This document shows, piece after piece, positions 1 through 60,256 of a DNA stretch of 60,256 nucleotides. The notes under the pieces are model-generated. The model was not told the DNA's origin. It did not search any database and worked only from the letters and a program-made list of their open reading frames with translations. Numbering within the stretch: position 1 is the stretch's first letter; each line of letters begins with the position of its first letter. Source of the stretch: Eisenbergiella porci (GTDB lineage Bacteria > Bacillota > Clostridia > Lachnospirales > Lachnospiraceae); contig NZ_VUMI01000036.1 of NCBI RefSeq assembly GCF_009696275.1, forward strand, positions 1-60,256, in the 5' to 3' direction. The position numbers and the translations under genes were made by a program.

Positions 1-160
1 TTGAATTACATTTTAAAATCCCATGGCAATGGGTTTATTAAGGTTACCCTTTTTTACATCAGCTGCTTGAAAAAAACTTTGTAAACATTTTTCATTTTAC
101 CTATTGACATTTCTTAGCTGGACTTCTTTATTCATCAAAATGGATTGTCACCCATTGATT

Positions 161-1084
161 TCACCCTTTAATAGAGCCAATCATGACGCCCTTTACAAAA
201 TACTTCTGCAGGAAAGGATATACACAGATAATAGGCAGCGTGGATACTACAATTACGCCGTATTTAATCACCTGCACCATGGTCTGCAGCTTGCGCGCCG
301 CATCCGCATCTGTGGTCATGGAATTGGCGGCCCCGGTCGCCGCTGTCAGCAGGATCTCCCTCAGGTACAGCGCCAGCGGATATTTGCTTCTGTCGGTAAG
401 GAATATCATGGGATTAAAATATGAATCCCAGTAGGTTACCGCAATATAAAGTACCAGTACCGCCATAATCGCCTTGGAAAGCGGCATTACAATTCTGAAA
501 AAGAACCGTCCGTTTCCGCAGCCGTCCACTCTGGCCGCATCACGCAGTTCCTCTGGTATATTGCTTTCCATAAAGGAGCGGGTAATAATGATATTATAGA
601 CTGCCACTGCGCTGATAATTACCATCAGGGTTCTTGTATTGGTCAGCTGCAGCTTCTTTATTACCATATAAAAAGGAATCAGGCCGCCGCCGAAGTACAT
701 TGTAAACACAAAATAGCCCATCAAAGTATTACGGAAGGGCAGGTCCTTTCTGGACAGGGCATAGCCTGCCATCATGGTTACAAGCGTCCCCAGCGCCGTA
801 CCCCCGGCCGTATAAATCAGTGTGTTACCGTAACCGATCCAAATCCGGGCATCCTCGAACACCTTTTGATATCCCAAAAGCGTAAAGCCCTTCGGCCACA
901 GCAACATACTCCCGTTATTGACATACGCCGGATCCGAAAAAGAAGCTACAAAAACGAAATAAATCGGATATGCCATAATAACTATTATCAACAGCAGCGC
1001 TGCCGCAACCACAATGTCAAAAACCGTATCCTGGGTAAACCGGAATTTTTTCTTTTTCTGGGAAAGGGCTCCCTGCGTCGTCAT
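161..1084 (-). CDS. CUT1-family carbohydrate ABC transporter permease (LplC/YtcP type)
   Basis: This 307-residue inner-membrane protein is one of two permease subunits of a sugar importer and acts with the permease gene just upstream on the same strand. It has a basic N-terminus, then about six hydrophobic segments starting near residue 23. The EAA-type coupling loop is visible near residue 180 (EELRDAARVDGCG), where an ATPase such as MsmX would dock. The start is supported by an AGGAGG about 6 bases before the ATG. In this family (LplB-LplC) the solute-binding protein usually lies next to the permeases; here it would lie beyond the left edge. Bases 1-160 downstream hold no gene I can see. 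The family is clear; the substrate is not shown by the sequence. Confidence 0.9.
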   Translation of the reverse strand: MTTQGALSQKKKKFRFTQDTVFDIVVAAALLLIIVIMAYPIYFVFVASFSDPAYVNNGSMLLWPKGFTLLGYQKVFEDARIWIGYGNTLIYTAGGTALGTLVTMMAGYALSRKDLPFRNTLMGYFVFTMYFGGGLIPFYMVIKKLQLTNTRTLMVIISAVAVYNIIITRSFMESNIPEELRDAARVDGCGNGRFFFRIVMPLSKAIMAVLVLYIAVTYWDSYFNPMIFLTDRSKYPLALYLREILLTAATGAANSMTTDADAARKLQTMVQVIKYGVIVVSTLPIICVYPFLQKYFVKGVMIGSIKG

Positions 1085-1111
1085 ATCGTCTCCTCCTGTC
1101 TCCTGTTATTC

Positions 1112-2056
1112 CTACCACAGACTGGAACCGGATACCTTTTTCGATATCTTATTCACCACCACAAGCAGGAAAAAATTTATTGCGTTGTTAAACAGCCCTA
1201 TGGCCGCCGAGTAGCTGTACTGCTGCTGTTTCAGACCGATTTTATAAACATAGGTGGAGATCACCTCCGCCGTGGTAAGATTCAGATCATTCTGCATCAG
1301 ATATACTTTTTCATAGCCTACGCTCATAATGTTCCCTGCGTTCATGATAAGCAGTATTACCATCGTGGGCATAATGGCGGGCAAATCAATATGGATAATC
1401 CGCTTCAGCTTGTTCGCCCCGTCCACCATGGCCGCCTCATGCAGCTCCTGATCCACGCCGGCCAACGCTGCCAGATAAATTATGGAACTCCAGCCCATGT
1501 TCTGCCAGATCCCCGACCAGACATAAAGATGTGCAAAGGCTGAGGCGCTGCCCATATAATACAAGTCATCCGGTCCTCCCAGCATAGCAATCAGATGATT
1601 TAAAAAACCCGATCTGGGAGAGAGGAAAACCGACATCATACCGACCAGAATTACTGTGGAAATAAAGTGCGGCATATAGGTTATCGTCTGTGTCAGTTTT
1701 TTGAATCTGGTACTTTTTACACTGTTTATCATAAGCGCAAGCACTATGGGGATTGGGAAGCCCACCACCAGGGAATAGAGGCTCACCACCAGTGTATTCT
1801 TCACTATCTGCCAGAAACGGGGCAGATGGAAAAAGGTCTGGAACCATTTTAAACCCACCCAGTTGCTCCCCATTATCCCTTTCCCCGGCGAATAATCCTG
1901 AAAGGCCATAAGTACGCCATACATCGGCGCATAGCAGAATATTCCTATAAATACCACGGCGGGAACCAGAAACAGGTACAGACACCAGTTTCTCTTCATC
2001 AGTTTCCAGGTCTGGTTCTTTTTTCTGCTATTTATGGCAGCTACTGTCTTTTTCAT
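1112..2056 (-). CDS. CUT1-family carbohydrate ABC transporter permease (LplB type)
   Basis: A 314-residue partner permease, 27 bases upstream of the LplC-type gene and surely co-transcribed with it. The N-terminus is lysine-rich, then hydrophobic segments begin near residue 25. The EAA loop is seen as QELHEAAMVDGANKL near residue 205. A frame is open 16 codons further up, but I chose the internal ATG because GGGAGG lies 7 bases before it and the protein then begins MKKTVAAINSRKK, as in relatives. No ATPase or binding-protein gene is in the window, so the transporter is incomplete here. The divergent AraC gene at 2299 is the likely local regulator, by position only. Confidence 0.9.
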   Translation of the reverse strand: MKKTVAAINSRKKNQTWKLMKRNWCLYLFLVPAVVFIGIFCYAPMYGVLMAFQDYSPGKGIMGSNWVGLKWFQTFFHLPRFWQIVKNTLVVSLYSLVVGFPIPIVLALMINSVKSTRFKKLTQTITYMPHFISTVILVGMMSVFLSPRSGFLNHLIAMLGGPDDLYYMGSASAFAHLYVWSGIWQNMGWSSIIYLAALAGVDQELHEAAMVDGANKLKRIIHIDLPAIMPTMVILLIMNAGNIMSVGYEKVYLMQNDLNLTTAEVISTYVYKIGLKQQQYSYSAAIGLFNNAINFFLLVVVNKISKKVSGSSLW

Positions 2057-2298
2057 TTTTATACCTCCCGCATACCGCAGGCTTTCCTGCGATATAGTAT
2101 CCATCCATAGTTGGAAAGGACTTACAAACGTTTCCTCCCAGGCCTTTCCGCTTGTGCATACTATTATTTTAATGTGCCGGAGCCTTTTCTTCTTGTAATA
2201 TTTTAGTGATTTCTGGTAATAAATTCACTTTTTGTGTTATAGTAAGGGAATATAGATATGGTTAGGGCCCGCATCAAAAAAGGAAAGGAAGTTTTTTT

Positions 2299-3165
2299 AT
2301 GAAATTTTTGGACTATCCGGAGCAGCAAAGACATGGAAGCCAGGACTTCCCCTATTTTTTCTACCATGTTACTTATATTCATCCCCGCTACACCATGCCT
2401 TATCACTGGCATCCCCTCTGTGAAATCGTCCATGTTTTCTCCGGGCATTTCCGGCTGCAGCTGGAAGATTGTGAACTGCTGCTTTCTCCCGGAGACAGCG
2501 CTTTTATTTCCTCAGGCGTTACCCACGGCGGCGCGCCCCTGGAAGCGCAAAGCTGCTGTTATGAATGCCTGCTGATGGATCTGGATACTATTTTTCAGTC
2601 CGGCTCATCCACCAGAGTTTATGAACATAAAATCTTCGACCTCCTGAACCAGAAAATACTTATCCATAATTATTTTCCTGCAGCATGCACGCAAATCAAC
2701 GATATTCTCTTCAGTATGCTGGATTTGCTGCGTTTCAAGCCGGAGGGCTATACGCTTCTTTTGCAGGGCTATACCTTCCTGCTGTTCGGTCAGCTTTTCC
2801 AGAACCATTTTTATTCCGAAGCACCCGCTCTCAGCACCCAGAAAAAAGTGCTGCATCTGAAGGATGTGCTTACCTTTATAGATGAGCACTATGCGGAAGA
2901 TATCCGGCTTTCCGACCTTGCCGCCTGCGCAAATATGAACGGCAATTATTTCTGCCGCTATTTCCGGGAGCTGACCCACCGCACACCACTGGATTACCTG
3001 AATTATTACCGTGTGGAGGCCGCCTGCGAGCAGCTGTCTTATACGAATAAAACGATTACGGAAATCGCTTTTGACTGCGGTTTCCACGATGCCAGCTATT
3101 TTGTAAAGGTTTTCAAACGTTATAAAAATATCACGCCTTCCGAATACACACGGGCCGATTTTTAG
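2299..3165 (+). CDS. AraC-family transcriptional regulator with N-terminal cupin domain
   Basis: This 288-residue DNA-binding protein has a sugar-sensing cupin half (about residues 20-130, with HWHPLCEIVHVFSG typical of the cupin strand) and a C-terminal pair of helix-turn-helix motifs (about 190-285). The second HTH carries the family signature ITEIAFDCGFHDASYFVKVFKR. The start follows AAGGAAGG. It is divergent from the LplBC permease operon, the usual arrangement for an activator of a sugar importer, and convergent with the GH2 gene. The inducer is unknown. Confidence 0.9.
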   Translation: MKFLDYPEQQRHGSQDFPYFFYHVTYIHPRYTMPYHWHPLCEIVHVFSGHFRLQLEDCELLLSPGDSAFISSGVTHGGAPLEAQSCCYECLLMDLDTIFQSGSSTRVYEHKIFDLLNQKILIHNYFPAACTQINDILFSMLDLLRFKPEGYTLLLQGYTFLLFGQLFQNHFYSEAPALSTQKKVLHLKDVLTFIDEHYAEDIRLSDLAACANMNGNYFCRYFRELTHRTPLDYLNYYRVEAACEQLSYTNKTITEIAFDCGFHDASYFVKVFKRYKNITPSEYTRADF

Positions 3166-3168
3166 GCG

Positions 3169-3212
3169 CAAAAAAGCTCCGGCGGGCCACAGCATCCCAT
3201 GGCCTCCGGAGC
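3169..3212 (-). terminator. Rho-independent terminator of the GH2 gene
   Basis: On the minus strand a GC-rich stem (GCTCCGG pairing with CCGGAGC, extended by GGCC/GGCC) is followed directly by six T residues. It lies 37 bases past the stop of the glycosidase and 4 bases past the stop of the convergent AraC gene. Confidence 0.75.
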
Positions 3213-3248
3213 ATCCATACTCTGAAACAGTTTTTATCCCAATTTCCT

Positions 3249-5669
3249 CTATTTCACATCAACCGTACATTCCGTCCGGCTTTCCACCCCCAACACACCT
3301 ATCCGCACCGTGCCGGTCTTCCCCACCGTCCTGATCCAGAAGGAGGATACGCCTCCGGTAAGGGGGAACCGCGCAGGGCCCAGCAGCCTGGCAGGGCCGT
3401 CCAGTTGGATTTCCACACATTCCTGGGTAAAGGGCAGCAGATTTCCCATATTGTCCACCGCCTTCACCGTAATACGGGTGGCGTCATAGGTATCGCCGTC
3501 TGCGTACAGGACGGAATCATCAGCCCTGGCGATGATTCCGGCGGCATACCGGCTTTCTCCCACTTCCCTTCTGCATACGATGCGGTCCCCAAGCCATCCC
3601 TCCAGCACCAGGTTGTTTTCCGTTTCTCCCCAGCCGCCTGCGGATTTGATCACCATGCCGATAAGCCCCGATATTTCCCTGTTGTAACGCGCCGCCAGCC
3701 CGGAAAGGAATATATAATCCTCCTGCTGCATGGCGGTAAGCGTCCCTTCAGTCACCTTTTTTTCCAGGAATGTGGTAAGTCCTCTTCTGTCTTCTTCGGA
3801 GAAATCAGCCAGCAGTTCTTCCTCCATCAAATGGAAAATCATGACGGGAGGGTGCTTCAGATGGGGAAATTCCTCCTTGCGGGGATAAAAATCCGACACT
3901 TTTTTCCCATTTTTATAAACCCTCACATAATCACAGTTGGTCAGGATATAAAAGGGCACCGTGCCTCCGCCGTCCTTTTCCCCACGGCTTACCAGCGTAA
4001 CAGGCTCAAGCACCGGTTCCTTCTCCGGTTCCTTCTGTGACGCATAGGCAAAGGCCGCGTATTTGGGGTTCCTGAACATATCAAAAACGCCATGATAACA
4101 GATTTTATCCCCTGAACCGAAGCTGCCGTGGGTATTATAGTCAAAAGCGCACCAGCTGATGCCACCTGCCAGATCCTCACGGCCCAGGCTTTCGTTTATC
4201 ACCCGCAGATGCCGCAGCGCATGTTCCGTCAGACGCGCCTCCTGGTCAAAACGCTTTGCGGGGTACATATGTCCGTTGCTCTCCGTCACAAGCAGAGGCA
4301 CCGCCCTGTCCAGCCCTGTGGTTTCCTTCTGTGGCCGGAATACCGTTTTTCCCCCGTCGTGGGTAAAATCATTGTAGGTATACACATCCTCCAAAAGCTC
4401 GCTTCGCTGAATATACCTGGTCCCTCCGGTCTGCCGGCCAGGATCCATGGCGCGGGCCAGCGCATTGGTCCTTTCATAAAAGGAATGATCATCCTGGGAT
4501 TCATTGATCCTTACGCCCCACAAAATAATGGAGGGCCGGTTATAATCCCGCGTGATCATAGCCTTCAGCTCCTCCAGGGAATGCTGCTTCCAATCCTCAT
4601 CCCCGATGTGCTGCCAGCCCGGAATCTCCTCCATTACCAACAGTCCCAGCTCGTCGCAGGCATCCAGGAAATGCCTGGACTGGGGATAATGGCTGGTGCG
4701 CACCACATTGCAGCCCAGCTCCCGTCGCAGAAGCTGCGCATCCCGGCGCTGTATCCGCTCCGGCATGGCATAGCCCACATAGGGCCATGACTGATGGCGG
4801 TTCAGGCCGATGAGTTTGCATTTCACGCCGTTCAGGAAAAATCCTTCCGGTGTAAACCGGGCCTGCCTGAAGCCGAAACGGCTGCTGCTCAGGCTGACGC
4901 AGCTTCCGCTCTCCTTCTCCTTCAGCTTTGCCTCCGCCCGGTAAAGGACCGGATGCTGCGTATCCCATAAGGAAATATCCGTAAGCCCTTCAAGGGCCGC
5001 CGGGATTTTCTGTGTGCCGGGTTTCAGGGAAATCTTTCCCTCCCAATTCCCGGCCATGCTGTTCTCCGGGGAAAACAGCGTAAGCTCCAAAATTCCCTCC
5101 CAAGCATGGTCGCAAGTAATTTCACATGCGCAGCGTAAGGTCTTCACCTCCTCCAGCGGATCAGGGCAGTCCAGCCACAGGCGCTCCAGCCGCACCGGCC
5201 CTGCGGCGTACAGCCATACCTCCCGGTAAATGCCGCCGTAGGTCAGATAATCCACCACATTTCCAAAAGGAGGGATGCCTCCCAGCTCCCTGGAATCCAC
5301 GCGGACGACAAGTATGTTTTCCTCCCCGAAGCGCACTGCCCCGGTAAGCTCCACGGTAAAAGGCGTATAGCCGCCCTCATGCCTTCCCGTCAAAATCCCG
5401 TTGCAGTAAACATCACAGGCCAGCATGACTCCCTCAAATTCCAGAAAAATGGATTTTTCCTGCCACTCCTCCGGGATTTCCAGCAGCTTCTTATAGCAGC
5501 TGACGAACTGATATTCAGTTTCACTGAAGTAATTCAGGGGAAGCATCTTATTGGTATGGGGCAGATCCACCGTCTCATACCCCGCGGCCTCCGGTGTGCA
5601 TTTTATATCCTCCGGCACAAAATCCGGTTTGTAAAGCCAGTCATAGTTCAGCGGAATTTTCTGCTGCAT
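3249..5669 (-). CDS. Glycoside hydrolase family 2 (beta-galactosidase/beta-glucuronidase type)
   Basis: An 806-residue, probably cytoplasmic exo-glycosidase. It follows the GH2 plan: N-terminal sugar-binding jelly roll (about 1-170), immunoglobulin-like domain (about 175-275), TIM barrel (about 280-560) and C-terminal accessory domains. The catalytic acid/base is the glutamate in WGVRINES near residue 390, and the likely nucleophile is the glutamate in LLVTESNG near 463. There is no signal peptide. The start has GGAGGAGG 5 bases upstream. It lies 89 bases after the symporter gene on the same strand, so imported glycosides are probably its substrates. GH2 covers galactosides, glucuronides and mannosides, and I cannot choose among them. 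Confidence 0.88.
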   Translation of the reverse strand: MQQKIPLNYDWLYKPDFVPEDIKCTPEAAGYETVDLPHTNKMLPLNYFSETEYQFVSCYKKLLEIPEEWQEKSIFLEFEGVMLACDVYCNGILTGRHEGGYTPFTVELTGAVRFGEENILVVRVDSRELGGIPPFGNVVDYLTYGGIYREVWLYAAGPVRLERLWLDCPDPLEEVKTLRCACEITCDHAWEGILELTLFSPENSMAGNWEGKISLKPGTQKIPAALEGLTDISLWDTQHPVLYRAEAKLKEKESGSCVSLSSSRFGFRQARFTPEGFFLNGVKCKLIGLNRHQSWPYVGYAMPERIQRRDAQLLRRELGCNVVRTSHYPQSRHFLDACDELGLLVMEEIPGWQHIGDEDWKQHSLEELKAMITRDYNRPSIILWGVRINESQDDHSFYERTNALARAMDPGRQTGGTRYIQRSELLEDVYTYNDFTHDGGKTVFRPQKETTGLDRAVPLLVTESNGHMYPAKRFDQEARLTEHALRHLRVINESLGREDLAGGISWCAFDYNTHGSFGSGDKICYHGVFDMFRNPKYAAFAYASQKEPEKEPVLEPVTLVSRGEKDGGGTVPFYILTNCDYVRVYKNGKKVSDFYPRKEEFPHLKHPPVMIFHLMEEELLADFSEEDRRGLTTFLEKKVTEGTLTAMQQEDYIFLSGLAARYNREISGLIGMVIKSAGGWGETENNLVLEGWLGDRIVCRREVGESRYAAGIIARADDSVLYADGDTYDATRITVKAVDNMGNLLPFTQECVEIQLDGPARLLGPARFPLTGGVSSFWIRTVGKTGTVRIGVLGVESRTECTVDVK

Positions 5670-5686
5670 TTTCCTCCTCCATTTCC

Positions 5687-5720
5687 GAAAGGCCGGCTTT
5701 GCTTCCGCCGCCGGCCTTTC
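5687..5720 (-). repeat. Intercistronic hairpin between symporter and GH2 genes
   Basis: An 11-bp perfect stem (GAAAGGCCGGC with GCCGGCCTTTC) separated by a 12-base loop, lying between two co-directional genes. There is no T-run after the stem on the minus strand, so it is more likely an mRNA-stabilising or partly terminating hairpin than a strong terminator. Confidence 0.6.
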
Positions 5721-5758
5721 TTACCTATACATTCCTATATGTAAACAATACCCTATTT

Positions 5759-7174
5759 TCAGTTATTTGTCCCGTTTTCCTTTTCCGCCCTGCGTTCCTT
5801 CAGCTCGGCTACGATCTTCGCATGGCGTTCCTCGGTCAGAGTATAGAAGAACATGGGAATCGCCCCAATCATCATAACGATGCCGGGCAGGAAGGATACC
5901 ACAAAATGAAAGGCATTCATGGTATGCTCGGTCTGCTCTACATTGGGCACATAGCCTGTCATAGACAGAACCACGGCAACCGCCACGCCTACCAGCGCGG
6001 AAGCGATTTTGGTGATGAGGGTACGGGTGGAGGTGATAACGCCTTCGTTACGCTGGCCTGTTTTCCACTCGCCGTATTCGATGGTATCAGCCGTCATGGA
6101 ACTGATAACCACAAAGGCCGCCCCCACGAACAGAATCTGCAGTGCGCCCATAACGAGCACCAGCGTGATGTTGTGATAGCCTACCAGATAAAAAACAGCG
6201 CTTACCGCAAGGTTGGCTATCATCAGGCCTAGCAGCGTCTTTTTCTTTCCCAGGGCTTTCGTCAGGAAGGGAGCCGCCACGGTCCCCAGCAGGATACTGG
6301 GCAGGGTGATCAGGCTCATTAAGCTCATCAGCTTCACATCCCCCAACGTATAGGTGGTGTAATAATAATTCAGTGTCATTTTCATAATAAAGGCAAGGTT
6401 GATTACCAGATTGGTAATCATAATGCAGAACAGCGGCTTATTGGTAAAAAGGGATTTAAAGGCAAGCGCAAAGCTGAATTTTTCCGTAGGCGCTTCCACA
6501 TGCTCCCTTACCATGCCAAAGCAGGTCAGGTACAGCACACAGCCCACTACCGCGAAAATCAGCGCCGTCATAAAATAGGCATGGGCGCTTCCCGTACCGC
6601 CGAAGGCCACAAGCAGGATAGGGATAAGCATGTTGCCGACAGTATTTGCAAGGTTGGTCCCCAGGGTAGCCGTGGTAAAAATCTTGGTTCGCTCCTCCGG
6701 ATCGCTGGTCATGGCCGCCGGAAGGCTCCAGTAGGGAATATCCACGCTGGTGAAGGCCATTCCCATAATGATATACGTGATTGCCGCATAAATAATATTT
6801 CCCGTAGGCCCGAAATTAGGTACGGTAAAGTTCAGCACAAGGCATGCCGCAACCACCGGCGGCATACGCAGAAGCCAGCAGCGGTAGCGCCCGAACCGGC
6901 TTTTTGAGCGGTCCGCGATAATTCCCATCATCGGATCATTGATGCCGTCCCAAATTCTGGCAAACAGGAAAATTCCTGCCATGATTGCCGGGTTCATGCC
7001 GAATACATCCGTATAAAAGGCGGTGATGAAGCCGCTCCAGAGCGCATAAACCGTATTTTGGCCCACGCCTCCCAGCGCATGTCCCAGAACCTCCTTGTTG
7101 GAAGCCATATTTTTCCGCCTGGCCGGCCTGGTATCAGCCATGCCGTTTTCATTTACTGCTGCAGTTTTTCCCAT
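5759..7174 (-). CDS. GPH-family sugar:cation symporter (MelB/UidB/YicJ type)
   Basis: A 471-residue membrane transporter of the glycoside-pentoside-hexuronide family, expected to have 12 transmembrane helices and to import a glycoside with Na+ or H+. The N-terminal signature is clear: YALWSGFITAFYTDVFG, then WDGINDPMMGIIADRSKSRFGRYR with the conserved aspartates and arginines near residues 75-100. The second-half motif EYGEWKTGQRNEGV is present near residue 365. The start follows GGGAGG with an 8-base gap. It lies between the GH4 gene (24 bases upstream) and the GH2 gene, so it very likely feeds one or both. Confidence 0.92.
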   Translation of the reverse strand: MGKTAAVNENGMADTRPARRKNMASNKEVLGHALGGVGQNTVYALWSGFITAFYTDVFGMNPAIMAGIFLFARIWDGINDPMMGIIADRSKSRFGRYRCWLLRMPPVVAACLVLNFTVPNFGPTGNIIYAAITYIIMGMAFTSVDIPYWSLPAAMTSDPEERTKIFTTATLGTNLANTVGNMLIPILLVAFGGTGSAHAYFMTALIFAVVGCVLYLTCFGMVREHVEAPTEKFSFALAFKSLFTNKPLFCIMITNLVINLAFIMKMTLNYYYTTYTLGDVKLMSLMSLITLPSILLGTVAAPFLTKALGKKKTLLGLMIANLAVSAVFYLVGYHNITLVLVMGALQILFVGAAFVVISSMTADTIEYGEWKTGQRNEGVITSTRTLITKIASALVGVAVAVVLSMTGYVPNVEQTEHTMNAFHFVVSFLPGIVMMIGAIPMFFYTLTEERHAKIVAELKERRAEKENGTNN

Positions 7175-7198
7175 GAGTCATTCCTCCCTCTCTTTTGT

Positions 7199-8572
7199 TT
7201 AATGATATTCCGGCAGCCAGCTGCCATGAGCCTCTATCAGCTCATCCACCAGGCTGCGTATTTCGTCTATCGTCAGCTCCGCCGCCGTATGGGGATCCAG
7301 CATGGCCGCCTGATAAATGGCCTCCCTGCTGCCGGTGAGCGCTGCGTCCACTGTCAGCTGCTGCAGGCCGATATTGCTCATATTCAAGGCCGCCAGCTGA
7401 TGGGGCAGGCTTCCCACATGGCACGGCTGGATGCCTCCCTGTCCGGCTGCGCAGGTAACCTCCACACAGCAGTCCTTCGGCAGGTTGTCAATCAGCCCTT
7501 CGTTCATCACATTCCCCGCAAAGGTAAACGGCCTGCCCGTTTCCAGCGCTTCCAGAATGTAGGACGGATATTCATGCGTGCGCTGGTGGATCAGGTTTTC
7601 ATCATTCACCAGACTGTTTTTCAGTTGCTTCCAGTGTTCAATCTGGATGCGGCAGCGGCGCGGGTATTCATCCAGCGGAATCTGGTACTTTTCAATCAGC
7701 TCCGGATGAGCCTTCTTGATGAAATAAGGCATAAACTCCGCATTGTGCTCGCTGGATTCCGTCACATAGCAGCCAAACTGCTTCATGATTTCAAAGCGCA
7801 CCAGATCATCGTGTCTGTCCGGGGTGAAATCATATTCCGGGTAAAGCAGCTGGGGATAATCCTTCAGCATTTCCCTGGTATACGGTTTGAGGATCGGCCC
7901 CTCTTCGGCCCTCTGTTTGATCTGCGGGTAATAATCCTCTCCGTTGCGCGTGATTTCCAGCAGCCATGCCATATGGTTGATTCCCGCAATTTTATACTTC
8001 ACATGATCCTGGGGCAGCCCCAGCCTGTATAGCAGCTGCGGCACACAGACCTGTACGGAATGGCAGATTCCCACCGTCTGTATGAAGGATGCCCTGCACA
8101 TCGCCATGGTCAGTATTGCCATGGGATTGGTGTAGTTTAAAAACAGAGCCTCCGGGCAGACCTTTTCCATATCCCTGACAAAATCAAGCATCACCGGAAT
8201 GGTGCGCAGCGCCCTGAAAATCCCGCCAATTCCCACCGTATCCCCGATGGTCTGACGCAGGCCGTATTTTTTCGGGATTTCAAAATCCGTCACCGTACAA
8301 GGCTCATAGCCGCCCACCTGGATGGCATTAATCACATATCTGGCTCCCCGCAGCGCTTCCATACGATCCATATATTTTACGATCCGCGCCCTGCCGCCGT
8401 TAGAGTTCCGGTTGATGTTGGACAGCATCTGCCAGGACTCCTCCAGACGCTGCATATCGATATCGTACAGCGCATATTCAAATTCCTGCAGCGGCCCTGT
8501 CAGCATACAGTCCCCCAGCACGTTTTTCGCAAAAACCGTGCTGCCGGCACCTAAAAAAGCAATCTTGTCCAT
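7199..8572 (-). CDS. melA: GH4 alpha-galactosidase-type glycosidase, NAD- and Mn-dependent
   Basis: A 457-residue cytoplasmic enzyme of glycoside hydrolase family 4, which cleaves glycosides by a redox mechanism needing NAD+ and a divalent metal. The N-terminal Rossmann motif is KIAFLGAGSTVFAKN. Metal-binding and catalytic motifs are visible as NYTNPMAI, GICHSVQ (Cys and His ligands) and AGINHMAWL. These match the MelA branch better than the 6-phospho-glucosidase branch. The frame is open 12 codons upstream, but AGGAGG lies 7 bases before the ATG used here. It heads a GH4-symporter-GH2 operon, downstream of an AraC gene on the same strand. The exact sugar remains inferred. Confidence 0.88.
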   Translation of the reverse strand: MDKIAFLGAGSTVFAKNVLGDCMLTGPLQEFEYALYDIDMQRLEESWQMLSNINRNSNGGRARIVKYMDRMEALRGARYVINAIQVGGYEPCTVTDFEIPKKYGLRQTIGDTVGIGGIFRALRTIPVMLDFVRDMEKVCPEALFLNYTNPMAILTMAMCRASFIQTVGICHSVQVCVPQLLYRLGLPQDHVKYKIAGINHMAWLLEITRNGEDYYPQIKQRAEEGPILKPYTREMLKDYPQLLYPEYDFTPDRHDDLVRFEIMKQFGCYVTESSEHNAEFMPYFIKKAHPELIEKYQIPLDEYPRRCRIQIEHWKQLKNSLVNDENLIHQRTHEYPSYILEALETGRPFTFAGNVMNEGLIDNLPKDCCVEVTCAAGQGGIQPCHVGSLPHQLAALNMSNIGLQQLTVDAALTGSREAIYQAAMLDPHTAAELTIDEIRSLVDELIEAHGSWLPEYH

Positions 8573-8655
8573 AGTCCCCTCCTTTTTTGTTTTGTGCATT
8601 TCATACATACAATATAGCAGTCATTTTCCATTATTTCAGTAACATTAACAGATTC

Positions 8656-8704
8656 AAAAAGAAAGAGCGGTTACCATTTCAGACTTTCTGAATAGTATCC
8701 GCTC
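8656..8704 (-). terminator. Rho-independent terminator of the AraC gene
   Basis: On the minus strand GAGCGG pairs with CCGCTC around an imperfect inner stem, followed by TTTCTTTTTG. It lies 21 bases beyond the AraC stop, which suggests the AraC gene and the GH4 operon are transcribed separately. Confidence 0.7.
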
Positions 8705-8724
8705 ATTTTAATGGTATATGTTAT

Positions 8725-9777
8725 TCAATTTTCCCATTCCTTCCGATAGGCTCCCGGCAGCATACCGTATTTTTCTCTGAACATCCGGTTAAAATGCCCC
8801 TTGTTGGAAAAACCCAGCTCCCTGATAATTTCATTCACGCTCTTATCCGTAGCCTTCAGCTGCTCCGCAGCCGCCTGCAGGCGCATAAAACGCAGATGGG
8901 AGGAATAATTTTCCCCGGTTTTCTGCAGCAGGAAACGGTTGAGGTAATCCGGGTTAAAATGGAAGAAGGCTGCCAGCTCCGTCCGGTTGACCGTATCCAG
9001 ATGCTCCTGCATATAGTTCAGTATTTCCGCCAGAAGGTTTTCCTCGATTTCCTTCCGGCTCTGATAGTGGTAGGTATAGCCGTGGTTTTCCGCCAGAAGC
9101 CCGAACAGGCGGACCAGATAACCCTTGATCACCAGATGATGTCCGGGCAGCTTTCGTTCATCCTCCTCCACAATCTGTTCCAAAAGCCCCTCCACCGGGG
9201 AAAAATCCTCCCTGTGGAACAGAATATACTGCTGATCTGTGCGCCCGAACTGATTCTCCATAAACGCCGCGATCTCCGGATGCGGGGCAAAAAAGCGAGC
9301 CAGCTCCCCTTTCAGGAAGCCTGCGGACAGCCCCATAAACAGCACCCTGTCCTCCGGTCCTGATACCTCGTCCCTGTGGATCACATTGGGATTGAGCATA
9401 CATACATCCCCCGCCTGATGCCGGTGCAGCACGCCGTTGATGGACTGGACATAGCTTCCCCGCAGCACAAAAATAAATTCCATATAATCATGTCTGTGAT
9501 AGCTCAGCTGGTAGTGGGCCTCCCCCTCCCCGCCGAAGGAAGGCGTCGCGGGATTCAGAAAAAAATCCCGTTTGATGAAGTTCACCTTCTGCTCCTCCAC
9601 TATCCCCCGTAAAAAATCCACGCTGCTAAAGCTCTGCATCGTATTTAGCCGAGAGATATACGCGGAGTTCTGGATCCGGCGCTCCAGTTCCACTTTTTCG
9701 TCCTCCTGCGCAATCCGGTACTGCCGGACCAGCCGCCCCATTTCAATGGCCGGCGCAAACCAGGTTTCCATATCCAT
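8725..9777 (-). CDS. AraC-family transcriptional regulator
   Basis: A 350-residue regulator. An N-terminal helical stretch of about 60 residues rich in Glu and Arg leads into a cupin domain (about 85-190, with YHRHDYMEFIFVLRG). The C-terminal AraC HTH pair spans about 245-348, ending in the signature VNEIIRELGFSNKGHFNRMFREKYG. GGAGGGG sits just before the start. It lies immediately upstream of the GH4-symporter-GH2 operon on the same strand and is the best candidate for its activator. The inducer is unknown. Confidence 0.9.
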   Translation of the reverse strand: MDMETWFAPAIEMGRLVRQYRIAQEDEKVELERRIQNSAYISRLNTMQSFSSVDFLRGIVEEQKVNFIKRDFFLNPATPSFGGEGEAHYQLSYHRHDYMEFIFVLRGSYVQSINGVLHRHQAGDVCMLNPNVIHRDEVSGPEDRVLFMGLSAGFLKGELARFFAPHPEIAAFMENQFGRTDQQYILFHREDFSPVEGLLEQIVEEDERKLPGHHLVIKGYLVRLFGLLAENHGYTYHYQSRKEIEENLLAEILNYMQEHLDTVNRTELAAFFHFNPDYLNRFLLQKTGENYSSHLRFMRLQAAAEQLKATDKSVNEIIRELGFSNKGHFNRMFREKYGMLPGAYRKEWEN

Positions 9778-9905
9778 AGCATTCCCCTCCCCGTCATCGA
9801 TAGCTCCATTTTAGCCGACCAACGGTACATTTACAAGAGGGGCGACTGCACGCGATACTTCACACAGGATTTTTAAGCCGTTACTCAGCCGCCTTTTTTA
9901 CTGTT

Positions 9906-10344
9906 TCAGCTTTTTTTATAAGCATCGTAGCTGCCGTACTGCCTCCACAGCTCCATCATCATTTCATACCGTTCCAGCGGCAGGCCTGTGTAAACGCAGT
10001 TTGAGGTGGAAAAAACATATCCCCTGCCCGCTTTCATCCCCGCTTTTTTCCAGGATCAGCTCCAGCAGCCACTGGATATTCTCAACGTCCCCGGGATTGG
10101 GATGGATAAAAATAGCGCTGTGGTCATATCTTTTTGCTGTATCGATATAAAGCTGGGCCATTTCATTCATATGAAAGCTGCGTTCCCGGTAACTCATCTG
10201 GTTCCACTGCTCATAAAAACGGTGGGAGGGATGCACCTTGCCGAAGGCCTCCATGGTCAGAAAAAAGACCAGCTCAAAGGTGGGCACCTGGCCGCCGATG
10301 GGCTCACATTTTAAAGTCCGTATAAATCTCTCTCTGTTCGTCAT
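9906..10344 (-). pseudogene. UroD-type methyltransferase gene with a large internal deletion
   Basis: The N-terminal 100 or so residues (MTNRERFIRTLKCEP through WLLELILEKSGDE) are the start of a uroporphyrinogen-decarboxylase-like methyltransferase. Shifting one base forward, the next frame reads GYVFSTSNCVYTGLPLERYE and runs to a stop at 9906. That is the typical C-terminus of the same family, which normally has about 340-400 residues. The middle, some 200 residues, is missing and the two ends are out of frame, so the gene should be dead. The joint lies near 10020-10035, where a GGGGATGAA string would fit both lost edges, suggesting deletion between short direct repeats. It is the last gene after the corrinoid operon. 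Confidence 0.8.
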
Positions 10345-10366
10345 TTTATAATCCCCATTTAGTAGT

Positions 10367-10407
10367 AAAACGCTTGTAACTGTGAAGGAATCCAACAGTT
10401 ACAAGCG
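10367..10407 (-). terminator. Terminator of the corrinoid operon
   Basis: A perfect 13-bp inverted repeat (10371-10383 with 10395-10407) and an 11-base loop, followed on the minus strand by TTTT. It begins 4 bases after the stop of the corrinoid activator gene. A similar hairpin sits at 50078-50104. Confidence 0.8.
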
Positions 10408-10410
10408 CTT

Positions 10411-11916
10411 TTAAAAAAGCATTCCTTCCATATAACTTTCTTTGAAGAAAGCATCCGACGCCAGATCCACAGTCTGTGCCGCCGCTGCCAGCCGCTCCGC
10501 TTCCGGCAGCTTTTCCTTATCCAGCAGCAGCATGGCCGCTCCCATAAGCGCCGCATTTCCTGTCACCGTAATTTTTTCCAATTCCACCTCCGGCAAAAGG
10601 CCAATGGCAATCGCATTCTCCAGATGGATGAAGCTGCCGAAGCCCCCTGCAACCAACAGCTCCTGCAGCTCCGACGGCTGCATGCCCGCCCGGTGCAGCA
10701 TGGTTTTGATTCCGGCACAGATAGCGCTTTTGGCAAGCTGGACCTTCCTTATGTCCTCCTGGAACAGGCGGACCTCCCCGGCAATCACCGCTTCCTCATG
10801 CTCCAGATAGCCGGTTTCATCCAGATCCTCCGTCTGCAGCAGGCAGCTCACCGCATCGATGACGCCGCTGCCGCAGATGCCTATCGGCTCTTTATCGCCT
10901 ATCACCTCGGCCGCAAGCCCGTTCTCCGTCACCCGCACATGGGCAACCGCGCCGTCCGTTCCCTGCATTCCCATCTTCAGCCCCGCCCCTTCAAAGGCCG
11001 GCCCTGCCGCTGTGGAACAGCAGAAAATTCCTTCCTGTCTCCACAACACAATCTCCCCATTCGTTCCGATATCCACAAGAAGACGGTCATTTCCGGGCTT
11101 TTCCGTCCGTACGCTGAGCATGGCCGTGGTAATATCCGCTCCCACAAAAGCGGACACGCAGGGCGGCAGCCAGGCCCTCGCCTGTATCCCCGGCAGACCC
11201 AGCTGCTCCGCCGTCAGCCATTCCCCGGCCAGCCAGTCCGGGGCAAAGGGCGCATGGGAAAGGGCGAAAGGATCCCTTCCGGTAAAAAAATAAAGCATGG
11301 CCGTATTTCCGGTCAGCACCAAAGTATCAATATCTGTCAGGGAACAGCCGTCTTTATTTGCTAGCTCCTCCAAAAGGGACGTCAGCCCCGATTTGATGCA
11401 CAGGGCCAGCGCTTCCCGCTCCCCTGCCATGCTTTTTTCCATCCGGGAAATCACATCCGCTCCGAAAACAGACTGGGGATTATCGGCCCCGGCCCTGGCC
11501 CGGAAGCCGTTTTTATCAAACAGCACCGCCGCCAGCGTCGTCGTACCGATATCCACCGCAGCGCCCAGCCCTTCAAACAAAGGCCTCACAGGCTGAAGCC
11601 CCAAAAGCGCTTCCTCCGGAGTCTGGCGTGTAGCCTCCTCTTCAAAGGACACCTCACATTCTCCCAGCACCCGGGTACGACAGGCAAGGCGGATGCCGTT
11701 TTCACGCTCCGCCCTGGTAAGCTTCTTTATTTCCGTTTCATCCGGTTCGCTGAGCAGCCCTGACGCCCGGACTCTGCATTTGCCGCAGATTCCCTTCCCT
11801 GCGCAGGGCATTTTCAGTCCTCCGGCTTCCCGGAGGACATCTGCCAGCACCGTTCCTTTTTCCGTCTGAAAAATCCGGCCGTTTACCGTTACCTTTTCCA
11901 TGTCCTGCATCCTCAT
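10411..11916 (-). CDS. Corrinoid reductive activator (2Fe-2S ferredoxin plus ASKHA/DUF4445 domain)
   Basis: A 501-residue cytoplasmic protein of the RACo/RamA-like type, which uses ATP to reduce inactive Co(II) corrinoid back to Co(I). The N-terminal ferredoxin domain (about 5-90) has cysteines in PCAGKGICGKCRV and RLACRTRV for one [2Fe-2S] cluster. The rest is an ASKHA ATPase fold, with AAVDIGTTTLAAVLF near residue 117 and LVDIGTNGEIVL near 280. Its ATG overlaps the stop of the methyltransferase gene (ATGA), showing translational coupling. The partner corrinoid protein is three genes upstream. Family assignment is firm; the methylated substrate is unknown. Confidence 0.9.
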   Translation of the reverse strand: MRMQDMEKVTVNGRIFQTEKGTVLADVLREAGGLKMPCAGKGICGKCRVRASGLLSEPDETEIKKLTRAERENGIRLACRTRVLGECEVSFEEEATRQTPEEALLGLQPVRPLFEGLGAAVDIGTTTLAAVLFDKNGFRARAGADNPQSVFGADVISRMEKSMAGEREALALCIKSGLTSLLEELANKDGCSLTDIDTLVLTGNTAMLYFFTGRDPFALSHAPFAPDWLAGEWLTAEQLGLPGIQARAWLPPCVSAFVGADITTAMLSVRTEKPGNDRLLVDIGTNGEIVLWRQEGIFCCSTAAGPAFEGAGLKMGMQGTDGAVAHVRVTENGLAAEVIGDKEPIGICGSGVIDAVSCLLQTEDLDETGYLEHEEAVIAGEVRLFQEDIRKVQLAKSAICAGIKTMLHRAGMQPSELQELLVAGGFGSFIHLENAIAIGLLPEVELEKITVTGNAALMGAAMLLLDKEKLPEAERLAAAAQTVDLASDAFFKESYMEGMLF

Positions 11917-12935
11917 GCCATCCGCTTTTTTTCGTAGAATTCCTGCACCGCTTCAAAAAAGGCGTCGATATTTTCCCATTTGGACAGCGGCGGGATATCA
12001 CAGCCGGAGGAAATGACAAAGTTAGGATATTTGCAGCAGGCCTCCATAATGGCCCAGGTTTCCTCCCTGATGCTTTCCGGCGTCCCGTTCCGGAACTGTC
12101 CCGCAGGATCAACATTTCCCATGGCTATGGTATATGGCGGGATATGGGTCATCATTTCCGCCATATTGATGGCGTTGCCGAAATGGTAGGCCGCGGCGCC
12201 CGTATCCAGGATGGAATCTATCATCTGGATGGTGCTGTTGCCGCAGTTATGATAAATAACAAGGAAATCATCCGTCTGAAGCGTTTCCACGATCCGTTTG
12301 ACGTAAGGCGCAGAAAATTCTTCCGCAAGCGCCGGTGAGAGCAGGCCTGCCAGCGGTTCCGCCATCACGATGCCGTCCGCTCCCGCTTCCTTATATGCCT
12401 GTCCGTAGGCAATCAGGAATTCCGTCACCTTATCCAGAAGCTGCTGCACCATTTCCGGTTCATCATAACAATAAAACATGATTTCCGTCACATCTAAAAG
12501 CCGTCCCGCCAGGGAGTATGGTCCGATAATCCCGGCAAACACGGGTCTGTCTTCTATCATCTTCGCCGCTTTCTTAATGGCGTCAATGTAAATCTGCGTC
12601 CTTCCGGCGCCGATTTCCGGCACTGCAAGCGCTTCCACCTCTTCCGGCGTGGATACGACGCTGCTTTTTACCGTCGGCACCTCATCATCGCTTACGGAAA
12701 TCGGCGCGCCGAAGCACTCCGCCTCCACCGAAAGATCCATCAGGCTCACCGCTGCCGCGGCGTCTGTCCTGTCCGCAACCAGCTTCATTCCCTGCGCCTG
12801 TCTGTCACTGTCGGAAATCAGTTCCCTTACGCTGATTCCCATCAGCTGCACAGCAGGAAAGGATAAAACGGGGAGCGCCTTTTTTTCCGGTATTTCCCTT
12901 AACTGCACAAGCCATTGCTTCATATTTCTACTCAT
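11913..12935 (-). CDS. UroD-family corrinoid methyltransferase (MtaA/CmuA-like)
   Basis: A 340-residue TIM-barrel protein of the uroporphyrinogen decarboxylase superfamily. Members near corrinoid proteins move a methyl group between a substrate or thiol and the cobalt. Typical stretches are FPAVQLMG, GPYSLAGRLLD, ADGIVMAEPLAGLLSP, YHNCGN and SSGCDIPP; the His/Cys of HNCGN and the late Cys are the expected zinc ligands. The frame stays open another 55 codons upstream, but GGGAGG lies 9 bases before the ATG at 12935 and the protein then starts MSRNMKQWL. It lies between DUF2284 and the activator. Substrate specificity cannot be read from the sequence. Confidence 0.85.
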   Translation of the reverse strand: MSRNMKQWLVQLREIPEKKALPVLSFPAVQLMGISVRELISDSDRQAQGMKLVADRTDAAAAVSLMDLSVEAECFGAPISVSDDEVPTVKSSVVSTPEEVEALAVPEIGAGRTQIYIDAIKKAAKMIEDRPVFAGIIGPYSLAGRLLDVTEIMFYCYDEPEMVQQLLDKVTEFLIAYGQAYKEAGADGIVMAEPLAGLLSPALAEEFSAPYVKRIVETLQTDDFLVIYHNCGNSTIQMIDSILDTGAAAYHFGNAINMAEMMTHIPPYTIAMGNVDPAGQFRNGTPESIREETWAIMEACCKYPNFVISSGCDIPPLSKWENIDAFFEAVQEFYEKKRMA

Positions 12936-12961
12936 GAACTCCATCCTCCCGGTTCCCGGCT

Positions 12962-13504
12962 TTATGAAAAGAACACGGCTCCGAAATAGGTTACCGTATC
13001 CTTGCCGTTGATATAGCGCATTCCGCACTGCGCAGCCAGCGTTGAAACATTGATTCCATAAGCCTCCAGGGAAGACATGGCCTGCTCCGGATGCCTGCAT
13101 GGTTCGCCTGTCTTTTTACCGCAGACATCACACACCCTGCAGCCGCCGGCCCCAAGATGAAGCGCCTTCTCACAGTCAAGCTGTTCCGCCAGACGCCGCA
13201 CCTGCTGCGCCAGGTCATTATGCCGTTTTCCGGCCTCCATCATTCCTTCAAAATCGTAGCTGTCCTCCAGCGTTCCCACTGTCTGGTAAACAAGGGCGAG
13301 ACGATAATCCTTCAGTCTGCCCATGAGGGTTTCCACCTCTCCCACATCGGGCGGGCACATGTAACTCCTGCCGTAATTGCCGCAGGCGTTGGATTCGCAC
13401 AGCTTGCGGAAGGAAGCATCCGCCTCGATCCGTTCCGTCTCAATAAATTCCGCCCGGTAAGCTCCCAGGCGCAGCACTTCTTCTCTCAATGCTTCTTTTT
13501 CCAT
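12962..13504 (-). CDS. DUF2284 cysteine-rich metal-binding protein
   Basis: A 180-residue protein with the DUF2284 layout: CESNACGNYGRSYMCPP near residues 36-52, then a second cluster CRVCDVCGKKTGEPCRHP near 122-139. Together these could hold an iron-sulfur or other metal centre. DUF2284 proteins recur beside corrinoid methyltransferase genes, but I know of no established reaction for them. A GGGGGA site lies before the ATG. It is 26 bases from both neighbours in the operon, so it is co-expressed with the methyl-transfer machinery. A role in electron delivery or corrinoid handling is inference from context. Confidence 0.82.
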   Translation of the reverse strand: MEKEALREEVLRLGAYRAEFIETERIEADASFRKLCESNACGNYGRSYMCPPDVGEVETLMGRLKDYRLALVYQTVGTLEDSYDFEGMMEAGKRHNDLAQQVRRLAEQLDCEKALHLGAGGCRVCDVCGKKTGEPCRHPEQAMSSLEAYGINVSTLAAQCGMRYINGKDTVTYFGAVFFS

Positions 13505-13530
13505 AGTTCCCCCGCTGTCTGCCGTTTTCC

Positions 13531-14175
13531 TTAACCTGCCAGGCTCCTGCAGATTTCCACAGCAGCATCCGCAGCGCTTGCCGCATCGGCTGTGTATTTA
13601 TCAGCGCCGATCTGTTCGCAGAAGGCTTCCGTTACAGGCGCGCCTCCCACCATAATTTTTACATGATCACGGATTCCGGCTTTTTCAGCTTCTTTTACCA
13701 CATCGCTCATCACTGACATCGTAGTTGTCAGAAGCGCGGAGCAGCAGATGATCTGGCAGTTCTGGGAAACCGCTGTTTCCACATAGGTTTCAGGAGATAC
13801 GTCCGTTCCCAGATCGATAACCTCCAGGCCTTTGCCTTCCATCATCATTTTTACCAGGTTCTTGCCGATGTCATGCAGGTCACCGCGTACGGTTCCGATG
13901 CAGACCCTGCCGGCCGAGGTGTTGTCCCCGTCAGCTAACAGAGGCTTAAGCAGGGAAGCTCCCATATTCATGGCGCGGGCCGCCACAAGCACCTCCGGTA
14001 CAAAAACTTCGTTATTTTTGAATTTTTCCCCGATAATATCCATACCGGACAGAAGTCCCTTCTCCAGGATCTCCTTCGCAGGGATTCCTTCATCAATCGC
14101 CTGCTGTACCAGTTCCTTTACTATCTTCGCCTTGCCTCTCTGCAGATTCTGTGAAATTTCCTCCAAGACAGCCAT
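13531..14175 (-). CDS. Methyltransferase corrinoid (B12-binding) protein
   Basis: A 214-residue corrinoid carrier of the MtbC/MttC type, the shuttle that accepts a methyl group on cobalt. The N-terminal helical cap spans about 1-85. The B12-binding Rossmann-like domain follows, with the base-off motif GDLHDIGKNLV (cobalt-ligating His near 101) and the later VGGAPVT segment. A strong AAGGAGG precedes the ATG. It is the first gene of the operon, so transcription starts in the divergent region shared with the PocR regulator. The substrate-specific first methyltransferase could be the UroD-like gene in the operon or be encoded elsewhere. Confidence 0.92.
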   Translation of the reverse strand: MAVLEEISQNLQRGKAKIVKELVQQAIDEGIPAKEILEKGLLSGMDIIGEKFKNNEVFVPEVLVAARAMNMGASLLKPLLADGDNTSAGRVCIGTVRGDLHDIGKNLVKMMMEGKGLEVIDLGTDVSPETYVETAVSQNCQIICCSALLTTTMSVMSDVVKEAEKAGIRDHVKIMVGGAPVTEAFCEQIGADKYTADAASAADAAVEICRSLAG

Positions 14176-14219
14176 AAAAAAAATCCTCCTTACTGAGTAT
14201 GACTACATTATTTGCCCTG

Positions 14220-14228
14220 ATTATAGCA
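14220..14228 (-). promoter_or_regulatory. Extended -10 of the corrinoid operon promoter
   Basis: On the minus strand TGC precedes a perfect TATAAT, 45 bases before the start codon of the corrinoid protein gene. No good -35 is seen at the normal distance, which fits a promoter that needs an activator such as the divergent PocR-AraC protein. Confidence 0.55.
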
Positions 14229-14263
14229 TCCTCCTTTTCTTTTTCCTTGTAGTTATTCGCCCG

Positions 14264-14303
14264 TTTTGGTAATTTTCCGACCTGTTTCCTTGACATACCA
14301 AAA
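14264..14303. promoter_or_regulatory. Candidate operator: inverted repeat TTTTGGTA/TACCAAAA
   Basis: Eight-base arms at 14264-14271 and 14296-14303 flank 24 bases in the divergent region. The right arm falls in the -10/-35 spacer of the regulator's own promoter, and the left arm is upstream of the corrinoid operon's -10. A dimeric AraC-type regulator could bind here; this is inference. Confidence 0.35.
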
Positions 14304-14318
14304 ATTCACGGGCATAAT
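14290..14318 (+). promoter_or_regulatory. Sigma-A-type promoter of the PocR-AraC gene
   Basis: TTGACA, a 17-base spacer and CATAAT. Transcription would start near 14325, giving only a short leader before the ATG at 14342. Confidence 0.65.
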
Positions 14319-14341
14319 GCAGATAGAGCAATATTGCTGCT

Positions 14342-15709
14342 ATGGATGGATCGAAGGATTACTTTGAATTTATAAAACGATCACTTAAATTTATAGAACA
14401 ATTACACGGTATTTTACAAAGGAAGGCTTCTTTAATGGTGCAGGATACGTTTGATCACAAGCTGGCCCAGGAGTGCGCACGGGCTTTTTCGGTGTCCACA
14501 GGGCTTGGCTGTACGGTTTCGGATACGGCCGGACATATTTTTTATGAACATGGGAAGGGATGCGGAAGCTGTACGCTGTGCGAGGCGGCGGGGCTTCCCC
14601 ATGAGAACTGTATCCGCGCCCATAACTATGGAATGACCGAGGCGGAGCGTTTCGGCGGGAAGTATATTTATTTCTGCCCCCTGGGACTGACCTGCTTTGT
14701 CTCCCCTATCATCGGCGAGGTGAAAAGTACCGCCAAGATCACCGTGGGGCCGTTTATGATGGTGGATTTCCAGGACTTTATCGACTGTGAACTCACCGAC
14801 AATCTGCCGCTCACTCAGGAAGCGCGGACGGAGCTGATCCGGCTTCTTAAGGAGGTTCCGCAGATGCCGCCCACAAAGGTGCAGGAGCTGTCTGTTCTTC
14901 TTTTTATGGTCGTCGGCTTCATGAATAACGTCTCTGCTGAAAACAGGCTTCTGGAGGCCGAACGATCTGACCTTCTGCAGGGGCAGATCAGCGCCTATAT
15001 CTCCGGCCTGAAAAACCAGGACGCCCCGCCCCGCTATCCCTTTGAAAAGGAACGCGCCCTGCTATTGTCAATCTCACACGGGGATCGGGAAAGCTCCCGA
15101 AAGCAGCTCAAGGAACTGCTTGCCGCCCTTCTGGCTTCCGGAGGCGGACGGCTGGACTGGATGAAATCCAGGGCTTCGGAGCTTATCGTCATGATTTCCC
15201 GGACCGCGGCGGAAAACGGGGCGGAGGAAGAAGAGACGATGCTCTTTAACCATATCTGCCAGAAAACCATCCCCTCCCTGGGCAGCTTCAGCGCCCTGAG
15301 CAACTGGCTGTACCATACGGTTGACCGTTTTATGGACAGTATCCAGTCCTACCCTGACGCCAAGCATGCCAATATCATACATAAATGCATCCAGCACATA
15401 GGCACCAACTATGCGGAGCACCTGACGCTGGAGGATACCGCCCGCACCGTTTCCCTGTCCCCCGATTATCTGAGCCGCATTTTCAAAGAGGAAACTGGAA
15501 CCACCTTCAACCGGTATCTGAACAATGTGCGCATCACCAAAGCCAAGGAGCTGATCCGCCGCGGAGAATACCGCCTGACGGACATTTCCCAGATGGTTGG
15601 GTATGATGTTCAAAGCTATTTTACCAAGGTCTTCCGCCGCATTACCGGCCTTTCCCCAGGGGAATACGGGAAAAAAACGAGGAGGATCCAGGCTCCCGAG
15701 AAAGCCTGA
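14342..15709 (+). CDS. AraC-family regulator with PocR ligand-binding domain
   Basis: A 455-residue regulator. The PocR domain spans about 30-200 and shows a run of conserved cysteines: GCGSCTLCEAAG, ENCIRAH and FCPLGLTCFVSPI. PocR domains are known as small-molecule sensors in propanediol and corrinoid pathways. A linker follows, then the AraC HTH pair (about 345-445), ending in LTDISQMVGYDVQSYFTKVFRR. The ATG at 14342 has no clear ribosome site; a second candidate at 14435 (AAGGAAGG, 8 bases) would remove 31 residues, so the start is uncertain. Divergence from the corrinoid operon makes it the likely activator of that operon. Confidence 0.9.
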   Translation: MDGSKDYFEFIKRSLKFIEQLHGILQRKASLMVQDTFDHKLAQECARAFSVSTGLGCTVSDTAGHIFYEHGKGCGSCTLCEAAGLPHENCIRAHNYGMTEAERFGGKYIYFCPLGLTCFVSPIIGEVKSTAKITVGPFMMVDFQDFIDCELTDNLPLTQEARTELIRLLKEVPQMPPTKVQELSVLLFMVVGFMNNVSAENRLLEAERSDLLQGQISAYISGLKNQDAPPRYPFEKERALLLSISHGDRESSRKQLKELLAALLASGGGRLDWMKSRASELIVMISRTAAENGAEEEETMLFNHICQKTIPSLGSFSALSNWLYHTVDRFMDSIQSYPDAKHANIIHKCIQHIGTNYAEHLTLEDTARTVSLSPDYLSRIFKEETGTTFNRYLNNVRITKAKELIRRGEYRLTDISQMVGYDVQSYFTKVFRRITGLSPGEYGKKTRRIQAPEKA

Positions 15710-15774
15710 ATCCCCCTGCTATAATTACTTATCTGTTTTGCCGGAATCACTCATCCTTAGGAACTCTACCTGTC

Positions 15775-15870
15775 CTATTTCTTCATCATATCCTTCGCAA
15801 TAACCTCTCCCTGAGGCTTTCCGGCAAGGGTTCCCTTCAACACCTTCAGAATCCATGTGCCGCATGATTA
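15775..15870 (-). pseudogene. Short C-terminal gene remnant, family not recognised
   Basis: A frame of about 30 codons reads WILKVLKGTLAGKPQGEV and ends at a TAG at 15775. It has the look of the tail of a real protein, but it has no start, and a TAA lies just upstream in frame. It fills most of the gap between the PocR regulator and the methyltransferase gene. I read it as debris from a deleted gene; it could still be chance. Confidence 0.35.
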
Positions 15871-15890
15871 CGGGGAATCCATTTCACTCA

Positions 15891-16679
15891 TTATTTACCC
15901 ACGGATTTTTTTACTGCCCATAGAATGGCTCTGCCGGTTGTCTCTCCTATTGGATTTCCAGCATAGTCTCCATACTCTTTTTCTATGGCAAAGCCAGCAG
16001 AATCCAGCCAGTCATGCAGCTGTTCCAACTGTATATAATGCTTCTTAGAAGGAATCTTCCTTTCTAATCTTCTTCCGTCCTTCAGTATCAAGTCAAAATT
16101 ACGGACAAACGAAAGCATTCCTGTAGATTCCTCAAAGCTTTGTTCCGTCAGGAACATTTTCCCTGAATTGCCTTCGCTGTCGGTTCCCTCCCAGATTACC
16201 ATTTCACCGGATGACCGGAACAACAGCTCGGGATGCATTGAAAACTGATAGTCGATATAAATATGGCCTCCCGGAGCCAGCGCTCCTGCAGCCCTCCGAA
16301 TCATCTGACGCTGCGCCTGAGCATAGTCTGTCTCCGACATTATATTAAACAGAATATTTCCTGCAAGAACTACAACATCAAATCCGCTCCCCCAAGCATC
16401 TTTTACCGCATCAGCCTTATACCAGACAATATTATCAAGTTCTTCTGCCTTTGCCCCTATTTTTTCAAGAAGGCAATCGTCAATATCAAAACCTGTTACA
16501 GCATGTCCTGCCTGCGCCAGCGGTACAAGGATACGCCCGCCTCCACAGGCTGCCTCCAATACTCTCACAGGCTTTGAACCAATCACAGACAGCAGAAAGT
16601 CCACGTCATCTGTCTCTGTCTCATATTTTTCATACATTTCCGCATTCCATGCTGCAATTATTTTTTCTTCATTACACAC
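15891..16679 (-). CDS. Class I SAM-dependent methyltransferase
   Basis: A 262-residue Rossmann-fold methyltransferase. Motif I is VLEAACGGGRILVPLA near residue 40, with the acidic end of strand 2 in VTGFDID and motif IV region FDVVVLAGNILFNI. The C-terminal half has beta-strand stretches typical of small-molecule methyltransferases. A longer frame exists, but it overlaps the DUF402 gene; CGGAGG lies 8 bases before a GTG at 16679, which I take as the start. It follows the DUF402 and HD genes on the same strand with short gaps, suggesting one transcript. The substrate is unknown. Confidence 0.8.
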   Translation of the reverse strand: MCNEEKIIAAWNAEMYEKYETETDDVDFLLSVIGSKPVRVLEAACGGGRILVPLAQAGHAVTGFDIDDCLLEKIGAKAEELDNIVWYKADAVKDAWGSGFDVVVLAGNILFNIMSETDYAQAQRQMIRRAAGALAPGGHIYIDYQFSMHPELLFRSSGEMVIWEGTDSEGNSGKMFLTEQSFEESTGMLSFVRNFDLILKDGRRLERKIPSKKHYIQLEQLHDWLDSAGFAIEKEYGDYAGNPIGETTGRAILWAVKKSVGK

Positions 16680-16734
16680 AACTGCATCCTCCGAATACAA
16701 ACAGAAGGCTCCGGAAATATCCGCCTTCCGCGCC

Positions 16735-17292
16735 CTAATTTCCCTGTACCATAATTTCCTCCAGCCTTCGGCCGCAGGAAACCCGAAACTCCTGAAAATT
16801 CTTCTCCAAATAAAGCCGCAGCTCCTGTGCGGTCCTGTCAGCCTGTGCAAACTGGCATTCCGTAATCACGCCCTGCTCCAGCGCCGCCTCAAGTTCATCC
16901 CTGTCCTCCTCCTTAACTTCACCCTCCGGCGATACCAGTAAATCAAGGAATAAATCACTGACGAAAAACATCCCGTCTTCATCAACACCTATACCGTCAA
17001 TAATATCAATATACCAAAGCACCGGCCTGTATTCCTGATTCATATATACAGTTACAGCATATTTTTCGTTTTCCGGAATAATAATGAGCCATTTCATGCC
17101 GTCGTCACATACGGTCAGACTTTCCTTCCCCCAACTCCAGACCTGCTTTTCCTTCACCTTTTCGATATCAATCAGAGCCAGAAAGCCTGAAAAATCCGGG
17201 TTCTTTATCCTTTTCTGACGGTAGCTCTTTCTCTCTATGCATTTCCATTCATCATAAATTAATCTGACATGCTTTATTTCCAGCTTCTTCAT
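16735..17292 (-). CDS. DUF402 family protein
   Basis: A 185-residue protein with the DUF402 core: VLWYIDIIDGIG, FFVSDLFLDLLVSPEGEV and then an acidic EEDRDELEAALEQGVI stretch. Characterised members of this fold are nucleotide or phospho-ester hydrolases that use clustered aspartates to hold metal ions; the aspartates in YIDIIDG and LFLDL fit this. The start used has AGGAAAGAG upstream and gives MKKLEIKHVRLIYDEW, a normal family beginning. It sits between the HD and methyltransferase genes. The exact substrate is not known. Confidence 0.75.
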   Translation of the reverse strand: MKKLEIKHVRLIYDEWKCIERKSYRQKRIKNPDFSGFLALIDIEKVKEKQVWSWGKESLTVCDDGMKWLIIIPENEKYAVTVYMNQEYRPVLWYIDIIDGIGVDEDGMFFVSDLFLDLLVSPEGEVKEEDRDELEAALEQGVITECQFAQADRTAQELRLYLEKNFQEFRVSCGRRLEEIMVQGN

Positions 17293-17351
17293 GGCATTTC
17301 TCTTTCCTGTCAAAATACGTTCCTCTGCCGGCAAATACCAAAATGGCGGCG

Positions 17352-18131
17352 TCATTCCGCCGCCTGTATTCTCTTCACATACAATTCCATATATTCTTTC
17401 ATCCTGCAAAACTGCTCTCTCGTCACAGGGTTCTCGGATTCGAAAGCCATCAGCTTCGAAAGATATCCCTGCTCCAGCACAATCCGCAGGCTCTCAGGGA
17501 AAACCAGCTCATACACCAGTGAAATATGACCGACCAGATGATCCGCCGCCGTCCTTTTCAGGGTACGCAGTATGGCATGCTCTTCAAAAAAAGCTGTCAT
17601 CACAGCTTCAGAAACCGTACAGTTTTTCAGCTCCCTGGTGGAAACATTATAGATTTCCTCCGGGGGAAAATCCACGTTCACCTTCAGAATATCGATTTTA
17701 TCCGCATCCCGCAGGATATGGCAAAACCTCTGCGTCCTTTCATCCAGCCCCTCCGGGATACGGTAAGCGCTGTGGACGCCGACCACGGTACGAAGGAGCC
17801 CATCCTCGCAGGAATCCTCCGTATAATCCCTGATTTTCCCATCATCAAAAAGAATCTGCGCCCCATACATCGCATGGTCAATGGATTCAGCATCTATAAA
17901 GGTTCCGTAATTTCTCAGCTGCTCAAACCGCCCCACGTCATGCAGCAGCCCGGTAAACCAGGCCAAATCCCGCTCGTCTTCCGCCATGCCCAGCGAAGCT
18001 GCTATTTTTTCACATAACACCGCCACGCGGAAGGTATGTTCTATCTTCAGCCTGACCTTATCATCCTGCGCATTATAGGCGCTCACATAATCCCGAAAGA
18101 CTTTTTCCGCTTTAATTCTTTCAATTTTCAT
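17352..18131 (-). CDS. HD-domain metal-dependent phosphohydrolase
   Basis: A 259-residue HD-superfamily protein. The metal-binding residues are visible as IEHTFRVAVLCEKIA (first His, near residue 31), then FTGLLHDVGRFEQ (the HD pair near 64-65) and a later IDHAMYGAQILF. Such enzymes hydrolyse nucleotides or phospho-esters. AAAGGA precedes the ATG. It is the first gene of a three-gene group with DUF402 and the SAM methyltransferase. The substrate is unknown. Confidence 0.82.
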   Translation of the reverse strand: MKIERIKAEKVFRDYVSAYNAQDDKVRLKIEHTFRVAVLCEKIAASLGMAEDERDLAWFTGLLHDVGRFEQLRNYGTFIDAESIDHAMYGAQILFDDGKIRDYTEDSCEDGLLRTVVGVHSAYRIPEGLDERTQRFCHILRDADKIDILKVNVDFPPEEIYNVSTRELKNCTVSEAVMTAFFEEHAILRTLKRTAADHLVGHISLVYELVFPESLRIVLEQGYLSKLMAFESENPVTREQFCRMKEYMELYVKRIQAAE

Positions 18132-18180
18132 ATTAATCGATCCTTTCCCTCACCTTTAGAAACAGGAGATTGCTGACCTT

Positions 18181-18276
18181 TTACGTAACCCGGATTTCAT
18201 CAGCATTGATTTTCAGATTGTAGCCCATTATTGCATCGCTGTCAAATCTTGCGTCAATCTTCTTGTGCAACATCAC
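18181..18276 (-). other. Possible short coding remnant in the 18.1-18.4 kb gap
   Basis: A 31-codon frame ends with IMGYNLKINADEIRVT and a TAA at 18181. Its codon use looks coding-like, but there is no ribosome site and nothing I recognise. The rest of the gap (18132-18397) shows no gene. Confidence 0.2.
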
Positions 18277-18397
18277 GCTCAAATCCTGCCGCAATTTTCT
18301 TGTTCAATCCCCTCCAGGCTCAGGTGCATTTTTGTTTTTTGAGAAGCATATACCTCCCCCATACTGTATCAGATACTTTTCCTATTGTAAAAAGCAA

Positions 18398-19147
18398 TTA
18401 CACGGTTAAAACGCCGTCCTCTTCTGCGCGAAGCGAAACCGTCCGGATGCCTTTTTCCTGCAAATCTGCCAGCGCCTTCCCGATAAGACAGGATGCAAAG
18501 CCTCTGCAACGGTAATCCTTTAAAGTCGCAGCCATTTCCAATACAGCGGTATCACCATCTGAGATTGTCATGCAGGTGCTCACCGGCCTTCCCTCCGAAA
18601 AACCAAGATAAAAATTGGTATTATCAAGCCTCAGTACATCGCCAAACTGCTCTGTCGTAACAAGCTCCCCTTCAAAAAGGGCCTTATTTATAATATCCAG
18701 CCAGCTTTTCAGTTCAACCATCTTAGTTACCTCAGATATGGTGTACTGATTAATGAGATATCTATTTTCCTTAAAATTATCCAGATACAGCAACATGCAG
18801 GGAGGTTGTTCATTTATTATAAATCCTCTGTTTGCCAGTATTTCCGCCAGATTAGAGGGTCTTGTCATCGGAGTAATCAGTATGGAATCGGGAAGAATAC
18901 CTGCCTTTATCAAAGATATCATCTTCGGTATTTCAAGCTCCTGATTTTCTTTCATATCCACCGAATAAATCCGCTCAAAGCCGCTGTCTCCTTCTGCCTT
19001 CAGATAACTGACAGGCCCCGTTATAAGTCTCTCCCCACGCATTCTTCCCCAGGTGGTCCAGGATATTTCTATCCCCTTTACGAGCATTTCCTTTTCAAAC
19101 TCTGCCGTCCCGTCCACCTCATTATGCAGGTGATTTTTTTCTTCCAT
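18398..19147 (-). CDS. GNAT-family N-acetyltransferase
   Basis: A 249-residue protein whose C-terminal half is a GNAT domain. The acetyl-CoA-binding region reads DYRCRGFASCLIGKALADLQ near residue 215, preceded by TAVLEMAATL. The first half is a variable domain with no motif I recognise. GGGGAG lies before the ATG at 19147; an ATG eight codons earlier has no ribosome site. It ends with RAEEDGVLTV, slightly short of the last strand seen in many GNATs. The acceptor substrate is unknown. Confidence 0.75.
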   Translation of the reverse strand: MEEKNHLHNEVDGTAEFEKEMLVKGIEISWTTWGRMRGERLITGPVSYLKAEGDSGFERIYSVDMKENQELEIPKMISLIKAGILPDSILITPMTRPSNLAEILANRGFIINEQPPCMLLYLDNFKENRYLINQYTISEVTKMVELKSWLDIINKALFEGELVTTEQFGDVLRLDNTNFYLGFSEGRPVSTCMTISDGDTAVLEMAATLKDYRCRGFASCLIGKALADLQEKGIRTVSLRAEEDGVLTV

Positions 19148-19219
19148 TCTGTAATAACTCCCCTTTTTCATTCAGTATAACAAACGGGCGTGACAACATT
19201 ATGTCAGGTTTTAATATTT

Positions 19220-19404
19220 TTAAGGTTCCTCAGGAGTCATGAACGAATACGCCTGATATGTACAATCCAGACGGTATCCCATTTTTTCCGCCAGGCTGCG
19301 TGACGCCGGATTCTGTGCATCCCAGTGTACGTCAAGCCCTCTCGCCTTACAGTCCAGAAGCATTGCAGAGGCACAGGCAATTCCCACCCCCTTTCTCCTA
19401 TGCT
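19220..19404 (-). pseudogene. C-terminal remnant of a second GNAT acetyltransferase
   Basis: A frame ending at a TAA at 19220 reads HRRKGVGIACASAMLLDC, then WDAQNPASRSLAEKMGYR. This is the acetyl-CoA-binding and final part of a GNAT domain; the first half is absent. Its left end meets the truncated GHKL kinase in a different frame, so the two genes were joined by a deletion near 19405. Confidence 0.8.
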
Positions 19405-20055
19405 CTTTTGCAGATCCACCTGCTGCAAACCGAAGCCCTGCCGCCTGTCGCCTCTTTTACTGCTCACAAAGCGGGCTCCCTGCCGCCTTGCAGTTCCCTC
19501 CATGCCATTCATGATTGAAATGTACAGCTGATTCTGCAGGGTATCAATATAAATGCGGATAAAGCGATTTTCCTCCTCTTTTACCGCATCACAGGCCTCA
19601 ATTGCATTATCCAGCAGATTTCCCACCAGAACACACAAATCCATATCCGATGTCTTCATCTGCTCAGACACATGGACCGTTACATCCGTATGGATGTTCC
19701 GGCTTTTCATTAAGCCCAGCTTGCTGTTTAAAATGGCATCCGCCATGAGATTTCCCGTCTTTATCACCTGATCCACCTGAGAAAGGCTTTCATCCAGCCG
19801 TCCCAGATAAACCATCAGCTCGTCATATTTTTCCAGCTGTGCATATGCCTTCATAGCCTGAATATAATTATGATAATCATGCCTCCAGCCGCGCATGGTA
19901 CGGTACATACTCTCCACTTCGGCATAATGCTGGTCAACAAGATCGCTCTGAAAGCATTCTATTCTGCGATCCACATATCCTGGGATCCATAAAAAAAGAA
20001 GCGCGGCATTGCCTGCCAGAAGGCAAATGCAAATTCCTATTATCCATGCGGCCAT
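19405..20055 (-). pseudogene. Truncated GHKL sensor histidine kinase (AgrC/VirS type)
   Basis: It starts with one transmembrane segment (about residues 3-25). The dimerisation helix follows with the phosphoacceptor in GWRHDYHNYIQAM near residue 57, then the N-box LVGNLLDNAIEACD near 140. After FGLQQVDLQK the ATPase domain is cut, and the frame runs on to 19237 through out-of-frame GNAT sequence. The last strand and part of the ATP lid are therefore replaced. This class pairs with LytTR response regulators, and a LytTR fragment lies directly upstream. Kinase activity is unlikely. Confidence 0.78.
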
Positions 20056-20220
20056 TCATTTCCTCCTCTGCTGAAAAAACGGATACAGGCCATGGTACAT
20101 CCTCCTGCTCACCGGTATCCTACCCCCATCGGCCAAAACCGCAGCATCCTTTTCGATGCCCGTCACCTGTGCAATATTTACCATGTAGGAACGGTGACAG
20201 CGAAACAGCGGCAGCCCAAG
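20056..20220 (-). pseudogene. C-terminal LytTR DNA-binding remnant of a response regulator
   Basis: The last 50 or so codons before the kinase gene read FRCHRSYMVNIAQVTGIEKD and GGRIPVSRRMYHGL, the classic LytTR domain end. The receiver domain is gone. It is fused in frame to the interrupted ABC exporter upstream, so one open frame of 524 codons spans both. The stop abuts the kinase start, as in an intact regulator-kinase pair. Confidence 0.8.
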
Positions 20221-21630
20221 CTCCGCCAAACCGCCCCGCCGGATCGCATCTATGGCTCTCTCCCGTTCCACCTGACCGCTGCCTGCCACATATTCCCCCA
20301 ACACGAAGGAAAATATCTGAAAATCCTGAAAAACCACAGAAAACAGCTGCATATATTCCTGATAATCATATTTTCTGATATCCACACTGTTCAGTAAAAT
20401 ACTTCCCTCCGTGGGGTCATAAAGTCTGCACAACAGCTTGATAAAGGTTGTCTTTCCGGAACCGTTCGGTCCTACAAGCGCCATACGTTCCCCGATCTCC
20501 AGCGTCACATTCATTCCCTTAAGTACATATTTTTCCGTACCCGGATAACGGAAGGAAACATTTCTGAACTCTATCAGGAATTTGCCGTCCCTTCTTTTTT
20601 CCACGGGAATGGTTCCCTTTTTCTTCACATCCTTCAGATCCAGGTATGCCAGATACTCCTCCATTACCGCCCGGTTTCTGTGCAGCCGCGTCCACGCGCT
20701 CATCAAATCGGTTAAAGCCTGGATGAGCTGCTGGATCGCACCGGCATATCTGACAACACTGCCCGCTGCAATTTCTCCCACATAGGCGCATATCGCGATG
20801 TAAAGATAGACTATCCCTCCGATACAGGCAGAAAGAAAGCCCTGGATACCATCCCATTTTGCGCCGTTGCCCGCCAGCTGTTTTGCTGCATTCCTCCATC
20901 CGGAGGTCATATTATCACCATATTCCTCCATAAGCTTTTCCTGATGGAAAATGCGGATATCCTTTCCCGCTTCTGTGGACAGCACCACTTTTTCCATCAT
21001 ATATTCATTCAGACGGTTCTTCTCAATTACGGACTGCGTTATGGCATATTTCTTTCTATCCTTCCGCCGGACCGCTTTCTGTATCAGAACAAAGCCCATG
21101 ATAAGCAGCAGCCCTGTCAGTACCGTCATACGAAAAACAAAGGGTGTTTCCTGCCTCCTGTGCGCCGCTTGTGAAACAAACAGCGGCAGTATCGTTGCCA
21201 TCGCAATCACCACCTTCAGAAAAGCCGTCAGAAGCTGTTGCATGAAACGGATAAAAACTTCAAAGGCACCGATATTTCTTTTCCTGTATTCCTCCTGCCG
21301 GCTTCTCATTGCACGCACTTCTTCATTTTCCGTAAGCTCATAGTCCATACCCATGGTTTTCATAAGCACCGGCTCCGCCATCCGGTACTGCAATCCCCAC
21401 CACATGACATTTTTATGCTTGGCCGCCCAATGCCTGACGACATTGATAAAAAGCGCCGCACCCGCTCCTGCTGCCGCCCAGACGAGCATTTCCCGGATCG
21501 GCCGCTGCTCGTACAAGGCCTCCAGAAGCATGGAAGACAGATAAATCACAACAAATGGGGAAAGACTGTCCATCAGTATGGTGAGCCCCACAAGCGCCCA
21601 TTCCCGGTTATAACAGAACAAAAGCTTCAA
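20221..21630 (-). pseudogene. ABC exporter cut within its ATPase domain
   Basis: A membrane region of about 330 residues is followed by the beginning of an ATPase: Walker A is LVGPNGSGKTTFIKLL and the Q-loop is VFQDFQIFSF. After IDAIRRGGLAE the sequence passes straight into LytTR. The signature LSGGQ, Walker B and H-loop are missing, so ATP hydrolysis should be lost. The N-terminus also looks shortened: the first possible start is a TTG at 21630 without a ribosome site, right against an opposite-strand ABC fragment. Confidence 0.8.
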
Positions 21631-22276
21631 CGCGCACAGATGACAGCTTAGAGGGAGAAATCCGGATAGACGGCAAGGCGATAGGCGATTATGAAAAAGA
21701 GAGCTATTATGGCCTGATATCTTCCGTGTTTCAGAATGTGCAGCTTCTGCCTTTGATAATTGCGGAAAATGTAAGCTCGGGTACGAAGGAAAATATGGAT
21801 CGGGAAAAAGTCATAAACTGCCTGAAGCTGGCAGGACTGTGGGAAAAGATAGAAGATTTTACTGATAAAAAAATACCTCGCTTGGGAAAGGGATACAGAA
21901 AAATGCAGTCGGGCTTTCCGGTGGAGAGCAGCAAAAGCTTTGGATGGCCAGGGCTTTTTATAAGGAGGCGCCTTTGCTGATTCTGGATGAACCGACGGCT
22001 GCGCTGGATCCGCTGGCAGAGCAGGAGGTTTATGAGAAATATGTGCGTATGTCGGAGGGGAGAACATCGCTGTTTATTTCTCACAGGCTGTCAAGCACCC
22101 GGTTCTGTGACCGGATCCTTTTCATGGAAAACGGAAGTATTCTGGAGGAGGGCAGTCATGAACAGCTGCTTGCCTCCGGCGGGGCATACGCAAGGCTGTT
22201 TGGAATTCAAAGCAGATATTATCAGAAGGAATGTATGGGACAGGAGGTGCAAAGGGATGCATTGGCTGCAGAATAA
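21631..22276 (+). pseudogene. C-terminal half of another ABC exporter, frameshifted
   Basis: On the plus strand the frame reads GEIRIDGKAIGDYEKES, then the Q-loop SSVFQNVQLLPLIIAENV. Near 21898-21903 an A-run is one base short. In the next frame the sequence continues NAVGLSGGEQQKLWMARAF, Walker B LLILDEPTAALDP and H-loop LFISHRLSS to a TAA at 22274. The whole membrane domain and Walker A are absent. It lies head-to-head with the minus-strand exporter fragment, so an inversion or rearrangement has brought them together. Confidence 0.82.
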
Positions 22277-22286
22277 ACGGGAGGAA

Positions 22287-22367
22287 ATGAGCAAAGACCG
22301 AATGGTTTTGAAGGCGCACGAATGGAAACCGCAACAAAAAATCTGCCCCCTAAGGCTTTTCACCTAA
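22287..22367 (+). pseudogene. Possible 5' stub of a gene following the plus-strand ABC remnant
   Basis: GGGAGG precedes an ATG that reads MSKDRMVLKAHEWKPQQ and soon runs into the minus-strand terminator and a stop. It looks like the first codons of a lost downstream gene. Weak evidence. Confidence 0.3.
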
Positions 22368-22377
22368 AAGGGCAGAT
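22335..22377 (-). terminator. Terminator downstream of the Rpn nuclease gene
   Basis: ATCTGCCC pairs with GGGCAGAT, with a partly paired inner stem, and is followed on the minus strand by TTTTTTG. It lies 70 bases past the Rpn stop. Confidence 0.7.
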
Positions 22378-22446
22378 AAAATACATTCATACTTAATTCA
22401 GGTTATCTATTGTTCTGAAATTACCAGCAGGCCACCTGTAGTCATA

Positions 22447-23400
22447 TTATATTATTCCATACTCCTTATACAGTTTCTTTCGTTTCTTATCATTCCCACA
22501 GCATTCAAAAAATTCCTTCTCACGTCCATCCGCCTGCATCAGCCGGGCCAACTTGGATAATGCAGACTCACCCGCTGCGATTCCCTCTTCCCTAATATCC
22601 ATCAACGCCGTACACATATTATATCCTCCATTCTCATTTCGGTAAGTTTCCCGCTCTCCTTTGCCCAGCTTCTTCATTCCAATGAATACCTCCAGCAAAT
22701 CGCATTCTTCCTCCGTCAGATTTCCAAAATGCTCTGTATGTCCCTTTACGTAATCCTTTAATCCCTTCCTGTCTGCCGCCACAGGGAGAAGTTCAAAGAC
22801 CGCCCGCAAGCCGGTCCGAAAATTTTCCGGGTTCACATTCCAGGCGTGAATCAGATTCATCCGGAAATCCGGACAGAACTGCTTCATATCCTCAAGTCCT
22901 TCCGGAAATTTTAAAATATCATGCAGACTGCTTCCCCCTTTCCACGGTTCTTCTCCATGATAGAAGGTTAGGAAGATTACCGGATGCAATCTGTCCTGTT
23001 TGGCAAACCCACTGAGATATTCACCGCCGGTTTTCAAGTTCTTTGCTTCTTTGTGCGCTTTTTCAATTGTTTTTTTCTGCTGCATGTAAGCAATTGCTGT
23101 ATCAAACATATTACGCAACGGCATGGCATAATCCGTACAGTTCTGGTTTTCATCCATCAGTACAAGATAACCTTCCCCTGCTCCCGCCGCGTAAACCACA
23201 TCCGGGATACGCTCATAGCTGCGGCATTCCCTTTCCGTTTGTTCCTCACTGTAATTGAGGATCTCAGGCATCCTTTGCAGCATTTCCGGATGCAGGCGCT
23301 GTTCGCCGCAAAACAGACCTCCGTTTATTAAATCACAAAAAATAACAGGTTTGCGAAGCTGCTGCTTTACCCTGATATCTAATCCTTTTTCCCTTTGCAA
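22447..23400 (-). CDS. Rpn family recombination-promoting nuclease / putative transposase
   Basis: A 317-residue PD-(D/E)XK-type protein of a family that is highly repeated in Lachnospiraceae. The nuclease core lies in the first 120 residues: RIPDVVYAAGAG followed by YLVLMDENQ, the catalytic Asp and Glu-x-Gln equivalents, then YAMPLRNMFDTAIAYMQQ. The middle holds the conserved FLTFYHGEEPWKG block, and the C-terminus is charged. Translation most likely begins at a TTG, since CGGAGG lies 9 bases before it and no in-frame ATG fits. It appears intact. Characterised Rpn proteins are DNA nucleases that raise recombination; the role here is unknown. Confidence 0.85.
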   Translation of the reverse strand: MQREKGLDIRVKQQLRKPVIFCDLINGGLFCGEQRLHPEMLQRMPEILNYSEEQTERECRSYERIPDVVYAAGAGEGYLVLMDENQNCTDYAMPLRNMFDTAIAYMQQKKTIEKAHKEAKNLKTGGEYLSGFAKQDRLHPVIFLTFYHGEEPWKGGSSLHDILKFPEGLEDMKQFCPDFRMNLIHAWNVNPENFRTGLRAVFELLPVAADRKGLKDYVKGHTEHFGNLTEEECDLLEVFIGMKKLGKGERETYRNENGGYNMCTALMDIREEGIAAGESALSKLARLMQADGREKEFFECCGNDKKRKKLYKEYGII

Positions 23401-23768
23401 GATATGCTACCTCCGATGAGAACAGATCCCGTATCAGTCTATGTCTTTGGCTTTTTTAGCATTTGACTAATGTTCCTTGAAATTTAACAGACTGATTCTT
23501 ACCGGCTCTGATAAAATGACATGCTGTCCTGCCGGATAAACCGGCTACTCACATTTTTTATGAGTGCAGCAACATAGGATTGCAGGCACCTAAGAAGAGG
23601 CACCGATTTACTTTTCATTCTGGCACTGCCAATTTCAGCTACAACGAATTCGTGTTTTTATATTAATCGCATAACATATTTAATTCAATAGGCAAAATGA
23701 CGTTTTTTAGTTGCAATGTTTCTTAAAAAAAGCTGTAACCAGGCATAAATACTGCATTTACGGATGTC
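23401..23768. other. Gene-free stretch
   Basis: AT-rich sequence upstream of the Rpn gene and downstream of the C45 gene. I see no convincing frame, RNA or repeat in it apart from the terminator at its right end. Confidence 0.5.
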
Positions 23769-23805
23769 AAAAGGCACCTGGTAAAAAATAACTTTACCAA
23801 GTGCC
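23769..23805 (-). terminator. Terminator of the C45 acyltransferase gene
   Basis: A 13-base stem with one mismatch (GGCAC.TGGTAAA with TTTACCA.GTGCC) and a short AT loop, followed on the minus strand by TTTT. It lies 66 bases past the stop. Confidence 0.75.
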
Positions 23806-23870
23806 CTCTTATTCAGCTGGATACCGGACATTTTCCGTCTCCATCTGAGTTATTCCTGTAACAATACAGA

Positions 23871-24989
23871 TCATCCAATGGGCCGGAAGGCAAAGAATTC
23901 CGGATTCCCGTCCTCATTTCTGTAAAGCAGCTCTTCCACACAGGCCCCCTTTTTTTCATCAACCAGATAATCCATCCAACCGTTTTCCTCCTGACCCAGC
24001 CAGCAGATACTGTAGCGTTTTTCCACGGGATCAAGAATTACTGTTTTAATCGTACCAAAACCATCCTTATAGTAATGCGCAGTCATTCCCTCCGGATATT
24101 CTGCAAGCATAAATTTACGGATTTCTTCCTCCGAATACCGTTCCTTTTCTTCTGCAAACTTCTTCAATCTGTCATACCTTACAATAGAATTGTTCATACC
24201 GGCCGGTTCCAGATGCTTAAGCTGCTCTATTATGATATGATTGGTGCCGCACAGATACTGAGGGCCTTCTTTCGGACTGATTTGCTCATATGCTTTTTCT
24301 CCGTCCATGGTTTCGAATAAAATCCCTGTACCGGAAGGATCGGCCAGGTAAAGGTTGATATTATAGGCAATGGGCATTTGCATTACCTTTTCCAAAGCCT
24401 CCTGTGCATTGGCGCAGTTTTCAAGCAGGCTGCGGATAACCGCCCAGAACTGCAGCCCTTTTATCTTCGGCGCACGCATGCCGGGCATGTTGCTGACCGG
24501 GAAGCCGCAGGAGGACATGGATACCGCCAGCCCTTTTTCATTGATTCCCTCGCATCTGCCGAACTCCACGATCGTACCTGCGATATGGGCGTATTTTCCC
24601 GCGGGCGCGGTCCTGCAAAGCTTCAGATCCTCATCCTCAATGGTGAATTCATAATTGCGGGCGATTTTTGGATGCCCGTCCAGTGTTTTCTTTCCGGTAA
24701 GTATCAGGCCGGAGCAGCGGGGCACCAGCATGGTCATCCAGGTATAGGCAATGTCCTTAACCGGAATGCCGGCCGCTTCCGAAAATCCCTCCAGTTCCTC
24801 CCGGATGCCGGGACAGTACATATCGTAAAGCCCAAGCGCTTCCTCCAGCGCCTCCCTGGTAAAATATTCAGGGGCAGGAACATACCATTTTCCCGTATCC
24901 TCCTGTCCTGCTATCTGTCTTCCTATTTCCCGGTACGTCCCTTCCAGTTCATAATAGCTTACTTTCTGTTTTTCCATAGAATGCTTCAT
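23871..24989 (-). CDS. C45-family autoproteolytic acyltransferase/hydrolase
   Basis: A 372-residue Ntn-hydrolase of the acyl-CoA:6-aminopenicillanate acyltransferase / peptidase C45 family. The family matures by self-cleavage before a cysteine, which here is the Cys in VPRCSGLIL near residue 92. Downstream motifs RNYEFTIEDED, EFGRCEGINEKGLAVSMSS and CGTNHI agree. The start ATG follows AGGAAG closely; a second ATG four codons on is also possible. There is no signal peptide. The gene stands alone between the Rpn and ABC exporter genes. The natural substrate is unknown and may be an amide or peptide. Confidence 0.83.
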   Translation of the reverse strand: MKHSMEKQKVSYYELEGTYREIGRQIAGQEDTGKWYVPAPEYFTREALEEALGLYDMYCPGIREELEGFSEAAGIPVKDIAYTWMTMLVPRCSGLILTGKKTLDGHPKIARNYEFTIEDEDLKLCRTAPAGKYAHIAGTIVEFGRCEGINEKGLAVSMSSCGFPVSNMPGMRAPKIKGLQFWAVIRSLLENCANAQEALEKVMQMPIAYNINLYLADPSGTGILFETMDGEKAYEQISPKEGPQYLCGTNHIIIEQLKHLEPAGMNNSIVRYDRLKKFAEEKERYSEEEIRKFMLAEYPEGMTAHYYKDGFGTIKTVILDPVEKRYSICWLGQEENGWMDYLVDEKKGACVEELLYRNEDGNPEFFAFRPIG

Positions 24990-25218
24990 CCTTTCTTCCT
25001 GTCTGTGTTTTCGTCTGGCAACAGCTCAGATATCCTGGCTGTTACGGTGGATGAATCTATTCTATTCTCTGTTTGCTTATTAATCCTGTCTTTTTCTGCT
25101 GGGAAATGTCCTGCAGGCTGTCTGGAAACAAAGATTTTCTATGCTGGCTGCCGTCCGCATTCCGCTGCGCCACAGCCCCTTGCGCTCCTCTTCGCCGTTT
25201 CAGCTTCCGTTGCCCCCG

Positions 25219-26979
25219 TCAGACTGCAAACTGGCTGTTATACAATCCGGTATAGAAGCCGTTCTTTTCAAGCAGCTCTTCATGGCGGCCCTGTTCCACT
25301 ATTTTCCCATCTCTCATCACCAGGATTACATCCGCCTCCCTGATTGTGGAAAGCCGGTGCGCCACAATAAAGCTCGTCCTGCCCTCCATCAGGCGGGCAA
25401 AGGCTTCCTGGATTTTCATTTCCGTCCTCGTATCAATGGAAGAGGTTGCTTCATCCAGAATGAGCATGGGCGGCAGGCACAGCATGACCCTGGTAATGCA
25501 CAAAAGCTGCTTCTGTCCCTGGGAAAGGCTTCCCCCGTCCTCTGAAATCACTGTGTCATAGCCTTCCGGCAGACGTTTGATAAAGCTGTGGGCATGGGAG
25601 GCCCTGGCCGCCGCTATGATTTCCTCCTCCGTGGCATCGGGCTTTCCCATGGTAATATTTTCCCGGATAGTTCCCGCCTTCAGCCAGGTATCCTGCAGCA
25701 CCATACCGTAACCGGCGCGCAGGCTCTTGCGTGTCATATCCCAGATATCCGTTCCCTCCACCCGGATTTGGCCGCTGTCCACATCATAAAAACGCATCAG
25801 CAGGTTGATCATGGTCGTCTTACCACAGCCTGTAGGGCCTACAATTGCCACTCTCTGTCCAGGCTTTACCTGCAGATTGAAGTCCTCAATCAGCTTCTGC
25901 TCCGGCGTATAGGAGAAGGCCACATGGGACAGCTCCACATTTCCCCGGATATTATTCAGGTGCATTGCCCCTTCTTTTTCCGGTGTCTGGGGTTCTTCCT
26001 CTATTAAATCAAAAATGCGTCCCGCGCAGGCCAGCGCGTTCTGCAGCTCCGTTACCACGCCGGATATTTCATTAAAGGGCTTGGTGTACTGGTTGGCATA
26101 GCTGAGCAGGCAGGACAAATCGCCCACGCTGATCCGGCCCGCCACCGCCGCCAGCGCGCCTACCAGTCCGACTCCTGTATAAACCACGTTATTGACAAAG
26201 CGGGTGGCAGGATTGGTGATGGAGGAATAAAATATAGCCTTCAGGGAGCATTTCTGCAGCCGCTCATTGATTTCATCAAACTGCTCCATCGCCTTTTCTT
26301 CATGGCTGAAGGCCTGCACCACCTTCTGGTTTCCCAGCATTTCATCAATCAAAGCGGTCTGCTCCCCTCTTGTTTCCGACTGAAGCCGGAACATGGTGAA
26401 GGTTTTTTTTGCGATAAAAGCCGCCACAAACAGGGACAACGGTGTGATAAGCACTACCACAAAGGTAATTCCCACATTGGTTGCAAGCATGAACAGGATA
26501 GTCCCCGCAATCGTCATTACGCCGGTAAAAAACTGGGTAAAGCCCATGAGCAGGCCGTCCGCAAACTGATCCACATCTGCAATGACCCGGCTGACAATCT
26601 CGCCGTAGGAGTGGCTGTCAATGTATTTTAGCGGAAGGATTTCTATCTTTCGGAAGGCTTCGTTCCTGATATCCCTGACGATGTGATATGTCATTTTATT
26701 ATTGCAGATATTCATGATCCACTGAGCCAGGGCAGTAACGGCAATGGCTATGGCTATCTGTTTCAGGACGGCCAGAATTGCCGGGAAGTCCACCTGCCCC
26801 CTGGCAATAATATGGTCAATGGCCCGCCCAGTAAGCTTGGGCACATAAAGGGTGAGTGCCACGCTGACGGCGGCCAGTACCAGGGAAAGCCCCAGGTAAA
26901 ACCAGTAAGGCTTCAGATACCGGAGCACCTTGACAAGGGTTGCCTTCTGTTTTGTCTTATCTTCTTTTGCTTTTGCCAT
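25219..26979 (-). CDS. ABC multidrug-type exporter, half-transporter B
   Basis: A 586-residue half-transporter with six membrane helices (about 20-300) and a full ATPase: Walker A IVGPTGCGKTTMINLL, Q-loop GMVLQDTWL, signature LSQGQKQLLCITR, Walker B MLILDEATSSID and H-loop IVAHRLS. The open frame continues 27 codons upstream into the previous gene, but GGAGG lies 9 bases before the ATG used here. The signature has SQG in place of SGG, and the Walker B glutamate is present. It follows its partner by 4 bases, so the two form a heterodimeric exporter. The substrate is unknown. Confidence 0.92.
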   Translation of the reverse strand: MAKAKEDKTKQKATLVKVLRYLKPYWFYLGLSLVLAAVSVALTLYVPKLTGRAIDHIIARGQVDFPAILAVLKQIAIAIAVTALAQWIMNICNNKMTYHIVRDIRNEAFRKIEILPLKYIDSHSYGEIVSRVIADVDQFADGLLMGFTQFFTGVMTIAGTILFMLATNVGITFVVVLITPLSLFVAAFIAKKTFTMFRLQSETRGEQTALIDEMLGNQKVVQAFSHEEKAMEQFDEINERLQKCSLKAIFYSSITNPATRFVNNVVYTGVGLVGALAAVAGRISVGDLSCLLSYANQYTKPFNEISGVVTELQNALACAGRIFDLIEEEPQTPEKEGAMHLNNIRGNVELSHVAFSYTPEQKLIEDFNLQVKPGQRVAIVGPTGCGKTTMINLLMRFYDVDSGQIRVEGTDIWDMTRKSLRAGYGMVLQDTWLKAGTIRENITMGKPDATEEEIIAAARASHAHSFIKRLPEGYDTVISEDGGSLSQGQKQLLCITRVMLCLPPMLILDEATSSIDTRTEMKIQEAFARLMEGRTSFIVAHRLSTIREADVILVMRDGKIVEQGRHEELLEKNGFYTGLYNSQFAV

Positions 26980-26983
26980 GAGC

Positions 26984-28765
26984 TTACGCCTCCTTCCTTT
27001 TTTCAAACTGGGAATAATAAATTTCCTGGTAAGCCGGACAGTTTTCCAGCAGCTCCTCATGAGTGCCTATGCCTGCCACTTCCCCATCATCCATTACAAT
27101 GATCTGATCCGCATAACGGATGGAGGAAGCCCGCTGGGATACAATAAATACAGTGGGTCCTTCTTCCATTTCCTTGATCGCCTTACGGAGCCTGGCATCG
27201 GTTGCGAAATCCAGCGCGGAGGCGCTGTCGTCCAGGATCAGGATTTCCGGATTTCTTACAAGGGCCCTGGCGATAGTAAGGCGCTGCTTCTGCCCGCCCG
27301 ACAGGTTTTTCCCGCCCTGGGCCACAGGAGCATCCAGCCCGCCGTCCTTGTTATCCACAAACTCCCTTGCCTGAGAAATATCCAGCGCCCTTAAAAGCTC
27401 TTCCTCCGTAGCGTCCTCTTTTCCCCACCGGAGGTTTTCCCGGATGGTTCCCTTAAACAGAACCGCCTTCTGCAGCACCATTCCCACCTTCCGGCGCAGT
27501 TCCTCCAACGAATAATCCTTCACGTTTTTACCGCTCACAAGTACCTGTCCCTTTGTGGCATCATAAAAACGGGGAATCAGGTTCACCAGGGAAGATTTTC
27601 CGGAACCGGTTCCTCCGATGATTCCTATGGTTTCTCCCCTATAGGCCTTAAAACTAACATCCGTCAGAGACTCCGCCCCTGCATTTTTATAGGTCAGGCA
27701 GACATGATCGAACTCCACGGAAGGGAGCCTGTCCAAAGCCTTTTTTCCAACTGCGCCAGTGCCCTGGCCTGATACACCATCTCTGTGTCCATCATCCTGG
27801 CAGCCGTTCCCGTCCTTCATACTGGATTCTATTTCAAAAATACTCTGGATACGGTTTCCGCAGGCGATAGCCTTGGTAATTGTAATAATCAGATTTGCAA
27901 GCTTAATCAGCTCCACCAGAATCTGGGACATATAATTGACCAGCGCAACCACCGCGCCCTGCGTAATTATGCCATTTTCCACACGCCACGCACCGGTCCA
28001 GACCAGAACAATGATCGCGCCGTTAATAATCACATAGGTTACGGGATTCATCAACGCGGAAATTTTACCCACATGCTTCTGCATGGAGGTCAGCGTATTA
28101 TTGCTTGTTTCAAACCTGTCGATTTCGTTCTCTTCCTTATTAAAAGCCCGAAGCACACGGACACCGGTCAGGTTTTCCCTGGTAATCCCCAGCACCCTGT
28201 CCAGCCCTCCCTGCACCTTTTTATAAAGAGGCATGGTCAGCATCATGATTCCGAATACCACAACGGAAAGCAGCGGAATGGTCACCACAAATACAAGAGC
28301 CGCCTTCACATCAATGGTAAAGGCCATAACCATAGCGCCGAATACGATAAACGGGGAACGAAGGAACAGACGCAGCACCATGTTCACCCCGTTCTGCACC
28401 TGATTGGAGTCACTGGTCATTCTCGTGATCAGCGTGGACGTCCCCACCGTATCCATTTCCGTAAACGACAGGCTCTGGATATGGGCAAACAGCGCATGCT
28501 TCATCTTCGCCGCAAATCCGACCGCCGCCTTCGCCGCAAAATACTGGGCCGTAATGGAACATACCAGCCCCACGACACCAAGCATGATCATGACAAAACA
28601 CATTCTGCCGATATACCCTCTGTCGGCATTCCCAATCCCCTTATCAATAATCGCCGCCATAACAAGCGGCACCAACAGCTCAAAGGAAGCCTCCAGCAGC
28701 TTAAACAACGGCGCCAGAACCGTCTCCTTCTTATAATCCTTCAAGAAAACAAGTAACTTCTTCAC
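26984..28765 (-). CDS. ABC multidrug-type exporter, half-transporter A
   Basis: A 593-residue half-transporter with membrane helices in the first 310 residues and an ATPase with Walker A IIGGTGSGKSSLVNLI, signature LSGGQKQRLTIAR and Walker B ILILDDSASALD. The residue after the Walker B aspartate is Asp, not the usual catalytic Glu, so its site is likely degenerate. The partner has the Glu, as expected of a heterodimer. Start is a GTG with AAGGAG 7 bases away. It is the first gene of the pair. A Gly/Asp-rich insert near residue 330 joins the two domains. Confidence 0.9.
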   Translation of the reverse strand: MKKLLVFLKDYKKETVLAPLFKLLEASFELLVPLVMAAIIDKGIGNADRGYIGRMCFVMIMLGVVGLVCSITAQYFAAKAAVGFAAKMKHALFAHIQSLSFTEMDTVGTSTLITRMTSDSNQVQNGVNMVLRLFLRSPFIVFGAMVMAFTIDVKAALVFVVTIPLLSVVVFGIMMLTMPLYKKVQGGLDRVLGITRENLTGVRVLRAFNKEENEIDRFETSNNTLTSMQKHVGKISALMNPVTYVIINGAIIVLVWTGAWRVENGIITQGAVVALVNYMSQILVELIKLANLIITITKAIACGNRIQSIFEIESSMKDGNGCQDDGHRDGVSGQGTGAVGKKALDRLPSVEFDHVCLTYKNAGAESLTDVSFKAYRGETIGIIGGTGSGKSSLVNLIPRFYDATKGQVLVSGKNVKDYSLEELRRKVGMVLQKAVLFKGTIRENLRWGKEDATEEELLRALDISQAREFVDNKDGGLDAPVAQGGKNLSGGQKQRLTIARALVRNPEILILDDSASALDFATDARLRKAIKEMEEGPTVFIVSQRASSIRYADQIIVMDDGEVAGIGTHEELLENCPAYQEIYYSQFEKRKEA

Positions 28766-28844
28766 ACCCTCACTCCTTCAGTATATTTTAAAAATCCCAA
28801 ATAACTGTTCAATCCACCTTCACAGCAATTGCCCTGATCTGCTG

Positions 28845-28981
28845 GTAACAGTTCAGCCTTCGGCCGAACTGTTACTGCATCCGCCCATGATAAGTCGCCT
28901 TCGGCGAGGGGCGGCTGCCTGCTGGCATCACGTTTTCTCACGGTTTGCGCAGTAAATGCGCAAACCTGCCTGAACTGTTAC
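28845..28981. repeat. 137-bp structured repeat, copy 1
   Basis: Begins GTAACAGTTCAG and ends CTGAACTGTTAC (12-bp inverted ends). Inside are hairpins at the left end, around CGCCTTCGGCG and at GTTTGCGC/GCGCAAAC. The left arm can pair either with an internal GAACTGTTAC or with the terminal one, so two folds exclude each other. A copy of equal length lies at 32436-32572 in the same orientation. It lies 80 bases upstream of the ABC exporter. The flanking stretch 28982-29190 is AT-rich with no gene seen. Confidence 0.85.
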
Positions 28982-29190
28982 ATTTGCTGTTCCACCTGCC
29001 AAACAGTTACTTGCCAAATTTCCTCGTCTATCGTATCATAAAATCAGGTATATTAAAATTATTATATTTATATATAATCCATACTTTTAACATATATTAC
29101 TCAAATTCCACTCCCGGTTTATTACACCCCATACTCTTAGCAAATACATTACCCAAATTCTGCTCCGGGTTTTACAGTAACCCTCCGGCA

Positions 29191-29477
29191 GCAACCGAGG
29201 CATCCTGGGTCTGGTGTCCCCGACACTTTGGCATCCTGTCCCCCGGCCGGGCTTTCCTGCGGCGGCGTATGCTTTCCGCGGGACGGAGGTGTTTTTTGCG
29301 GGTGTATTTTATACCATGGAGAGGAGACCGAAAAACTGGAAGGTATCCTGACATTTTTTGTCCCGGGCTCATCGGAATGCCCGGTATAACCCGCACCCGC
29401 AAAAAAGCGCCTCCGCCCCGCGGAAAGCATACGCCACCGCAGGAAAGCCGGGCCAGGGGACAGGATGCCTCGGTTGC
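29191..29477. repeat. Long fold-back (imperfect inverted repeat) upstream of LysR gene
   Basis: Arms 29231-29304 and 29394-29468 are inverted copies with only scattered differences. The outer ends GCAACCGAGGCATCCTG and CAGGATGCCTCGGTTGC extend the pairing, with about 30 extra bases on the left. The centre is about 90 bases. Open frames on both strands here mirror each other because of the palindrome, and I do not call them genes. The right arm ends 36 bases before the LysR start. Confidence 0.85.
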
Positions 29478-29513
29478 TTCACACTCAAAAACAATCACAG
29501 GAGAGGTAGATTC

Positions 29514-30416
29514 ATGGAATTAAAACAGCTTTCACATTTTGTAACCGTGGTAAAGGAAGGTACCATCTCCGGCGCCGCCAGGAAACTGAATCTGTCGCAG
29601 CCGCCGCTGAGTACCCAGATGAAACAGCTGGAGGACGAGTTCGGCTGCGTCCTTTTTGAACGCGGTTCCCGAAAAATACAACTGACGGAGGCCGGGCAGC
29701 TGCTCTATGAAAGAGCCGTAACTATGCTGGAGCTTTCGGAAGCAACCCGCAGGGAGCTGCTGGACTATAACAGCGGTCTGACCGGGGCGCTGCGTCTGGG
29801 TGTGGTTTCCTCCGTGGGAAGCAGCCTGCTGCCGCTCTGGGCCGCCGCGTTCCATCAGGCCTACCCCGACATACGCTTTGAACTGTTTGAGGCAAATACC
29901 TATCAGCTCCTGGAACAGCTGCGCTCCAACCTGCTGGAACTGGCCATTGTGCGTACTCCTTTTCATGCTGAAGGCTTTGTTTGCACTTCCCTGTGCGAGG
30001 AACCGATGCTGGCGGTGGGAAGTGAAACCTTTTTCCCGGAAAAAACTGTGGTGCCTTCTGATTCCGGCTGTTTTGACGGCTGCATTACCCTGGAGGCCCT
30101 GAGCCGCCTGCCTCTGATCGTATACCGCAGATGGGAAACGCCCCTGCATGACGCTTTTACCCGGGAAGGACTTTCCCCCTCCTATTTCTGCCTCAATGAC
30201 GATGCCAGGACCTCCGTCCGCTGGGCGGACGCCGGCCTGGGCGTGGGAATCGTACCTGCTTCCTCGCAGCCGCTGCTTCAAAATCCACATACAAAAGTAT
30301 ACAAAATAAGCGACAGCAGACTCTTTACCAGCATTTCCGTTATCCATAACAAAAATGCGTATCTGTCCACTATCGCCCGTATGTTCTTAAAACATTTAAT
30401 CACCCAAATGCACTGA
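29514..30416 (+). CDS. LysR-family transcriptional regulator
   Basis: A 300-residue regulator with the N-terminal winged HTH (about 1-60; MELKQLSHFVTVVKEGT, then AARKLNLSQPPLSTQMKQLE) and a periplasmic-binding-like effector domain (about 90-295). The frame is open 52 codons upstream through the fold-back sequence, but AGGAGAGG just before 29514 and the canonical family start fix the ATG. No obvious divergent target is adjacent; the exporter is over 700 bases away. The fold-back lies in or near its leader and could affect its expression. Confidence 0.9.
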   Translation: MELKQLSHFVTVVKEGTISGAARKLNLSQPPLSTQMKQLEDEFGCVLFERGSRKIQLTEAGQLLYERAVTMLELSEATRRELLDYNSGLTGALRLGVVSSVGSSLLPLWAAAFHQAYPDIRFELFEANTYQLLEQLRSNLLELAIVRTPFHAEGFVCTSLCEEPMLAVGSETFFPEKTVVPSDSGCFDGCITLEALSRLPLIVYRRWETPLHDAFTREGLSPSYFCLNDDARTSVRWADAGLGVGIVPASSQPLLQNPHTKVYKISDSRLFTSISVIHNKNAYLSTIARMFLKHLITQMH

Positions 30417-30454
30417 CCTGCCGCACGGATCGCAGTCCGGATAACAGAACTGTC

Positions 30455-30485
30455 AGTCAAATACCCCGCCGAAAGCAACGGAGTA
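30455..30485. repeat. Decayed partial copy of the hairpin element
   Basis: AGTCAAATACCCCG, a short loop, then CGGAGTA resembles the first hairpin of the elements at 31894 and 32681. It lies between the LysR and YjjG stops and might act as a weak terminator. Confidence 0.35.
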
Positions 30486-30509
30486 AAAACAATATCACTA
30501 TTTTATCTT

Positions 30510-31190
30510 TTACAAAAAATCCTTCAATTCACGCAAATGTCTGATTTCCCGGTCAATCCGCAGTCCCGGGGTATTCTGCTTTCCTGCGGGATTGAACCAG
30601 CAGGCGGCAATCCCGGCATTGTTGCCGCCCTGGATATCCGACGTCAGGGAATCCCCGATAATCATGGTCTTTTCCCTTTGGAAATCCGGGATTCTCTGAA
30701 AGCAGTAGTCGAAAAATTCCGTCTGGGGCTTCTGGTAGCCCACCGCCTCCGACACAAAAATATCCTTCATAAAACGGTCCAGCCCGGACAGCTTCAGCCG
30801 GTTGCGCTGGGTGACCTCCACACCGTTGGTGACCACGTAAAGGTCATATCTTGGAAACAGCCAGTCCAGAACCTCCTGCGCCCCCTCAATGAGTTCATGC
30901 CCCTCTCCCAGCATCATCTGATACTCTTCTTCAAAAGCAACGCCGTCTCCATCGATCCCAAGCTGTTCAAACAGCCTGCCGAACCTGGTAAAAAGCAGCG
31001 TCGGCTTATCTATCTCGCCCCGTTCAAAGGCCTCCCACAGACTATGATTGATCCGGGAATAAATCCGGTAGCTTTCCTCGTCACACGGATAACCATGAGC
31101 CTCCATAGCGCGGTAAAAGGCAGAATGCTCCGCTGCTGAGAAATCAAGAAAGGTCCCGTCCATATCCAAAAGCAAGGTAGTATATTCCAT
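30510..31190 (-). CDS. YjjG-type HAD-superfamily (pyrimidine) 5'-nucleotidase
   Basis: A 226-residue HAD phosphatase. Motif I is LLLDMDGTFLDF (nucleophile Asp near residue 9), motif II is YVVTNGVEVTQ, motif III is the Lys in GYQKPQTEFF, and motif IV is MIIGDSLTSDIQGG. The helical cap sits between motifs I and II. Family members remove phosphate from nucleotides, including non-canonical pyrimidines. AGAGGAAG precedes the ATG. Its neighbours are a LysR gene and an Rpn pseudogene, so context adds nothing. Confidence 0.87.
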   Translation of the reverse strand: MEYTTLLLDMDGTFLDFSAAEHSAFYRAMEAHGYPCDEESYRIYSRINHSLWEAFERGEIDKPTLLFTRFGRLFEQLGIDGDGVAFEEEYQMMLGEGHELIEGAQEVLDWLFPRYDLYVVTNGVEVTQRNRLKLSGLDRFMKDIFVSEAVGYQKPQTEFFDYCFQRIPDFQREKTMIIGDSLTSDIQGGNNAGIAACWFNPAGKQNTPGLRIDREIRHLRELKDFL

Positions 31191-31229
31191 GTTTCTTCCT
31201 CTCTGTTAAAAAAATAATATATCTTAATA

Positions 31230-31270
31230 ATTCTTACAGTCTGCATAGTTAATATGCAGACTGTAAGAAT
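31230..31270. repeat. Perfect 17-bp inverted repeat
   Basis: Arms 31230-31246 and 31254-31270 are exact inverted copies around a 7-base AT loop. It lies 40 bases upstream of the YjjG gene and 70 bases past the Rpn pseudogene stop. There is no clear T-run, so it may be a terminator, an attenuator or a protein site. Confidence 0.7.
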
Positions 31271-31340
31271 ATGCGGCGGCAGCAAACATCCGCTCCATCA
31301 TAGAGCGCATTTAGCTGCCCCTGTTTATATAGGCATTGGA

Positions 31341-32088
31341 TTATTGGTTAAGTAACATCTTAGCTATGTCCAGATCGCTTTTGGAAGAATCCTCCGTTAT
31401 TAAATCGATTGCCTTTTGTACATAAGCATCTTCCAGCTCCAATGCTTCTGAAATTGCAGTAGCATTAAGCCCCTTTTTCAGTTTTCTTCTTATCATAAAT
31501 ACTAATTTTGCTTCTCCTTCGGCACGGCCTGTTTTTAACCCATCCTGTCTTCCTTTTTCAATACCAATCTCAAGAATATTCATCTTTACAGCCTCCCATT
31601 CTTCCGATTGCTTCACTTCATTTACGATTTCATCCAACGTAATAATCCGTTTATCCTTTATCTTGACCTCAGGATTATCAATCGTGGTATTTTTCATATA
31701 CTGCAGCAGGCTTATCAGCTCAGGACATCTCCGTATTAAAACGGCGGTCAGATACATCCCGTGCCCAGGCATCCAGCCGGATAGCCCTTTTCCCGCTCTT
31801 GTTGAGCACTACCTGCTCCACCTCTACATCTGTCAGCTTCAAATCCGGCTCATCCAGAATAATGCTCAGCGTACTTTCATAAGCGGTTTTATTTCCGCGA
31901 GCAACGAGCCAAGTAGCCATGCTTGCATGGCTATTTGGCGACTGCCGCGAGAGTCAAATACCCCGTTGCTTGCAGCGGGGTATTTGACTCTTCATGACAG
32001 ATAAGAATAAAGCAAAATCACTCAGATTAAACTGATAGTTTTGGGACAGCGCCTGCGTGGCAGCCGTTCCGGTTGTCTTAGAATTCAT
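31341..32088 (-). pseudogene. Rpn family nuclease gene broken by an insertion and a deletion
   Basis: AGAGAGG and an ATG at 32088 begin MNSKTTGTAATQALSQNYQF and run to LFLSVMK, a typical Rpn N-terminus. A 96-bp hairpin element then intervenes with a TGA inside. The gene resumes as NKTAYESTLSIILDEPDLK and ARDVSDRRFNTEM. There the frame shifts and a block of perhaps 65 residues is missing. It continues as CPELISLLQYMKN and ends normally with a lysine-rich tail. Two independent lesions make it a clear pseudogene. The inserted length is a multiple of three, so the frame is kept across it. Confidence 0.85.
31894..31989 (-). mobile_element. 96-bp double-hairpin element inserted in the Rpn gene
   Basis: Read on the minus strand it has hairpin 1, a perfect 14-bp stem (AGTCAAATACCCCG with its inverse) and 10-base loop. 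A short CTCGCGGCAGTC link follows, then hairpin 2, a 15-bp stem with one mismatch (GCCAAATAGCCATGC with GCATGGCTACTTGGC). It interrupts an otherwise continuous coding frame exactly between two codons. A related copy lies inverted at 32681-32803. It encodes nothing and resembles a REP or MITE-type element. Confidence 0.75.
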
Positions 32089-32376
32089 AGGCATTCCTCT
32101 CTTTCTTTTTTTGCAGAGAGAACCATGCCTTCTGTGGCTGCACAGATATCCGGCAGCCGCTTTGTCCTCCCTGCTTATTCATTTGTCAGCAAGGAGTTCA
32201 TGCATTACCGTACACATGTAAAAAAGAAAACCTCCGTCAGGCAGAAGTCTGTACATATGTCGTCCATGCACACGCGAAGCTGCGTGCAGATACCGGTCTG
32301 TGGGCTGAATTGCCTTCACAGAGCGGCGCAGAATCTTAAAAGATAAAAAGATTTGTTGAAGTCATTGCTTATCCCG

Positions 32377-32405
32377 ATTGTAGCATACAGATATAGTTTC
32401 TGCAA
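32377..32405 (-). promoter_or_regulatory. Promoter of the Rpn pseudogene
   Basis: On the minus strand TTGCAG, a 17-base spacer and TACAAT. The start of transcription would be near 32370, which gives a leader of about 280 bases before the ATG at 32088. Nothing between them reads as a gene. Confidence 0.55.
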
Positions 32406-32435
32406 CAATTCCTGATAGTATTTATTTGTATAACC

Positions 32436-32572
32436 GTAACAGTTCAGCCTTCGGCCGAACTGTTACTGCATCCTCCCATTATAAGTCGCCTTCGGCGAGG
32501 GGCGGATGCCTGCTGTCACCACGTTTTCTCACGGACTGTGCAATAAATGCGCAGTCCCATCTGAACTGTTAC
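32436..32572. repeat. 137-bp structured repeat, copy 2
   Basis: Same length and orientation as the copy at 28845-28981, with the same 12-bp inverted ends. Differences cluster in the last hairpin, whose arms read GACTGTGC and GCGCAGTC where copy 1 has GTTTGCGC and GCGCAAAC. Two of the changes are compensated on the other arm and a third leaves a G-U pair. It sits between two inverted copies of the double-hairpin element. Confidence 0.85.
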
Positions 32573-32602
32573 ATAAAAATCAACAGTTCAGGCATAAAAA
32601 AT

Positions 32603-32649
32603 CAGGCATCCCGCCGCCGACAATCTCTGTCCGCCTGGTTGGATGCCTG
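32603..32649 (-). terminator. Bidirectional terminator-like hairpin past the fucose operon
   Basis: CAGGCATCC pairs with GGATGCCTG around a long loop. A T-rich run follows on either strand (TCTTTTT on plus, ATTTTTTAT on minus). It would end transcripts coming from the GH29 gene after they cross the hairpin element. Confidence 0.6.
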
Positions 32650-32680
32650 TCTTTTTCACTTATTCATATGTTCTGCGCAA

Positions 32681-32803
32681 TCAAATACCCCGCGGCAACA
32701 GAATATCAAACTTGCAGGGCCGCTAAGCAGCGGGGTATTTGACCCTCGCGGCAGTCGCCAAATATCCATGCAAGCATGGTTACTTGGCTCACTGCTTGCG
32801 GGA
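32681..32803 (+). repeat. Double-hairpin element, second copy, inverted
   Basis: Read on the plus strand it has the same order of parts as the 96-bp insertion read on minus: TCAAATACCCCGC and its inverse around a longer loop, then CTCGCGGCAGTC and the GCCAAATA to TACTTGGC hairpin. It is about 27 bases longer, in the first loop. It lies 31 bases past the GH29 stop. Confidence 0.75.
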
Positions 32804-32834
32804 GTAAACGGAAACCACTGCCAAAGCTGCCGCA

Positions 32835-34310
32835 TCAGTCCACCGTAACCCGGAACACCACCGGCTTATCGGTATTGACGCCGTTCACCTTCACATGCAG
32901 CCCTTCCTCATCCCTGGACCAGCTGCACTCCGAATCAAAGCCGAGAATTTCAACGTTGCGGATGATTCCATGGAAGTTGGGCTTCTTGGAGGCATCCTGT
33001 TCACCCAGCGCGGGGAACAGATAGCTGCCCTCCGGGGAACATTTCAGGGCTGTGGCATAGATATGATCTCCCTTTACCGTGTAGCGCACATCCGCAGGGG
33101 TAAAATCCTTTTTGATTCCATCGGAGAACTGTCCTTCCACAATCTGTGTAGGGCCTTCTCCGTATTTTCTCCACACCCCTGTGTCGTAAATGGACTCCCC
33201 GTTATCTCTCAGCCAGTCGCCTATTTCTGTCAAAATCCGGGTGTCCTCCTCCGAAATGGTTCCGTCCGCCTTCGGGCCGATATTCAGAAGCAGGTTGCCG
33301 TTCTTGCTCACGATATCCACCAGATCACAGATGATATCCTTCGCAGGCCTGAAGTCATTATTTTCCGTATAGCACCAGGAATTCAGAGCAACCGCCGTAT
33401 CGGTCTGCCAGTGGTACGGCTTCACATCCGCAAACTGCCCGCGTTCAATGTCCACCACCGCCGTGCCGAACATGAAAGCATCATGCTTGTAGTTGATGAG
33501 GACCTGCTCACCCCATTCCTCTGCACGGTTATAATAATAAGCGGCCAGCTTTTTCAGGTAAGGCTTAAAGGCGCTGTGCTGTATCCACCAGTCAAAATAC
33601 AGAAGCTTCGGCTGGTATTTATCAATGATTTCGCAGGTTCTTACCAGCCAATCCTGAAGATATTCCTCCGAAGGCTCCGGTTTCCCGTACAGGTCCTGAT
33701 GATCCGGCTCCGCCATGGACGGCCAGTACAGATCCCCTCTTTTCAGAGGCTCCTTAATGTCACTGTCGAATTCCTTTCCATGCCCCAGGAAAAACCAGTG
33801 CTCCGCCCGGTGGGAGGAGGCGCCGCCTATAAGCCCTCTTTTTGCAAAGGCTTCCGTCAGCTCTCCCAGCGTATCCCTCTTGGGTCCCATTTCCCCGGCA
33901 TTCCAGTGGGAAATTTCACTCTTGTACATCTGGAAGCCGTCATGATGCTCCGCTACGGGCACCACGTATCTGGCTCCCGCCTTTTCAAACAGATCAGCCC
34001 ATTCCTCCGGGTTGAATTTTTCCGCCTTAAACATAGGGATAAAATCCTTATAGCCGAATTCCTTATGCGGCCCGTAGGTTTTCACATGATGCTCAAATTC
34101 CGGCGTTCCCTGAATATACATGTTCCGGGGATACCACTCATTGGCAAAGGCCGGAACGCTGTAGGCGCCCCAATGGATAAAAATACCGAATTTTGCCTTC
34201 ACGAACCAGTCAGGCATGGGATGGTTCCCCAGGCTCTCCCAGGTATCCTTATAGGGTCCCTGTGCGATTACTTTTTCTATTTTTTCCAGATATTCCTTCA
34301 GCTCCGCCAT
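32835..34310 (-). CDS. GH29 alpha-L-fucosidase
   Basis: A 491-residue cytoplasmic glycosidase that releases L-fucose from glycans. The catalytic barrel (about 30-365) contains KFGIFIHWGAYSVPAFANEWY and AEHHDGFQMY, and the likely nucleophile is the Asp in LLYFDWWIQ near residue 238. A small beta-sandwich forms the C-terminus. No signal peptide is present, so fucosylated oligosaccharides must be imported first. Its ATG overlaps the fucU stop (TGATG), so it is translationally coupled to it. It is the last gene of the dehydrogenase-reductase-fucU-fucosidase operon. Confidence 0.92.
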   Translation of the reverse strand: MAELKEYLEKIEKVIAQGPYKDTWESLGNHPMPDWFVKAKFGIFIHWGAYSVPAFANEWYPRNMYIQGTPEFEHHVKTYGPHKEFGYKDFIPMFKAEKFNPEEWADLFEKAGARYVVPVAEHHDGFQMYKSEISHWNAGEMGPKRDTLGELTEAFAKRGLIGGASSHRAEHWFFLGHGKEFDSDIKEPLKRGDLYWPSMAEPDHQDLYGKPEPSEEYLQDWLVRTCEIIDKYQPKLLYFDWWIQHSAFKPYLKKLAAYYYNRAEEWGEQVLINYKHDAFMFGTAVVDIERGQFADVKPYHWQTDTAVALNSWCYTENNDFRPAKDIICDLVDIVSKNGNLLLNIGPKADGTISEEDTRILTEIGDWLRDNGESIYDTGVWRKYGEGPTQIVEGQFSDGIKKDFTPADVRYTVKGDHIYATALKCSPEGSYLFPALGEQDASKKPNFHGIIRNVEILGFDSECSWSRDEEGLHVKVNGVNTDKPVVFRVTVD

Positions 34311-34750
34311 CAGTCCGTCACCACACCCTTCTGGAGCATGACATTGGCATAAAGCGCCGTCTCTCCTGTCGCTATGATTGCATACGCTTTTTTTGCTTCC
34401 TCGTAAAAAGCAAACCGTTCTATGTGGCCGATAGCCTCTCTGCCGCGGCTTTCATATTTTTCCTCGATCTGCGCATAGGTTTCCCAGATGGGCGTCTCCA
34501 CCTTATCACCGGGCATTACCTCCATGAGGGAAAAGGGCTTTTCCATATAGCTGTCCAGCGGAAATACCTGCAGTATGGCATCCAGTATTTCAGAGACGCC
34601 GTGTCCGTCCATGCGGATTACCTTCGCATTTTTGCCCATGGATTCTGCGGGGAAGTTGCCGTCTGCTATGACAATGCGGTCGCTGTGGCCCATTTCACAC
34701 AGAACCTTCAGAAGCTCGGGGGATAAAATTTTCGGAATTCCTTTTAACAT
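34310..34750 (-). CDS. fucU: L-fucose mutarotase (FucU/RbsD family)
   Basis: A 146-residue protein of the RbsD/FucU fold, which interconverts alpha and beta anomers of L-fucose. The N-terminal block MLKGIPKILSPELLKVLCEM, GHSDRIVIADGNFPAES and the C-terminal RFAFYEEAKKAYAIIATGET-type end are all typical. GGAGGG lies 9 bases before the ATG at 34750, although the frame is open 18 codons further up. It overlaps the aldo-keto reductase stop and the fucosidase start, so the three are tightly coupled. The presence of FucU next to a GH29 enzyme is the best evidence that the operon handles fucose. Confidence 0.92.
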   Translation of the reverse strand: MLKGIPKILSPELLKVLCEMGHSDRIVIADGNFPAESMGKNAKVIRMDGHGVSEILDAILQVFPLDSYMEKPFSLMEVMPGDKVETPIWETYAQIEEKYESRGREAIGHIERFAFYEEAKKAYAIIATGETALYANVMLQKGVVTD

Positions 34751-35757
34751 GTGATTGTGCCCTCCATATCCCACAGGTCTTCCCAGCCCTTTGCCCCGGC
34801 CCACAGGAATACCTGTCCTTTGATCAGTCTGCAGTTTTTATCCGCCCTGCGGATGCTCTCCATCTCTTCTTCAGTAAGCGGATCCTCAGTTACGCAGACA
34901 AGGTTGCTTACATACTGGGGTTCCTTTACGGAAAAAGGAATGGGGATCTGGCCTCTCTGCGCAGCCCATTTCAGGCACACAAGGGCAGGATGGATGTTGT
35001 GTCTTTCAGCGATTTCCACGATTTCCGGCATCTGGGTATCAGCGATGTCCTCTGCGGTTCTGTCCCGTTCCGGACGGGAAGGGGAACCGATGGGACAGTA
35101 ACCGATAGGCTGAATGCCGTGGGCTACGGCATAATCAAACAGCTCCGGCTGCTGAAATCCGGGATGCAGTTCCATTTCCAGTGCTGCCGGCTGGATTCTG
35201 CACAGCGGCAGCACTGCCTCCAGCTTGGGAACGGTCATATTGGACATGCCTATATAGCGTACCTTTCCTTCATCCACCAGCTGTTCGCACTGTCTCCAGG
35301 TGCTCATGAATTCTTCCACACTAAAGGGCCTGGAATCAGGATTCCGGGAATCTCCGTCACAGCCGGGCGCATGATAGTTGGGGAAGGGCCAGTGGACAAA
35401 ATAAAGATCAATACAGGAAAGCTGCAGATCCTGCAGGCTTTTACGGCAGGATTCCAGTACCTTTCCTTCACCATGCATGTCGTTCCATACCTTGGAGGTT
35501 ACGAACAGATCCTTTCTTTCCACGATGCCTTCCTGCATAACGCGTTTTAACACTTCTCCGATTCTGTCTTCGTTCTGATATACCGCTGCGCAGTCAATCA
35601 GGCGGTAGCCCGCCTTGATTCCTCCGTAAACGGCTTCCGCCACCTGTTCCGGGCCGTATTTGTCGGAACCGAAGGTGCCAAGCCCTACCGCCGGAATGGT
35701 CTCTCCTGTGTACAGGGCGCGGCGGGGGATTTTATTCTGATCTATGATTGCTGTCAT
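34744..35757 (-). CDS. Aldo/keto reductase
   Basis: A 337-residue TIM-barrel NAD(P)H oxidoreductase. The catalytic tetrad is visible: Asp and Tyr in YRLIDCAAVYQNE near residues 54-60, Lys in VTSKVW near 88, and His in YFVHWPFP near 121. The cofactor segment IPIPFSVKEPQYVSN lies near 275. AAGGAG precedes the ATG. It lies in the fucose operon ahead of fucU, so it may oxidise L-fucose at C1 or reduce lactaldehyde. Both are known roles for related reductases, and I cannot tell them apart here. Confidence 0.87.
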   Translation of the reverse strand: MTAIIDQNKIPRRALYTGETIPAVGLGTFGSDKYGPEQVAEAVYGGIKAGYRLIDCAAVYQNEDRIGEVLKRVMQEGIVERKDLFVTSKVWNDMHGEGKVLESCRKSLQDLQLSCIDLYFVHWPFPNYHAPGCDGDSRNPDSRPFSVEEFMSTWRQCEQLVDEGKVRYIGMSNMTVPKLEAVLPLCRIQPAALEMELHPGFQQPELFDYAVAHGIQPIGYCPIGSPSRPERDRTAEDIADTQMPEIVEIAERHNIHPALVCLKWAAQRGQIPIPFSVKEPQYVSNLVCVTEDPLTEEEMESIRRADKNCRLIKGQVFLWAGAKGWEDLWDMEGTITC

Positions 35758-35854
35758 ATTCTCTCCTTTTTGCCGGCAGGAATTTACTTTGGAAATTCAC
35801 GGCTGCCGTTTCACACAGCAGCCGCTTTTACCGCCGGCTTTCACCGGTTACTGT

Positions 35855-36907
35855 TTAGTCAAAAACAACTGCTACCTTGCCGCAGTTTCCGCCTGCCATA
35901 AGCGCATAGGCCTCTCCTGCTTTTTCCAGCGGGAATTCATCCGTAATCAGATCCTCCGGATGGATGCCCCAGCGGACAAGGCGCTCCACCAGTTCCTCCA
36001 TTCTCCACAGCGAGGTTACCCAGGAGCCGTAAATGGTCTTCTGTCCATGGATGATGTCAGGGCTGGGATTAAAGGTGCAGGTGCCGCCTTCGCCGACGAA
36101 TGCGATTTTGCCCCATTCCCTTGTGGCGCGGATGGCAAGCTGGCGTCCCGGATCGCTGGCGCTGGCGTCAATGGCGCGCTCCACGCCGTTTCCGTTCGTT
36201 ACCTTCATAATGCCGTCCATGGCTTCGTCCGGTTTGAACACATAATCCACCAGTCCCAGTTTCTTTGCCAGGCCGATGCGGTAATCATTCATTTCCACGC
36301 CGATGAGCATGTTGGCTCCCATAGCCTTTGCAAGCATAAGAGCAGCCAGTCCCACCGGGCCCAGGCCGGTTACCAGCACTGCATCGTTGCCGCAGATTCC
36401 GATTTTTTCAATGGCTTCATATACCGTGCCGAAGCCGCAGGCTACCTGTGCGCCATCCTTGTAGGTCAGTTCGTCAGGCAGCGCGATCAGATCCTTTTCA
36501 TCCGCCAGGATGTAGGGCGCCATGCCGCCGTTCCTCTGCCAGCCGTATGCCTGACGGAAACGGCTCTTGCAGGATATGTAATAGCCTCTGCGGCAGTCGT
36601 TGCATACGCCGCAGCCGGAAATATGGTAAACAATAACCCTGTCGCCCTTTTTAAAGCGTTTTAAGCCCTCTCCTTCTTCCACGATGACGCCGCAGGGCTC
36701 ATGGCCTGCAACCATACCGGGAATGTAGCCCTCCGGACCTTTTCCCACATGTTCCCTGTAGATGCAGCGGATATCGCTTCCGCAGATCGTGGTAGCCTTG
36801 GTCTGGATCAGCACCTGGCCGTGACCGGGCTTGGGAATTTCAAATTCCTTCATTTCCACTGAGCTGTTGCCGGGCAGTGTCGCCCCTCTCATTCTCATTT
36901 TTTCCAT
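35855..36907 (-). CDS. Zinc-dependent medium-chain alcohol/polyol dehydrogenase
   Basis: A 350-residue MDR dehydrogenase. Catalytic zinc ligands are the Cys in TTICGSDIR near residue 42 and the His-Glu pair in VAGHEPCGVI near 69-70. Structural zinc cysteines follow in GCGVCNDCRRGYYISC near 97-111. The NAD-binding motif is VLVTGLGPVGLAALML. AAAGGGG precedes the ATG. It is the first gene of the fucose operon and diverges from an AraC regulator. A fucose or sugar-alcohol dehydrogenase role is inferred from position only. Confidence 0.88.
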   Translation of the reverse strand: MEKMRMRGATLPGNSSVEMKEFEIPKPGHGQVLIQTKATTICGSDIRCIYREHVGKGPEGYIPGMVAGHEPCGVIVEEGEGLKRFKKGDRVIVYHISGCGVCNDCRRGYYISCKSRFRQAYGWQRNGGMAPYILADEKDLIALPDELTYKDGAQVACGFGTVYEAIEKIGICGNDAVLVTGLGPVGLAALMLAKAMGANMLIGVEMNDYRIGLAKKLGLVDYVFKPDEAMDGIMKVTNGNGVERAIDASASDPGRQLAIRATREWGKIAFVGEGGTCTFNPSPDIIHGQKTIYGSWVTSLWRMEELVERLVRWGIHPEDLITDEFPLEKAGEAYALMAGGNCGKVAVVFD

Positions 36908-37282
36908 TGTTTAACCCCTTTCTTTTCTAAAAAAGCAACCGTCAGGACAGTGAACGGCCTCTCTTCTTCAGCCTTCAGCCGCTTCACAGCAGCAGTGACT
37001 ATGTCACAAATTGTGTGTTAACTGATATCCTTATTATAAAAGCTAATGGGAAAAAGTATTAGAGAAGGATTTGACAACTTGCTTCATTTTATGTCGCATC
37101 AGCGCAGGTTTCTTGACTTCCCGGCCAGGAAACGTTACATTAATATATAAGACAGAACGAAACAGGTCAGGCAGGCCCCGCATTACTGCGTTGGCCAAAC
37201 GAATATACGGCAGCAGCCAGCCGCCGGCCCATCACACAGAGCTTTTAAACGGTTGGATGATATTTGAAAGGAAACAGAAGAT
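36908..37282. other. Divergent promoter region of the fucose locus
   Basis: This gap of 375 bases separates the dehydrogenase (leftward) and AraC (rightward) genes. A small palindrome, GTGACTATGTCAC, lies at 36995-37007 and a TTGACA near 37070. No reading frame or RNA gene is apparent. It should hold the control sites of both transcripts. Confidence 0.5.
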
Positions 37283-38182
37283 ATGCGCACGAATTTCAGC
37301 GATCTGAATATCCGCTTTACCATTGGGGATACGCGGTTTCAGGCACTTAATATTATCTATGAAAGATTTCTCCGCACGGTTCCCAGCCACAGCCATGGCA
37401 GCGGAAGCTATGAAATCCACTATATTCCCCGCGGCTACGGCCGTGCACGCATCAATGGGCGTTTTTATGACATTGTTCCCGGGACGCTTTATGTGACCGG
37501 GCCGCATGTGGAGCACGCGCAGACGCCGCACCTGGAGGATCCCATGTGTGAATACTGTATTTATCTGAAAACGGAAAAAAAGCGCCGCTCCCAGCCCTCC
37601 GCCGGGCCGCAGCCAGACGGCAGGGAACGGGCGTTGTCCCTGTTTGAAGGGACCACCTTCTGGTTCGGCCAGGATACCCAGAATGTGGCTTTTCTGATGG
37701 AAGAGCTTTTTTCCGAACTGGAAAACCGCTATACCGGTTTTCAGCTGCAGGTGGAGCTGCTGCTGCAGCAGCTTCTGGTCAGGCTGGTGCGCAATTATGA
37801 AGAAAAAAAAGAAACCGGGAGGGCTTCCGGCTTCTCTGCGGCGGCTGATAAAACCTCCGTGATCATTGAAGATTATTTTCTCTATGAATATCAGAGCCTG
37901 TCCTTAGAGGAGCTGGCCGGAAAGCTGGGGCTTGGCACAAGACAGACGGAACGGCTCCTGCAGAAGCATTACGGCAAGACCTTTCTGCAGAAAAAAACGG
38001 AGGCGCGCATGTCCGCCGCTGCCATCCTGCTTTCCGACAGCAACCGGAGCATCACCTCCGTGGCTGAAGCCCTGGGGTATTCCTCCATGGAGCATTTTTC
38101 CTCCGCATTTAAGAATTATTACCAGCTCAGTCCAAGGCAGTACCGGAAGGAAGGGGCTTATCACAGCTTTCCGGAGCCGTAG
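37283..38182 (+). CDS. AraC-family regulator of the fucose locus
   Basis: A 299-residue regulator with an N-terminal cupin (about 20-105; PSHSHGSGSYEIHYIPRGYG and GTLYVTGPHVEHAQTP) and a C-terminal AraC HTH pair (about 190-292). The latter ends in ITSVAEALGYSSMEHFSSAFKNYY. AGGAAACAG lies before the ATG. It diverges from the dehydrogenase-reductase-fucU-fucosidase operon, so it is its likely activator. The GH20 gene converges on it with a gap of 13 bases. Confidence 0.9.
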   Translation: MRTNFSDLNIRFTIGDTRFQALNIIYERFLRTVPSHSHGSGSYEIHYIPRGYGRARINGRFYDIVPGTLYVTGPHVEHAQTPHLEDPMCEYCIYLKTEKKRRSQPSAGPQPDGRERALSLFEGTTFWFGQDTQNVAFLMEELFSELENRYTGFQLQVELLLQQLLVRLVRNYEEKKETGRASGFSAAADKTSVIIEDYFLYEYQSLSLEELAGKLGLGTRQTERLLQKHYGKTFLQKKTEARMSAAAILLSDSNRSITSVAEALGYSSMEHFSSAFKNYYQLSPRQYRKEGAYHSFPEP

Positions 38183-38195
38183 CCGCAATCAAATT

Positions 38196-40511
38196 CTACC
38201 ACAGCTTTCCCGAAAGCAACGGCAGCGGTTCCAGAAAGCGTTCCAGAATTCCCTCCTCTGTGACGCCCGTATCCAGGCTTCCTATCGTATCGTTCCAAAG
38301 GCAGTAAACCGCCCCCGCCATCCGCCCGGAATAGGCAGGCAGCATTTCCGCCTGTGTCCCAGCGGCGAAAAGATTCGGCTCCCACTGCTTCAGTACTTCC
38401 AGATCCAGACGGTCGTAGCCGCCTCCCGGGATAATATACAGGCTGCTGTTGAGGGAGTTGATGATGGTAAAGCCTTCCTCATACATATCCTGCGGATCGG
38501 CCCATTCCATATTCCAGATCTGCATCTGCACATTTTCCGAAGCCACCTGCGTCCTGCCGGGCAGGCGGCTCAGGCTGCCCCACATACGCACGGTGCGGCC
38601 GCTTTCCTGAATCATGCTTATCATGTCATTGGCAAAGCTGCGGTAGTCCTCCCCGTCCGCAAAATATTCATCCATTCCGATATGGACCAGCCCCCCTGCT
38701 TCAAAAACGGGATCCTCCCCTTCCAGATATTCCTTCCAGAGCTTTTGCACCAGGTCAACTGTCCCTTTTTTACCCAAATCAAGCTGATCCACATTATCCG
38801 GCTCGTCCGCCAGGGCATATTCCGGGAAAATCCTTGTCAGCGCCAGGCTGTGGGCGGGCGTGTCAATTTCAGGTATCACCTGCACCCCTTTTTCTGCCGC
38901 AAAACGGGTGAGTTCCTTCCACTCCTCCCTGGTCAGGGAACCATCCTGGGAGGTAATTCCCTCTCCCCTGCTGTTTTTCAGCCCGGATTCCAGACGGAAG
39001 CCCGCATAAGCGGTAAACGCGTTGGAAATGGAATCGTTTTTTCCGCTGGTGGAAAGAATCTCATTGTCATTCAGATGCACACCCAGATTATTCATTTTGT
39101 GTTCACTCAGAGTCAGGACAATCTGTTTCAGGGTTTCCAGGGAAACCATCCTCCTGCCTATATCTATATGAAAACCTCGCACGGAATAGCGGGGATAATC
39201 CCGGATCGTGCCGCAGGGGATTCCCTCTCCGGCATTTTCAAGAAGATTAGCGGCCGTGACCGTTGCCCAGATAAGCCCCTGGAGCTTCTCTGCCCGGAGC
39301 ACCATAGTGCCTGGCCGGATATCGAGCCAATAGCCTTCTTCCTTCAATCCCATCTCTTTTCCGGCAAAGCCCAGATAAATATCCCCCGTCTGCAGGGAAG
39401 CTTCCTCACCGGAAACCACCGTCAGCTCCTCACCGGACAACTTTTTCCAGCTTTCCTGTAAATCTAGGGCAGGCTGCCTAAGCTCCGCCTCCCTGCCAGC
39501 CTGCATCACAATGCGCTTCGCATCCCCTGGAAAGAAAAAACCGGCGCCTCCCTTCCATTCCGAGACCTCAGGCGATAGCCGCGGCCGGTCATTTACCACA
39601 GACGCTTCCGAATTATCCGCGGGCGATTCCGGATTGTCCGTAAAAACGGAGGGCGGAACCGTTACATAATAAGAAGGGGAATCCTCATATTTATCGCCCT
39701 GCGAAATCCGGTATCCCACGGTAACCGCTTTTTCCTCGAGCGTGGGATATACCGTGCCGTCCTCGTCAATGATTTCCTCATAATCCGATCCAAGCAGCCG
39801 GATTTCATATCCTGCGGGCGCTTCGGGAAGGGGCAGGAAACGGCTTCCGTCTTCCGCTGTCCTGATTTCCGGAACCTGAAGGCACCAGGATACCGGAGCC
39901 TGGGCGTACACTTCCATTTCCAGCAAAGAAACATTCTGATAATAAAGGTACTGGTTTTCCTCCGTATCGGAAACCGCCGTGGTTCTCAGGCGCAGGAACC
40001 TGCCCTGCGCCGGATTATCCAAAACCACTTGCTGCTCATTGGTTTCCGGCGTACCTTCCCACAGGGCGGCCTGTGTCCAGTGCTCCCCGTCCCGGGATAC
40101 CTCGATTACAAATCCCAGCACGTTCAGACGTTCCCAGTAAAGGCTGACAAAGGCAAAACTCTGCTCCTGTGGAAAAGAAAACTGCAGCCAGTGCTCCGGC
40201 GCTCCCGCCTCATTGGCGCTGGACCAGCGGCCGGCGCCGGCATTTTTCTTTCCATCCGCCGCCAGCTGCGGCAGGAAGCTGTCATTCTCCACACTGTCCG
40301 CCGTCACCTCCACACCGGGCATCAGGGCCAGATTCTCATAATAAAAACCATGCTCACCAGCGCCGGCAGCCGCGTCTCCTCCACCCAGGCTCTCTCCCCC
40401 GTCCCCCTGAAGCAAGACGCACGCCAGCAGAAAAAGCAGCGCCAGCATTGCCAGACAGGCTGTTTTTATTCCTGGATAATATCTTTGAGTTTTGTCGTTA
40501 TTCTTTGCCAT
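38196..40511 (-). CDS. GH20 beta-N-acetylhexosaminidase-type enzyme, membrane-anchored or secreted
   Basis: A 771-residue extracytoplasmic enzyme. After a basic start, residues 17-35 form a signal or anchor (LAMLALLFLLACVLLQ). An F5/8 type C-like carbohydrate-binding domain follows (about 60-210), then an immunoglobulin-like stretch, a GH20 N-terminal domain and the GH20 barrel (about 440-771). The catalytic pair is the Asp-Glu in HIGMDEY at about 614-615. The LLAC motif could be a lipobox. TAGGAG precedes the ATG. GH20 enzymes act on terminal GlcNAc, GalNAc or lacto-N-biose, so it fits mucin or milk glycan use next to the fucose locus. Confidence 0.87.
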   Translation of the reverse strand: MAKNNDKTQRYYPGIKTACLAMLALLFLLACVLLQGDGGESLGGGDAAAGAGEHGFYYENLALMPGVEVTADSVENDSFLPQLAADGKKNAGAGRWSSANEAGAPEHWLQFSFPQEQSFAFVSLYWERLNVLGFVIEVSRDGEHWTQAALWEGTPETNEQQVVLDNPAQGRFLRLRTTAVSDTEENQYLYYQNVSLLEMEVYAQAPVSWCLQVPEIRTAEDGSRFLPLPEAPAGYEIRLLGSDYEEIIDEDGTVYPTLEEKAVTVGYRISQGDKYEDSPSYYVTVPPSVFTDNPESPADNSEASVVNDRPRLSPEVSEWKGGAGFFFPGDAKRIVMQAGREAELRQPALDLQESWKKLSGEELTVVSGEEASLQTGDIYLGFAGKEMGLKEEGYWLDIRPGTMVLRAEKLQGLIWATVTAANLLENAGEGIPCGTIRDYPRYSVRGFHIDIGRRMVSLETLKQIVLTLSEHKMNNLGVHLNDNEILSTSGKNDSISNAFTAYAGFRLESGLKNSRGEGITSQDGSLTREEWKELTRFAAEKGVQVIPEIDTPAHSLALTRIFPEYALADEPDNVDQLDLGKKGTVDLVQKLWKEYLEGEDPVFEAGGLVHIGMDEYFADGEDYRSFANDMISMIQESGRTVRMWGSLSRLPGRTQVASENVQMQIWNMEWADPQDMYEEGFTIINSLNSSLYIIPGGGYDRLDLEVLKQWEPNLFAAGTQAEMLPAYSGRMAGAVYCLWNDTIGSLDTGVTEEGILERFLEPLPLLSGKLW

Positions 40512-40609
40512 ATTACTCCTACCGCTGAATCGCTTTTACAGCTTCACAGCTGCGTATATTTTTCTTTTTCCTGCCAACAGTTCCTCAGCTGCCTGTTCTT
40601 CTGATCCAC

Positions 40610-41890
40610 TCAGAATTCTATCCCTTTCCTGGCCATAATTCCTTTTTGGTTAGGATGGCGGACACAGCGCATTTCCGTAATATAGTCCGCAGCATCCGTC
40701 AAAAAAGCGGGGGCATCCCTTCCGGTGCATACCACCTCCACAGCCTCCGGCTTATGCAGCAGGAAATCCTTCAGCCTGCCGCCGTCCAGCAGCCCCCAGT
40801 TCACAGGGTAGGTCACCTCATCCATCACAAGGACATCGGCCTTTCCCTCCTGTGCCTGCAAAATCGCCTCCTCCAGAATCCGGTTATGAATTTCTGTCAG
40901 CTCCTCCTTCTGTTCCAGGGTCATAGAGGAAAAAAATCCGAAATCCTTTTCACTGCGCAGAATCCTGATTTCAGGGATACGTGCCAGGCTGTGAAGCTCC
41001 CCCGTATCCCTGCCCTTCATGAACTGTACAATCAGCACCTTTTTCCCCGATCCTGCCGCACGCAGGGCCAGTCCCATGGCTGCTGTGGTTTTTCCCTTTC
41101 CTTCTCCCGTATATAAATGAATCAGTCCTCTTTCCAGCTTCATCCCGACGTCCTCCCTTTCCTTTTCACATATCGCTGTCTTCCTGTTGGGACAGTCCTT
41201 ATTTCCGCAGGAGGAACACAGCTCTGTACAGGCCGTGTCCCCCAGCCGTGCCTGGTACACCACGCTTTTTTTCGGTGAAAGTACGTAAAAGCGGTTGAAG
41301 GAAACCGTTGTCTGCCCGATTTGGGAAAACATCCCTTCCATGGCCTCCAGCGGAAACTCACTTCCCGGAAAAAGCATCTTTTCCACGAACAGTCCGTATT
41401 TTCCCCTTATTTTTTCATTCAGCTCCTCATAGGCTTTCCACAGAAGCTCCGTGCAGATACACTCCGCCATATAGCTTTCCGTGAGCATTCCCTTTGCCGC
41501 ATACCCTTCCTGGAGCCGGTCCGGCCCGCTGCCAAGTGTCACGATCACCTGACAGAAGCCATGCTTCCCGCCGGGAAGCATTAAAGCCTCACCGGACGCG
41601 GTTATGTTGTCCTCCGCGCCGGCCACCCCGGCTTCTTCCCCAGCTTTTCTCCCGGTTTCTTTTTGTGCTTCTTTTTTGGCTTCTTCCCCGGCCGCCTTCC
41701 ATATCCTGTTTCCGATTCTTTCCCTATCCGGCCCGGAATACACATAATAGCCTTCCGGATCCAGATATTTCCGCACTTCTTCATAAACCTGAAAAAACAG
41801 CGGTAAGTCGGTATCCTGATAATGATACCGACTTATTGCTGTTTGTATATCTTCCTGCGTAAATTGTGGATTAAGTTGTATTTTTTCCAT
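40610..41890 (-). CDS. Fusion: B12-methionine-synthase-activation-like domain plus corrinoid adenosyltransferase (CobO/CobA)
   Basis: A 426-residue two-part protein. The first 240 residues resemble MetH-activation-type proteins: a variable front, then YMAECICTELLWKAYEELNE and a cysteine cluster CTELCSSCGNKDCPNRK near 222-237. The last 175 residues are a complete ATP:corrinoid adenosyltransferase, with Walker A YTGEGKGKTTAAMG, then VQFMKGR and VLVMDEVTYPVNWGLL. A Lys/Glu-rich insert lies near residues 65-90. The longer frame starts 18 codons earlier without a ribosome site. It lies 57 bases after cadA. The fusion suggests reduction or capture of corrinoid coupled to adenosylation, which is inference. 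Confidence 0.83.
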   Translation of the reverse strand: MEKIQLNPQFTQEDIQTAISRYHYQDTDLPLFFQVYEEVRKYLDPEGYYVYSGPDRERIGNRIWKAAGEEAKKEAQKETGRKAGEEAGVAGAEDNITASGEALMLPGGKHGFCQVIVTLGSGPDRLQEGYAAKGMLTESYMAECICTELLWKAYEELNEKIRGKYGLFVEKMLFPGSEFPLEAMEGMFSQIGQTTVSFNRFYVLSPKKSVVYQARLGDTACTELCSSCGNKDCPNRKTAICEKEREDVGMKLERGLIHLYTGEGKGKTTAAMGLALRAAGSGKKVLIVQFMKGRDTGELHSLARIPEIRILRSEKDFGFFSSMTLEQKEELTEIHNRILEEAILQAQEGKADVLVMDEVTYPVNWGLLDGGRLKDFLLHKPEAVEVVCTGRDAPAFLTDAADYITEMRCVRHPNQKGIMARKGIEF

Positions 41891-41947
41891 ACTCCGCTTT
41901 CCCGGTATATGCGCAGCCCTGGCCGAAACGCCGCACTTTATCACTCA

Positions 41948-43831
41948 TCAGTCAATGCCCTTCACCTGCATGGCTCTCATGGCATTGAGGATGGCGATAA
42001 CCGCCACACCCACATCGGCAAAAACCGCCAGCCACATGTTGGCAATTCCGAAAGCCGCCAGAATAAGAACTAGGATTTTTACTCCCAGGGCAAAAACGAT
42101 ATTCTGTTTTACAATCCCCAGCGTCTTGCGGGAAATCCTCATGGCTGCGGCAATCTTGGACGGTTCATCCGTCATGATTACCACATCCGCCGCTTCAATG
42201 GCTGCGTCGCTTCCCAGGCCGCCCATGGCGATTCCGATATCCGCCCTTGCCAGGACCGGCGCGTCGTTAATGCCATCTCCCACAAATACCAGCCTGCCCT
42301 TTGACGATTTGGATGCGATGATTTTCTCCACCTCATCCACCTTATCACCGGGAAGCAGCTCTGAGTGAACCTCCGTCAGGCCTATTTGCGAAGCCACATA
42401 ATCCGCCGTTTCCTTCCGGTCCCCGGTGAGCATTATCACCCGGTTAACACCCTCGGCCTTCAGCCCGCGGATACATTCTGCGGCATCCTCCTTGATTTCA
42501 TCAGCAATAAGGATATATCCCAGATACTGGTCATTCTTTGCTACATGAACAATTGTACCAATCTGCGCGGCATTGGTAAAGCTAATTTTCTGCTGGCGCA
42601 TCAGTTTTTCGTTTCCGGCATAAATGTCAAATCCGTCAATGACCGCATGGACACCGTGCCCAGCCAGCTCTTCCGTGCTTTCCAGCCTGTTTTTATCCAG
42701 TTCCTTTCCATAGGCCTTCTGGATGGAAAGGGAAATAGGGTGGTTGGAATAGCTTTCCGCATAAGCAGTAAGCTCCAGCAGCTTCTCCCCGGAAATCACC
42801 TCAACACCGTTTTCAGAAGCAGGCTTCACCTCCGTCACCTTAAAGATTCCCTTTGTGAGCGTGCCTGTTTTATCCATAACAACAATTTCCGCTTCCGCAA
42901 GAGCTTCCAGATAATTGCTCCCCTTGATCAGGACACCCGCTTTGCTGGCGCCTCCCAGCCCGCCGAAAAAGCTCAGCGGCACACTGATAACCACGGCGCA
43001 GGGGCAGGAAACCACCAGGAATGTCAGCCCTCTGTAAATCCAAGTGGACCAGCCTCCTAAAAACAACGGCGGAATTACTGCCAGAACAGCGGCACAGAGC
43101 ACCACAATGGGCGTATAATACCTGGCAAATTTGGTGATGAAATTTTCCGCTTCTGCCTTTTTGCTGCTGGCGTTCTCCACCAGATCCAGGATTTTGGACA
43201 CTGTGGATTCACCGAAGGGCTTGCTGACCTGTACCTCAAGCGCACCCGTCAGATTGATGCATCCGCTGATTACCTCTTCGCCGCAGAGGACCTCTCTGGG
43301 CACGCTTTCACCGGTGAGCGCCATCGTATCCAGGCTGGAATTTCCTTTTGTAATCACGCCGTCCAGCGGGATTCTCTCGCCGGGCTTCACCACAATCGTC
43401 TCACCCACGGCCACTTCATCCGGGTCCACCTGCTCTTCCACGCCGTCCCTGCGCACATTGGCAAAATCCGGACGGATATCCATCAGCTCCGTTATGTTCT
43501 TTCTGGAACGGTTCACCGCGTAACTCTGGAACAGCTCACCTACCTGGTAAAACAGCATTACCGCCACCGCTTCCGGATACTCCCCTACAAAAAAGGCCCC
43601 CACCGTGGCAATGGTCATAAGAAAATTCTCATCAAAAACCTGGCCCTTGCCGATGTTGCCCACCGCTCTCTTCACCACGTCTCCGCCCACAATCACATAG
43701 GCTGTCAAAAATACGGCCAGCAATACATACCAGGGCAGCCCCGGCGCAAAATTCTCAATCAGTACAGCAGCCGCAAAAAAAGCGGCTCCGATGATAATCC
43801 GTTTCAGTCTTTTCTTTAATTTCCTGGTCAT
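41948..43831 (-). CDS. cadA: Heavy-metal-translocating P1B-type ATPase (Cd/Zn/Co export type)
   Basis: A 627-residue membrane pump. The metal-site motif is SCPCAVV, and the phosphorylation site is MDKTGTLTKG. The P1B-specific HP is in YSNHPISLS, and the hinge is FVGDGINDAPVLARADIG. The actuator loop reads ALTGESVP. No N-terminal HMA metal-binding domain is present, so it is a short form. It overlaps the arsR stop (TAATG), giving translational coupling. Metal choice (Cd, Zn, Pb or Co) is inferred from the CPC motif and its ArsR partner. Confidence 0.9.
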   Translation of the reverse strand: MTRKLKKRLKRIIIGAAFFAAAVLIENFAPGLPWYVLLAVFLTAYVIVGGDVVKRAVGNIGKGQVFDENFLMTIATVGAFFVGEYPEAVAVMLFYQVGELFQSYAVNRSRKNITELMDIRPDFANVRRDGVEEQVDPDEVAVGETIVVKPGERIPLDGVITKGNSSLDTMALTGESVPREVLCGEEVISGCINLTGALEVQVSKPFGESTVSKILDLVENASSKKAEAENFITKFARYYTPIVVLCAAVLAVIPPLFLGGWSTWIYRGLTFLVVSCPCAVVISVPLSFFGGLGGASKAGVLIKGSNYLEALAEAEIVVMDKTGTLTKGIFKVTEVKPASENGVEVISGEKLLELTAYAESYSNHPISLSIQKAYGKELDKNRLESTEELAGHGVHAVIDGFDIYAGNEKLMRQQKISFTNAAQIGTIVHVAKNDQYLGYILIADEIKEDAAECIRGLKAEGVNRVIMLTGDRKETADYVASQIGLTEVHSELLPGDKVDEVEKIIASKSSKGRLVFVGDGINDAPVLARADIGIAMGGLGSDAAIEAADVVIMTDEPSKIAAAMRISRKTLGIVKQNIVFALGVKILVLILAAFGIANMWLAVFADVGVAVIAILNAMRAMQVKGID

Positions 43832-44205
43832 TATTCTTCATCCTCCTGAATATGATCAAGCCCCTGGCTCAAAATTGTCTTGATATGTCCGTCGGACAGC
43901 GAGTAAAAAATAGTCTTCCCATCCCTCCTGCTCTTCACTAAATCCATCTGCTTAAGCACCCTCAGCTGGTGGGAAATTGCCGACTGCGTCATATTCAGTA
44001 TCTGCGCCAAATCGCAGACACACATTTCGGAACAAAGCAGCACATACAGCATTTTAATTCTTGTAGTATCCCCAAATATCTTAAAAAAGTCAGCCAGATC
44101 ATCCAAATCATCCTCCGCCGGCATCTGCGCATTTACTTTTTCAACAATATCCTCATGGACATGAATATATTCACAGCTCTCCGCATGCTCATAATTTCTT
44201 TTCAT
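43831..44205 (-). CDS. ArsR/SmtB-family metal-sensing repressor
   Basis: A 124-residue winged-helix repressor. An N-terminal stretch with Cys and His (HAESCEYIHVHED) could hold metal, as in CadC. The DNA-binding part has FKIFGDTTRIKMLYVLL, then the ELCVCDLA-like SEMCVCDLAQILNMTQSAIS and HQLRVLKQMDLVKSRRDGKT. GGAGG lies 7 bases before the ATG at 44205. It is the first gene of the arsR-cadA pair and should repress its own promoter until cadmium or zinc is bound. Confidence 0.9.
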   Translation of the reverse strand: MKRNYEHAESCEYIHVHEDIVEKVNAQMPAEDDLDDLADFFKIFGDTTRIKMLYVLLCSEMCVCDLAQILNMTQSAISHQLRVLKQMDLVKSRRDGKTIFYSLSDGHIKTILSQGLDHIQEDEE

Positions 44206-44251
44206 AGAAGCTCCTCCAATCATAGGGTATCCTTTATTTATTTTTTCATTC

Positions 44252-44279
44252 AAACATATGAACAATCTTTCATATGTTT
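44252..44279. promoter_or_regulatory. ArsR operator
   Basis: Inverted repeat AAACATATGAA and TTCATATGTTT with a 6-base spacer, 47 bases upstream of the arsR start. It matches the AT-rich 12-2-12-like palindromes bound by SmtB/ArsR repressors. Confidence 0.65.
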
Positions 44280-44476
44280 AATGCTATTATATTCACCTCA
44301 TGTAAAAAAAGCAAGTACTTTTATAAAAAAATTTGGTAACTGTTCAGTATCCCTCACAGCTCATACATTTTATTCAGCCCTGCTGCTGTTAAAGTTCTGC
44401 CCTATTTGGCCTTTATCCATCATTCCCATGTTTTCCGGTTTCTGTGTCCGCCAGCCTGTTTATGCATAAAGAATGA

Positions 44477-44497
44477 CCGCCCCAAGCACCAGGGCGG
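44477..44497 (-). terminator. Possible terminator of the XRE gene
   Basis: CCGCCC pairs with GGGCGG around a 9-base loop, followed on the minus strand by CATTCTTT. The T-run is weak. A frame of 29 codons rich in hydrophobic residues overlaps it, in frame after the XRE stop, without a start. Confidence 0.4.
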
Positions 44498-44549
44498 CCA
44501 TCTTCATGAAGGGTATAATCAACCAATAAATGGAAGAAAGCGTAAGACG

Positions 44550-44792
44550 CTATTCTTCACCCACCTCAATTTCCAGGAATTCGGGTGAATCGAAAAACTC
44601 TTTTAATGTAATACCAAGTCCTCCGCACAGCTTGCAGATTGTAAAAATCCCCGGGTTCTGGGTAGAACAATCAATGATGTGCATCAGTGTCGTCATCGGA
44701 ACTGCGGAACGGTAGGACAAAGTATAATAAGACATGTCCTTTGCCGAGCAAAGGGTCTTAATACGGTTTGCTAACTTCTCCTGCTCTGACAT
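44550..44792 (-). CDS. Small XRE-family helix-turn-helix regulator
   Basis: An 80-residue protein that is almost only a Cro/CI-type HTH: LANRIKTLCSAKDMSYYTLSYR, then STQNPGIFTICKLCGGLGITLKEFF. AGGAGG lies 6 bases before the ATG at 44792. The acidic tail is short. Stand-alone XRE proteins of this size are common in Firmicutes. It lies between the cad operon and a formamidase-family gene and has no obvious target. Confidence 0.8.
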   Translation of the reverse strand: MSEQEKLANRIKTLCSAKDMSYYTLSYRSAVPMTTLMHIIDCSTQNPGIFTICKLCGGLGITLKEFFDSPEFLEIEVGEE

Positions 44793-44950
44793 ATCCGGCC
44801 TCCTCAGCTTATAAATACATTTTATCCCATTTTTTAACAAAATTGCTTCCATATACGGTAGTAAAATGGTAAATTTTTGTTAAAACATGTATTTATTCCC
44901 CAACAAAGCCGAACCATTACTACATTTTTATAGTTTCCTTATTCCGCCCT

Positions 44951-45838
44951 TCATTCATACCGTTCCAATATATTCCTGGGGAATTCCACGCGCGCCGTCA
45001 TCAGCGGATCTACGATTTGACATACAGACATATGCGAAACCAGCGACATCAGCATCTCGGATTTCACTTCCTCCAGGCCGGTCACCCTTCTCACAAATTC
45101 TTCCATCAGCCTGGCGGCTGTCTTTCCCGCCTCAAACACGGTAGCCGCCGACCGAATGGTAATTACAGCATCCCGGGTTATCAAAAACGGCGTGGGGATG
45201 GGAATTTCCTTTAATACACTTACCCTTACGGTAACCGTTCCCGCAATTTCCAGCCCGCAGCCAAAAACCTCTCCGTCTCCCATCAGGGCATGGAGATCTC
45301 CCATGGAAAGCAATGCTCCCGGAACCGCAACAGGCAGATAAAGGACCGTTCCTGCCCCGATTTTTCTACAGTCCATGTTGCCGCCGTGGACTCCGGGAAC
45401 AGATGTGGCTATCCCTTCTCCCACAGGCGCCGTTCCGATGACTCCTATCATGGGACAGCAGTCAAGCAGCAGCATATCATCAAAGCGTATCTTATCTCCC
45501 TCGATTTCATACATTACCGCCTTTGCTTCCGGCAGTCTGCCTGCAAAAATACCCCATGAAAAGGAAGCGCACATAACGCCCCGGGAATGCAGGCTGATAT
45601 CCAGGATTTCTACTTTCAGCACATCCCCCGCATCCGCGCCGTTAATATACAAGGGTCCGGTTGCTGGATTTACCAGGACATCTTCCCTGTCTCCCAGAGG
45701 ACGCTCTTCACTGGTTACACTGTCGTCATAGCAGTCCCTGGTTTCAAATATTACCGTTTCCCAACTTTCGCAAATGGCTGACGGAGGAATGTTTTTATCC
45801 AGTCTGTCATATACCTTATCCCTGCTGATTGTAAGCAT
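44951..45838 (-). CDS. Acetamidase/formamidase family amidohydrolase
   Basis: A 295-residue cytoplasmic enzyme of the FmdA/AmdA family, which splits short amides into acid and ammonia. Family stretches are NPATGPLYINGADAGDVLKV, MIGVIGTAP, VPGVHGGNMDCRKI (metal-site region) and LSMGDLHALMGDGEVFGCG. AAGGAG precedes the ATG. It follows the small hypothetical gene by 12 bases in one operon. Some relatives act on other cyclic or short amides, so the substrate is open. Confidence 0.88.
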   Translation of the reverse strand: MLTISRDKVYDRLDKNIPPSAICESWETVIFETRDCYDDSVTSEERPLGDREDVLVNPATGPLYINGADAGDVLKVEILDISLHSRGVMCASFSWGIFAGRLPEAKAVMYEIEGDKIRFDDMLLLDCCPMIGVIGTAPVGEGIATSVPGVHGGNMDCRKIGAGTVLYLPVAVPGALLSMGDLHALMGDGEVFGCGLEIAGTVTVRVSVLKEIPIPTPFLITRDAVITIRSAATVFEAGKTAARLMEEFVRRVTGLEEVKSEMLMSLVSHMSVCQIVDPLMTARVEFPRNILERYE

Positions 45839-45850
45839 CTTCGGCTCCTT

Positions 45851-46288
45851 TCATAGTTCGGACGCAATCTTTGCATCGTCCGGACCGGTCATTTTCGCAT
45901 CGGCGGCATCCGCTGGTGTTTCGGCCGCCCGTTCCGCTTCTTCATCCCCGACCAGCCCCAGCCCCTTCAGAATTCCCCAGATATAGGGAGCGCCGAACAT
46001 ACTGAGCTTCTTCGGCCCGCGGATCGGCTCACTTGCCGCCCGCGCCTCCAGAATCTTTTTATAAGCCCGAAGCACGGTTGCCTCGGTAATGGATTTTTCC
46101 TTCCGGTCGCAGAAAAGCTCACGTCCTTTAATCCGGTAGGTAAAGGGAAGCTTTTTGCTCGTATAAAAGGTGGTTCCCTCATAGAGGCTTACCGCATGCC
46201 ACAGACGGCCGCCCAGCAATGCTTCTTCGCCGCATTCCTTTACTGCCTGTACGGCTTTTTCACGTTCCCTGACAAAATTTTCGTCCAT
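45851..46288 (-). CDS. Conserved-looking hypothetical protein
   Basis: A 145-residue soluble protein that I do not recognise. A helical start is followed by FTYRIKGRELFCDRKEKS and TEATVLRAYKKILEA, a basic patch (RGPKKLSMFGAPYIWGILK) and an acidic alanine-rich tail. It has no signal peptide or membrane segment. A ribosome site AGGA lies before the ATG. It overlaps nothing and sits between the barstar-esterase gene and the amidase gene on one strand, so it may be co-transcribed with the amidase. Confidence 0.65.
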   Translation of the reverse strand: MDENFVREREKAVQAVKECGEEALLGGRLWHAVSLYEGTTFYTSKKLPFTYRIKGRELFCDRKEKSITEATVLRAYKKILEARAASEPIRGPKKLSMFGAPYIWGILKGLGLVGDEEAERAAETPADAADAKMTGPDDAKIASEL

Positions 46289-46315
46289 ACTTTATCCTGT
46301 GTCTTTCCTGCTTTT

Positions 46316-47773
46316 CTATTTATCAGCATCTTCCCGGAAAAGCTGTGGGAGAAAATCATAGATACACTGTCTCCAGACATTCCAGTCATGCCCGCCTCTG
46401 TACTCCCTGCGCACACAGGGAATCCCGTTTTCTTCACAGAAAGCATCGTCCTCTGTAAAAAAATCCCAGAACTCATCCTGCCTTCCCATAGCCCGGAAAA
46501 ACAGATGCTGCTTCTCCTGGAATTCCTTTTCTTTCATAATTTCCAGATAGCTGTTATCCAGGTTTTCTCCGATAAAATTGTGCATAAAACCACTGAACAG
46601 CCCCTCCCAGCCAAAAAGCTGCGAATAACGGCAGACCGTCATGCTTGTCTGCATGGATCCCATGGAAAGCCCGGCCATCGCCCGGTGATCCCTGTCCTTT
46701 TTCACCCGGTATTTCTTCTCAATGAAGGGAATGATATCCTGCACAAGCTCCTCCGGAAAAAGGCTGTGCCGGAGCACTGCCTCCCCATCCCCGTCTTCCT
46801 CCATGACCATACCGTTTGCCATAACGATAAGCATGGGCACGGCCTTTCCTTCCGCCAGCAGGTTATCCATGATATGATTCACCTTTCCCTGCCATATCCA
46901 GCCCCGTTCATTCTCCCCGAAGCCGTGCTGCAGGTAGAGTACCGGATATTCCAGCGTCCCCTCCTCATATCCCGGCGGCACATAGCAGATGCAGCTTTCC
47001 GTCCTTCCGGTAACAGCAGAGGGATAATACTCATGCCTGATATCCCCGTGCGGCACATCGTGCATCTGTAAAAATTCCGGCACCGGCCCGACCTCAATAT
47101 AGTTCACCGGCCGTGAAAAGCCATAGCCAATGGGAAGGAACGGGCTGATTGCCAGACAGTTGTCCACGTAGAGATGCACATAATAAAATCCCGGCTCCAG
47201 AGGCAGATCCACCGTCCACACATCCTTTTCCGTCTCCAGGAACGGATACATGATATCGCCAATCTGCAGCTGGACATTCATCGCATTGGGAAAACGGAGC
47301 CTGACATAAGGCATGCCTTCTGCACGGTACAAAAGGCCTTCCCTGGAATTATGGGGAACCGGCTTACCATCCGGCGCCGTCATTACAGGCCGGCTGTACG
47401 CGCAGGATTGCTCCACTACCGCAGGATTATCCAGCCATTCCTTATCAGCATCGATTTGTCCGCGCACTTCTATGGTTAAATCCTCTGTAACAGCCTCCGC
47501 GGCCCTGAGCGTTTTCAAAACGCCGTCCAGATAGCTTCCCAGCCTTCTACGGCTCTTTGACAGCCCTTCTACTATAATATGTATTTTCCCGGAAGCTTCC
47601 GTAAGCACTGCGTAAATGTTGTCAAGATTTTCTCCCCTGGATTCCGGCAGATTCAGCTTTTCCTGCAGATATCTGTACAGTTCCTCCCTGGATCGGATCC
47701 CTGCAAAATTCAAATTTATCATACCCTTTTCCCTGTCCCTCATATTTTCATTCGTGCCTTCTTTATCCTTCAT
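46316..47773 (-). CDS. Fusion of barstar-like domain and CE1-type esterase
   Basis: A 485-residue protein with three parts. Residues about 18-105 look like a whole barstar (RNase inhibitor) domain: FAGIRSREELYRYLQEKLN, then LPESRGENLDNIYAVLTE. An E-set or CBM48-like beta-domain spans about 145-235. The last 230 residues are an alpha/beta-hydrolase of the esterase D/CE1 type. Its likely triad is Ser near 370 (AGLSMGSMQ), Asp near 433 and His near 462 (GGHDWNVW). No signal peptide is seen. GGGAGG lies 10 bases before the ATG; an internal ATG right before the barstar part is also possible. No barnase-like gene is nearby. Function of the fusion is unknown. Confidence 0.8.
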   Translation of the reverse strand: MKDKEGTNENMRDREKGMINLNFAGIRSREELYRYLQEKLNLPESRGENLDNIYAVLTEASGKIHIIVEGLSKSRRRLGSYLDGVLKTLRAAEAVTEDLTIEVRGQIDADKEWLDNPAVVEQSCAYSRPVMTAPDGKPVPHNSREGLLYRAEGMPYVRLRFPNAMNVQLQIGDIMYPFLETEKDVWTVDLPLEPGFYYVHLYVDNCLAISPFLPIGYGFSRPVNYIEVGPVPEFLQMHDVPHGDIRHEYYPSAVTGRTESCICYVPPGYEEGTLEYPVLYLQHGFGENERGWIWQGKVNHIMDNLLAEGKAVPMLIVMANGMVMEEDGDGEAVLRHSLFPEELVQDIIPFIEKKYRVKKDRDHRAMAGLSMGSMQTSMTVCRYSQLFGWEGLFSGFMHNFIGENLDNSYLEIMKEKEFQEKQHLFFRAMGRQDEFWDFFTEDDAFCEENGIPCVRREYRGGHDWNVWRQCIYDFLPQLFREDADK

Positions 47774-47819
47774 CTGCAGTTTTCCTCCCTTTAAAAGCAC
47801 CGCAGCGTTTCAATCCGGC

Positions 47820-48446
47820 TCAGTCCCCGGAAATCGCCCTGCGAAGCTTTGCCTTAATCCTCTGAAGCGCATTGTCCGTACTTTTTCCATCCTTGCCCAG
47901 TACCCGGGCAATCTGGTTATAGCTCATCCCCGTAATGTAAAGATCCAGCACCTGCTTTTCAAAGCCGCTTAATTCCTTCTCAATCGCCTGCTCCAGCCCT
48001 TCCACATTTTCCCGGTCGATAAAAAGCTCCTCCGGACTCATTTCCAGCGCTGCAGGAATGGCGTTCATCAGACTGTTTTCCTCATTGCCATCCCCATCCG
48101 GCCCGATGTTTTTGCTGTACAGGGAAATATAGGTGTTAAGAGGCATGTGTTTCTTCCGGGAAGAGGCCTGCACTGCCGTATACATCTGTCTGGATACGCA
48201 AAGATCCGCAAAGGTGCTGAAGCTGGCATCCCTGCCGCTGTCATAATCCCGGATAGCTTTGAAAAGCCCAATCATGCCTTCCTGGATTAAATCATCGCTG
48301 TCCCCGCCTAAAAGGTACATGGACTTGGCTTTTGCCTTCACCATGCCCTTATATTTTTCCATAATGTAATCCGTGATATCATTTTCACCGTCCCGGAGAA
48401 GCACGATTAGCTCCTCGTCGGTATATTCCCGGTAGGAATCTTTCAT
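47820..48446 (-). CDS. sigH: RNA polymerase sigma factor, sigma-H (SigH) type
   Basis: A 208-residue sigma-70-family factor of the sporulation and stationary-phase SigH group. Region 2 covers about 30-105 (DDLIQEGMIGLFKAIRDYD, then FSTFADLCVSRQMYTAV), and region 4 covers about 150-205 (LSGFEKQVLDLYITGMSYNQIARVLG). Its ATG overlaps the stop of the SGNH gene (ATGA). In many Firmicutes sigH follows cysS-mrnC-rlmB, as it does here apart from the inserted SGNH gene. This supports the family call. Confidence 0.9.
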   Translation of the reverse strand: MKDSYREYTDEELIVLLRDGENDITDYIMEKYKGMVKAKAKSMYLLGGDSDDLIQEGMIGLFKAIRDYDSGRDASFSTFADLCVSRQMYTAVQASSRKKHMPLNTYISLYSKNIGPDGDGNEENSLMNAIPAALEMSPEELFIDRENVEGLEQAIEKELSGFEKQVLDLYITGMSYNQIARVLGKDGKSTDNALQRIKAKLRRAISGD

Positions 48447-50038
48447 TGGGAATCCGTTCCTTTCTTCTGCCTTAACTGCAGAATCCGTATCAAATCCGCC
48501 GCCACATGCTCTCCCAGAATCTCATAGCCCTCCGCGTTGGGATGTACGCCGTCCGGCATGAAATGCAGGACATTGTCTTTATCATGTCCGTCCAGAATAT
48601 TGGAATTGTAAAGGTCAATCACTTCCATTCCATGTTCGTCCGCCAGCTCCTTGATGACATCCGCGAATTTATCCTGGGGAATCAGGTAGGGGTGTTGGAT
48701 TTTCAGGTAATCCTGAAGGCTGTTGGGAAGAGGTGTCATGAAAATCACCTCCGCATTGGGATAGTCCGTCTTCAGCCCATCCATCAGTTCATCCAGGTCC
48801 CCCCAGAAGGTTCTCCTTTTACGCTCCGCGGAATTTCCGAATTCCACCAGGCTTGCACAGAACTCGTCATTTGTGCCGCCCATTACAAGAATGATATCGC
48901 TGTCCTCAGGGATTTTCTGATAGCGGTCTACAAAGGCGTCCGCCCAGTATCTCCCGATAGAAGAGCCTCCTATTCCCAGATTATATACTTTTCTGGCATC
49001 CAGCGTTTCCTGCAGGATATGAGGATAGGCAAGCTCCTGATAATTATCCAGATTATCCAGGTTTACGGCCTGGGTAATGCTGTCGCCCAGACAGGTTATT
49101 TTGATATCCGAAAAATCAATGTTGTTTCCCGATATCGTCTGTTTATCCAATTCATTGGCGAGAAGCGTTTCCTTATGGGAGCTGCGGACCTCCTGCCGTT
49201 GGGCCAGGGTGTAGTGTTTCCTGTCAAAAGGATCCTCCAGCTTTGCCGTATTCCTTCCCATATGAGCTATAATATCACTGTCGGAAACAGAATTGCCGGA
49301 GGCACTGCTGCCTGAAACGGTGTTGCCTGACGTACTGCTGCCTGAAACTGTGCTGTCGGAGGAACTGCCTCCCGATTCTTCTTTGCCGGATTCACTTCCG
49401 GAGGAGTTTTCCTTTTTTGAATCCTTATTTCCACCTGTGCTGTTTTGGGAAATGCTGTTTGCAGATATACTGTTGCCGGAAGTGCTGCCGGACAGGGAAT
49501 TTCCTGAAATGTCATTTTCTGAAATACTACTGCCGGATACGCTTCCTCCGCATGGGCGGAGTAACTGCCTTGCGGGAATTCTGTTTCCTGAAATCTGATT
49601 CTCACCGCCGTCACTGCCGGGGCCGCCGTTGCCGGATATCTGGTTTCCGCTTACAGACGCCACACTGTTATTTCCTGATACCTGATTTTCACCGGCGGAT
49701 TCCCCGTTGTCATTTCCGGATACCTGGCCTGCATCTCCGGATTCTGCTCTGCCATTTCCGGATACGAGACTTTCATCTCCGCCTTCTCCGCCATCATTTC
49801 CGGACACCTGGCCTGTGTCTTCGGCTTCCTCCCCGCCGCGGTCCATCGCCTGTCCTGCATCCGCTGTTCCATTTTCTGTTTTATCCACGGTTCCCACGCT
49901 CTGCAGCCCGCTGCTGTCCGCCTGCATGACCGGAGCGTCGGCCGCCCCGGACTGCCTGCTGCATGCCGCTGTAAAGGAAATCAGGAATACAGCCAGAAGA
50001 CCGCATCCCGTAACCGCCAGAAAATTCAAATTTTTCAT
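48443..50038 (-). CDS. Lipoprotein SGNH/GDSL hydrolase with long SGN-repeat linker
   Basis: A 531-residue cell-surface enzyme. The signal ends in FTAAC, a lipobox with the lipid-bearing Cys near residue 26. Residues about 80-255 are low-complexity, rich in Ser, Gly and Asn, with about eleven SGN units (VSGND, ISGNS, TSGNT and so on). The last 215 residues are an SGNH hydrolase: block I CLGDSIT (Ser near 320), block III GGTND, and block V DGVHPN (Asp near 496, His near 499). It may remove acyl groups from cell-wall or dietary polysaccharide. It is translationally coupled to sigH. The linker probably spans the wall. Confidence 0.85.
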   Translation of the reverse strand: MKNLNFLAVTGCGLLAVFLISFTAACSRQSGAADAPVMQADSSGLQSVGTVDKTENGTADAGQAMDRGGEEAEDTGQVSGNDGGEGGDESLVSGNGRAESGDAGQVSGNDNGESAGENQVSGNNSVASVSGNQISGNGGPGSDGGENQISGNRIPARQLLRPCGGSVSGSSISENDISGNSLSGSTSGNSISANSISQNSTGGNKDSKKENSSGSESGKEESGGSSSDSTVSGSSTSGNTVSGSSASGNSVSDSDIIAHMGRNTAKLEDPFDRKHYTLAQRQEVRSSHKETLLANELDKQTISGNNIDFSDIKITCLGDSITQAVNLDNLDNYQELAYPHILQETLDARKVYNLGIGGSSIGRYWADAFVDRYQKIPEDSDIILVMGGTNDEFCASLVEFGNSAERKRRTFWGDLDELMDGLKTDYPNAEVIFMTPLPNSLQDYLKIQHPYLIPQDKFADVIKELADEHGMEVIDLYNSNILDGHDKDNVLHFMPDGVHPNAEGYEILGEHVAADLIRILQLRQKKGTDSQ

Positions 50039-50077
50039 TTTTTCTTAATGCTCCTGCAATGAAGGAATGTTGCCTCT

Positions 50078-50104
50078 GTAGCTGTGAAGGGTTCAGGCAG
50101 TTAC
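50078..50104. repeat. Hairpin downstream of rlmB, like that at 10371
   Basis: GTAGCTG and CAGTTAC form a stem around TGAAGGGTTCAGG. The hairpin at 10371-10407 has GTAACTG, TGAAGGAATCC and CAGTTAC. No T-run follows, so termination is doubtful. Confidence 0.5.
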
Positions 50105-50119
50105 CTTCCTTCTACCTTT

Positions 50120-50860
50120 TTATATAAGTCTCTGTCTGACAATCTCATAAGCCAGCACGCCTGCCGCCACTGAGGCATTCAGGGAGTCAATGTTTCCCTT
50201 CATGGGGATGGACGCGACAAAGTCACAGTTTTCCTTCACCAGCCTTCCCACTCCTTCGCCTTCGTTACCAATAACAAGGCCGATTGCGCCGGTCAGGTTC
50301 AAATCATACATTCTGGTTCCGTCCATGTCCGCACACACAAACCACATTCCTTTTTTCTTTAACTCGTCCATGGTTTTTACCAGATTGGTCACCTTGGCCA
50401 CCGGTGTGTAATTCAAGGCCCCGGCAGAGGTACGGGCCACGGTTGCGGTCAGGCCCACAGCCCTGTTTTTAGGAATAATGACACCGTGTGCGCCCGCCAG
50501 GTTGGCAGTACGGATGATCGCCCCCAGATTATGGGGATCTTCAATATTATCCAATAATATCAAAAAGGGCGGCTCCTGCCTTTCCTCAGCCAGCTTCAGC
50601 ATATCTTCTACCTGCGCGTATTCATAGGCAGCGGCATAGGCAATAACCCCCTGATGTTTTCCTGTTTCAGACATCTGATCCAGACGTTCCCTGGAAACAT
50701 ATTTAATGAGACAATCCGTCTTTTTCGCTTCTCTTTTGATGGTCATAATCGGACCGTCCTGACAGTTGTCCAGAATAAAAACTCTGTCAATGGTTTTTCC
50801 CGAACGGAAGGCTTCTATAACCGCATTCCGCCCTTCTATGGTCAGTTCTTCGTATCTCAT
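50120..50860 (-). CDS. rlmB: 23S rRNA (guanosine-2'-O-)-methyltransferase RlmB / TrmH family
   Basis: A 246-residue SPOUT methyltransferase. An N-terminal RNA-binding substrate domain (about 1-75) precedes the knotted SAM-binding domain with LLDNIEDPHNLGAIIRTAN, IGLVIGNEGEGVGRLV and PMKGNIDSLNASVAAGVL, the three motifs of the TrmH/RlmB class. AAGGAG precedes the ATG at 50860. It modifies a 23S rRNA guanosine (or possibly another RNA in this class). It belongs to the cysE-cysS-mrnC-rlmB operon. Confidence 0.92.
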   Translation of the reverse strand: MRYEELTIEGRNAVIEAFRSGKTIDRVFILDNCQDGPIMTIKREAKKTDCLIKYVSRERLDQMSETGKHQGVIAYAAAYEYAQVEDMLKLAEERQEPPFLILLDNIEDPHNLGAIIRTANLAGAHGVIIPKNRAVGLTATVARTSAGALNYTPVAKVTNLVKTMDELKKKGMWFVCADMDGTRMYDLNLTGAIGLVIGNEGEGVGRLVKENCDFVASIPMKGNIDSLNASVAAGVLAYEIVRQRLI

Positions 50861-50923
50861 AACAACTCCTTCAGTTTCGCTCCGGCAGGTCACACCGGAA
50901 CGGATTTTTCATACTCTTTTTAT

Positions 50924-51364
50924 TCAGAGAGCAAGATCAAGCTCCCTGAGTGAAATTTTCACCAGCTCCATCAGCCGTTCCATCCGGCCGTCCAGATAAA
51001 GGTAGCCGTAAAGCGCCTCCAGTGCGGTGGCCTTCCGGTAATCCCCTACGGAAGCATTCTTGGCCGTGGTATAGGACTTGGCATTCCGCCCCCGCCTGTA
51101 TACGGCAAGCTCCTCCTCCGTAAGATACTGCTGCAAAACAGTTCCCATCTCCGCCTGTGTCTGCGCCTTGACCAGATGGCTTTTTTCCTTATGCAGCCTG
51201 TTGGGGGACGCATTATGCCGCTCCACCACCACAGTCCTGATAATGAGATCGTAAATACAATCCCCCACGAAGGCAAGAGTCAGGGGGGAGTAGGTCCGAA
51301 GATCTACTTCCCCCAGGTTGAATTCTTTTTTAATCTGCGTAAGCAGGCTTAAGCTCTCTTCCAT
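50924..51364 (-). CDS. mrnC: Mini-ribonuclease III
   Basis: A 146-residue RNase III catalytic domain without the double-stranded RNA-binding domain, which matures 23S rRNA. The catalytic signature is LTLAFVGDCIYDLIIRT near residue 27, with the second acidic site in YRKATALEALYGYLYLDG near 110. GAGGGAG precedes the ATG. Its start overlaps the end of cysS by 16 bases, the classical cysS-mrnC arrangement. Confidence 0.93.
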   Translation of the reverse strand: MEESLSLLTQIKKEFNLGEVDLRTYSPLTLAFVGDCIYDLIIRTVVVERHNASPNRLHKEKSHLVKAQTQAEMGTVLQQYLTEEELAVYRRGRNAKSYTTAKNASVGDYRKATALEALYGYLYLDGRMERLMELVKISLRELDLAL

Positions 51365-52758
51365 TTTACTCCCTCGCGGGTATCCTCCAGAATGATTCCC
51401 CTCTCAAGCAGCTCATCCCTGATTTCATCCGCTCTGGCAAAATTCTTTGCTTTCCTGGCTGCCTGACGCTCCGCGATCAGCGCTTCCACGTCCTCATCCA
51501 GCATTTCTTCCTTTTTCTCCACGATAAGCCCGCAGACATCGGCCAGCTCCTTGATTTCCTCCAGCAGCGCTTTTATATAAGCGGCGGAATTATCCGCGCC
51601 GGCATTGGTATTGGCAAATTTCACAAGCTCAAAAATAGCGGCAATGGCGTCCGCCGTATTAAAATCATCGTCCATAGCCTCGTCAAACTTCACTGCAAAT
51701 CCGGCAGCCTCCTTAAGAAGCTTCTTCTCCTCTTCCGTGGCTTCGCCCGCGCCCGCTTTTTCCAGAAGGAAATTCAGGTTGGCTGCAGCGGTACGGATTC
51801 TGTCCAGACCGTTCTTGGCCGCTTCCATCAGCTCGTCGCTGAAGTTCAGCGGGCTTCTGTAATGAGCGGAAAGCATGAAGAAACGGACCACCTGCGGATC
51901 ATATTTCGCCACAATATCACGCACGGTAAAAAAGTTTCCGGCAGATTTGCTCATTTTTTTATTATCAATATTTAAAAATGCGTTGTGCATCCAGTACCTG
52001 GCAAAGGTCTTGCCGTTTGCCGCCTCGGACTGGGCGATTTCGTTCTCATGATGAGGGAAAACCAAATCCTCCCCGCCTGCATGGATATCGATCTCTTCCC
52101 CCAGATATTTCTTGCTCATTACGGAGCATTCGATATGCCAGCCGGGACGGCCTTTGCACCAGGGAGACTCCCAGTAAGGCTCCCCATCTTTTTTCGGCTT
52201 CCAGAGTACGAAATCAAAGGGATCCTCCTTCTGAGCCTCGCCGGATACCAGCAGGGAACGCTTTCCGCCCTCCAAATCGTCCAGATTCTTATGGGAAAGC
52301 TTACCATATTCCTTAAAACTTCTGACACGGAAATATACCGTGCCGTCCTCCGCCGCATAGGCATGCCCTTTGTCAATCAGCTCCTGTATCATATCCAGCA
52401 TGCCGCAGATTTCCTGGGTTGCCTGGGGATGGGTGGTGGCAGGCTTCACATTAAGGGATTCCATATCCTTTTTGCATTCCGCAATATAACGCTCGGAAAT
52501 CACCGTGGAATCCACGCCCTCTTCAATCGCCTTCTTTATGATTTTATCATCCACATCAGTGAAGTTGCTCACATAATTTACTTTATAGCCCTTATGCTCA
52601 AAATAACGGCGCACCGTATCAAATACAATCATCGGACGGGCATTGCCGATATGGATCAGATTATATACAGTGGGGCCGCAGACATACATTTTAACCTCAC
52701 CGGGGGTAATCGGCACAAATTCTTCTTTTCTCTTTGTCAGGGTGTTGTAAATTTTCAT
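51349..52758 (-). CDS. cysS: Cysteinyl-tRNA synthetase
   Basis: A 469-residue class I synthetase that charges tRNA-Cys. The HIGH motif is seen as [15 protein letters not shown] near residue 35, and [10 protein letters not shown] near 269. Zinc ligands are in MYVCGPTVY, the [10 protein letters not shown] region and [13 protein letters not shown]. The C-terminal anticodon-binding part ends [12 protein letters not shown]. It lies 59 bases after cysE under the same cysteine T-box, so its expression rises when tRNA-Cys is uncharged. Confidence 0.95.
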
Positions 52759-52817
52759 CTTGACTGGTTCTCCTTTTTCATATTCTCAAATAATTTTATC
52801 GTAACTGTTCAGGACGC

Positions 52818-53624
52818 TCAGTTTTCCGTCTGTTTCTCCCCGCATGACACGGGACAGCCCTCCTGCCCCTTCTGACAGCATTTTATCTTCTCGTGACACC
52901 GTTCCTTCTGCCGGCACACCTCACGATAAGCGCATTTTCCTTCCTCACAGCTTTTTTCCTCTGTTCTTTTAAGGTAACGCAATTCCGCCTCCAGGTCAAG
53001 CAGTCTGTTGATTAATTCACTGTTTGCATGCTGAAGATTGGAAATATCCTCTTTCACAGGGTCAGGCAGATTGACCTGATCCATGGTATCACGGGGAATC
53101 GGCTGATTTCCCCTTTTCACCACCCGGCCGGGCACCCCCACCACAGTGGAATTGGGCGGCACCTCCTCCAGCACCACGCTTCCCGCACCGATTTTGGAAT
53201 TTTCCCCTATGGTAAAAGACCCCAGCACCTTGGCGCCGGCGCTTATCATAACATTATCCCCCACCGTAGGATGCCTTTTCCCATGCTCTTTCCCGGTTCC
53301 CCCCAGCGTTACTCCCTGATACAAAGTCACATTATCCCCGATAATCGCCGTTTCCCCGATAATCACACCATTTCCATGATCAATAAAAAACCCCCTGCCA
53401 ATCTGCGCTCCCGGATGGATTTCAATCCCCGTTTTCCTTACGCCCCTCTGCGAAATCCACCTTGCCAGAAAAAAATGGCCCGATCGATACAGCTTATGAG
53501 CCAGCCTGTAATGAAGCATGACCTTAAAGCTGGGATAAAGAAATACCTCCATAGAAGAATGTATTGCAGGGTCACGCTCCCTGATAATCCTAATCTCCTC
53601 TTTTATGTTTCCTATAATACCCAT
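52818..53624 (-). CDS. cysE: Serine O-acetyltransferase with cysteine-rich C-terminal tail
   Basis: A 268-residue enzyme making O-acetylserine from serine and acetyl-CoA, the first step of cysteine synthesis. The helical N-terminus and left-handed beta-helix are typical: [20 protein letters not shown] (catalytic His/Asp region), then [17 protein letters not shown]. The core ends near residue 190. After a short coiled stretch ([16 protein letters not shown]) there is a tail of about 45 residues with eight cysteines, several spaced five residues apart. This tail is not part of the usual fold. AAGGAAGG precedes the ATG. A T-box leader controls the gene. Confidence 0.92.
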
Positions 53625-53644
53625 TTACCTTCCTTCTTTCCAGG

Positions 53645-53914
53645 GCAACAAATAAACCGCGGTTCCTTCCCTTCTCTGCAACAGAGACGGTTGAAGCCGC
53701 GGTTCCACTCTAATTCAGGTTAATACCTGCACTCAAAACGCGTAACGTGCGTAAACGTACCCGGCTACAGGAAAACTCCCCTCACCCGATCAGCTCCCGG
53801 AGGCACTTTCAGCCATATCTGCCAGGAATGCTTCCAGCCGGTGACACTCCCTCTCTGCGGCAAACCAACAACCTACTCTTTCCGTTCATCGCCTTTTTCC
53901 TTCATTTGCTATCT
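53645..53914 (-). promoter_or_regulatory. T-box riboswitch leader (cysteine)
   Basis: On the minus strand the leader has a Stem I with GATGAACGGAAAGAGTA, then the specifier. GAAAG-TGC-C at 53803-53805 gives the cysteine codon TGC. The conserved T-box GTGGAACCGCGG lies at 53697-53708. A terminator follows, AACCGCGG pairing with CCGCGGTT and then TATTTGTTG. Uncharged tRNA-Cys would favour the antiterminator and raise cysE-cysS expression. Confidence 0.9.
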
Positions 53915-53920
53915 ATATAC

Positions 53921-53949
53921 AGGATATGCAAAACTCCTTTTTTTGTCAA
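53921..53949 (-). promoter_or_regulatory. Promoter of the cysE operon
   Basis: On the minus strand TTGACA, a 17-base spacer and TATCCT, placed just ahead of the T-box leader. Confidence 0.6.
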
Positions 53950-54097
53950 CTTCTTTTTACGTATTCCCCCACCTAATCCCCTGTTAAATTATTCTAAGCT
54001 CTTTATCAGTCAATGCTAACTAGTACAACACAAAAATAATAAGTACCATATATCGTTTTTGCATAATGTATGGTAAAATATACTCATAAATGAAAGG

Positions 54098-54735
54098 ATG
54101 ATCGCCATGAAAAATACATTCCTTCCCTTAACAGATGAGGATAAAAAATACCTTAAATCATTATCAAAAACAAGAACAATTCAGGCGCAAGTAGTTGATC
54201 GTGCAAGAATTCTTTTATACAAAGCCGATGGTTTGTCATTTGATGAAATCGCTTGCAGATTGGCTGTCAGAGGCCTGTAAAATTAGGATATGCACAGGAA
54301 CTTTGGACATTAGCAAAGCTTCATAAACACATTCAGAAACATGCAGAAGAAGCTGGCTTTCCAAGGCCTTCAACAGTTACAAAAACTTATATTCAAAATT
54401 TCTTAAGGATAATGATATCAAACCATTCAAAATCAAGTATTACTGTGAAAAACGTGATCCGGATTTTGAAGCAAAAATGCATGAAGTTCTGCTTGTATAC
54501 AAACAGGTTGAGATGCAGTTCGACGCAAATGGTGAAATCATAGTATCGGATGATTATAAGCTTACAATAACTGTTTCTTATGATGAAAAGCCGGGAATCC
54601 AAGCAGTTTCAAATACTTCAGATGACCTGCGCCCAACAGAAAATAACGGTGAAGTCTATCGCGATTATGAATATAAACGCTTGGGAACAATTTCTCTGTT
54701 GGCAGGGATTGATCTGCTTACAGGAGATGTCCTCA
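54098..54735 (+). mobile_element. IS630-family transposase remnant, frameshifted and 3'-truncated
   Basis: The first frame (ATG at 54098, again at 54107) has the HTH start FLPLTDEDKKYLKSLSKTR and ARILLYKADGLSFDEIA, then hits a stop. The sequence resumes in other frames: LGYAQELWTLAKLHKHIQ, KDNDIKPFKIKYYCEKRDP and finally YDEKPGIQAVSNTS, which carries the first catalytic Asp of the DDE domain, and KRLGTISLLAGIDLLTGDV. It stops there, so the rest of the domain and the right end are lost. At least two frameshifts are present. Its A/T-rich composition contrasts with its neighbours. Confidence 0.85.
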
Positions 54736-55349
54736 TATTTCAGCAGCACATCCAGCTTCTGCCTGCAACGGATGAAAGAAAGCATGTCGGGCAGACTGAT
54801 AATCCTTCCCATAATTGCCGGCTGGCTGACAGTATCCGGCTCAAGCACAAGCTCCTCAAATTCCGGATAAATCAACGCCTCCTGTATCACCGGGCCCTTT
54901 TCCCGGCTGTAAAGGAAATAGCCCACAATCCGCTTATCATCCAGAAGCAGGAAACTGTCCCCCTGCTGGGCGTACATTTCCTTCAGCATCATTTCATAGT
55001 ACTCCGCGGAGCGTTCCGTATATACCTGGAACCTGCGCTCCAGCAACGGAACCGCAAAACGCACCACCTCCGGGATATCCTCTTCCTCCATGGGCCTGAC
55101 CTCCAGCATACCGTATCCCGGCTGTTCTTTTTTCTCCAGGACATAGACCTGATAAGGCGTCATGGAAACCATGGACAGCAGCTTTCCATCCTCCTCCAGT
55201 ATCAGGGCGTTGTTTTTTTCCGCCTTATTATCAAAATAATAGTCGTTGAACAGCTTCGTGTCTTCTGCAAAAGCTTCTTCCCACAATTCCCTTAAACTAC
55301 GGCAGCCGGCAGCCTCCAGCCGTCTGATCCGCTGCTTTTGTAATTCCAT
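54730..55349 (-). pseudogene. GNAT acetyltransferase gene truncated by the IS630 remnant
   Basis: The frame begins MELQKQRIRRLEAAGCRSLR and contains NDYYFDNKAEKNNALILEED and GMLEVRPMEEEDIPEVV. It then passes RIISLPDMLSFIRCRQKLDV before running antisense into the transposase from about 54735. The Eis-like layout would need another segment at the C-terminus, now gone. The acetyl-CoA motif RxxGxG that should sit before residue 110 is not found either, so an internal part may be deleted too. A TTG four codons earlier is another possible start. Confidence 0.65.
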
Positions 55350-55374
55350 CCCTTTATCCAACCTTCTTCATTAT

Positions 55375-55911
55375 TTATGCCTTCGGGCAGCCTCCACACC
55401 CGGCGCAGCCTCCGTTCACATCCTGGGAATACAGGCCGTAGGGTGTATTCAGAAGGCAGACGGCCTGGGAAGAAATGCCCTCTCCTGTCCCGGTAAAGCC
55501 AAGCCCTTCCTCTGTGGTTGCCTTTACATTCACCTGATCCACCTCAATTTGCAGCGCCTGCGCAATATTTTTACGCATTGTATCGATGTGGGGACGCATT
55601 TTAGGTGCCTGCGCAATAATGGTTGCGTCAATATTTTCAATCAGAAAGCTGTGTTCCTCCAGAAGTTCGCCCACCTTACGCAGAAGCTCCATACTGCTGA
55701 TTCCTTTATACGCGGGATCGGTATCGGGGAAATGCTTTCCGATATCCCCAAGCGCCGCAGCGCCAAGCAGGGCATCCATGATGGCATGCAGAAGGACATC
55801 CGCATCCGAATGGCCGAGAAGCCCTTTTTCATAAGGGATTTCCACTCCGCCGATAATCAGCTTCCTGTCCTCCGTAAGGCGGTGTACGTCGTAGCCCATT
55901 CCTATTCTCAT
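55375..55911 (-). CDS. ispF: 2-C-methyl-D-erythritol 2,4-cyclodiphosphate synthase
   Basis: A 178-residue enzyme of the non-mevalonate isoprenoid pathway. Signatures are [11 protein letters not shown] (metal-binding Asp and His), [38 protein letters not shown] and [17 protein letters not shown]. The usual length is about 157-160 residues, and this one carries an extra tail ending in [20 protein letters not shown] precedes the ATG. It lies 25 bases from the broken GNAT gene, which it precedes on the same strand. Confidence 0.94.
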
Positions 55912-56034
55912 GTGTTACTCTCCTTAATAATCTGATCTTTTCAAAATGCATGTCGCAGCTTCAGCCTGCTCTGCAAGGGAACAGGCTGAAACCGGACTTT
56001 AATGAGAGTATACCACATTTTCCCTTTAAAAAAA

Positions 56035-57204
56035 TCATTTTGAGGAGATTTTTTCGATTACATCAGCTGCTTTCTGCGCTCCTCCGGCTTTTCTGAAGCT
56101 TTCTCCGATTCCGCCCGCGGCCACACGAAACCGGGCATTCTTCAAAACCTGCAGGATACTTTCCCGGATTACGGAGGCTCCCCTTCCCGGCAAGGGGATT
56201 CCGGCCCCCACCTCCTGCACACGGCGGGCAACCGCGCCCTCCTCCGGCTGCTGGGGAAATAATACCATAGGCACGCCGAAATACAGGCTTTCGCTCACAC
56301 TGTTCATGCCGCAGTGGGTAAGAAATACATCAGTCTCCTGAAGCACCTCCAGCTGATTGACCCTGGGTGTTACCTGAAAATTATCCGGAATAACTCCGAG
56401 TCCGGAAATATCTGTGCGCCCGCCTACTGACATAATGACATCCACAGCTTCTGTTTTCAGCGCTTTCATGCAGCTTATGTAGAAATCCTCCTGCCTGTTC
56501 AGCACGGTTCCCAGGGATATGTAAACCAGCGGCCTGCTTTTCTTATGTCCTGACGGCTTCGGAACCGCAATGGAAGGGCCGATGAAGGTAAATTTATCGG
56601 AAAAGGTTTCCGACATGGGCTGGAATTCTTTCGATGTATAAACAATGGTTTCCGTATCATTATCATTTTGTAACAGCTCGTAAAACTGCCGGATTTCATA
56701 ACCATGGCGGCGCAGCTGCCTGAGCCTGGCATTGATTCGGGGCATCCCGGACAGCATACGCAGAAGCTCCGAAAGGCTCTGCTTCATAAGACGCGCCGTC
56801 TGCTGATTAAATGCAAAGGTGGTTGTGGAGCAGACGAAGGGAACATTCAGTATTTTCGCATACAGCTTTCCCCAGATACAGATGGAATCCGATACTATAC
56901 AATCCGGCTTCCAGGCCCGCAGCTCACCCAGTACCTTATCTTCCATGGCAAGCGTTACATCCACAGTCATATCCACCAGGGAGGACAGATCCTTGCCTAC
57001 TTTTTTGTCAATATCTTTTGGAGCGGGAGGCATAAAATCATCGCAGGGTATGCAGACGGCGCCTGTTTCTTCAATACGGGACCGGAACTCATAAAAGGAA
57101 TAGTAATGAACCTGATTTCCCCTTTTTACCAGCTCACGGACGACCTCTATGGTAGGATTGGTATGCCCATAGGCAGGAATGCAGAAAAATACAATTTTAC
57201 TCAT
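56035..57204 (-). CDS. GT1-family UDP-glycosyltransferase (MGT type)
   Basis: A 389-residue GT-B-fold enzyme of the macrolide or UDP-glucuronosyl transferase group. The N-terminal half has FFCIPAYGHTNPTIEVVREL with the expected catalytic His near residue 13. The C-terminal nucleotide-sugar motif is VFLTHCGMNSVSESLYFGVPM near 295, followed by FPQQPEEGAVARRVQE. AAAGGA precedes the ATG. It diverges from a TetR regulator that has a matching operator, so it may be a drug- or toxin-inactivating enzyme under that control. The acceptor is unknown. Confidence 0.87.
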   Translation of the reverse strand: MSKIVFFCIPAYGHTNPTIEVVRELVKRGNQVHYYSFYEFRSRIEETGAVCIPCDDFMPPAPKDIDKKVGKDLSSLVDMTVDVTLAMEDKVLGELRAWKPDCIVSDSICIWGKLYAKILNVPFVCSTTTFAFNQQTARLMKQSLSELLRMLSGMPRINARLRQLRRHGYEIRQFYELLQNDNDTETIVYTSKEFQPMSETFSDKFTFIGPSIAVPKPSGHKKSRPLVYISLGTVLNRQEDFYISCMKALKTEAVDVIMSVGGRTDISGLGVIPDNFQVTPRVNQLEVLQETDVFLTHCGMNSVSESLYFGVPMVLFPQQPEEGAVARRVQEVGAGIPLPGRGASVIRESILQVLKNARFRVAAGGIGESFRKAGGAQKAADVIEKISSK

Positions 57205-57336
57205 GTCACAGTTTTCCTTTCTTTCACATATGCACTTTTGTATTAAAAGTATTACTTTTCTTACTTTTCACACTTTCACTATAGTTCATATAAGATCGGA
57301 TGTCAATGAAAATAAATCAATTGTTCATTATTTAGC

Positions 57337-57365
57337 TTGACGGTTCATGTAATCTCTGATATCCT
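57337..57365 (+). promoter_or_regulatory. Promoter of the TetR gene
   Basis: TTGACG, a 17-base spacer and TATCCT. Transcription would begin near 57372, inside the operator. Confidence 0.6.
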
Positions 57366-57371
57366 CAACAC

Positions 57372-57388
57372 AAACCAACCGTCGGTTT
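57372..57388. promoter_or_regulatory. TetR operator 1
   Basis: AAACCAACCGTCGGTTT lies from the start of transcription to the ribosome site of the TetR gene. Its inverse at 58136-58152 matches 16 of 17 bases, so both are probably bound by the same regulator. Confidence 0.7.
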
Positions 57389-57401
57389 ATATGGAGGCAT
57401 T

Positions 57402-58031
57402 ATGGAAAGAAACAAATATCCTGAACAAACAGTTGAGAAAATCATAATTACAGCTGCCCGGCTTTTTTCAGAAAAGGGGTATGAGCAGACGAGTATCCAG
57501 GACATCCTAGACGCTCTGAAGCTGTCCAAAGGCGGGCTTTACCATCACTTCAAGTCAAAAGAAGAGATTCTGGAGGCTGTCATACAGAAGAGGGCACAGT
57601 ATGTTTTTGACAGTTTCCATGAACTCATTCGTAATACTAAGGCTGAAAATGCAAAAGAGAAGCTGAAAAAAATTCTTTTACAGCTCGCGGATGACTCAGA
57701 AACCCATATGTTTGATAAAGTGTTATCATCGCAGGTCAATCCCTATTTCGTAGTCGGAAGCATGCAGTCAAGTATGCAGCAGGATGCGCCGACTCTCTGT
57801 GCACTGATTGAAGAAGGCATCAGGGACGGTTCCCTGCAGACGATGCAGCCCGCCCTTTGTTCAGAGGTTTTTCTGATACTTCTGAATTATTGGGCAAATC
57901 CTGCATTGTTCGGGCGTAACTGTGCGGAAACGAAGGAACGTCTGAATTACCTGCAGTTTGTTATGAGGCAGCTTGGCCTGGATATTCTTGACGATAATAT
58001 AATTGCAATCCTTGCCGAGGCTTATGGCTGA
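57402..58031 (+). CDS. TetR/AcrR-family transcriptional repressor
   Basis: A 209-residue repressor. The N-terminal HTH is typical: KIIITAARLFSEKGYEQTSI, then DILDALKLSKGGLYHHFKSKEEIL (about 12-58). The C-terminal ligand domain is variable and helical. TGGAGG precedes the ATG. Identical half-palindromes lie in its own leader and ahead of the small gene downstream at 58196, and it diverges from the glycosyltransferase. It likely represses itself, the downstream gene and perhaps the glycosyltransferase. Confidence 0.88.
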   Translation: MERNKYPEQTVEKIIITAARLFSEKGYEQTSIQDILDALKLSKGGLYHHFKSKEEILEAVIQKRAQYVFDSFHELIRNTKAENAKEKLKKILLQLADDSETHMFDKVLSSQVNPYFVVGSMQSSMQQDAPTLCALIEEGIRDGSLQTMQPALCSEVFLILLNYWANPALFGRNCAETKERLNYLQFVMRQLGLDILDDNIIAILAEAYG

Positions 58032-58135
58032 TATAATATATCTGATGATTTTATCTGGAAAGCTTGGAGCCGTTTTTTCTTGAAGGATGTAAAAATGACT
58101 GTTGCCATAGACGGTCGTTTTTTTTGACAATATAA

Positions 58136-58152
58136 AGACCGACGGTTGGTTT
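58136..58152. promoter_or_regulatory. TetR operator 2
   Basis: AGACCGACGGTTGGTTT, the inverse of operator 1 with one difference, 43 bases upstream of the small membrane gene. A TTGACA at 58124-58129 lies just before it, although no good -10 sits at the usual distance. Confidence 0.65.
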
Positions 58153-58195
58153 TTATATAAGATAATTAAATATCATATTCCAGGGGGAAAAGGAA

Positions 58196-58534
58196 ATGGA
58201 TCAGAACAGATTACAAGAAAGCACAATGAAGGCAGCAAAGAAAACAATGGAATTAACCCGTTCCGCAATGGAGCATACGCAAAAGACTTTGGAAAAAACC
58301 CAGGAGCTTAGCCGTTTTGCAGCGGAAAAATAAAAAAAGCTGCGTACACCGTCAGCAAAAGCCGACAGAATCGGAACTGCTGTGGGAGGGATTGCCGGGG
58401 TGAGCCTGCTGCTGGGAGGCACAGTTTGGATGTGTATCGGAAAGCCTGCGTATGCCGCCGGGGCATTAATAGCAGGCGCCGCTGCGCTGCTGTCTAACCG
58501 CATTCATTATTATCAGATGAAGAGGGAAAAATAG
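58196..58534 (+). pseudogene. Small two-helix membrane protein gene interrupted by an in-frame stop
   Basis: AGGGGG and an ATG start MDQNRLQESTMKAAKKTMEL, an amphipathic helix with regular spacing of hydrophobic residues that runs to FAAEK. A TAA then ends the frame after 45 codons. Directly after it, in the same frame, come KLRTPSAKADRIGTAVGG, two hydrophobic segments (GVSLLLGGTVWMCIG; AGALIAGAAALLSN) and a basic end, to a TAG at 58534. A single base change at codon 46 would restore a 112-residue protein. It could also be a real 45-residue peptide. TetR operator 2 precedes it. Confidence 0.65.
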
Positions 58535-58613
58535 GGTTCTGGGATATCCAGGGAAATCTTTATAAAAGATGCTTTTGAGAATTGGTGCATCTATGGCAGA
58601 AGATTGGATTATT

Positions 58614-58877
58614 TCAAAACAGGACAGCTAAATAATTTGTGTTTTTAATTTCAAGAAGGTCGCGGCAGGGATATGGCATCACTGCCTTAAAGCCCTCCCG
58701 GCGGCCGATATCGTGCAGAAGCCCCATTACATACGCTCGTTCGCCGTCCATACCGTTGATTTTGACTGCAATCAGACCGGCATTTTCCGCTACAGAAATA
58801 CTGTGCCACACCCAGAGGCCCGGCATTTTTTCTGTTGCCAAATCAAGCTCCCGTCTTGCCTCCTCTGGTGTTAACAT
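58614..58877 (-). pseudogene. HD-domain phosphohydrolase, C-terminally truncated
   Basis: The frame reads MLTPEEARRELDLATEKMPG, WVWHSISVAENAG and YVMGLLHDIGRREG, the first two metal-binding parts of an HD enzyme of about 200 residues. Then it departs into FKAVMPYPCRDLLEI and stops after 87 codons. The last metal-binding Asp region is missing. AGGAGG lies 7 bases before the ATG at 58877 and inside the end of the AbrB gene, so the two are coupled. Confidence 0.7.
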
Positions 58878-58879
58878 AT

Positions 58880-59104
58880 TCATTCCTCCTGATTTTTCCC
58901 GGGGAACATATCATCAAACATCTGTCCTGTGCTGTCATAAGGAAGGATGCCGATTCCCTGTTCTTCATCCGCAAGCAAAAGCAGCATGTCCCCCGGTTCG
59001 ATCTGAAACATATCCCGTACCTCTTTTGGAACTATAATCTGTCCCTTCGGCCCTACCTTGACGGTAGCCACAAATTTACCTTTCGGCGGTTTAAGCTTTG
59101 CCAT
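58880..59104 (-). CDS. AbrB/MazE/SpoVT-type swapped-hairpin DNA-binding protein
   Basis: A 74-residue protein with the AbrB fold: FVATVKVGPKGQIIVPKEVR, then FQIEPGDMLLLLADEEQGI. An acidic tail ends QMFDDMFPGKNQEE. GGGAGG lies 7 bases before the ATG. Such proteins are transition-state regulators or antitoxins, but no toxin gene is seen beside it. It is coupled to the truncated HD gene. Confidence 0.85.
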   Translation of the reverse strand: MAKLKPPKGKFVATVKVGPKGQIIVPKEVRDMFQIEPGDMLLLLADEEQGIGILPYDSTGQMFDDMFPGKNQEE

Positions 59105-59254
59105 GACAATTCCTCCCTTTTATCTGATACAGGAAAGCAGGCCTTCGGCAAATGCCGCCGCTGCATACTGCCTTCCATTTTCTCATCAGACTGGCAGGCA
59201 TGGAAAATTATTTTCCCCCTGCTTCCGGTCTTACTTGTAAGAAAAATCGTACCA

Positions 59255-59986
59255 TCATTTACCTGGCGCGTCAACCCGAACCATTTTCTTTTTATCTTTC
59301 TTTTTGTCCTTCTCTTTCAGACCAGCCAAAACATTCAGCACAGGAATTCTGACAAACAGTTCCCCCAAAAGCACTGCCGCCGCCAGTGAAAAAACAAACG
59401 TCAGTATATAATTCATGATATATGGAAGAGCAAGCTTTTCCGAAAGAAACCATGCAGCATAAATCATAGGAACATAGTGAAAATAATAAATGCCGAAGCT
59501 GCGGGTGCTCATCCGGGACGTAAAGCAGGTGCTTCGGTTCCACCACCGGCCGGCGGCTCCCAGTATTGCCAGAATCATGAGCCAGGTATAAAGCATCACC
59601 AGCCAGTTATTAACCACAGCCTGATAAGGCTTCCCCCAGGAAACGTCCGTCTGCGCCACACCTGCTGCAAGCCCCGCCGCAAGCAGCAGAATACAGTGCT
59701 TTTGCAGGCTCCGCTGGACTCTGTCATGAGAAAATACATAATATCCCAAAAGGAACAGAAGCAAATACAGTCCGATACGGAAGGTATAGGCAATATACAG
59801 AAGCCGGGCCGCTCCCAGGACCGGCAGATAAAACGCCAGCAGTACAGGAATACTACAGCGTTCGCCCCACGCAGAAAGACGCCCCTTTTTATCGGCTTTC
59901 CGAAACAGCACTAATACCAAAGACAGTACAAAAAGCTGAAGAAGGAACCAGGAGGGGCCCATGCCATTAACGATCCGGATGCAGAA
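59255..59986 (-). pseudogene. Membrane acyltransferase (acyltransferase family 3) split by a group II intron
   Basis: About 244 codons remain, with hydrophobic segments such as WFLLQLFVLSLVLVLF, LLYIAYTFRIGLYLLLFLLG and SFGIYYFHYVPMIYAAWF, typical of the second half of acyltransferase-3 proteins, and a lysine-rich end. The N-terminal half should be beyond the intron, which enters at 59987 in the opposite orientation. Because the intron is antisense to the gene it cannot splice from this mRNA, so the gene is likely inactive. Confidence 0.7.
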
Positions 59987-60256
59987 GTGCGACAAGAAGT
60001 CGCATAATGAATTGCTGATAATCAGCTACCCTATCCATTTGGGGTAATCCTACCACAATCTGCGTGAATGGTAACGTTCAGGTGGGAAGCTTGTGGGACA
60101 ATATGGGAAATCTGACAGCCTAAGTCGGACGTACCGTTAGGATAAGAGTGCTATGACGAACGTAAAGTGAATCATCGTAAGAGTCGTTACAGGGAATAAG
60201 TGAAATAAGGCTGATACACTTACACCAAAAAGGTGCGGAGGTGGTCGCGGCGGCTT
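59987..60256 (+). mobile_element. Group II intron, 5' part (cut by window edge)
   Basis: The sequence starts GTGCGACAAGAAGTCGCA, a group II 5' end (GUGYG) followed at once by the first stem of domain I. Further on come stretches of the domain I scaffold such as TGGGACAATATGGGAAAT, CCTAAGTCGGACGTACC and AAGTGAATCATCG. The reverse transcriptase frame would lie to the right. It sits in the acyltransferase gene on the opposite strand. Confidence 0.75.

Follow-up and report, generated by a model that had tools for sequence, protein, structure and literature searches.

A structured 137-bp repeat of Eisenbergiella porci and related genomes, probably a MITE moved by an IS66/ISBst12-type transposase

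A non-coding mobile element is found in ca. 100 places in the genome of Eisenbergiella porci (G000) and also in some related genomes, and comparison of its sequences suggests that its hairpins have been maintained across bacterial genera despite changes in their letters. The repeat is probably a structured, non-autonomous MITE of ca. 137 bp that is moved by an IS66/ISBst12-type transposase. It has the traits of a MITE – it is 137 bp long, multicopy, and crossed by mechanical ORFs only. A covariance model of the element finds 115 matches in G000 and 95 in a congener.

Structure of the repeat in the window

The window, the 60,256-nucleotide stretch of DNA that was analyzed, contains two copies of exactly 137 bp each (Table 1). 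As an earlier note on this sequence had described, the 12-bp ends of both copies are inverted and complementary throughout, and the substitutions between copy 1 and copy 2 in the last hairpin (H3) are as it listed them, with a single T-G pair in copy 2. Within each copy there is an additional, internal inverted copy of the end, so that the element has three end-sequence copies – left, internal inverted, and right – together with the interior hairpins H2 and H3. With up to one mismatch allowed, the window has 12 occurrences of the motif GTAACAGTTC compared to 1.76 expected, and 6 of the 12 are inside the two copies. Both strands of both copies fold better than all 200 dinucleotide shuffles, with z from −4.6 to −6.3.

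Copy 1 is flanked by the 8-bp repeat ATCTGCTG / ATTTGCTG; this and two decayed relatives of the element on the minus strand were absent from the earlier account. No clear target-site duplication was found for copy 2, whose flanks agree at 4 of 8 positions. The statement that no frame runs through the repeat did not hold. A mechanical ORF (32426-32848, + strand, TTG start, 140 codons) spans all of copy 2, and a second (28945-29523) begins within copy 1; no gene-like sign was seen in either.

Table 1. Positions of the repeat copies and related features in the window.
Feature	Position	Strand	Basis
Left target-site duplication of copy 1 (ATCTGCTG)	28837..28844		7/8 identical to 28982-28989
Copy 1, 137-bp structured MITE	28845..28981	+	R1 score 151.4 bits
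H1 of copy 1: left end 28845-28854 and internal inverted end copy 28866-28875	28845..28875	+	Inverted-end match, folding, pair counts
H2 of copy 1: outer stem 28877-28886 / 28909-28918	28877..28918	+	Both-sided change in 9/10 outer pairs (31 sequences)
H2 of copy 1: inner stem 28895-28899 / 28903-28907, one-sided bulge between inner and outer stems	28877..28918	+	Folding
H3 of copy 1: arms 28942-28951 / 28957-28966, loop GTAAA	28942..28966	+	Both-sided change in 6/10 pairs (31 sequences)
Right terminal inverted repeat of copy 1	28970..28981	-	Exact 12-bp inverted match to 28845-28856
Right target-site duplication of copy 1 (ATTTGCTG)	28982..28989		Flank comparison
Decayed relative, most of H1 and of the inner H2 missing; arms of H3 altered, still largely complementary	31224..31318	-	34.3 bits, E 6.9e-7
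Copy 2, 137-bp structured MITE (90% identity with copy 1)	32436..32572	+	R1 score 146 bits; duplication 4/8, no clear one
H1 of copy 2	32436..32466	+	Inverted-end match, folding
H2 of copy 2	32468..32509	+	Folding
H3 of copy 2 (GGACTGTGCA / TGCGCAGTCC)	32533..32557	+	Folding, arm listing
Right terminal inverted repeat of copy 2	32561..32572	-	Inverted-end match
Decayed relative of the element	37159..37275	-	32.6 bits, E 1.8e-6

Mobility and the candidate transposase

Target duplications were examined in 22 full-length copies from G000 (26 near-full-length copies, with L005, L009, L021 and L026 set aside). An 8-bp flanking repeat with at least 7 of 8 matches was found in 18 of the 22, compared to none of 462 control pairs, and mean flank identity was 7.14 of 8 (2.41 in controls). 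Other flank lengths, 4-7 and 9-12, gave identities of only 30-36%. In further sets, at least 7 of 8 flank positions matched for 20 of another 40 copies from G000 and for 23 of 40 from genome G005, with a control rate of 12 in 6320. The end-pair cells of 31 aligned sequences were complementary in 94.1% of cases. No duplication flanks a solo 31-bp hairpin (G000 C117:62715-62745) with the sequence of H1, and so no claim of independent movement is made for it.

The earlier note had suggested looking for empty sites in sister strains. Exact empty alleles were found in relatives for two of the six loci tested, which indicates that the repeat is mobile. Both are insertions in G008 that are empty in G004, each as a single unbroken match over 372 of 372 query bases (96% and 95%), and one of the two sites is also spanned in G011. 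At a third locus (L057), the spanning match in G004 is 85% identical and includes 38 additional bases, and no clear spanning match was found for the remaining three.

Movement of the element would depend on a transposase of the ISBst12 group (IS66 family), supplied in trans, that recognizes GTAACAGTTC-type ends and inserts the element with duplication of 8 bp of the target. A candidate for this type of enzyme is P0001 of G005, encoded in one 520-codon frame, which matches PF03050 (DDE_Tnp_IS66, 1.8e-17) and scores 130 bits against the NCBIfam IS66 model, below its cut-off of 180. The P0001 element has the ends GCAACAGTTCAGAC / GTAACAGTTCAGAC and a flanking repeat with a single additional C at its right side, which can also be read as a repeat of 9 nt, CTAATTGGA. 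A 30% homologue of P0001 in G116 is in an element with GTTACTGTTCA ends and an 8/8 duplication. GTRAC-type imperfect ends plus a flanking repeat are found in the G005 and G116 elements, and three of five full-length transposase relatives have no target duplication at their assigned ends. Ends common to the MITE and an autonomous element of the same genome were seen in G005; no such pair was found in G000. Standard tnpA-B-C IS66 elements were rejected as the partner – in 54 loci scanned, some overlapping and with flanks mostly of 1500 bases or less, such ends with a flanking repeat were found only in the G005 and G116 elements, along with one chance 376-bp pair.

No intact ISBst12-type element was found in G000, where P0001 finds its closest match at 26% identity, in a sequence with a stop, though the assembly consists of 149 contigs and such an element could be missing from it. 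P0001-like genes are rare, found in 5 of 299 genomes of the family (E 1e-40), and of these five only G116 is also one of the 22 in which the element was matched. Of the 20 genomes outside the genus that carry the element, 9 have no IS66 domain match at E 0.001, and neither do 5 of 13 genomes within the genus. The interiors of 75 elements had no similarity to five autonomous elements beyond the end sequence (2 short hits, both there).

For ISDge4, a published element of the ISBst12 group, one ORF is described together with an 8-bp repeat and the imperfect ends GTGACTACTCAGCA / GTAACTGCTCAGCA (PMC12898284). Its end GTAACTGCTCAGCA resembles the GTAACAGTTCAG and GTTACTGTTCAC variants of the element, and imperfect inverted ends and an 8-bp target repeat are common to both (PMC12898284). 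Unlike ISBst12 elements, the repeat has no transposase gene, and, by eye, no internal third copy of the end was present in the terminal 120 bases of five autonomous relatives.

Covariation of the hairpins and the level of selection

Selection on pairing, proposed earlier from the two window copies, is supported at the level of the family by covariation across 31 sequences, but not for each resident copy, where uncompensated changes are common. Covariation of the stems between subfamilies is strong by pair counts, while the stricter tree-based test of all pairs has no significant pair. Because the sequences are related, the following shuffle and permutation figures are not probabilities: both-sided change was seen in 22 of 34 pairs of the 31 sequences (less than 90% alike, L130 left out), a number reached in none of 500 shuffles; 91.6% of paired cells remained paired, compared to 82.6% after shuffling; and in an arm-swap test of 32 sequences, own arms paired better on average in every stem (0 of 20,000 permutations). 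The arm-swap test, which is independent of register, and the pair counts were added because some H2 arms are one column out of register in the plain alignment. In only 12 (H1), 11 (H2) and 15 (H3) of the 32 sequences, however, did no other arm pair better than the own one. In a tree-shuffle G-test, none of the column pairs had E <0.05 over 8911 tests; when limited to ca. 30 helix pairs, a calculation from the best pairs places two pairs each of H1 and H3 below 0.05, and none of H2.

Many copies with uncompensated arms had been named beforehand as evidence against selection on pairing, and this is partly what was found: in H1-H3 of the 22 G000 copies there were 37 one-sided changes versus 9 compensated ones, every one of the latter in H3. 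Singleton changes per site per copy were 0.0201 in stems and 0.0223 outside the stems and right end, while for all differences the rates were 0.0383 and 0.0736. Since private changes are equally frequent in stems and elsewhere, we infer from these 22 copies of one genome that pairing is kept during propagation of the element rather than by selection on each copy. Intact hairpins may matter in the copies that serve as the source of new ones, for example if hairpins in single-stranded DNA or a read-through transcript keep the element transposable, or tolerable at its landing site. They would have no fixed host function in each resident copy, where the stems seem to decay freely. Two levels of selection are suggested, with structure held between subfamilies and freely lost in resident copies. 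A need for nucleic-acid folding in the spread of a DDE element becomes testable in this way.

The two exclusive folds of the left end, described earlier as a switch-like choice, are a real property of the sequence, retained by most of 38 sequences examined. The left end can pair with either the internal or the right copy; on the + strand, the internal pairing is predicted to win in 16 sequences and the right one in 22. In a tentative model, the hairpins would take part in transposition itself. Source copies would have to fold, as single-stranded DNA or read-through RNA, to be copied, and the internal end copy would let the transposase choose between an inactive state, with the left hairpin closed, and an active one, with the left and right ends in synapsis. 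If this is true, the repeats are a structure-selected mobile element family with activity set by two exclusive pairings.

The compensatory changes could instead be mutational, with template switching between hairpin arms during replication rewriting one arm from the other and no selection on structure. The two strands are alike over all copies, at least two G000 copies (L266, L267) have an extra palindromic H3 block resembling a template-switch product, and in several congener copies the inner H2 has been lengthened into a longer hairpin. This explanation is unlikely, as the excess of one-sided over compensated changes in G000 indicates that arm-to-arm correction is not efficient, and parts of the H3 loop and H2 bulge are also conserved (L026, with an internal insertion, left out).

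Gene context, distribution and similar repeats

The original description of the repeat as RNA-like was not established. A structured cis-acting RNA in mRNA leaders or between genes – a stabilizer, attenuator or insulator under host selection – would be compatible with the stem covariation, and several results lean this way. Gene context was determined for 113 elements (130 found, 120 with enough flank, less four shared insertions and three overlapping calls). Between co-directional genes the antisense orientation prevailed, 55 to 24 (p 0.0006), as in further sets (14:8 and 21:6), for a pooled 89:38 with one double count removed (p 7e-6). Intergenic sites were divergent in 53 cases, which may count one site (L031/L263) twice, and convergent in 5. 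In G000 the minus strand, which would be the transcribed strand, is more stable in 19 of 23 copies, and one-sided changes include 18 A-C and 8 G-T (p 0.076), a lean rather than proof; by hairpin, the G-T:A-C ratios are 1:7 (H1), 3:8 (H2) and 4:3 (H3). The orientation bias is the third G000 result leaning to the minus strand.

These results are countered by others, and a cis-acting RNA is quite unlikely. Taken singly, two of five sets had a significant orientation bias (22:3 and 21:6) and three did not (22:15, 11:6 and 14:8), and with strict gene scores the counts were 33:19, 9:4 and 10:6, none with p <0.05. Over all copies the strands fold equally well, the minus strand better in 37 of 74, and private stem changes in resident copies occur at the same rate as elsewhere. 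The element has no Rfam match: at the gathering score, the window contained only a T-box and a piece of a group II intron, both outside the repeat copies, and a permissive scan of six element loci gave one weak match, outside the element. The case for an RNA role is weak. Replication-fork orientation was also considered for G005, with the origin at dnaA and the terminus assumed opposite, and had no support (16 of 41 co-directional).

By description, the element can be likened to ERIC, an imperfect palindrome of ~127 bp that is intergenic and enterobacterial. It is very improbable that this is a REP/ERIC-type family of intergenic palindromes, or a degenerate IS of another family – the repeat is short, palindromic, mostly intergenic and in high copy number, but its precise 8-bp duplication is at odds with IS200/IS605, which makes no target duplication, and IS630, which duplicates TA.

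Among other structured repeats, pneumococcal RUP and BOX are MITE-like and akin to this element. RUP is 107 bp long with 110 copies and a tight fold with paired ends, and is attributed to an IS transposase (PMC3049150). It is tied to IS630-Spn1 and is reported in pneumococcus and S. mitis, and in other streptococci only very rarely (PMC3049150). The present element differs from RUP in its 8-bp duplication, its compensatory changes and its distribution, with matches (some partial) in 21 of the 298 genera that were sampled from one family. MITEPsy1 of Pseudomonas syringae is a 100-nt non-coding element with demonstrated movement and target duplication; it differs in its 4-nt duplication, ISPsy2-like ends and 6 copies (PMC3189936).

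The literature search found no description of this Lachnospiraceae-type repeat family, which is abundant and would be linked to a poorly studied branch of transposases. Matches were found in at least 22 of 299 family genomes, a lower bound because two candidates were scored per genome. A class-wide model search, which was strictly filtered and took eight candidates from each genome, was positive in 6 of 391 genomes, including the window's own and all of one family, which does not prove absence elsewhere. No blastn match to the window copy was found in phages and plasmids, and a narrow test of viral contigs gave no exact match to a 28-base H3 pattern from a common related form. Assemblies also seem to be broken by the repeat – among the matches listed, 18 start five or fewer bases from the start of a contig.

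A new family of MITEs and its mobility

The 137-bp non-coding element is a MITE, and the family of structured MITEs to which it belongs is new, judged from Rfam and the open-access literature; we call it undescribed because neither contained a match to it or an account of it. The earlier note described two copies with 12-bp inverted ends, and the inverted match is exact in each; both also carry a third, internal copy of the end sequence. The statement that no frame runs through the repeat fails for copy 2, because a mechanical ORF (32426–32848) spans it. Copy 1 lies upstream of a minus-strand ABC transporter gene, at a distance of 79 bp, with a LysR gene on the other side directed away from it. 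Copy 2 follows an alpha-L-fucosidase gene, 262 bp past its 3' end.

Features in the window (R1 is the covariance model of the element)
Feature	Position	Strand	Detail
MITE copy 1	28845–28981		137 bp
MITE copy 2	32436–32572		137 bp; 90% identical to copy 1
Decayed relative	31224–31318		R1
Decayed relative	37159–37275		R1
T-box leader	53680–53898	-	109.9 bits
Group II intron domain match, near contig end	60027–60136	+	67.8 bits

The genome of the window (G000) has 47 places that match the element by BLAST (E 0.01 or better), and R1 has 115 matches there and 95 in the congener G005 (E 0.001 or better). Target duplication was measured on 22 full-length G000 copies, with 4 of 26 near-full-length copies left aside. 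The 8-bp flanks matched at a mean of 7.14 of 8 bases (at least 7 in 18 of 22 copies, perfect in 11), compared with a mean of 2.41, and at least 7 in 0 of 462, for flanks paired across different copies. Flank lengths other than 8 bp gave only 30–36% identity in the same copies. Further copies found with R1 had at least 7 of 8 matching flank bases in 20 of 40 cases in G000 and 23 of 40 in G005 (control, 12 of 6320).

An empty-site check in relatives, proposed in the earlier note, used the joined flanks of six insertions from congeners G008 and G004 against six congeners, and gave exact empty alleles in G004 for two G008 insertions. The matches are uninterrupted (372 of 372 bases, 96% and 95%), which means an empty site with a single 8-bp copy; the second insertion is spanned in congener G011 as well (286 bases, 95%). 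For a third insertion, at locus L057, G004 has a spanning match of 85% that includes 38 additional bases, and the remaining three had no clear spanning match in the six congeners. Other insertions are shared by descent, one by G010 and G003 (L092/L095) and one by G004 and G011 (L073/L076), each with an identical flanking 8-mer. Mobility of the element is well supported.

At L263 (G000:C63:25489-25760), two elements of different subfamilies lie in opposite orientation with exactly 8 bp between them, and near-identical 8-mers flank the pair, as if the duplication made by the first had been the target of the second. L035 (G000:C117:62715-62745) is a solo 31-bp hairpin with the sequence of H1 (left end plus internal inverted end copy) and no flanking duplication.

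Probable transposase partner and host range

ISBst12-type IS66 transposases probably move the MITE family. IS66 (PF03050) domain matches were gathered in the genus and 20 other carrier genomes, and homologues were collected with P0001, a G005 transposase with a 520-codon frame (PF03050 match 1.8e-17). The P0001 element has ends GCAACAGTTCAGAC and GTAACAGTTCAGAC, and TAATTGGA on either flank, with one additional C at the right. In G116, a carrier genome, a 30% homologue lies within a 2358-bp element with an 8/8 duplication and ends GTTACTGTTCACAC and GTTACTGTTCAGAC. Three more full-length homologues have ends GTTACTGTTCAG or GTTACTTTTCAC, and these three showed no duplication at the ends as assigned. 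PMC12898284 describes ISDge4, a member of the ISBst12 group, as having one ORF, a repeat of 8 bp and the imperfect ends GTGACTACTCAGCA / GTAACTGCTCAGCA.

Counting against the link, no intact partner was found in G000, and genomes with a P0001-like gene are not consistently those with the element (1 of 5 has both). Interiors of 75 elements had 2 hits of 14–16 bases to the five autonomous elements, both of them the internal end copy meeting an end, and no other match. By eye, the terminal 120 bases of these autonomous elements have no internal end copy, unlike the MITE. The assignment of an ISBst12-type partner is fairly well supported.

A 105-bp miniature element (L107:2389-2493, G005) with a different interior and longer inverted ends adjoins the P0001 element and has an identical 8-bp flank, an adjacency that resembles the L263 pair.

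Within the genus, 11 of 13 genomes, with the window's genome counted, had a match to the element at E 1e-5. At the same cut-off, matches, some partial, were found in 22 of 299 genomes (21 of 298 genera) of a family sample, and in 6 of 391 genomes of a class sample, all from the same family. The right part is matched exactly in a record named Candidatus Eisenbergiella pullistercoris; Eisenbergiella belongs to the Lachnospiraceae. Phage and plasmid collections had no match to a window copy, nor viral contigs to one H3 pattern.

Hairpins and alternative folds

Pairing was scored on an alignment built from sequence only (31 sequences under 90% identity). In H1, H2 (outer and inner stem) and H3 (the last hairpin), 91.6% of cells were paired (shuffled 82.6%; slid controls 29–41%), and 74 cells had both-sided change (shuffled 17.1). 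None of 500 shuffles reached any of five pairing measures. H2 arms include GCATCCGCCC/GGGCGGATGC, GCATCCGGCC/GGCCGGATGC, GCAAAATCC/GGATTTTGC and GCAAAAGCCC/GGGCTTTTGC. Mean binding of own versus swapped arms was -17.1 vs -11.7 kcal/mol in H2, -16.1 vs -13.3 in H3, -10.4 vs -8.3 in H1 and -12.7 vs -11.0 for the element ends; all stems had an own-arm advantage on average (0 of 20,000 permutations). Of 34 pairs, 22 had changes in both arms (shuffled 9.5). In a stricter tree-shuffle test of all column pairs, none had E below 0.05.

The 22 G000 copies have 10, 18 and 9 one-sided changes in H1, H2 and H3, and 0, 0 and 9 two-sided changes; the nine are all Watson-Crick (2.4 expected). Per site and copy, stems had 0.0201 singleton changes, the right end 0.0265 and the remaining positions 0.0223. 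When all differences are counted, the rate is 0.0383 for stems against 0.0736 elsewhere. From these counts and rates, we infer that in this one genome resident copies may decay freely, and that copies giving rise to others would be constrained.

The left end can pair with either downstream copy, as the earlier note proposed: 92.9% of cells were paired with the internal copy and 94.1% with the right end (31 sequences). In some sequences the right end departs from the left end and the internal copy follows it; position 6 is paired internally in 30 of 31 and with the right end in 24 of 31. Left-right pairing is far stronger in the GTTACTGTTCACTC and GTAACTGTTCAGTA forms. Among the predicted + strand folds of 38 sequences, 16 pair the left end internally and 22 pair it with the right end. 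Together, pairing levels and predicted folds indicate that both options are kept and that the preferred one differs among sequences.

Two 149-bp copies, L266 (G000:C98:16951-17099) and L267 (C106:87779-87927), have a nearly identical extra palindromic block within H3 and 8/8 duplications; the block, a template-switch-like change, seems to have been passed on by propagation. Eight congener copies (L055, L056, L066, L070, L071, L079, L093, L094) are 147–152 bp rather than 135, with the inner H2 lengthened and the outer stem unchanged.

Genomic placement

Gene calls relied on simple codon scoring by a script rather than on a gene finder. Where the genes on both sides were co-directional, antisense placement of the element outnumbered sense placement 55:24 (113 deduplicated copies, p 0.0006). 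By group, the counts were 22:3 for G000, 22:15 for the other species of its genus and 11:6 for other genera. Strict gene scores gave 33:19 for this set (p 0.07). In two additional sets the counts were 14:8 and 21:6 (p 0.006 for the latter), or 9:4 and 10:6 with strict scores, and the pooled count was 89:38 (p 7e-6). Divergent intergenic sites numbered 53, vs 5 convergent. The orientation bias suggests a transcription-linked cost or benefit; it does not imply RNA function. The right end was often near the upstream gene's stop codon: in the 113-copy set, 30 of 59 such distances were at most 36 bp.
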